From the NCBI GenBank assembly GCA_030590605.1, contig JAUUYB010000001.1:1-23893 (forward strand): DNA of 23,893 bases. The letters run 5' to 3'. The stretch comes from Candidatus Woesearchaeota archaeon (GTDB taxonomy: Archaea; Nanobdellota; Nanobdellia; Woesearchaeales; JAUUYB01). Under the pieces are notes generated by a model. That model was given only the letters and a program-made list of their open reading frames with translations, was not told the DNA's origin and made no database searches. Each line of letters opens with the position of its first letter. The stretch's first letter is position 1. The translations under genes were made by a program, and so were the position numbers. Positions 1-23,893 of this stretch are shown here, in pieces.

Positions 1-116
1 CAGCAAATAGTTTTGATTCCGGTTCAGGTCCGCATCAGTTTATAGATGAGAATTGGATATTGATAGATGAAAAGAGCGTCAAGTTCATAGATATTTTTAT
101 TTACGGATCGCTTTGA
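1..116 (+). CDS. 3' end of an unidentified gene, truncated by the window edge
   Basis: Reading from base 3, the frame stays open for 37 codons and stops at TGA 114-116. The residues (for example PHQFIDENWILIDEKS) look like ordinary protein sequence, and other genes here also end convergently with small overlaps. It would overlap the 3' end of the minus-strand glycosyltransferase by 20 bases. I do not recognise the family from so short a tail, and chance openness cannot be excluded. Confidence 0.45.
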   Translation, partial: ANSFDSGSGPHQFIDENWILIDEKSVKFIDIFIYGSL

Positions 117-1503
117 CATAAAGAAGTGAACCGAGTCCTGGAAGCACAGCAGATTCTGACTTTTGTATCCGCGTCCGCCATTGTAGCGGCAAAAAAAATA
201 AGAAGGGTGATGCGATAAGGAATGTACCTTTTCTGTCTATCTTGAAACCATGTTTTTTTAGTTGGCTGGTCAACTTTTTCATATTATATTTGTTGACATG
301 CAGTTCTTCGTAGTTGACAGGGTTCATCTTGTTCCAGACAAATTCTATGATCGGCCAGAAGCTTCTGTAGTTAGGTGTGGTGAGTATGATGCTTCCCCCT
401 TTCTTGAGCGAGGCTTTTGCTTGCTTGAGCATCTTCTCGCTTTCTTTGAGCGGGATGTGTTCGATCACTTCAGAGATTATTATGATATCCTGGTTTTCTA
501 TAGGGAGTGGTTTTGTGATATCTCCCATCTTGAATGTGAGTTTCTGTGTTGCATAATGTTTTTTTGCGTATGCCATCTGGTTTGGGTCGTTGTCGATGCC
601 TGTTGCAGAAGTATAATTGGGCTTGAGCATAGAGAGGAATGTTCCAGGTCCGCAGCCAAGCTCCATGATCTTCTTGCTTGATGGGTTCTCTATGAGCGAT
701 CGAACTTTCTTGAACTTGGTCATATGCCAAAATTTCTGTATAGTCCATTTGCCTTTGATTGCGCGGTCATAGTGGCCTTCATCTAAGAAATGATTTTGAG
801 CATGTTTCGGCTTGCTGGAGAAGATCACATGACGGTACAGCCTGGCGAGATGCAGAAGATAATCGATATAGATGCTGAATCCGAGTTTGCTCTCCCCGAA
901 TTCCCGGTTCCTGAATGTGAATGGGATCTCTTTTGCCCGGACCGGTTTGCATTTGATCAGGGTCTCGAGAAGGATCTTGTATCCGATAGGCTGGATCTGG
1001 TTGAAAATGATCTTATCTTTTCGTATCGCAAAGAACCCGCTCATCGTATCTCTTACCGGAGTGATCGGCCGAGCAAGGATTCTTGCACCAAAAGAGACCA
1101 GTCTCCGATACCAGGGCCAATCTTCCACTCCGCCGCCTTTGACCAGTCTGCTTCCGATTGCGATATCATTTCCTCCTTTGAGGACCGCATCGATGATCTT
1201 AGGGACCAGTGCAGGAGGATGGGAGAGGTCTGCGTCCATGACAAGGCAGATATCTCCTTTAGCTTCCTTCATCCCTTCAAGGACAGACTGTGAGAGTCCT
1301 TTGTCTTCTCTCCTTCGGATTACTTTGACCTTATATTTCTTGTCAAGGGCGCCTGCGACTTTCCAGGTCTTATCTGGAGAATCATCGTCGACAACAAGTA
1401 TCTCATGGTCGTATCTTCCTTCAAGGAAAGAATGGACTTCTTTTGTGATGATCTGGATATTCTCAGATTCATTGAATGTGGGGATGATGACAGTGACCTG
1501 CAT
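97..1503 (-). CDS. Family 2 glycosyltransferase (dolichol-phosphate mannosyltransferase type) fused to a class I SAM methyltransferase
   Basis: 468 aa in two domains. Residues 1-235 are a GT-A family 2 glycosyltransferase: VTVIIPTFNE at the start, the nucleotide-binding acidic run DDDSPD (39-44), the metal-binding DADLSHPP (90-97), SGFFAIRK (155-162) and GESKLG (203-208). This is the pattern of polyprenol-phosphate mannosyl or glucosyl transferases. Residues 265-468 are a Rossmann methyltransferase with motif I ELGCGPG (281-287), an acidic SAM-ribose residue in GIDND (302-306) and EVIEHIP (345-351). No membrane anchor replaces the usual C-terminal one. The family role is transfer of a sugar from a nucleotide sugar to a lipid carrier for glycan assembly at the membrane. 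The methyltransferase may methylate that sugar or lipid, which is inference. A TATA box at 1525-1534 puts the transcript start at the ATG (leaderless). Divergent from taw1. Confidence 0.88.
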   Translation of the reverse strand: MQVTVIIPTFNESENIQIITKEVHSFLEGRYDHEILVVDDDSPDKTWKVAGALDKKYKVKVIRRREDKGLSQSVLEGMKEAKGDICLVMDADLSHPPALVPKIIDAVLKGGNDIAIGSRLVKGGGVEDWPWYRRLVSFGARILARPITPVRDTMSGFFAIRKDKIIFNQIQPIGYKILLETLIKCKPVRAKEIPFTFRNREFGESKLGFSIYIDYLLHLARLYRHVIFSSKPKHAQNHFLDEGHYDRAIKGKWTIQKFWHMTKFKKVRSLIENPSSKKIMELGCGPGTFLSMLKPNYTSATGIDNDPNQMAYAKKHYATQKLTFKMGDITKPLPIENQDIIIISEVIEHIPLKESEKMLKQAKASLKKGGSIILTTPNYRSFWPIIEFVWNKMNPVNYEELHVNKYNMKKLTSQLKKHGFKIDRKGTFLIASPFLFFLPLQWRTRIQKSESAVLPGLGSLLYVKAIRK

Positions 1504-1524
1504 CTAGGAGAGGGCATTTAGTCT

Positions 1525-1534
1525 GTTTATTAAC
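1525..1534 (-). promoter_or_regulatory. TATA box of the glycosyltransferase-methyltransferase gene
   Basis: Minus-strand GTTAATAAAC is centred about 26 bp upstream of the ATG at 1503, which predicts a leaderless mRNA. Confidence 0.6.
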
Positions 1535-1597
1535 TTTTCTAGTGCCTAAAAGTAGGGTCAAGAGATATGTTTCATCCTAGCTCGTTTCAGAAAACCT

Positions 1598-1605
1598 TTT
1601 TATAT
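1598..1605 (+). promoter_or_regulatory. TATA box of taw1
   Basis: TTTTATAT preceded by the BRE-like AAAACC. Its centre lies 26.5 bp before the ATG at 1628. The upstream in-frame ATG at 1604 falls inside the TATA box, so it cannot be the start if this promoter is used. Confidence 0.7.
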
Positions 1606-1627
1606 GTTGTACGTTTCTATCATGCTT

Positions 1628-2572
1628 ATGGACATGCTCAAGGAGAAATTAGAAAAACAGCAGTATATCTTTACAGGGGATCATTCTGCTGTGAAGATAT
1701 GTACCTGGACTAAGAAGTCGCTCACAGGAAAGGGAGTCTGTTATAAGCAGAAGTTCTATGGAATCCGTTGTCATCTGTGCTGTCAGATATCTCCTGCTGT
1801 AGGTTATTGTCAGAATCAGTGTATATTTTGTTGGAGAGAACTCGATCTCACTAGAGGCCAGGACATGTCAGCTATCGATGATCTGGATCTCCCTGAAGAT
1901 ATCATCCGGAAAAGTATAGCTGGCCAGATAAAACTCTTGAACGGATTCGGAGGCCATCCTGATATCGATCGGACAAAGCTTGATGAATCTAAGGAGCCGA
2001 TGCATTTCGCGATCTCTCTTACTGGAGAACCTCTCCTCTATCCGAAATTGAACAGTCTGATAAAGGCGCTCCATGACATGGGCAAGACCACATTTGTCGT
2101 TACGAACGGGCAGCTTCCTGAAGTTATTGAAGGGCTCGAGCCTCCGACTCAGCTCTATATATCTGTAGACGCACCTAATGAGTCAATATTTAGAAAAGTT
2201 GAGCATTCCCATAATAAGGATGCCTGGGAAAGACTGAATCTCTCATTAGAGATGATGAAGAAGTTGAATGACAGGACAAGGACATCTCTCAGATTCACTA
2301 TAATCAAAGGGATAAATGATACCGATCCGGAAGGATGGGCTGAAGCGATAAGAAAATCAGAATCTATGTTCGTCGAAGTCAAGGCATATATGTTCGTCGG
2401 ATCATCCAGATTCAGGCTCAAATTAGAGAACATGCCGAGGCATCATGAAGTGAAAGAATTCGCAGAGCGGATCTGCGAGGCTTCAGGGTATAAGATAATA
2501 GATGAGAAAGAAGAGAGTCGGGTGGTTCTCCTGATGAAAGAAGACAGACCTGATCGGATAATGCAGTTCTAG
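1628..2572 (+). CDS. taw1: S-adenosyl-L-methionine-dependent tRNA 4-demethylwyosine synthase (radical SAM)
   Basis: 314 aa from the ATG at 1628. Taw1/TYW1 makes the tricyclic base imG-14 from m1G37 of tRNA-Phe using pyruvate and radical SAM chemistry, and is an archaeal-eukaryotic enzyme. The sequence has the radical SAM motif CX3CX2C at C61, C65, C68 (YCQNQCIFCWR) and the second-cluster cysteines C25, C38 and C51. The spacing 13-13-10-4-3 matches that known for the Methanocaldococcus enzyme with an offset of one residue. HSAVKICTWTKKSL and the GVCYKQKFYGI block are family signatures. The start at 1628 is preferred over 1604 because the TATA box covers 1604 and the cysteine numbering then fits the family. 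The stop TAG shares the bases CTAG with the stop of the convergent phosphoesterase gene. Confidence 0.95.
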   Translation: MDMLKEKLEKQQYIFTGDHSAVKICTWTKKSLTGKGVCYKQKFYGIRCHLCCQISPAVGYCQNQCIFCWRELDLTRGQDMSAIDDLDLPEDIIRKSIAGQIKLLNGFGGHPDIDRTKLDESKEPMHFAISLTGEPLLYPKLNSLIKALHDMGKTTFVVTNGQLPEVIEGLEPPTQLYISVDAPNESIFRKVEHSHNKDAWERLNLSLEMMKKLNDRTRTSLRFTIIKGINDTDPEGWAEAIRKSESMFVEVKAYMFVGSSRFRLKLENMPRHHEVKEFAERICEASGYKIIDEKEESRVVLLMKEDRPDRIMQF

Positions 2573-3180
2573 ACTTTGAGTATTTTTCCAAAAGGACCTG
2601 GGTTGATGACCTTTGTCTTCCCGAGTGTATCTTTCTTTCCTGCGTTCTCATGGATATGTCCGCAGATGGCGAGATTGGGTTTGGTCTTCATGATGAATCT
2701 GCGGATCGCCTTGTTGCCGCAATGTCCACCCATGATTGTGTCCTGCTTCGTCTTGTGAGGCGGGGCATGGGTAAGAAGTATGAACTTGGCATCCTTATTA
2801 TTCGCTGTTATCTTTTTGATATTTTTATAGAGTCGTTTCGCTGTCTTCTCGAATTGTTTATCTTCCTGTGCGAATCCGTCTCCTGATGAGCAAAGGAAAT
2901 GATAGTTGCCTAAGGAGTGGAGGTCGTCTTTTTTATGGATGACGTTCGCGAGGTCCTTGGTGTGCTTGAGTAAGGATTCATCTGACTCATGGTTGCCTGA
3001 GATGACGATCATAGGTACCCCAAGTTTGTTGAACCTCTTCAGGATCTTTTTGAGGTCATTCTCGAAGATAGAGATATCCCCTGCGCATAGCAGGATATCA
3101 GCGTTCTTTGCATTTTTCTCGATCTTCTTGAATGCTTTCATGCTGCCGTGCATATCTGCGAATGCGAGTATCTTTAGCAT
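2569..3180 (-). CDS. Calcineurin-like metallophosphoesterase
   Basis: 203 aa with the full two-metal phosphoesterase motif set in order: DMH (9-11), GD (34-35), GNHE (62-65), THAPPH (137-142) and GHIHE (174-178), ending in NPGPFGK as in small YfcE/Mj0936-type enzymes. The family hydrolyses phosphodiesters or phosphomonoesters with Mn, Ni or Fe; the substrate here is unknown. There is no signal peptide, so it should be cytoplasmic. A TATA-like TAGATAAATG (minus strand, 3201-3210) lies 26 bp before the ATG and is embedded in the relic of a VWA gene. The 3' end overlaps taw1 by four bases. Confidence 0.9.
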   Translation of the reverse strand: MLKILAFADMHGSMKAFKKIEKNAKNADILLCAGDISIFENDLKKILKRFNKLGVPMIVISGNHESDESLLKHTKDLANVIHKKDDLHSLGNYHFLCSSGDGFAQEDKQFEKTAKRLYKNIKKITANNKDAKFILLTHAPPHKTKQDTIMGGHCGNKAIRRFIMKTKPNLAICGHIHENAGKKDTLGKTKVINPGPFGKILKV

Positions 3181-3200
3181 AGCTGGGTTGTCGTATCCCT

Positions 3201-3210
3201 CATTTATCTA
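3201..3210 (-). promoter_or_regulatory. TATA box of the metallophosphoesterase gene
   Basis: Minus-strand TAGATAAATG is centred about 26 bp upstream of the ATG at 3180. It overlaps the stop codon region of the VWA relic. Confidence 0.45.
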
Positions 3211-3257
3211 GTTTATGGTAATGTTCTTCGAGGATGACATCATCGTCTACGCCTGAA
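3202..3257 (-). pseudogene. Relic of the 3' end of a second VWA-protein gene
   Basis: Read on the minus strand this segment encodes SGVDDDVILEEHYHKLDK followed by a stop. The intact neighbour ends SGDANKVILEDYYSL. The DNA matches over TTCAGG and the 14-mer GTCATCCTCGAAGA, separated by exactly 13 bases in both copies (3225-3257 here, 3402-3434 in the intact gene). The frame is closed by TAG just upstream, so only about 18 codons of tail survive. This indicates a tandem duplicate of the VWA gene that was later lost. Confidence 0.65.
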
Positions 3258-3258
3258 G

Positions 3259-3366
3259 GTGAACGGAACTAAGCGAATCGTAAGAGGGGCGGGTTCCGAT
3301 TTCCTTTTAATATTCCATTTTGAATATCATAAGAGGTTGTTATCAGGAAATCGGTGGAGTGAACGG
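3259..3366. repeat. Segment with inverted repeats bounded by an 8-bp direct repeat
   Basis: GTGAACGG occurs at 3259-3266 and again at 3359-3366. Between them, CCGATTTCC (3296-3304) faces GGAAATCGG (3346-3354), and nested inside is ATATTC/GAATAT (3310-3315, 3322-3327) with a 6-base loop. It may be the footprint of a small inserted element that replaced the body of the lost VWA duplicate, or a hairpin in the 3' untranslated region of the VWA gene. No coding sequence is seen in it. Confidence 0.4.
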
Positions 3367-3385
3367 CGGAGATGATGTCAACTGA

Positions 3386-4474
3386 TCATAATGAATAATA
3401 GTCTTCGAGGATGACTTTGTTCGCATCTCCTGAATCTTTGAGCGCATAGAGCCTGCCTGCACCGATCCCGACGATCTTTTCTGCTAGTTTTTCTCCTTTT
3501 TCTGCGAGGTTTATGCCTATGAGAGAGATGGTGATTCCAGCATTCCTCGCCATGGAGACCGCATCAAGCGTCTCTTTCTGAGGGTCTTTCCCGATTGTCG
3601 GTACTGCATCAGTTATGAGGATCAGGTGCTTGGTAGAATCGCCTCTGGGAAACATGTCTATTGATTCTTTGATTGTCTTGGTTATATTTGTCTCCCTGAC
3701 CGCTTTCGTCCTGACTATCTCCTTTAGAAGTCTCAGGAAATCGTCTGTCGGACGGATTTTCGCTTCGATGTCTGTTCCGAACACGAGAAGTCCGACCTTG
3801 TCTTTCCTGTCGATCGCTTTGAATGCAAGTGCTATCCCTGCTTTTTTTGCTGACTCGATCTTATTTCCTTTCATCGATCCTGACGCATCGATACCGTATA
3901 CGATAGATATCGATCCTTTACTCACCCTGTCGCTTGCTTTTAGATCTTCAGATCCTACAAGCGCTCTCCCTCTTTTTATCGCGAGATGGAGTGTCTTCCT
4001 TATATCGATGTCCTTGAACCTGTCTCCTTTCTTGAAATTTCTTGATCCTGTCTTCTCTCCATATATTGACACATCCTTGTTCTCTTTCTCTCCTTCGATG
4101 CCTTTTGGGATGAGGGAGTCCAGCTCTTCAGTGTACATCACGAGTGATGCGAGGCTGATGCCTTTTTCTGAGATACTTCCTCCTTTTGTGAGTATATCAT
4201 CTCCTTTTAGGTCGTCAATTTTCTTCTGTATGGTCTCTCTTAGCTCTCGTTGGAATTCCGGGATCTGGATGTTTTTCTTGAGATAGTTTCCGTTGTAGCC
4301 TGTGATGAGTCTTAGGAGTTTGTCTCCGTAGATGTTCCTGGTCATCGAGAAATTCTTCACAAGATTATCGAACATCATATCTGGAACAAAAGATGAGAAT
4401 CCCTGGTTGATCGCGTCTGAGATGAGTTTTCCGTTCTTGATGGTCTCTTCGTCGTTTTCAAGCACGGTCTTCAT
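3386..4474 (-). CDS. VWA-domain protein, partner of the MoxR/ChlI-type ATPase
   Basis: 362 aa from the ATG at 4474. Residues 1-160 are helical and unrecognised. Residues 188-345 are a von Willebrand A domain with a complete MIDAS: DASGS (196-200), a Thr in RETNIT (260-265) and ITDA with Asp289. This is the ChlD/BchD or CoxE/MoxR-partner architecture, in which the VWA protein works with an AAA+ ATPase to insert metal or remodel a target. The frame is open for about 50 codons upstream of 4474 but holds no ATG, GTG or TTG, and it overlaps the end of the ATPase gene. No Shine-Dalgarno precedes 4474. The upstream residues (PDNVDVETLELSKADEAEG) look like an acidic linker, so the true product may be a frameshift fusion with the ATPase. 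Confidence 0.85.
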   Translation of the reverse strand: MKTVLENDEETIKNGKLISDAINQGFSSFVPDMMFDNLVKNFSMTRNIYGDKLLRLITGYNGNYLKKNIQIPEFQRELRETIQKKIDDLKGDDILTKGGSISEKGISLASLVMYTEELDSLIPKGIEGEKENKDVSIYGEKTGSRNFKKGDRFKDIDIRKTLHLAIKRGRALVGSEDLKASDRVSKGSISIVYGIDASGSMKGNKIESAKKAGIALAFKAIDRKDKVGLLVFGTDIEAKIRPTDDFLRLLKEIVRTKAVRETNITKTIKESIDMFPRGDSTKHLILITDAVPTIGKDPQKETLDAVSMARNAGITISLIGINLAEKGEKLAEKIVGIGAGRLYALKDSGDANKVILEDYYSL

Positions 4475-4553
4475 GAGCTTCTGTTGCGCCCCTGCTGCTA
4501 GGCTTCCTTCTGCTTCATCTGCTTTAGAGAGTTCTAATGTCTCGACATCGACA

Positions 4554-4570
4554 TTGTCAGGGATCTTCCC
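4554..4570 (-). promoter_or_regulatory. Candidate programmed +1 frameshift site at the AAA+/VWA junction
   Basis: The minus strand reads GGGGAAGATCCCTGAC, where CCC TGA ends the ATPase frame. Slipping one base forward on CCC enters the VWA frame directly and continues without interruption. The layout (G-rich Shine-Dalgarno-like run, 3-base spacer, slippery codon, UGA then C) mirrors the bacterial prfB site. The fusion would be about 755 aa. A plain sequencing indel, or reinitiation at 4474, are the alternatives. Confidence 0.45.
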
Positions 4571-5654
4571 CGGATTCTTTTGTCGTGCCTTCTCCTGAGA
4601 ATTCTTTGAAGTGTTCTTTGACGAAATCTATGGGGTCTTTCAGGTATCTGAAGGAGGGTTTAAGACGGATCCTGTGGTGTAGGACTGAGATGAGTGCATC
4701 CTTGACATCACTTAGGTCTACTTTTTCTTTGCCTTTGAGAAATGCATTGCTTTGTGCCCGTTCATATAGGAAAAGTGATGATCTGACGCTTGGCTTCTTT
4801 TCGAGTTTGTCCGATTCTCTGAGAGAACGGATGAATCCGATCATGAAATTGAATATCTTGTCTGGGAACTCGACTTCAAGAGTCTTCCCCTTGCTCTTGA
4901 CGATCTGCTTCTCGATATCATGAGTTTCAGGATAGCCCATATATACGACATCGAACCGGTCAAGGAATACATCAGACAGTTTCTCTGTAGAGCTGTCTTC
5001 GGGATTCATCGTCCCTATGAATATGAAGTTTGCAGGAAGGTCTATATCATAGCTTCCGAGTGTGGCTTTCCCTTCTTCAAGGACTTGTAGGAGTGCATTT
5101 TGAAGTTTATCCGGGCATCGGTTGACTTCATCGAAGAAAAGGATGCCGTTGTTCGCCTTGAAGAGTTTTCCGGGGGTGAATGATTCGAGACTGGATGGCC
5201 CGAACTTGAGTGCTTTGACCGGGTCGATATCTCCTATGATGTCTTCGACTGTCAGGTCAGGGCTTCCTTGTATCCTGACGAACCTTTCCATTCCTGTGAT
5301 TTTTTTTGTCCCTTGGGTTCCCTTTCTGCATTGTGGGCAGAGTGGATTATCTATGAGACAGTTATAAGGACAGTCTTTTACTTCAAGCTCAGGCAGGATG
5401 TCAGCGACATTCTTGGCAAGAGTTGTCTTCCCGACTCCTGGAGGCCCGATGATGATGAGATGGTGTTCCATCAGGAGTCCTGATTTTATCTGTTCCTTTA
5501 CTCCCTCTTGTCCTAGGATAGATGTGAAGCAGTCTTCTTTGAATATGGTTTTGAAGTGATTTGTTAGCGGTTCCATGGGGCTTTTGAGGATGTCACCATC
5601 GTATTTAAGTGTTTTGGAAGGATAGATTTTTTTAGGGGGATTCAGTATAACCAT
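4557..5654 (-). CDS. AAA+ ATPase of the MoxR / magnesium-chelatase subunit I type
   Basis: 365 aa. Walker A GPPGVGKT (70-77), Walker B ILFFDE (171-176), sensor-1 GTMNPED (215-221), arginine finger region LDRFD (231-235) and a sensor-2 Arg in PSVRSS mark a helix-2-insert AAA+ protein. A four-cysteine patch (C95, C99, C106, C109, CPYNC...CPQC) is inserted after the first strand, as seen in some archaeal ChlI-like ATPases, and probably binds zinc. The family uses ATP to drive metal insertion or to remodel partner proteins through a VWA subunit, which is the next gene. A minus-strand AT-rich TAAAATATC at 5682-5690 could be its TATA box, giving a leader of only a few bases. Divergent from the methyltransferase at 5690. 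Confidence 0.9.
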   Translation of the reverse strand: MVILNPPKKIYPSKTLKYDGDILKSPMEPLTNHFKTIFKEDCFTSILGQEGVKEQIKSGLLMEHHLIIIGPPGVGKTTLAKNVADILPELEVKDCPYNCLIDNPLCPQCRKGTQGTKKITGMERFVRIQGSPDLTVEDIIGDIDPVKALKFGPSSLESFTPGKLFKANNGILFFDEVNRCPDKLQNALLQVLEEGKATLGSYDIDLPANFIFIGTMNPEDSSTEKLSDVFLDRFDVVYMGYPETHDIEKQIVKSKGKTLEVEFPDKIFNFMIGFIRSLRESDKLEKKPSVRSSLFLYERAQSNAFLKGKEKVDLSDVKDALISVLHHRIRLKPSFRYLKDPIDFVKEHFKEFSGEGTTKESGEDP

Positions 5655-5657
5655 AAT

Positions 5658-5667
5658 GTTATTATAC
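5658..5667 (+). promoter_or_regulatory. TATA box of the O-methyltransferase gene
   Basis: GTTATTATAC is centred about 27 bp before the ATG at 5690, predicting a leaderless mRNA. Confidence 0.55.
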
Positions 5668-5689
5668 CACAGATATCATTGGATATTTT

Positions 5690-6691
5690 ATGGCACCTTC
5701 TGACAATAGTTTATCTGGGCACAAGATAGTAGACGAATTCCTGAAGAGCCCTTTACAGGTATTCAGCATGGGTGCTGCTATAGAGATAGGGTTGATCCGG
5801 TTGTATCTTGATGCTGATTCTTATTCATTGGATGGATTATCTGAACGGTTAGACATAGACGGAAAAGGATTAAGGGATCTTGTAGAGATCCTCTCTGCGT
5901 ATGATATGTTTGCGATAAGAAATGGAAAAAGTATAGCGACATCTAGATGTAAAGAAGTATTGAAGTTTTACGATCTTCTGAAGTGGAAAGTGTGGTATAT
6001 GCATCATATTTATGCGGATATGATGAATGCTAAGGGCCTGATCTTGAGTGATTTTGATATCAGGGAAAGCAAGATTATTGATCTCTGGGATTATTCGAAA
6101 GAGCCAAGCTCGTTGGAGTGGGTCACTTTTATGCGGACGTTGACAAAGTACGATGCGCCGTATCTGATTGACGCTGTTGATTTTTCGCAGTATAAGGACA
6201 TATTGGAAATTGGAGGGAATGCAGGAGAATTGGCTTTGCAGATAGCTCGGGAGTATCCGGATTCAAGGATTACGATAGTGGATATGGATACTGTATGTAA
6301 GGTAGGGGAAAGATATATTTCTTCCTTCCCACAAAAAAATCAGATCACATTTCAGGGCAAGGATATGTTCAACGACGAACTTGACGGAAAAAAAGATATT
6401 GTTATCTTGAAATCAGTATTGCATGACCATTCAGAGAGCAAGGTCAGGGTATTATTGAAGAGATCTTATGATTGTCTGAAAAAAGGCGGAAAGATATTGA
6501 TTTATGAGTTAGAGAAGATAAATTTGACTGACAGGACCGCGATTGAAGATAATTTGATGTATATCACGTTTTGGGGGTGCTTTAAGGTCCCTGGATATTA
6601 TCAAGGATTGTTAGAGGAAATCGGATTTCAGGATTTCAGGACACAGAAGATAGAAGAGAATGGATTTTTCATACTGACAGCGAGGAGATGA
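5690..6691 (+). CDS. SAM-dependent O-methyltransferase with N-terminal winged-helix dimerisation domain
   Basis: 333 aa. The N-terminal 90 residues (FSMGAAIEIGLIRLYL, then a helix-turn-helix-like LSERLDIDGKGLRDLVEIL) match the dimerisation domain of COMT/ASMT-type O-methyltransferases. The C-terminal half is the catalytic Rossmann domain with motif I LEIGGNAGELA, an acidic SAM-binding residue in IVDMD, and the His-containing LKSVLHDHSE, where this family keeps its catalytic base. The final block GGKILIYELE is motif III. Substrates in the family range from phenols and polyketides to carotenoid-like compounds; none can be assigned here. It has no pathway neighbours, and its 3' end sits three bases from the convergent UbiB stop. 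Confidence 0.87.
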   Translation: MAPSDNSLSGHKIVDEFLKSPLQVFSMGAAIEIGLIRLYLDADSYSLDGLSERLDIDGKGLRDLVEILSAYDMFAIRNGKSIATSRCKEVLKFYDLLKWKVWYMHHIYADMMNAKGLILSDFDIRESKIIDLWDYSKEPSSLEWVTFMRTLTKYDAPYLIDAVDFSQYKDILEIGGNAGELALQIAREYPDSRITIVDMDTVCKVGERYISSFPQKNQITFQGKDMFNDELDGKKDIVILKSVLHDHSESKVRVLLKRSYDCLKKGGKILIYELEKINLTDRTAIEDNLMYITFWGCFKVPGYYQGLLEEIGFQDFRTQKIEENGFFILTARR

Positions 6692-6694
6692 ATC

Positions 6695-8338
6695 TCAATC
6701 GTTCCTATTAAAGAAGAAGTAGAACCCCAGGACCAGCGCCAGTCCATAACTCAGTAGAGCCACAAGAGGGTAACCATTGAACATAGGAGGGATATCTTTC
6801 CCGACAGTCACTGTCCCTGAGATTATCAGAGCGACAAGTATCATGCCTACAGCCAGTCGGTTGGTCGAGTGACCGATTTCTGTAGTGATCTCCTTTATTT
6901 CCGTCTCATTGATATCGACCCGGACCTTCCCCTCCCTGATTGTGTCCATGATGCCTGACAGCTTGCTTGGGAATCCGACAAGGCTTTCCTTGAATTCCAC
7001 TGATGTCTTTAGGGCTTTTGAGATCAGGTTCTTTGGCATCATCTGCTTTTTGACTATGGTCTTAAGATAGGGGATGGCCTCTTTGGAGAAATCGAAATCA
7101 GGGTCTATGAGTTGACATGTTCCTTCGAGTGTGACCGCTGCCTTGCCGATAAGGATCAGATCTCTTGGCATCGTGATTCCATGGTGGATGCATTCTTCGA
7201 AAAGTTTCTTAAGCATGGTTGTAGGCCTGGCTTCAGATAGAGATTTTCCATACCACTCATTGATTATGAATGAGACCTCTCTTCTGAAATCTTCTTTGTT
7301 GGTCCATTGTGAGGGTGTGCCTACTCTGAGGAGGACATTTGCGACTCCTTCGAAATCCATAGCTGATAGGGAAAGGATTAGATTGATGGATTCCTTCTTG
7401 AGTCTCTCATTCATGACACCTACTATGCCGAAATCAAGGAGTGCGACCTTTTTGCCTGGAAGCATGAGAAGGTTTCCCGGATGGAGGTCTGCGTGGAATA
7501 CATTATAGTCGAAGATCTGTTGTATGAGTGCATCGATTCCGATATGTATGACGTTCTTCTTATCGAAACGTTTTCCTTCTGCTAACATATCCCGGATCTT
7601 ATCTCCTTTGATGAACTGCATGGTGAGTATCCTAGAGGTGGTGTAGTCAAAATAGACTTTAGGTATGACTATTGTCTTCGATCCTTTGAAGTTGTTGTAG
7701 AATATGTCTATGTATTTCGCTTCCTTCCTGTAATCAAGCTCATTTTTGGAATAGAATTCGAATTCATCGACTATCGCCTGGATGTTGAGGTTCTTGTACC
7801 TATGGTGTTTTGAGAGCCGTTTGGCGAAGAAATGCATGATATCTAGGTCTGATTCGATGGTCCTCCGGATCCTGGGCCTCATGACTTTCACGACGACAGA
7901 TGTTCCGTTCTTGAGGATCGCCTTGTGGACTTGTCCGATAGATGCAGAAGAGAGGGGGACGAAATCGAATTCCTTGAATACATGGTGCCAAGTCTGTCCG
8001 ATTTCTTTGTTGAGCGTGGATTCTACGATCTCTTTTGAAAATGGTCTGGTCTGGTCCTGTAGTTTGGAGAGTTCTTCAGTATAAGAGACAGGGACTAGGT
8101 CTGGTCTTATAGAAAGCAGCTGTCCAAGCTTGATGAAAGTTCCGCCAAGATCCTCGAATGCTTTCCTGAATCTCACTTCAGGATTATCAGGTTTCTGATG
8201 TTTGCGGAGTTTATTCCAGAATTTTAGATGATATCTTAGTTGCAGGTCATCTACGACGTGGCCGAGACCATGCTTGAAAAGGACATTGATGATATGGGAA
8301 ATCCTAGAGACATTCCTTGCACTCCTTGCTGCATCCAT
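6695..8338 (-). CDS. ABC1/UbiB-family protein kinase-like ATPase
   Basis: 547 aa. The family hallmarks are present in order: KLGQ (70-73) in the N-terminal extension, the Ala-rich loop as SSASIGQ (130-136) in place of the P-loop, the ATP-binding Lys in VVVKVMRP (about 151), ELDYRKEA with Glu206, HADLHPGN (282-289) and LDFG (301-304). Two hydrophobic helices at about 495-545 form a C-terminal membrane hairpin. UbiB/COQ8 proteins are membrane ATPases needed for isoprenoid-quinone or other prenyl-lipid metabolism. No quinone genes are near, so the client is unknown. A TATAAA box at 8378-8385 predicts a leader of about 17 bases carrying GAGG six bases before the ATG, which is unusual in this mostly leaderless window. 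Confidence 0.93.
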   Translation of the reverse strand: MDAARSARNVSRISHIINVLFKHGLGHVVDDLQLRYHLKFWNKLRKHQKPDNPEVRFRKAFEDLGGTFIKLGQLLSIRPDLVPVSYTEELSKLQDQTRPFSKEIVESTLNKEIGQTWHHVFKEFDFVPLSSASIGQVHKAILKNGTSVVVKVMRPRIRRTIESDLDIMHFFAKRLSKHHRYKNLNIQAIVDEFEFYSKNELDYRKEAKYIDIFYNNFKGSKTIVIPKVYFDYTTSRILTMQFIKGDKIRDMLAEGKRFDKKNVIHIGIDALIQQIFDYNVFHADLHPGNLLMLPGKKVALLDFGIVGVMNERLKKESINLILSLSAMDFEGVANVLLRVGTPSQWTNKEDFRREVSFIINEWYGKSLSEARPTTMLKKLFEECIHHGITMPRDLILIGKAAVTLEGTCQLIDPDFDFSKEAIPYLKTIVKKQMMPKNLISKALKTSVEFKESLVGFPSKLSGIMDTIREGKVRVDINETEIKEITTEIGHSTNRLAVGMILVALIISGTVTVGKDIPPMFNGYPLVALLSYGLALVLGFYFFFNRND

Positions 8339-8377
8339 CGCTTTCCTCTTTTTCTATTATCATTTTGGAACCCTGCC

Positions 8378-8385
8378 TTTATAAA
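8378..8385 (-). promoter_or_regulatory. TATA box of the UbiB-family gene
   Basis: Palindromic TTTATAAA with GAAACAAA upstream on the minus strand as a BRE. It predicts a start near 8355, followed by the Shine-Dalgarno-like AGAGG just before the ATG at 8338. Confidence 0.6.
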
Positions 8386-8406
8386 TTTTGTTTCCCTTGC
8401 CCAAAG

Positions 8407-8416
8407 TTTTTTAAAG
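8407..8416 (+). promoter_or_regulatory. TATA box of topA
   Basis: TTTTTTAAAG is centred 28 bp before the ATG at 8440, which argues against any longer N-terminus reading through it. Confidence 0.55.
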
Positions 8417-8439
8417 GGCTTTTTGTTTTCTGTTTTTTG

Positions 8440-10731
8440 ATGACTGAATTGATTATCTCAGAGAAGCCTGATGCAGCTAAGAAGATTGCGATGGCTCTTG
8501 CTAATGGAAAAGCCGAAAAGCACAGCAATGGGAGGGTTCCATACTACACTCTTACCCACGGGAACACAGATATAATCGTAGGATGTGCAGTAGGTCACCT
8601 TTACACTGTTGGGGAGAAAGAAAAGACGACTTGGGACACATATCCGATATTTGATGTGATTTGGATCCCGACTTCTGAAGCTGACAAGAAAGCTGATTTT
8701 TCAAAAAAATATCTAGATACCCTAAAAAAGCTTGCAAAGCAGGCAAAATCGTTTACAGTAGCTTGCGATTATGATATCGAAGGAGAAGTCATCGGTCTGA
8801 ATGTCATCCGGAAGGTATGCAAGCAAAAGGACGCAAGCCGTATGAAGTTTTCGACTTTGACCAAGGAAGATCTGATTGAGGCGTACGAAGAGAGATCAAA
8901 GACACTTGATTGGGGGCAGGCGAATGCGGGTGAGACAAGGCATATTCTTGATTTTTATTATGGTATCAACTTGACAAGAGCTCTGACCCACGCAGTGAAA
9001 TCCGCTACAGGAACATTCAAATTGTTATCTTCAGGACGGGTACAGGGTCCTGCACTTAAGATCATAGTAGACCGTGAGAAGGAGATCAGGGCGTTCATTC
9101 CTGTGCCTTTTTGGCAGGTCGAACTCGATGGAAAAGTAAACGGAGGAGATATCCTGGCTCTTCATAAAGAGGACAAATTCTGGGAGAAAGACAAGGCGGA
9201 TGCAGTGATGGCAAAGGTCAAGGGCCAGAAGAAAGGCATTATCGCAAAAGCTGAGAAGCGGAAGTTCAACCAAAATCCTCCTTTCCCATTCGATCTCACA
9301 AGTATGCAGCTCGAATCTTATAGATGTTTCAAGATCAAACCGAAGTATACTCTTGAGGTAGCTCAGAAGCTGTACACAGGCGGTTGGATATCCTACCCGA
9401 GGACTTCGTCGCAGAAGCTGCCGAAGAAACTCGGGTTCAAGAAGATACTCGAATCCCTTAAGAAGCAACCTCAGTATAAGGAGATGGCTGGAAAGATCCT
9501 GAAGACCAAGCTTGAACCTAACGAGGGAAAGAAGGAGGACGCTGCCCACCCTGCTATTTATCCGACTGGCACGATCCCGGATGATCTTGAAGGGTGGGAT
9601 CAGAAGATCTACGATCTCATCGTCAGAAGATTCTTTTCTGTCTTCGCAGAACCTGCGATCAGGGAGACGAACACTCTTACTATTGATGTGAACGAAGAAC
9701 CATTCATAACCAAGGGGACAGTGACTGTCTATAAGGGATGGCATGATTTCTACGGGCCTTATGTCAAGCTCGATGATAAGGAACTCCCTGAAGTGAATGA
9801 AGGGGATCCGGTTGATGTGAAGAAGATAACTGAGCATTCGAGGGAAACAAAACCTCCGAACAGGTATACTCAATCATCTATAATCCATGCACTTGAGAAG
9901 AAAGGGTTGGGGACAAAGGCCACCCGGGCAGCGATTGTCGATACATTGTTCACAAGAGGATATGTTGTTGGAGACCAGAATATTGAAGCGACAGAATTGG
10001 GTATAATAACAACAGATGTCCTTGGGAAGTATTGTCCTGAAATCCTGGATGAAGAACTGACCAGAGAATTCGAAGCAGAGATGAAGAGTATACGTGAGAA
10101 GAATCTTACTGGAAAACAGGTCCTCGACAGGTCGAAAGAAGTTCTCGCAGCAATAGTTGACAAATTCAAGAAACATGAGAAAAATATAGGGAAGCATCTT
10201 GCTGAAGCGAATCAGGCTGCAACGAAACTTGCGACTGAAGTAGGAAAATGCAAAAAATGTAAAGATGGAATCCTCACGATAAGAAAGGGCAAATTCGGAA
10301 GGTTCCTCGCCTGCAATAACTATCCTGATTGTAAGACTACATTCAATCTTCCTAAGACTGGCACGATCAAGCCTGCAGGCAAGGTTTGTGAGACCTGTGG
10401 ATATCCTATAGTGATAGTGAGGGCTCCCCGGAAAGGGCCCCAAGAGTTCTGTATAAATCCTGATTGCCCTGAAAAGATAGAAGCGAATGGAAGTGCGGAG
10501 TCATACCCTGAGGAAGGGATGGTTTGTCCGACTTGTGGGAAGGGTAAGATGGTGCTCAAGAAAAGTTTTTATGGTCAGTTCCTCGGATGCGATAATTATC
10601 CAAAGTGCAAGACTATGATGAAAATCATTGAAGGCAAGGTGGACAAGACTCCGATAACACCTGCAGCAAAGAAGACTTTTTCTAAGAAAACAGTGAAGAA
10701 GACAGTCAAGAAAGCGGCTAAGAAAAAATAA
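8440..10731 (+). CDS. topA: DNA topoisomerase I (type IA, archaeal type)
   Basis: 763 aa from the ATG at 8440. It relaxes negative supercoils by cutting and rejoining one strand through a 5'-phosphotyrosine. The TOPRIM domain begins at residue 1 with ISEKPDAAKK (Glu8) and has the acidic triad in DYDIEGE (D110, D112, E114). The catalytic tyrosine is Tyr319 in GWISYPRTSS. SSGRVQGPALKIIVDRE (198-213) and KGLGTKATRA are core motifs. Three C-terminal zinc ribbons follow, each CxxC...Cx4-5C, at about 604-631, 650-676 and 696-723. A lysine-rich tail (AKKTFSKKTVKK...) ends the protein and should bind DNA. The frame is open further upstream, but those residues lie across the promoter and are not family-like. 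Confidence 0.96.
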   Translation: MTELIISEKPDAAKKIAMALANGKAEKHSNGRVPYYTLTHGNTDIIVGCAVGHLYTVGEKEKTTWDTYPIFDVIWIPTSEADKKADFSKKYLDTLKKLAKQAKSFTVACDYDIEGEVIGLNVIRKVCKQKDASRMKFSTLTKEDLIEAYEERSKTLDWGQANAGETRHILDFYYGINLTRALTHAVKSATGTFKLLSSGRVQGPALKIIVDREKEIRAFIPVPFWQVELDGKVNGGDILALHKEDKFWEKDKADAVMAKVKGQKKGIIAKAEKRKFNQNPPFPFDLTSMQLESYRCFKIKPKYTLEVAQKLYTGGWISYPRTSSQKLPKKLGFKKILESLKKQPQYKEMAGKILKTKLEPNEGKKEDAAHPAIYPTGTIPDDLEGWDQKIYDLIVRRFFSVFAEPAIRETNTLTIDVNEEPFITKGTVTVYKGWHDFYGPYVKLDDKELPEVNEGDPVDVKKITEHSRETKPPNRYTQSSIIHALEKKGLGTKATRAAIVDTLFTRGYVVGDQNIEATELGIITTDVLGKYCPEILDEELTREFEAEMKSIREKNLTGKQVLDRSKEVLAAIVDKFKKHEKNIGKHLAEANQAATKLATEVGKCKKCKDGILTIRKGKFGRFLACNNYPDCKTTFNLPKTGTIKPAGKVCETCGYPIVIVRAPRKGPQEFCINPDCPEKIEANGSAESYPEEGMVCPTCGKGKMVLKKSFYGQFLGCDNYPKCKTMMKIIEGKVDKTPITPAAKKTFSKKTVKKTVKKAAKKK

Positions 10732-10772
10732 CGGAAACTTTCCCTAACTGATATGTTCGTCCTAACCCCATA

Positions 10773-10793
10773 AAAATCTCTGTGCGAGATTTT
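10773..10793. terminator. Hairpin after topA
   Basis: AAAATCTC and GAGATTTT form a perfect 8-bp stem around TGTGC, ending in a short T run. It lies 42 bp after the topA stop and before the promoter of the next gene, so it is a plausible terminator or processing hairpin. Confidence 0.45.
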
Positions 10794-10805
10794 CAATAGG
10801 CAATT

Positions 10806-10813
10806 CATATAAA
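10806..10813 (+). promoter_or_regulatory. TATA box of the membrane protease gene
   Basis: CATATAAA is centred 27 bp before the ATG at 10837 (leaderless). Confidence 0.6.
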
Positions 10814-10836
10814 CGATGAATGATTTCTCTTGATTC

Positions 10837-12543
10837 ATGGGGGACTTGAGACGGATTGGTATGATCTGCTTCTTATGGGTAGCTCTGCTCTTCTCTATCG
10901 TATCTGCACAGGATGGAAGTATTACCCTTCTTGCAGTATCAGAGAATGCTAATGGGACACTTGTTGGAACTACTGCAGACTTATATCTTGAGGTGAAGCC
11001 AGGGCAGGGGAGGGTATTTATTGAGAGTTTCCCTCTTACTAAGATAGACACGCAGATATCGACAAGGTTTGCGAAGGATATCGCATGCAACTACATAGAT
11101 ATTGATTGTTCAAAGTACGATTTTTTCTATACTATCCGGTCTGATTCTCCGATCATAGGGGGGCCATCTGCGGGCGCTGCGACATCTGTTCTCACTGCGA
11201 GCTTGCTTCTTGGACTTGATTATGATGAAAGTATCGCTCTCACCGGGACTATCAATTCTGGGGGGATAATCGGTTCTGTAGGCGGTGTTTCAGAGAAGAT
11301 ATCAGCAGCCAACAAGTTCGGGATAACTAAAGTGCTTATCCCTGCAGAGGAGATGTCACTAAATGAGACATTTGATGAAGATTTCAGTGTGATATCTGTA
11401 GCCACACTCGATGATGCGATGGAGGAATTCACTGGCAGGAGAAAGGTGTACGGTAAAAAGAACATTACGATATCCCCTGAGTATCAGGAAGTCATGACAA
11501 GATTGGCTGATGAGCTTTGCGGTAGGGCTAAAGAGACAAGCTCTCTTATACATACTGAGGAGTTATCAGCCTTTGACGAATTGTTATTGACTGCTGAGAA
11601 CCTTACGAATAAAGGAGAGATTGCGTATGCTAAAGGAGAACACTTTGCAGCTGCATCGCATTGCTTCGGAGCAGGACTCGCTTACAGACGTCTTCAGCTC
11701 ATGACAGAGAATAGATCATCTGAAGAGCTTTTGATTATGGCAGAAGAGATTGAAGAAGAGATTGATGTTTTCGAGTCACACGTAGAACAAAAAGCGCTTA
11801 GGACTATTACTGATCTCGAAGCATATATGATAGTGAAGGAGCGTCTTATTGAAGCCCGTCAGAATATCAATAAGACTTTTGAGAGGCTTGAAGAAGGGGA
11901 ATTGCCGCATAACGAGCTTGCCTATGCGACCGAGAGACTTACAAGCGCTCGCCTTTGGGCAGGATTTTTTGGTACAGAAGGAAAGGTCTTGGAACTTGAT
12001 AAGGATGTCTTGGAAAGGTCATGTCTTGCGAAGATTGATGAGGCTCAGGAAAGGTATCATTATTCTACTGCATATATTCCAGGCACTTTATCAGATACTT
12101 TAACAGAGATTAACCTTGCTAAAAAAGATTATGATGAAGGTAATTACGCATTATGTTTGTTCAAGGCATCTAAGGCTAAAGCAGAGGCAGACCTAATACT
12201 GAATGCAGTGAGTATTAATCCGGATAACCTTGATAATCTTATAGATCTGAAAGTGGAAGTTGCCGAGCAGGTGATCGCAGATGCTATCGAAAAGGATATG
12301 TTTCCGATAGTGGGGTATAGCTATTACGAATATGCGAAGAACTTGAAGGAATATGATAAGTATTCGTCTCTCCTATATGCTGAGTACGCTCTTGAGCTGT
12401 CAAATTTTGATGTATATCTGGGGAAGGAATATCAGCAGGGAAGGAGTTTAGATTTTAATCTCATGACCACTCTTGTATTCTTCATCGGTTTCTTGACAGG
12501 GGTTGTATTTACTTTTGCATTGATATTTCCGCGTAAGAAATAG
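10837..12543 (+). CDS. Membrane-anchored archaeal Ser/Lys protease (COG1750-like, Lon-type proteolytic fold)
   Basis: 568 aa. A signal peptide or N-terminal anchor (residues 7-24, ending VSAQ) precedes a Lon-type proteolytic domain of about 30-200. The catalytic Ser111 sits in GGPSAGAATS and the partner Lys154 in GGVSEKISAANK. GTINSGGIIGSVGG between them is typical of the fold. No AAA+ module is present. Residues 215-530 are helical, TPR-like and charged, and a C-terminal membrane helix (about 541-563, LMTTLVFFIGFLTGVVFTF) ends with PRKK. This should hold the protease outside the membrane with a short cytoplasmic tail. The likely role is extracytoplasmic protein quality control or processing of secreted proteins, inferred from topology. 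It is a single-gene unit with its own promoter. Confidence 0.88.
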   Translation: MGDLRRIGMICFLWVALLFSIVSAQDGSITLLAVSENANGTLVGTTADLYLEVKPGQGRVFIESFPLTKIDTQISTRFAKDIACNYIDIDCSKYDFFYTIRSDSPIIGGPSAGAATSVLTASLLLGLDYDESIALTGTINSGGIIGSVGGVSEKISAANKFGITKVLIPAEEMSLNETFDEDFSVISVATLDDAMEEFTGRRKVYGKKNITISPEYQEVMTRLADELCGRAKETSSLIHTEELSAFDELLLTAENLTNKGEIAYAKGEHFAAASHCFGAGLAYRRLQLMTENRSSEELLIMAEEIEEEIDVFESHVEQKALRTITDLEAYMIVKERLIEARQNINKTFERLEEGELPHNELAYATERLTSARLWAGFFGTEGKVLELDKDVLERSCLAKIDEAQERYHYSTAYIPGTLSDTLTEINLAKKDYDEGNYALCLFKASKAKAEADLILNAVSINPDNLDNLIDLKVEVAEQVIADAIEKDMFPIVGYSYYEYAKNLKEYDKYSSLLYAEYALELSNFDVYLGKEYQQGRSLDFNLMTTLVFFIGFLTGVVFTFALIFPRKK

Positions 12544-12594
12544 TTATTTTTTGGTACGCAATCAGCATTGATCATATTCTAGATTCTTAACAGA

Positions 12595-12768
12595 ACTTCC
12601 AATAAAAAATATGAAAAAAACCCGGCAAGCATCCCCGTTTCCGGAGATGCTCGCTGGGAAAAAGAGGTGATGGTGAAAAAACCCAGGCAAACCATTCTTG
12701 CGAATGGCTTGCTGGGAAAAAGAGGTGATAGATCGTGATTATGAAGAACTCCTCTTTTCTGTTATGTT
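12595..12768 (-). ncRNA. Candidate small RNA: two tandem GNRA-capped hairpins, each followed by a U tract
   Basis: On the minus strand, hairpin A (12716-12682) has a 15-bp stem with one bulge and a GCAA loop. Hairpin B (12658-12621) has a 17-bp stem and a GAAA loop. Both are GNRA tetraloops only when read on this strand, and stem differences that are A-C mismatches on the plus strand mostly become G-U pairs on the minus strand. Each unit begins with the exact 19-mer ATCACCTCTTTTTCCCAGC (12729-12711 and 12671-12653) and ends in U6 or U7. A promoter with BRE CGAAACC and TATA lies just upstream and predicts a start near 12768. The 5' AAAAGAGG (from 12758-12751) can pair with the first CCUCUUUU. 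AUCACCUC equals the usual 3' end of 16S rRNA, so it may mimic or compete with the anti-Shine-Dalgarno. Function unknown. Confidence 0.6.
12653..12729. repeat. Exact 19-bp direct repeat with 58-bp period
   Basis: GCTGGGAAAAAGAGGTGAT occurs at 12653-12671 and 12711-12729. It forms the conserved 5' part of each unit of the candidate small RNA (minus sense), while the stem interiors differ between the two copies. Confidence 0.9.
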
Positions 12769-12790
12769 AACTATGGAGTAGTACCACAAA

Positions 12791-12804
12791 TATATAAAGG
12801 TTTC
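12791..12804 (-). promoter_or_regulatory. Strong archaeal promoter reading into the tandem hairpins
   Basis: Minus strand CGAAACCTTTATATA, a textbook BRE plus TATA box. No minus-strand protein gene begins within reach, so its natural product is the candidate small RNA; transcription would start near 12768. Confidence 0.6.
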
Positions 12805-12925
12805 GATTTTATAGCACCCTAGAGTAGTAACAACATTTAAGAATTTATTGGATTTTCGAAAAACAAGCATAATTTAGCGACGGCACATAGCAATCTTCTT
12901 AAATGAGGGGTAGGATGATGGATAG

Positions 12926-13936
12926 ATGAGATATCTTATTTTCCTCATCTGCGCCCTCTTGCTCACAGGATGTGATGAGATAAAGATTACTGGTTCGATC
13001 ATCACGATCGATGAGCTGATAGATGAACTCCCTGAAGAAGATGGAGAGATTGAGGCGTTCTTCTGCCCTGTTGATAATTGCAGCGAAAGGCTGATAGGAC
13101 TTATCATGGACTCTGGATCTGTCGATTGCGCATTCTTCGACCTTGACATCCCAGAATTGATCGACGCCCTCGAATCAAGGCAGGCAAGGGTGGTGATAGA
13201 CAATACTAATCAGGAAGAGCTGGAAGAAGCAGGACATCTATCCTTCGTACGATACGATGACGGAAACCGTCTCTCTCACAACAAGTTCTGCATATTCGAT
13301 GAGAAGGTGGTATGGACAGGGAGCTTCAACCCGACATATAATGGGGATCAGAAAAACAATAATAACGTAGTAGTAATAAGATCAAAGTACCTCGCCAAGG
13401 AATTCCAGGATGAGTTCGAAGAATTATGGCGGGGAGAATTTGGTAAGGGTTCTAGGACCCATAATTACAAAGTACTGCTGAATGGTCTATTGACAGAAAC
13501 ATATTTCTGCCCTGATGATTGCAAGACATTCGGTGGAGAGAGCCGCCTGGTGGAACTGATAGATGGCGCAAATGAATCCATAGAGATGGCCATTTTCTCT
13601 TTCACATTGGATTCAGTAGGTGATGCACTCATCCGCGCAAAACAAAGGGGTATCAAGGTCACAGTGATGATCGAGAGCCGCCAGAGGAATGTCAAAGGAT
13701 CAGAATACGGGCGCCTGAAGGAAGCAGGGATCGATATCCTCATAGACAATAACAAAGCCATGATGCATCACAAGTTCGTCATCATCGATGGCAAGATTGT
13801 CTGGACAGGCTCATACAATTTCTCCAGGAACGCGAACAACCGAAATGATGAGAACATCGTGGTGTTGAGAGATCCTGAAGTTGTGAAACGTTTCCAGGAA
13901 GAATTTTCCTCCATAATGGGTGATACCCTACAATAA
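12926..13936 (+). CDS. Phospholipase D-family lipoprotein with two HKD motifs
   Basis: 336 aa. A short hydrophobic N-terminus ends in the lipobox LLTGC (Cys16), so the protein should be a lipid-anchored extracytoplasmic protein. Two PLD repeats follow: HNKFCIFD (H118, K120, D125) and HHKFVIID (H281, K283, D288), each followed by VWTGS(F/Y)N. Both halves contain a close cysteine pair (FCPVDNC near 47-52 and FCPDDC near 195-199), which would suit disulphides outside the cell. Two intact HKD motifs make an active phosphodiesterase. PLD proteins of this size are nucleases (Nuc/EDTA-resistant type) or lipid phosphodiesterases, and a surface nuclease feeding on external DNA is an attractive but unproven idea. 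The TATA-like TTCTTAAAT at 12896-12904 is 26 bp before the ATG. Confidence 0.9.
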   Translation: MRYLIFLICALLLTGCDEIKITGSIITIDELIDELPEEDGEIEAFFCPVDNCSERLIGLIMDSGSVDCAFFDLDIPELIDALESRQARVVIDNTNQEELEEAGHLSFVRYDDGNRLSHNKFCIFDEKVVWTGSFNPTYNGDQKNNNNVVVIRSKYLAKEFQDEFEELWRGEFGKGSRTHNYKVLLNGLLTETYFCPDDCKTFGGESRLVELIDGANESIEMAIFSFTLDSVGDALIRAKQRGIKVTVMIESRQRNVKGSEYGRLKEAGIDILIDNNKAMMHHKFVIIDGKIVWTGSYNFSRNANNRNDENIVVLRDPEVVKRFQEEFSSIMGDTLQ

Positions 13937-13938
13937 AT

Positions 13939-13946
13939 CTTAAATA
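13939..13946 (+). promoter_or_regulatory. TATA box of the nucleotidyltransferase-fold gene
   Basis: CTTAAATA begins three bases after the PLD stop and is centred 26.5 bp before the ATG at 13969, so this gene has its own promoter even though it follows closely. Confidence 0.6.
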
Positions 13947-13968
13947 CTGTCTGGTTTTGGTTGTACTC

Positions 13969-14532
13969 ATGTCAGTAACGAAGGAGATGTTGGGAAAGTT
14001 CTTGATTTCTTTCGATAATTTCCTTGATACGAAATTCAACATCGCAGTGATCGGAGGATGTGTACTAACCTTCTACGATATTGACCATCATACTGAAGAT
14101 ATTGATCTCGTATTCCTAGAGAATCCACCTAAAGGGGTAGTAGATTTCATCAATTTATATTCAGAGCAGAATGGGATTGAGATCCAGTATGGGACGCCTG
14201 AGCGTTTCCAGTCTGTGATAATGAATGAGGATATGTTCGATCATTCCCTGAAGATAGATAAGTTCAAGACTTCGATACTTCATTCCTATAATTTCAAGAA
14301 CCTCAATATTTTCATGCTGAAATTCAGGTATTATGTCCTGGTAAAAATAGAAGCAGGCGCCCATAATCCGAAACATATCCAGGAGGCATTGAGATTAGTC
14401 AAGCATTTTCAGCTTCCTGCAAAGGAATTGATGCACGCGTATGACGAATATAAGGTATATTTGGAAAGCAGTCCAAGGGTTTTATCAGAATTCAAATTCT
14501 TTATGAGAGATGCCTATGGTATCAACATGTGA
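13969..14532 (+). CDS. Nucleotidyltransferase-fold protein (DUF6036 / AbiEii-like)
   Basis: 187 aa from the ATG at 13969; a TTG four codons earlier is possible but falls between the TATA box and the predicted transcript start. The N-terminus shows the minimal nucleotidyltransferase pattern: FNIAVIGG (23-30), then HTEDIDLVF with Asp44 and Asp46 as the metal-binding pair. A helical C-terminal half follows (KFRYYVLVKIEAG, then HIQEALRLVKHF). Proteins of this kind include AbiEii-type toxins and uncharacterised NTases modifying tRNA or proteins. No antitoxin-like partner with its own HTH lies next to it; the adjacent gene is convergent. Function therefore unassigned. Its end overlaps the convergent gene by 11 bases. 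Confidence 0.72.
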   Translation: MSVTKEMLGKFLISFDNFLDTKFNIAVIGGCVLTFYDIDHHTEDIDLVFLENPPKGVVDFINLYSEQNGIEIQYGTPERFQSVIMNEDMFDHSLKIDKFKTSILHSYNFKNLNIFMLKFRYYVLVKIEAGAHNPKHIQEALRLVKHFQLPAKELMHAYDEYKVYLESSPRVLSEFKFFMRDAYGINM

Positions 14533-15274
14533 ACCTGCAATTAGATGCCTGGTCGAAATAATGTTTCTTCTCTTCTTGGAGGTTTGAAAGTTCCTCCAGG
14601 TTCTGCCGGGTCTGATGTAGTGTTCCTTTGATAGCGTCGCTGAGGATGTGGGTGTATGTTTTTTCATCAGTGATTGTGAATCCTAGGAGTTTCTCCATTG
14701 TTTCAACAAGCTTTTGAATAGTCTGGGTTTGGTAAATATTTCCGATCAGAGCAAACTTTGTATCCTTAAGGGCAGATAGTTCTTGTGAAATATTCCTTTC
14801 CTGGCCTTCTGATATGCAGTGCAGTTCAAGCATCTCATACTCTGCATCTTTGTCTTCTGGATTCCTGATGCAATACTGGGTGAGATCATAGATCTTGTCG
14901 TCTCTTAGTATCTCACTTCGTTCATTGAGTCGCTGGATATCCTTTTCGATCTCATCAAGGTGGTAGATTGAATGTTTAATAGATGAATATATGACTTCGA
15001 TATAGTTGTTGATCCTTTTGAGTGTGGGGAGTTTTTGTTCCTCTTCCTCATGGGTTAGTTTTAGAAGGGAGTCATAGGAGTGATTAGCTAAAAGGTCTTC
15101 AATCGTTGTTCCTGATGTTTGATTTGTCATTCTCATACGTCGGCAGATATCTACCATGTTATTACTTAGTAATGGCGAATCTATTCCATTTATAAATCTA
15201 TCTGTTTTCACTTCAATAATGTTTATCGGCTGCTTATCTCGTCTCATTTTTACATGCATCCTTTCTTTATTCAT
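14522..15274 (-). CDS. Unrecognised coiled-coil protein
   Basis: Up to 250 aa; I do not recognise a family. The N-terminal 60 residues are polar. The rest is predominantly helical and charged, with heptad-like stretches (IKHSIYHLDEIEKDIQRLNERSEI region about 97-118, and LHQTRQNLEELSNLQEEKKHYF near the C-terminus). It ends CRFTC. There are no membrane segments or signal peptide. The start is uncertain: a TATA-like CGTTTAATAC (15281-15290, minus) sits only about 11-15 bp before the first ATG, so a leaderless start at the second ATG (15259) or third (15247, MRRDKQPINIIEV) may be used. Divergent from the PfkB kinase. Confidence 0.65.
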   Translation of the reverse strand: MNKERMHVKMRRDKQPINIIEVKTDRFINGIDSPLLSNNMVDICRRMRMTNQTSGTTIEDLLANHSYDSLLKLTHEEEEQKLPTLKRINNYIEVIYSSIKHSIYHLDEIEKDIQRLNERSEILRDDKIYDLTQYCIRNPEDKDAEYEMLELHCISEGQERNISQELSALKDTKFALIGNIYQTQTIQKLVETMEKLLGFTITDEKTYTHILSDAIKGTLHQTRQNLEELSNLQEEKKHYFDQASNCRFTC

Positions 15275-15332
15275 AAAGGGGTATTAAACGGAGGTTCTGA
15301 CATATTCACCTCGAAGAACTTCTGAACAGGTT

Positions 15333-15360
15333 ATGATTCGTGTAATCATTTTTATCTTTT
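15333..15360 (+). promoter_or_regulatory. Palindrome with T-rich flank between divergent genes
   Basis: ATGATT (15333-15338) and AATCAT (15344-15349) flank CGTGT and are followed by TTTTTATCTTTT. It could be an operator for the divergent pair or a terminator for antisense transcription. Confidence 0.3.
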
Positions 15361-15390
15361 TACCTTATCTACTATATATCATGCAATAAA

Positions 15391-15400
15391 CTATAATAAG
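15391..15400 (+). promoter_or_regulatory. TATA box of the PfkB kinase gene
   Basis: CTATAATAAG is centred 26.5 bp before the ATG at 15422. A second TATATATC lies at 15373-15380. Confidence 0.55.
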
Positions 15401-15421
15401 GAGCACAGATACACTATTCAG

Positions 15422-16396
15422 ATGATAAAGCTCTACGACGTATTCGGTATCGGAAACACTCTGATGGATCTCATTATAGAAGCAGAAGACCACCATTTAG
15501 AGAAGCATGAGCTGAAGAAAGGCATCATGCATCTCCTTGAGGAGGATCAGGCTCATAGGATCATGGATTCTCATGAACCGACAAAGATCGTCCCTGCAGG
15601 TGCGACTACAAACACTTTATTAGGTATCAGTGCCCTAGGAGGCAGATGCATACTCGCAGGACAGGTCGGAAGGGGAGAATACGGCGATATGTACGAGGAG
15701 ATCATCACTAAGGAAGGTATCACCTCCCAATTAGTCAGATGCAACAGCTCCCGTACCGGAAAAGTCCTTAATTTCGTCACTCCAGACGCAGAGCGTACTT
15801 TCGGAGTGCATCTTGGAGCTGCAATCAACCTGGACAAGGCATCCCTCATTGACGAGGATATAAAGAAGAGCAAGTGGTTCTATTTCACTGGTTATGAGCT
15901 TGAATCTGTCCACGATGCAGTCATGCATGCAATAAAAGTAGCAAAAGATAATGATGTCAAGGTTGCTATGGATATTGCTGATCCTCAACTGGTATCAAGG
16001 AACAAGGACCTCCTAAAAGAGGTAGTTTCCAAACACATAGATCTCCTTTTCATGAACGCTTTAGAAGCGAGAGCATTTACTGGTTTTGGAGCAGAAGAGG
16101 CTGCTAAATCAGTAGATGCAGATATGGTGGTAGTTAAGCGTGGCCCGATAGGGTCGATCATAAAGACTCCTGAAGGCATAACCCAGATAAAGACGACTGC
16201 GGTAAAAGCGATTGACACGACAGGAGCAGGTGACCTCTACGCTGCAGGTTTCCTCTACAGCCTAATTAAAGGATATTCTGTCGAGAAAGCAGGGAAGATG
16301 GGTTCTATCATGGGTTCGATGATTGTCTCGCAGATAGGTGCGTTCATGGGTCCTGACATGAAACGCCATATAAAGGCCAGTTTCGAGAAACTTTAG
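15422..16396 (+). CDS. PfkB-family nucleoside/sugar kinase, probably adenosine kinase
   Basis: 324 aa. PfkB fold: GIGNTLMDLI (9-18) at the N-terminus, the substrate-site PAGATTNTLLGISALGG (58-74), MNALEARAFTG (NxxE-type metal/phosphate motif, from 211) and the C-terminal signature DTTGAGD (265-271), whose Asp271 is the catalytic base and whose GAG forms the anion hole. The spacing and the Asn-Thr-rich first motif resemble adenosine-kinase-like members more than ribokinase. It lies about 650 bp from ahcY, whose product is adenosine. AhcY runs towards SAH unless adenosine is removed, so adenosine to AMP is the most sensible reaction; this is inference from family and context. The 3' end overlaps the convergent lrp-like gene by four bases. 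Confidence 0.87.
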   Translation: MIKLYDVFGIGNTLMDLIIEAEDHHLEKHELKKGIMHLLEEDQAHRIMDSHEPTKIVPAGATTNTLLGISALGGRCILAGQVGRGEYGDMYEEIITKEGITSQLVRCNSSRTGKVLNFVTPDAERTFGVHLGAAINLDKASLIDEDIKKSKWFYFTGYELESVHDAVMHAIKVAKDNDVKVAMDIADPQLVSRNKDLLKEVVSKHIDLLFMNALEARAFTGFGAEEAAKSVDADMVVVKRGPIGSIIKTPEGITQIKTTAVKAIDTTGAGDLYAAGFLYSLIKGYSVEKAGKMGSIMGSMIVSQIGAFMGPDMKRHIKASFEKL

Positions 16397-16821
16397 ATAT
16401 CTTCTTTCAGGTTGATCGTGCTGACAGTAGTGATGGTCTTGACGATTTCCTTCCTTTTTCTGAGTGTGATGAGATAATCGTTGAATTCCTCGATATCCCT
16501 GAACTTAAGCTTGATTAGGAGGTCATATTCTCCAGTGACTCCGAATGCTTCCTTGATATGTTTGTCTTCAAAGAAGGAGGGGGGTAGATTCGCGGATGTG
16601 GTGACGAACATGAAGACGATGAAATGTTCTTCCACCGCCCTATTATCGAGTTTGACTGTAAATCTTTCTATGACTCCTGTCTTCACCATCCTCTGCATCC
16701 TTTGATGGACTGTGGATGGACGTATGCCTGTCTTCTTCGCGATGTCCCTGATTGCCATACGGGAATTCTCCCTGAGAGCATCGATGATTCTTTGGTCCTT
16801 GTCGTCTATTGTCGCGGTCAT
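16393..16821 (-). CDS. Lrp/AsnC-family transcriptional regulator
   Basis: 142 aa, the usual full-length size. Residues 5-52 are the winged helix-turn-helix (IDDKDQRIIDALRENSRM, then IAKKTGIRPSTVHQRMQRMVKTGVI). Residues 66-140 form the RAM ligand-sensing and oligomerisation domain, with FGVTGEYDLLIKLKFRDIEEFNDYL as the signature and TTVSTINLKEDI at the end. These proteins form octamers that bind repeated sites and respond to amino acids or related small molecules. It lies between the kinase and ahcY, divergent from ahcY, and is flanked by inverted repeats at 16829-16890. A methyl-cycle regulator that also controls itself is the simplest inference. Confidence 0.92.
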   Translation of the reverse strand: MTATIDDKDQRIIDALRENSRMAIRDIAKKTGIRPSTVHQRMQRMVKTGVIERFTVKLDNRAVEEHFIVFMFVTTSANLPPSFFEDKHIKEAFGVTGEYDLLIKLKFRDIEEFNDYLITLRKRKEIVKTITTVSTINLKEDI

Positions 16822-16828
16822 GAAAAAA

Positions 16829-16890
16829 ATGGCTCCTTGAGAAGAATTAACGAATATTTCATTGGGGGATGAAATAAATCAAGGAGCTAT
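16829..16890. promoter_or_regulatory. Candidate operator: 12-bp inverted repeat upstream of the Lrp gene
   Basis: ATGGCTCCTTGA (16829-16840) and TCAAGGAGCTAT (16879-16890) match as inverted repeats at 11 of 12 positions, centred 50 bp apart (about five helical turns). The first half-site begins eight bases before the Lrp start and the second lies upstream of the likely TATA region. This placement suits autoregulation by an Lrp oligomer that wraps or loops the DNA. Confidence 0.5.
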
Positions 16891-16938
16891 GATCAGGATG
16901 TTTTTTTCTTTGTCCAAGAAGTATTTAAACTTTTCGAT

Positions 16939-16973
16939 ATATGTCTATATATATCAAATAATCATAGACATAT
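16939..16973. promoter_or_regulatory. Candidate operator: perfect 10-bp inverted repeat upstream of ahcY
   Basis: ATATGTCTAT (16939-16948) and ATAGACATAT (16964-16973) are exact inverted repeats with a 15-base spacer, centred 25 bp apart. They lie 21 bp upstream of the ahcY TATA box, a normal position for an activator or repressor site. Confidence 0.5.
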
Positions 16974-16993
16974 TAAATAAAAATAGAGAAAAA

Positions 16994-17003
16994 GTATATA
17001 AAA
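16994..17003 (+). promoter_or_regulatory. TATA box of ahcY
   Basis: GTATATAAAA preceded by purine-rich AGAGAAAAA (BRE). Predicted transcript start near 17025, giving a leader of about 21 bases. Confidence 0.65.
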
Positions 17004-17034
17004 TGTCCCGAATTCAACACTTTATTGACGATAC

Positions 17035-17040
17035 GAGGTG
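17035..17040 (+). promoter_or_regulatory. Shine-Dalgarno site of ahcY
   Basis: GAGGTG lies five bases before ATG 17046, complementary to the usual archaeal 16S 3' end (AUCACCUC). It decides for 17046 over the in-frame TTG at 17025 and is one of the few clear ribosome binding sites here. Confidence 0.75.
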
Positions 17041-17045
17041 TATTT

Positions 17046-18449
17046 ATGGAAGATTACAAAGTAGCAGATATGTCTCTTGCCGGATTCGGCAGGAAAGAGA
17101 TTGATATTGCTGAACAGGAAATGCCAGGACTGATGGCTATCCGGAAAAAATATTCAGCTGACAAGCCGCTTAAAGGTGCAAGGATCACAGGCAGCTTGCA
17201 TATGACCATCCAGACCGCAGTCCTGATAGAGACTCTGGTAGATCTCGGCGCCGACGTCAGGTGGGCATCGTGTAACATATTTTCGACTCAGGATCACGCT
17301 GCAGCTGCGATCGCAAAAGAGGGTATCCCGGTATTCGCCTGGAAAGGAGAGGATCTGAAGGAATATTGGTGGTGCGCGAGAAAAGCTCTTGATTTCGGTG
17401 ATGGAAAAGGGCCGAATCTGATAGTTGACGACGGTGGAGACGCCACTCTTATGGTCCATAAAGGAGTAGAGATAGAAAAAGATCCATCGATCCTGAAGAA
17501 AGACTACAGTGATGAAGGAGAAGATTTCAGGGAGCTTATGAAGATACTTGAAGAGATCCACAAAGAGGATTCATCACGTTGGACAAAAGTCGCAAAAGAG
17601 ATCAAAGGAGTCTCTGAGGAGACCACGACCGGAGTCCACAGGCTATATCAGATGCTCGAAGATAAGGAACTCCTCTTCCCAGCGATCAACGTGAACGATT
17701 CCGTGACGAAATCGAAGTTCGACAACCTCTACGGTTGCAGAGAGAGCCTCGCAGATGGCATCAAGCGGGCGACTGATGTGATGGTCGCAGGCAAGGTCGT
17801 CGTAGTATGCGGGTATGGTGATGTCGGAAAAGGATGCACCCAGTCCATGAAAGGTTATGGGGCGAGGATAATAGTGACAGAGATAGACCCTATCTGTGCT
17901 TTGCAGGCGACGATGGAAGGGTTTGAGGTGAAGACCCTGGAAGAGGCACTTGATGAAGGCAACATCTATGTAACAGCCACAGGGAACTGCGAAGTGATCA
18001 CTGTCGATCATATGAAAAGGATGAAGGATCAGGCGATCGTCTGTAACATCGGTCACTTCGACAACGAGATCCAGGTAGAGAAGCTGGACAAGATGGAAGG
18101 TATCAAGAAGATGAACATCAAGCCGCAGGTGGATCGCTATGATTTCCCTGATGGCCACAGCATCTTCATGCTCGCAGAAGGCAGGTTGGTTAACCTTGGT
18201 TGTGCGACCGGCCACCCTAGTTTCGTCATGAGCAGTTCCTTCACGAACCAGACGCTCGCCCAGATTGAGTTATGGACCAAGGACTATGAGCTTGGTGTGT
18301 TCATGCTGCCAAAAGAGCTCGATGAGGAAGTCGCTAGGCTCCATCTCGGAAAGCTAGGAGTCTCACTAACTACTTTGTCAGATAAACAGGCGAAGTACAT
18401 CGGTGTGAAAGTCGATGGTCCATACAAGCCAGGTCATTACAGGTACTGA
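17046..18449 (+). CDS. ahcY: Adenosylhomocysteinase (S-adenosyl-L-homocysteine hydrolase)
   Basis: 467 aa. It converts SAH to adenosine and homocysteine, removing the product that inhibits methyltransferases. The N-terminal catalytic domain shows [16 protein letters not shown] (49-64), [18 protein letters not shown] (73-90), VDDGGD (127-132) and VTKSKFDN (220-227, with the catalytic Lys/Asp pair). The NAD domain has GYGDVGKG (256-263) and [17 protein letters not shown]. The C-terminus ends KPGHYRY, the tail that completes the neighbouring subunit's NAD site. It also carries the roughly 40-residue insertion at about 141-182. Length, insertion and tail are those of the long bacterial/plant-type enzyme, whereas many archaeal enzymes are shorter, which suggests acquisition from bacteria. 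A T-rich tract after the stop (18453-18469) probably ends the transcript. Confidence 0.97.
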
Positions 18450-18452
18450 ACC

Positions 18453-18469
18453 ATTTTTTCCTTTTTTTT
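18453..18469 (+). terminator. T-rich terminator of ahcY
   Basis: TTTTTTCCTTTTTTTTA begins four bases after the ahcY stop. Oligo-T tracts of this kind terminate archaeal RNA polymerase without needing a hairpin. Confidence 0.55.
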
Positions 18470-18475
18470 ACTCCC

Positions 18476-18655
18476 TTCTCCGAAGGAGAAAACAACATTG
18501 GCCGGATGGAGCATAGCAAGTTCCCCTACATAGTAGGGGGTTTTGCTAGGCGGAATAGGACATGCACCAGCATGGCCGTCCGTGCCAGAGTTGTTGCTAG
18601 GAAAATCATAGATTTTCATGCACAAGAAAACACAACAGTGTTTTCTTTGTGTTTT
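18476..18655 (+). ncRNA. Cluster of RNA-like hairpins after ahcY, possible small RNA with a three-way junction
   Basis: Five stems can be drawn in 180 bases. TTCTCC/GGAGAA is at 18476-18490. P1 pairs AACAACATTGGC (18491-18502) with GCCAGAGTTGTT (18584-18595) and encloses P2 (AGCAA...TTGCT with CCCCTAC/GTAGGGG inside, 18515-18547) and P3 (GGACATGC/GCAT..GTCC, 18558-18581). GAAAATC/GATTTTC is at 18601-18617. CACAAGAAAACAC/GTGTTTTCTTTGTG (18621-18651) is followed by TTTT and looks like a terminator. Mismatches in P1 and P2 become G-U pairs on the plus strand only, which favours a plus-strand RNA. I see no TATA box of its own, so it may instead be an ahcY 3' UTR. No known RNA family is recognised. 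Confidence 0.45.
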
Positions 18656-18679
18656 CGTATGCAGCAATAATAAGAAAGA

Positions 18680-18686
18680 TTTATTA
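18680..18686 (+). promoter_or_regulatory. TATA box of the histidine phosphatase gene
   Basis: TTTATTA centred about 29 bp before the ATG at 18712; it excludes an earlier in-frame ATG at 18649 as the start. Confidence 0.55.
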
Positions 18687-18711
18687 CTATCATAATACCC
18701 ATTTTTTTCTC

Positions 18712-19281
18712 ATGAGACTAATGATCACCCGTCACGGACAGACTGTAGATAACATAAACAGGATTCTTCAGGGTCAGGCTCCAGGAAAACTCACAGAGAC
18801 TGGCATAGCTCAAGCCAAGAAGCTTGCAGAGTCCATAAAGGATGAGCATATCGATGTCATCTATTCTAGCGATCTTAAGCGTGCATCAGATACCACAGCA
18901 GAAATAACCAAATATCACCCAAAGACATCGGTCATTCTCACAAAAGACCTGCGTGAAAGGGATTTCAGAGAATACGTAGGCAAACCATATGAGGCTGTCG
19001 ATTGGGACAATCTGCCAGATGATGTTGAATCGAATGTTGAGATGAGAGAAAGGATTAAACGCACCCTCGATGAGGCATATGAAAAACATCCTGATAAGAC
19101 TGTCTTGATTGTCTGTCATGGGGGAGTCATCAAGGTTCTCATATCAATAATCCATGATTTTCCTGTCGAAAAGATAGAAGAGATCGAAAAACATGGCAAC
19201 ACCGCGCTCACAATAATCGAGATGACAGAAGACAAGGACCATGTAGTACATCTCCTCAATAATCAGGATCACCTAGAGTAA
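18712..19281 (+). CDS. Histidine phosphatase (phosphoglycerate mutase-like) superfamily protein
   Basis: 189 aa from the ATG at 18712. The phosphate-pocket residues are all present: RHGQT at the N-terminus with the phosphohistidine, Arg in YSSDLKRASDT, Glu in LRERDFREYVG, and the second His in VCHGGVIKVL. The spacing and size fit the branch of small phosphatases that includes cobC-like, GpmB-like and SixA-like enzymes; the substrate cannot be told from sequence. An earlier in-frame ATG exists at 18649, but those residues are not family-like and the promoter lies after it. Cytoplasmic. A membrane protein gene with its own promoter follows 33 bp later. Confidence 0.92.
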   Translation: MRLMITRHGQTVDNINRILQGQAPGKLTETGIAQAKKLAESIKDEHIDVIYSSDLKRASDTTAEITKYHPKTSVILTKDLRERDFREYVGKPYEAVDWDNLPDDVESNVEMRERIKRTLDEAYEKHPDKTVLIVCHGGVIKVLISIIHDFPVEKIEEIEKHGNTALTIIEMTEDKDHVVHLLNNQDHLE

Positions 19282-19282
19282 T

Positions 19283-19292
19283 CTTATTATAC
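19283..19292 (+). promoter_or_regulatory. TATA box of the membrane protein gene
   Basis: CTTATTATAC begins right after the phosphatase stop and is centred 27 bp before ATG 19315. Confidence 0.6.
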
Positions 19293-19314
19293 TGAACAGC
19301 ACCCCCCTTATTCT

Positions 19315-19902
19315 ATGAAAGTTCCAAGGACATTTAGTTCATATCTGAGATACATCCTGTATAAGAAGAATCTCTCGACCATGTTCTATATGATAATCGG
19401 CATCTTGATAATTTTCCTTTTGACTTTGCTCTCACTCTTCCTCTTGAAGAACATAAAGATGATTTTCTTCATCCTGCTTCTGATGGCTCTTGGTATATTG
19501 ACAGACTCTTTGAACAGATTCATGCCTTTCACGGTTGGATTTGAATTGATCATGATGGCTACGATCCTTACCGCGAGTGTCTATTCTCCTACGATAGGGA
19601 TAATGGTGGGTGTTCTTTCGCTTGCGATTTCAGAGCTGTTCATAATGAAGTTCAAGTTAGGTCTCATTATCTCTTTTTTCGCCCTTGCAGTGGTAGGATT
19701 CTTGGCAAGTATCTTTCAGGGAGTCGATATAACAGTATTGGGTATTACGCTCACCTTGATATATGACGCGATCATCCTGCCAGGTTATTATTTTACAGGA
19801 TCGAATTTTGTCAAGGTATTCATATTCGGTTCGACTCATATAGCATGGAACATCTATGTATTCGTTAAGCTGGCTCCTTGGTTCCTTCAATTGATGACTT
19901 AG
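19315..19902 (+). CDS. Polytopic membrane protein, unidentified (ECF S-component-like topology)
   Basis: 195 aa, almost entirely hydrophobic: about six membrane segments (roughly 23-47, 48-66, 72-92, 93-112, 113-133, 137-160), with a basic N-terminus (RYILYKK) and an aromatic C-terminus. The pattern of short helices with FELIMMATILTASVYSPTIGIMVGVLSLAISELF resembles the substrate-binding S components of ECF transporters or MreD-like proteins, but I see no diagnostic motif. No energising module (EcfA/EcfT) is in the window. The 3' end stops five bases before the convergent DUF835 gene. Confidence 0.7.
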   Translation: MKVPRTFSSYLRYILYKKNLSTMFYMIIGILIIFLLTLLSLFLLKNIKMIFFILLLMALGILTDSLNRFMPFTVGFELIMMATILTASVYSPTIGIMVGVLSLAISELFIMKFKLGLIISFFALAVVGFLASIFQGVDITVLGITLTLIYDAIILPGYYFTGSNFVKVFIFGSTHIAWNIYVFVKLAPWFLQLMT

Positions 19903-19907
19903 AAAAT

Positions 19908-20411
19908 TCACACGAATTTGATGATCTCGAGTTCTCTTTCGAGTTGCTTGAGTTCTTTTATATCTATTGCGTTAGGGCTGACTGGTATGATAAGCAGCGT
20001 GTTGTACATCGAGACGAAATCTTTTATGTGGTGTATGAGCTGGAGGGTCTGGTTGAACGAGTTCCTGGAGATTATGTATTCCATCCCGTCGAGAAGTATG
20101 ATGCTTTCTGTATTGTTCTTGAGGCTTGAGTTGACGAATCCGGTTATGGTGGCGTCAAGCTGCTCGATCTCTGTAGGGTCGATCGAAGGTTCTGTAGATT
20201 CGATATCAGTAAGCCAATATATCTTGATGTTATGGTGCATATCAGGGAAGGTCTTCTTAAGGACGCTGGGGTTCGTCCTGGTGATGAGTAATCCGTTGAC
20301 TTCATCTGAGACAGTATTGAAAAAGACCTGGAAACTATTCAAGGGCTTATCTTCTTCGTAGAGATAGGTCCTCCCAAGCTCTACATCATGGTTTTCCGGT
20401 AGTTTCTTCAT
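19908..20411 (-). CDS. DUF835-domain protein
   Basis: 167 aa, a stand-alone DUF835 domain. Family features visible: LGRTYLYEE near the start, VNGLLITRTNPS (about 38-49), IYWLTD (about 64-69), SIILLDGMEYIISRNSFNQTLQLIHHIKDFV (about 103-133) and LIIPVSPNAIDIKELKQLEREL near the end. DUF835 is found mainly in archaea, often attached to sensor or PAS domains, and has no settled biochemical function; the fold looks like a degenerate RecA/receiver-type domain (inference). Its ATG overlaps the stop of the KaiC-like gene (ATGA at 20408-20411), so the two are translationally coupled and probably act together. Confidence 0.87.
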   Translation of the reverse strand: MKKLPENHDVELGRTYLYEEDKPLNSFQVFFNTVSDEVNGLLITRTNPSVLKKTFPDMHHNIKIYWLTDIESTEPSIDPTEIEQLDATITGFVNSSLKNNTESIILLDGMEYIISRNSFNQTLQLIHHIKDFVSMYNTLLIIPVSPNAIDIKELKQLERELEIIKFV

Positions 20412-21220
20412 ATTATCTTGGAGAGTGCATGGAATCCTTGAGGGTCTTTCTTCAGGATGAACACGTCTCTGTTGCAGTTTGTGGCTCTCATCTTTACTAT
20501 GGTTGCCTCTGTCGCTTCTTTTCTGTCTCTGTGTGTGAGCTGGAGGGAGATGATGCCGTCAGAGAGGTATTCTTCGACTCCATATTCCGAATATCTTGAT
20601 GAGTCAAGCGGCATCTCTGAGATCAGGAACGAAGTGATATCCATATCCCTGAAGAACTCGAAGATATGGAATAGTTTGACTCGTACATCCTTGAAGTTTG
20701 ACAGTGCATAGAGCGCAGAGAGCGAGTCGAGGACGAAATGGTCGAGTCCTGCCTGTTCCCTTACATTCTTCGCGATGTTCTTGATGACATTGAGCCAGTC
20801 TCCTGTAGGGTTCATATCAGTCCCGACGACTTGTTTCCGAAGTGCGGAGAGATCAGTGATTATGAGTGCGCCTTTACCTAGGTTCTTGATCACTTGTATC
20901 TGTTCTTTTAGTTTCGCGATGTCTGAAATGACCACGATGTTCACTTTTGACATATCGAAATCCATGTTGATCATATGGTTGATGAGGGAGGTATAGGTCT
21001 GTTCGAGAGAGATATAGAGGCCGATCTTTCCTGCTAATGCTTCATTATAGAGGAGATTGAAGCAGATGGAAGATTTCATTGTCCCTGCTGCACCTGCGAT
21101 GAGGGTGATGTGCCCGAGGGGGATTCCACCTTGCAGTTTGTCATCGACCCCGTCGATATAGGTCGACACACGTTTGATCTCTGATTTTTCATTGATTATG
21201 GTTTCAGTCATGTTTCTCAC
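20408..21220 (-). CDS. KaiC-like RecA-family ATPase
   Basis: Up to 270 aa with a single KaiC/RecA domain. VSTYIDGVDDKLQGGIPLG leads into Walker A GAAGTMKS (43-50). The catalytic-Glu region SLEQ (71-74) follows, then Walker B-like HFVLDSLSAL (161-170, Asp165) and the C-terminal strand block DGIISLQLTHRD...IVKMRATN typical of KaiC homologues. Such single-domain ATPases (for example FlaH/ArlH and GvpD relatives) act as nucleotide-dependent switches through partner proteins. The start is either GTG at 21220, overlapping the propeller stop, or ATG at 21211, which has GTGAG four bases before it; the latter seems likelier. Middle gene of a three-gene operon. Confidence 0.9.
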   Translation of the reverse strand: MRNMTETIINEKSEIKRVSTYIDGVDDKLQGGIPLGHITLIAGAAGTMKSSICFNLLYNEALAGKIGLYISLEQTYTSLINHMINMDFDMSKVNIVVISDIAKLKEQIQVIKNLGKGALIITDLSALRKQVVGTDMNPTGDWLNVIKNIAKNVREQAGLDHFVLDSLSALYALSNFKDVRVKLFHIFEFFRDMDITSFLISEMPLDSSRYSEYGVEEYLSDGIISLQLTHRDRKEATEATIVKMRATNCNRDVFILKKDPQGFHALSKII

Positions 21221-22464
21221 TTCGCATATGTAAATTTCTCGATCTTTCCATTTTTTGTTCCGATGATTATTGAATCATCTTGGGAATCTGCTCCGATCAC
21301 CATACCTTCTGTCTTGACCTCAAATATTTTTTTCGCAGAGAAATCACCCACTTGACTCGAGATGACTTCATTATAATGCCCTGTCTGTTGTGTGACAGAA
21401 GCGATTCCTGGCATGTAATTCAGGTCATATATCCCTTCTGCATCAAGTATGTAGAGGGTTGAATCATAGGATCCGACAACGACTTCCATCTTGCCGTCCT
21501 TGTTGATGTCCATTACGATGGGAGAGCTTACTATCCAGAAATCTGCCTCAAAATCCCATATCTTGTTCCCGTTGTAGGAGAGGCAGTAGACTTTGTCATC
21601 TGAGCATCCGAAAAGGATCTCGAGCCTGCCATCGTTGTTGATGTCAGCGACAGTGGCTTCAGAGGATATACTTCCTTCTGTCTTGAAAGTCCATTTGAGC
21701 GCACCGTCTTCATCGAATACATATAGGTTGCCATCTTCTGATCCTACCAATACTTCAAGCAGCCCGTCTCTTGTGATATCAGCGACTGCGGGTCTGGCAG
21801 TGATCTTTCCTCCTGTCTTGTATTCCCAGAGTGGGTCTAGTTCTTTGTTGAGCGCATATATGTATCCATCATTTGAACCGAAGAGGATGACATCGTGTGT
21901 GGGCATGATTCCAGGAGATGATTCGATGCCTGATCTTGCCTTGAACTCCCCCAGTTTGTTCCCTTTCCTATCTAGGACATAAAGGCTTCCGTCTGTCGAA
22001 CCGAATATGATCTCGTTCTCATAGTTCCTATTGATATCCCAGATGAGGGGGGTAGTTCGGACAACATTTCTCGTCTTGAAACGCCATTTCATCTTACCGC
22101 TGAAGTCAAGGCAGTAGAGATGGCAGTCATCTGAGCCGAAAAGGATAAGTGGTTTCTCACTGTTAGAAGGGTGGTAGACGGCAGGAGACGCCATGATCCC
22201 GGTCGCTGCCTCGTTTTCGAGGAATATCTTTTCAGTCTCTGTTGCAGAGTTCTTGATGGTATATATCCATATGACATCAGAATTATCGTTAAGGAGGACT
22301 AGTCTCCCGTCTTTTGTGCCGAATATCACGTAGTGTTTGTTTTCGAAGGTGCATGTGATTGGAGCTCCAATTATCTCAGAATCAGTCCTATAGACCCAAT
22401 CCTTGCTTATGAACCCCTCTTTTTTCCCTTGAAGTAGTTTCAAGGTATTACTGAAAAAACCCAT
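21217..22464 (-). CDS. Cytoplasmic eight-bladed PQQ-like beta-propeller with calcium-type loops
   Basis: 415 aa. At least eight repeats of the PQQ-propeller motif can be read (FGTKDGRLVLL, FGSDDCHLYCLD, FGSTDGSLYVLD, FGSNDGYIYALN, VGSEDGNLYVFD, FGCSDDKVYCLS, VGSYDSTLYILD, IGTKNGKIEKF), each paired with a W(R/E/T)F(K)T-type strand. Blades 5-7 are preceded by DITRDG, DINNDG and DINKDG, the DxNxDG loop of FG-GAP or dockerin-type calcium sites. No signal peptide or membrane segment is present, although many such propellers are secreted. It is the first gene of an operon with the KaiC-like ATPase and DUF835 protein, so a scaffold or ligand sensor for that ATPase is a reasonable inference. Confidence 0.9.
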   Translation of the reverse strand: MGFFSNTLKLLQGKKEGFISKDWVYRTDSEIIGAPITCTFENKHYVIFGTKDGRLVLLNDNSDVIWIYTIKNSATETEKIFLENEAATGIMASPAVYHPSNSEKPLILFGSDDCHLYCLDFSGKMKWRFKTRNVVRTTPLIWDINRNYENEIIFGSTDGSLYVLDRKGNKLGEFKARSGIESSPGIMPTHDVILFGSNDGYIYALNKELDPLWEYKTGGKITARPAVADITRDGLLEVLVGSEDGNLYVFDEDGALKWTFKTEGSISSEATVADINNDGRLEILFGCSDDKVYCLSYNGNKIWDFEADFWIVSSPIVMDINKDGKMEVVVGSYDSTLYILDAEGIYDLNYMPGIASVTQQTGHYNEVISSQVGDFSAKKIFEVKTEGMVIGADSQDDSIIIGTKNGKIEKFTYAK

Positions 22465-22495
22465 ATCCCTTCAGGTCGAAAAAGGGCGGAGAACG

Positions 22496-22503
22496 TATTT
22501 AAA
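22496..22503 (-). promoter_or_regulatory. TATA box of the propeller-KaiC-DUF835 operon
   Basis: Minus-strand TTTAAATA with GAAACT upstream as BRE. It predicts a start near 22473 and a leader of about nine bases before ATG 22464. No second promoter is seen before the two downstream genes. Confidence 0.6.
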
Positions 22504-22516
22504 AGTTTCTATTTGT

Positions 22517-22642
22517 ATCAGCTAATCAGAAAATGTACAGAAATATGCCATTTTGGGTTCATTTGGAGAATCGGAGAACTCTATCGATGTATGATTGAGG
22601 TCCAACGTACCCAAAATGGGAAGCATTTTCTGCTTAGCTGAT
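22517..22642. repeat. 126-bp near-palindromic element between two divergent promoters
   Basis: ATCAGCTAATCAGAAAATG (22517-22535) faces CATTTTCTGCTTAGCTGAT (22624-22642), 18 of 19 positions complementary. Inside it CCATTTTGGGT (22548-22558) and ACCCAAAATGG (22609-22619) are perfect, then TTGGA/TCCAA (22563-22567, 22601-22605). As RNA it would be a long rod with internal loops; as DNA it looks like a small terminal-inverted-repeat element. No flanking target duplication is obvious. It fits exactly between the TATA box of the propeller operon and that of the DUF192 gene. Confidence 0.75.
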
Positions 22643-22649
22643 GAAAACC

Positions 22650-22657
22650 TTATTATA
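22650..22657 (+). promoter_or_regulatory. TATA box of the DUF192 gene
   Basis: TTATTATA is centred 26.5 bp before ATG 22680, so the in-frame ATGs at 22641 and 22665 lie upstream of the predicted transcript start. Confidence 0.6.
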
Positions 22658-22679
22658 TCCCTTAATGAACGTAGATAGG

Positions 22680-23021
22680 ATGATTGTCAATAAGACCCGA
22701 GACAAAGTGATAACAGATGGTGAAAAGATATGCTCGACTCTCTGGTCTAAGGCCCTCGGGCTGATGTTCCAGAGGAATGTGACGACTCCTCTTGTGTTTA
22801 CATTCTCTTCTATGCGGAAGATCCCTTTGCATATGATGTTCGTGTTCACACCTATAGATGTCCTCTGGCTTGATTCAAAGCGAAAAGTTGTTGAGATGAA
22901 GGAAGGTTTCAGGCCTTTCAGTTATTATTCTCCTGCTAAGACTGCTCAATATGTGATTGAGCTAAGATCGTCTACCATCCATGAACAAGGTGTGAAAGTA
23001 GGGGATGAGATCGAATTCTAG
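22680..23021 (+). CDS. DUF192-family protein
   Basis: 113 aa from the ATG at 22680. The DUF192 pattern is clear: STLWSKALGLMFQRN (the family's 'ARGLM-R' block), MRKIPLHMMFVFTPIDVLWLDSKRKVVEM (the core H-MF-M-P-D-hhD block), FRPFSYYSPAKTAQYVIEL and the final VKVGDEIEF. Most members are secreted small beta-barrel proteins of unknown function. This one shows no signal peptide when the promoter-supported start is used. Its stop shares CTAG (23018-23021) with the stop of the convergent VTT-domain gene. Confidence 0.9.
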   Translation: MIVNKTRDKVITDGEKICSTLWSKALGLMFQRNVTTPLVFTFSSMRKIPLHMMFVFTPIDVLWLDSKRKVVEMKEGFRPFSYYSPAKTAQYVIELRSSTIHEQGVKVGDEIEF

Positions 23022-23788
23022 CCGAAGAATCTGGCGACAAGATATGTTTTTCCAAAGATGAGCAAGAGGAACTTGAGGATCTTGCCTGAGAGAGAGTACC
23101 ATAAAAATTTCCTGAATGGGTATCTTGCTGCTCCGTATACGAGTGAAGCAGGTTCTATCGGAAAGATGACTACATTGCCTAAGAATAATATCAACCCTCC
23201 ATATTTGAGGACGAGTTTATGGAATGTTTCGAATTTGTTCTTCATGAAATACCTGAGGATGCTTTTCCCGAGGATCCTTCCTGTGATATAGTTGAAGATC
23301 AGGCCGAAGAGGTTCCCGATTATTACTATTAAGACGACTGCGTAAGTCGGATGATCTAATGTGGAATAGAATAAGAATATGAGCTCTATAGGCAGGAATA
23401 TGAAGAATAATGAGCTGAGGAAAGAGTAATAGAACAGTCCGAGCAGTGTCTTGCTGATGATCTGCGTCTGGACATGGGAGTATGCTCCCCAAAGAAGAGG
23501 ATATTGTTGGATGAATTCGAGGATCAAAGCGCGGAATATGAACCAGGATAAGATGAGTATGATAAGGACAAGTATTTTGATCCTGTATTTCTTCCATTGT
23601 TTGTAGAAGAAATCCCTCAACTTAGACTGGGGAGGGACTGGTTTTTTGGGAGTTGTCGAGGTAGGGTGGGATGGTTTGTGGGGCGGATGCGAGGCGGGTT
23701 TATGGATAGGGGTATGGACTGGTTTGTGAGGCGTAGTTGGATGATAGACAGGACGATGGACTGGGTTCGTCTTGGAAGGCAGGACCAT
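23018..23788 (-). CDS. VTT/SNARE-associated (DedA-like) membrane protein with a His/Pro-rich N-terminal tail
   Basis: 256 aa. Residues 1-55 are a low-complexity, proline- and histidine-rich tail with repeated HKP units (about TPHKPVHTPIHKPASHPPHK), ending in a basic KQWKKYRIK stop. Four to five membrane segments follow. The VTT-domain core is recognisable: GNLFGLIFNYITGRILGK, then GGLILFLGNVVIFPIEPASLVYGAARYPFRKFLWYSLSGKILKFLLL. DedA/VTT proteins are lipid scramblases or flippases in bacteria and eukaryotes, so phospholipid or polyprenyl-phosphate translocation is the family expectation. The tail would face the cytoplasm and could bind metal, which is inference. The TATA box at 23811-23818 predicts a leaderless mRNA. 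Confidence 0.87.
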   Translation of the reverse strand: MVLPSKTNPVHRPVYHPTTPHKPVHTPIHKPASHPPHKPSHPTSTTPKKPVPPQSKLRDFFYKQWKKYRIKILVLIILILSWFIFRALILEFIQQYPLLWGAYSHVQTQIISKTLLGLFYYSFLSSLFFIFLPIELIFLFYSTLDHPTYAVVLIVIIGNLFGLIFNYITGRILGKSILRYFMKNKFETFHKLVLKYGGLILFLGNVVIFPIEPASLVYGAARYPFRKFLWYSLSGKILKFLLLIFGKTYLVARFFG

Positions 23789-23810
23789 ATCTGATTCCTA
23801 GGCTTATGCT

Positions 23811-23818
23811 TATTTAAG
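23811..23818 (-). promoter_or_regulatory. TATA box of the VTT-domain gene
   Basis: Minus-strand CTTAAATA is centred 26.5 bp before ATG 23788. Another AT-rich TTTATAAA follows at 23820-23827, which could serve this gene or a plus-strand gene beyond the window. Confidence 0.55.
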
Positions 23819-23893
23819 TTTTTATAAACAATAATTTTAAAAATGGGCAGATAATCCTTCAGATAGCAAGGGGACATAGTATAACCTGGCTAG

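Follow-up and report, generated by a model that had tools for sequence, protein, structure and literature searches.

A probable new family of small RNA genes with a 16S-tail-like 5′ strand, widely conserved in Woesearchaeales and related archaea

The window, meaning here the whole stretch of 23,893 nucleotides that was analysed, belongs to a Candidatus Woesearchaeota genome (G000; 1.13 Mb in 166 contigs, 84 % complete) that is the sole representative of its family among the genomes compared. In it, a Lon-like gene with an S16 protease domain (10837..12543, plus strand) is convergent with a short locus on the minus strand, where a BRE/TATA promoter is followed by two units, each made of AUCACCUCUUUUUCCC, a hairpin, and a tract of six or seven U residues. 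The promoter, CGAAACCTTTATATA, is at 12791..12805. Further along the minus strand there is a Shine–Dalgarno-like leader segment, AGAAAAGAGG (12751..12760), and then the core of unit 1, the 19-mer ATCACCTCTTTTTCCCAGC (12711..12729), in which a 16S-tail-like sequence is followed by U5 and C3. This runs into a hairpin of 15 bp with one bulged C and a GCAA loop (12682..12716) and a U6 tract (12676..12681). Unit 2, spaced 58 nt from unit 1, has the identical 19-mer at 12653..12671, a predicted hairpin of 16 bp with one A/C mismatch and a GAAA loop (12621..12658), and a U7 tract (12614..12620) that forms the predicted 3′ end. The promoter, the repeated 19-mer, the hairpins, and the U-tracts had been proposed in the initial annotation and were all located at these positions on the minus strand. 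Overlooked there were the leader segment, predicted to pair with unit 1, and two degenerate dyad-like segments flanking the TATA box, GTTACTACTCTAGGGTGCTA distally (12812..12831, minus strand; two mismatches to ACYAYT-N4-ARTRGT by hand count) and TACTACTCCATAGTTAAC proximally (12766..12783, minus strand; three mismatches by hand count). The distal segment also matches TACTACTNTANAGTAGTA with three mismatches, for which 0.07 matches are expected by chance in the window.

Starts were placed using the usual archaeal spacing between TATA box and transcription start. On this basis the window RNA would start near 12768, with the proximal dyad-like segment at or immediately upstream of the predicted start, and its predicted length is about 155 nt with both units, or about 93 nt if the 3′ end follows unit 1, rather than the 170 nt or so that had been expected. 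In the minimum free energy fold the leader segment pairs with CCUCUUUU of unit 1, so that the core of unit 1 is paired and the core is open in unit 2 only. The minus strand of the element folds more stably (z -7.25) than the plus strand (z -4.03), and on either strand none of 200 shuffled sequences folds as well as the native one.

A covariance model, R1, was built from 42 units (alignment A2) taken from 30 loci. It matches unit 1 at 12678..12733 with 61.0 bits and unit 2 at 12617..12675 with 49.0 bits, both on the minus strand and both being themselves part of the model. There are three R1 matches in the window's genome, two of them these units. A covariance search, suggested earlier as a check, returned matches across the order and the phylum: at E ≤ 0.01, R1 is found in 325 of 352 genomes from the order to which the window belongs and in 207 of 220 genera. 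Among the 180 order genomes with low contamination and a completeness of 90 % or more, 168 match. At E ≤ 0.001, R1 is found in 299 of the 371 genomes of a phylum sample that shares genomes with the order set. There is overlap between the locus sets, and related genomes do not count as independent. BLASTN with the 210-nt element gave matches in 163 of 193 order genomes (E ≤ 0.1); many were weak, and the best fell on the core and hairpin. The whole element occurs once in its own genome (BLASTN), and a reading as a MITE or other repeat was rejected on that ground.

An exact scan for a 16-nt core gave, among the matches listed, 75 of 80 titles naming Woesearchaeota, Nanoarchaeota, Nanoarchaeia, or plain archaeon. 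The other five among these matches were one Pacearchaeota, one Aenigmatarchaeota, and three bacterial titles. The match in the Aenigmatarchaeota entry (L109) has coordinates and score identical to those of the match in G206, which belongs to the window's order. L127, titled Alphaproteobacteria, is without a promoter and probably a chance match. L131 and L137, with titles of bacterial metagenome-assembled genomes, carry the RNA with an archaeal-type promoter as judged by eye; these contigs are probably mis-binned.

No named family had been recognized for this layout, and none was found here: within the window there were no Rfam 15 matches at the gathering cut-off, including none to the small subunit rRNA family of the kind that a 16S fragment or pseudogene would give, and no tRNA or tmRNA (ARAGORN). 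A permissive Rfam search of the window and six relatives gave a single sub-threshold match, located elsewhere in L025. In the literature available on Woesearchaeota, DPANN, Nanoarchaeota, and the small RNAs of N. equitans (few subscription papers, preprints excluded), no such RNA was found; the small RNAs named in the accessible part of the N. equitans RNA-Seq report are C/D and H/ACA RNAs, tRNA halves, and crRNAs (PMC3491384).

The hairpin changes in sequence while its pairing is kept, as had been noted from the two units of the window, and this extends through the family. In A2, 82.4 % of the stem cells are paired, with 106 double-change cells compared with 38.4 in shuffles and with 64 and 32 after sliding by one column. 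Two further alignments, which were fitted to the structure and hence lean towards pairing, agree: A3 (101 matches, including a few weak or opposite-strand ones) has 93.8 % paired cells and 322 double changes against 90.3 in shuffles, and A4 (21 matches from outside the order) has 92.6 % and 66 against 19.9. Loci L186-L205 were chosen mostly among the better-scoring matches outside the order. A lack of covariation, which would have spoken against a structured RNA, is thereby excluded. The 1223 stem cells of A3 include 974 Watson–Crick, 173 GU, and 25 AC cells, and the excess of GU over AC fits transcription from the minus strand. In the core, CACCTCTTTT is invariant in the 42 units of A2, which were chosen with a motif resembling the core, and U4 and CC downstream of the CACC segment are nearly invariant; this conservation is partly selected, because R1 derives from BLAST matches to the window. 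The two bases preceding CACC vary (AU, CU, UU, AC). Both window hairpins do have the GNRA loops originally described, but this is not a feature of the family, in which UUCG, GCAA, and other loops are common.

The plus strand does contain GAGGTGATG and short frames, and could be read as an element with two mini-reading frames, each with a Shine–Dalgarno site. With the units 58 nt apart, however, the two frames differ, the plus strand folds less well, the GU and AC counts favour the other strand, and the promoters point along the minus strand, making this reading highly improbable.

A BRE/TATA-like motif is present upstream of the core in 139 of 190 locus groups. The search pattern demanded a TATA-like motif as well as an AAA box, which makes the conservation of those columns a product of the search. 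With a short leader defined as at most 40 nt from TTA to CACC and units counted by pattern, these promoters divide into 61 short-leader single-unit, 55 long-leader single-unit, 21 long-leader multi-unit, and two short-leader multi-unit loci. The window, with 70 nt from TTA to CACC, has a long leader, two units, and degenerate copies of both dyads. The tandem layout seen there is therefore one variant only, as 116 of the 139 promoters analysed belong to single-unit loci. The distance from TATA box to core peaks at 30-31 nt (30/139) and at 37-39 nt (24/139), so that in these 54 promoters of the short class the start would lie at AUCACC or about 10 nt upstream. The minimal RNA would then be about 50-70 nt, starting at or near AUCACCUC and ending at the U-tract.

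In having a hairpin followed by a U-tract the locus resembles an intrinsic terminator, and three copies on virus contigs (L347, L358, and L382) come immediately after a stop codon and are without a TATA box, as judged by eye. It differs from intrinsic terminators in having its own promoter and a conserved 5′ strand. Both would be superfluous in a mere transcription terminator or intergenic punctuation element, and a BRE/TATA-like motif precedes the core in most locus groups, at one of the two preferred distances in 54 of 139; such an explanation is improbable. Taken together, the promoter, fixed core, covarying hairpin, and U-tract, conserved by comparison, support reading the locus as an RNA gene, and on these sequence comparisons it almost certainly represents a new, widely conserved archaeal family of dedicated non-coding RNA genes.

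The dyad ACYAYT-N4-ARTRGT was found with at most one mismatch in 92 of the 139 promoters, compared with one of 139 after shuffling. Its most frequent start is 31-32 nt ahead of the TTA in the TATA box, with a second, less frequent position at +12 to +15. An operator specific to the RNA was rejected, since in G118, a single-contig relative that is 96 % complete, the dyad with at most two mismatches lies 30-32 nt before a TATA-like TTA in 16 matches (unshuffled). The dyad may be an upstream element general to promoters of this archaeal group. Dyad-bearing promoters in G118 (L206-L263) include some of lipoprotein-like genes.

The long leaders are rich in G. GGGG occurs in 35 of 73, against 4.6 expected by shuffling, and in 29 of these 35 it is within 24 nt of the predicted start. 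Pairing between leader and core in the 73 is at -8.30 kcal/mol compared with -5.38 kcal/mol for shuffled leaders (Wilcoxon p 1.5e-10, in a set where related genomes are not independent). In the folds of two single-unit RNAs the core is open.

The bin that contains the window is without a 16S gene, and the 16S end was taken from G118, in which the gene was located by Rfam. It ends in GGATCACCTCCTTTTTTTT, with a U-run next, and the RNA core copies its CACCUC; the suggestion that the 5′ segment copies the 16S 3′ end thus holds for this relative. The full 16S end, GGAUCACCUCC, is absent from the RNA family, in which GG is not kept and AU is variable. Upstream of 1167 ORF starts in G118, base composition reveals a TATA-like peak around -28 with little Shine–Dalgarno signal, and 911 of these starts are without any Shine–Dalgarno motif of at least 5 nt. 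Because of the TATA-like peak and the scarce Shine–Dalgarno signal, leaderless mRNAs are probably the majority in G118.

The most likely function, put forward tentatively and with somewhat more doubt than belief, is the masking of Shine–Dalgarno sites in leadered mRNAs. The RNA of about 50-70 nt would carry on its terminator-like hairpin a free 5′ pyrimidine strand consisting of the anti-Shine–Dalgarno copy, U4-5, and a run of C, which would act in trans by pairing with purine-rich ribosome sites like AAAAAGAGGUGA. Such pairing would block initiation on leadered mRNAs and spare leaderless ones. In long forms such as that of the window, the G-rich leader would pair with the core and hold it closed. 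This whole account, of an RNA gene, a masking small RNA, and a leader that closes the core in the long forms, is the best explanation that we can offer, and we regard it as close to evenly balanced between right and wrong. The RNA may in this way control which messages are translated.

Bacterial trans-acting small RNAs mask Shine–Dalgarno sites, for example those of the RsaE type with UCCC motifs. The archaeal RNA resembles them in its pyrimidine-rich single strand complementary to ribosome sites, its terminator-like hairpin, and its own promoter; at the sequence level, the promoter and the 3′ terminator-like hairpin are as expected of a masking RNA that acts in trans. It differs in being archaeal and phylum-wide, in having a strand that copies the 16S tail and, in the minimal form, lies at the predicted 5′ end, and in having candidate targets only. 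A sequence link to the bacterial RNAs was assessed through Rfam alone.

Counted in favour of masking was the complementarity of the core to AAAAAGAGGTGA-N4-ATG ribosome sites. Of 336 order genomes, 92 contain this pattern, with an RNA locus among the places at least once, and the reversed pattern gave one match in total. In the 30 loci read, one of them an RNA locus, a hydrophobic N-terminus is present in 14 of the 24 ORFs of at least 40 aa, these 14 including four homologous pilins and two from another homologous pair; the background in G118 is 234 of 1157 ORFs of at least 100 aa. There are five copies of this pattern in G250 and ten in G263, several of them close to contig ends, and these are perhaps a repeated mobile element. 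The related pattern GGAAAAAGAGGTGA-N4-14-ATG is found in 63 of 352 order genomes, and its reverse in none. Reading 48 loci by eye, most of the 68 places listed, gave 33 that resemble the RNA gene itself, 14 others, and one ambiguous. Of these 14 others, seven lie ahead of an ORF of at least 60 aa, four being pilin-like (in four genomes, three of them from one genus), two from another family, and one a small membrane protein. A pilin target extended by GG is weakened by the absence of the exact GG in the pilin homologues L338 and L340, and because of this the complementarity may only mirror strong Shine–Dalgarno sites.

In the window's own genome there are 12 sites with at most one mismatch from the 13-mer, compared with three for the reversed pattern. 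Ten are outside the window, six of these before an ORF, and five of the six ORFs appear by eye to encode secreted or membrane proteins. Secreted proteins as a target class lost support, since the pattern was not reproduced in G118, where hydrophobic N-termini are no commoner among ORFs that have a complementary site (5/26 vs 234/1157). In the other loci there is a weak excess (6/13 ORFs with complementary sites vs 137/620 in all; p 0.045). Across the 1167 ORF start regions of G118, the core pairs no better than 12 shuffled cores or the reversed core, with 74 regions below -14 kcal/mol for the core, 37-97 for the shuffles, and 74 for the reversed core. No single target conserved across the phylum was found in these searches. 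Pairing with GAGGUG sites had also been suggested, and such a candidate site does lie 5 nt before an in-frame ATG of ahcY at 17046 (GAGGTG), but the window holds no more copies of GAGGTG than expected (eight found vs 10.9 expected). Pairing of the RNA with strong ribosome sites of these archaea is possible.

The best outside complement in G118, among the k-mers scanned, is GGGAAAAAGAGGTGAA, which is complementary over 16 nt, or 18 with two stem bases. The site directly precedes the ATG that opens a hydrophobic frame of 28 codons, and a TATA-like box lies upstream. Type I antitoxin RNAs act against small membrane peptides, and in this respect the site is reminiscent of them. Unlike a type I antitoxin, the RNA is not opposite the frame, the case comes from one genome only, and translation and toxicity of the frame are hypothetical. 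Among the 48 loci read for one exact pattern, no counterpart of this candidate was found.

The genes beside the RNA were grouped into clusters from 155 de-duplicated loci, some sharing a genome, with one member checked for domains in each cluster except DnaG and PLD, which were named by eye. The largest is the Lon-like gene, with 65 proteins, 56 of them encoded by the first gene downstream in convergent orientation. It is followed by PLD-type (30), Cys-rich (29), RIO1 kinase (21), S24e (20), and DnaG (19) clusters, and by smaller ones of a KH protein of Dim2/Pno1 type (14) and ScpA (13). The Cys-rich member tested had no Pfam or NCBIfam match; in L047 and its relatives, the RNA gene repeatedly has a divergent Cys-rich protein (MCGLCRKR...) as its neighbour. 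In the window, a PLD-family nuclease-like protein with a lipobox-like N-terminus (LLLTGC) is encoded at 12926-13936 on the plus strand, and similar genes are recurrently divergent from the RNA gene. The window ORFs at 13957-14532 (plus strand) and 14522-15274 (minus strand) overlap at their ends on opposite strands and are without Pfam matches.

Some of these neighbours bear on the main rival explanation, in which the RNA would be a decoy of the 16S tail that binds Dim2/Pno1, Nob1, Rio1, or aIF2-linked factors and so meters small-subunit maturation or initiation. Archaeal Dim2 binds the 16S 3′ end. At some loci of the family, rio1 is the divergent neighbour, with the Dim2-type KH gene behind it; at others the RNA gene is near S24e. 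The likeness to the 16S rRNA 3′ end, with its helix 45 and anti-Shine–Dalgarno tail, is the shared CACCUC, often within AUCACCUC, and the U-run that comes next in G118. In the RNA, however, the strand precedes the hairpin, the GG before AUCACC is lost, and the gene is free-standing. The loss of GGAU and the variable bases before CACC, set against the nearly invariant U4 and CC in A2, are not what a decoy would lead one to expect, and it is the Lon-like gene, not rio1, that forms the largest neighbour cluster. The decoy is accordingly considered unlikely, if still worth weighing. Rio1, Pno1 (Dim2), and Nob1 are reported to cooperate in the final step of 18S maturation (PMC4231747).

Alternatively, the RNA could be a protein-bound housekeeping or scaffold RNA, bound for example by SmAP at U5 or by the ribosome, with a 5′ strand that does not base-pair. 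An RNA that is near-universal in the order and highly constrained would suit this, as would U5 next to the hairpin and the U-tail for binding by an LSM protein; an LSM/SmAP gene, also counted in favour of masking, was found in all eight genomes inspected. Such a role would leave unexplained why the invariant part is an anti-Shine–Dalgarno sequence and why long leaders are complementary to it, and copy number is variable, with tandem repeats. It is judged rather unlikely. Masking by the 5′ strand remains the preferred reading. To our knowledge, little is known of regulatory RNAs in DPANN archaea. If the RNA gene is as described, present in about nine-tenths of the genomes of the order, throughout the phylum, and on virus contigs, it would be part of basic DPANN biology, and its anti-Shine–Dalgarno copy raises the question of whether leadered versus leaderless translation, or 16S maturation, is steered by a ribosome-mimicking RNA.

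Some tailed-virus contigs carry RNA copies adjoining terminase or portal genes. An exact pattern was found on 12 IMG/VR contigs, seven of them above 31 bits with R1, and a looser pattern in 42 IMG/VR stretches that cover 11 of these 12 contigs. Among the 31 new stretches, 22 have E ≤ 0.001, of which 12 reach at least 33.9 bits; several of the 12 are identical and two are inside an ORF. In L345 the order along one strand is a terminase gene (E 1e-43), the RNA, a small ORF, and a portal gene (E 1e-84). L342 has the same arrangement with a weak terminase match (2e-5), and L346 combines the RNA with a portal gene (7e-78) and with a gene identified by eye as a terminase. The terminase side is seen in L350 (3e-47) and the portal side in L349 (2e-58), a separate contig of the same metagenome.

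A more far-reaching idea is that the RNA is a phylum-wide switch responding to ribosome availability, in which free 30S subunits would bind the Shine–Dalgarno-like leader by their own tail and release the core, and the released core would shut down leadered mRNAs while leaderless translation continued; putative archaeal viruses would carry their own copy to bias host translation. This is speculative and is held to be doubtful. Of the weaker viral matches, those of L343, L344, L352, and L353, at about 24 bits, were dismissed on visual inspection, and that of L351 scored 23.9 bits.
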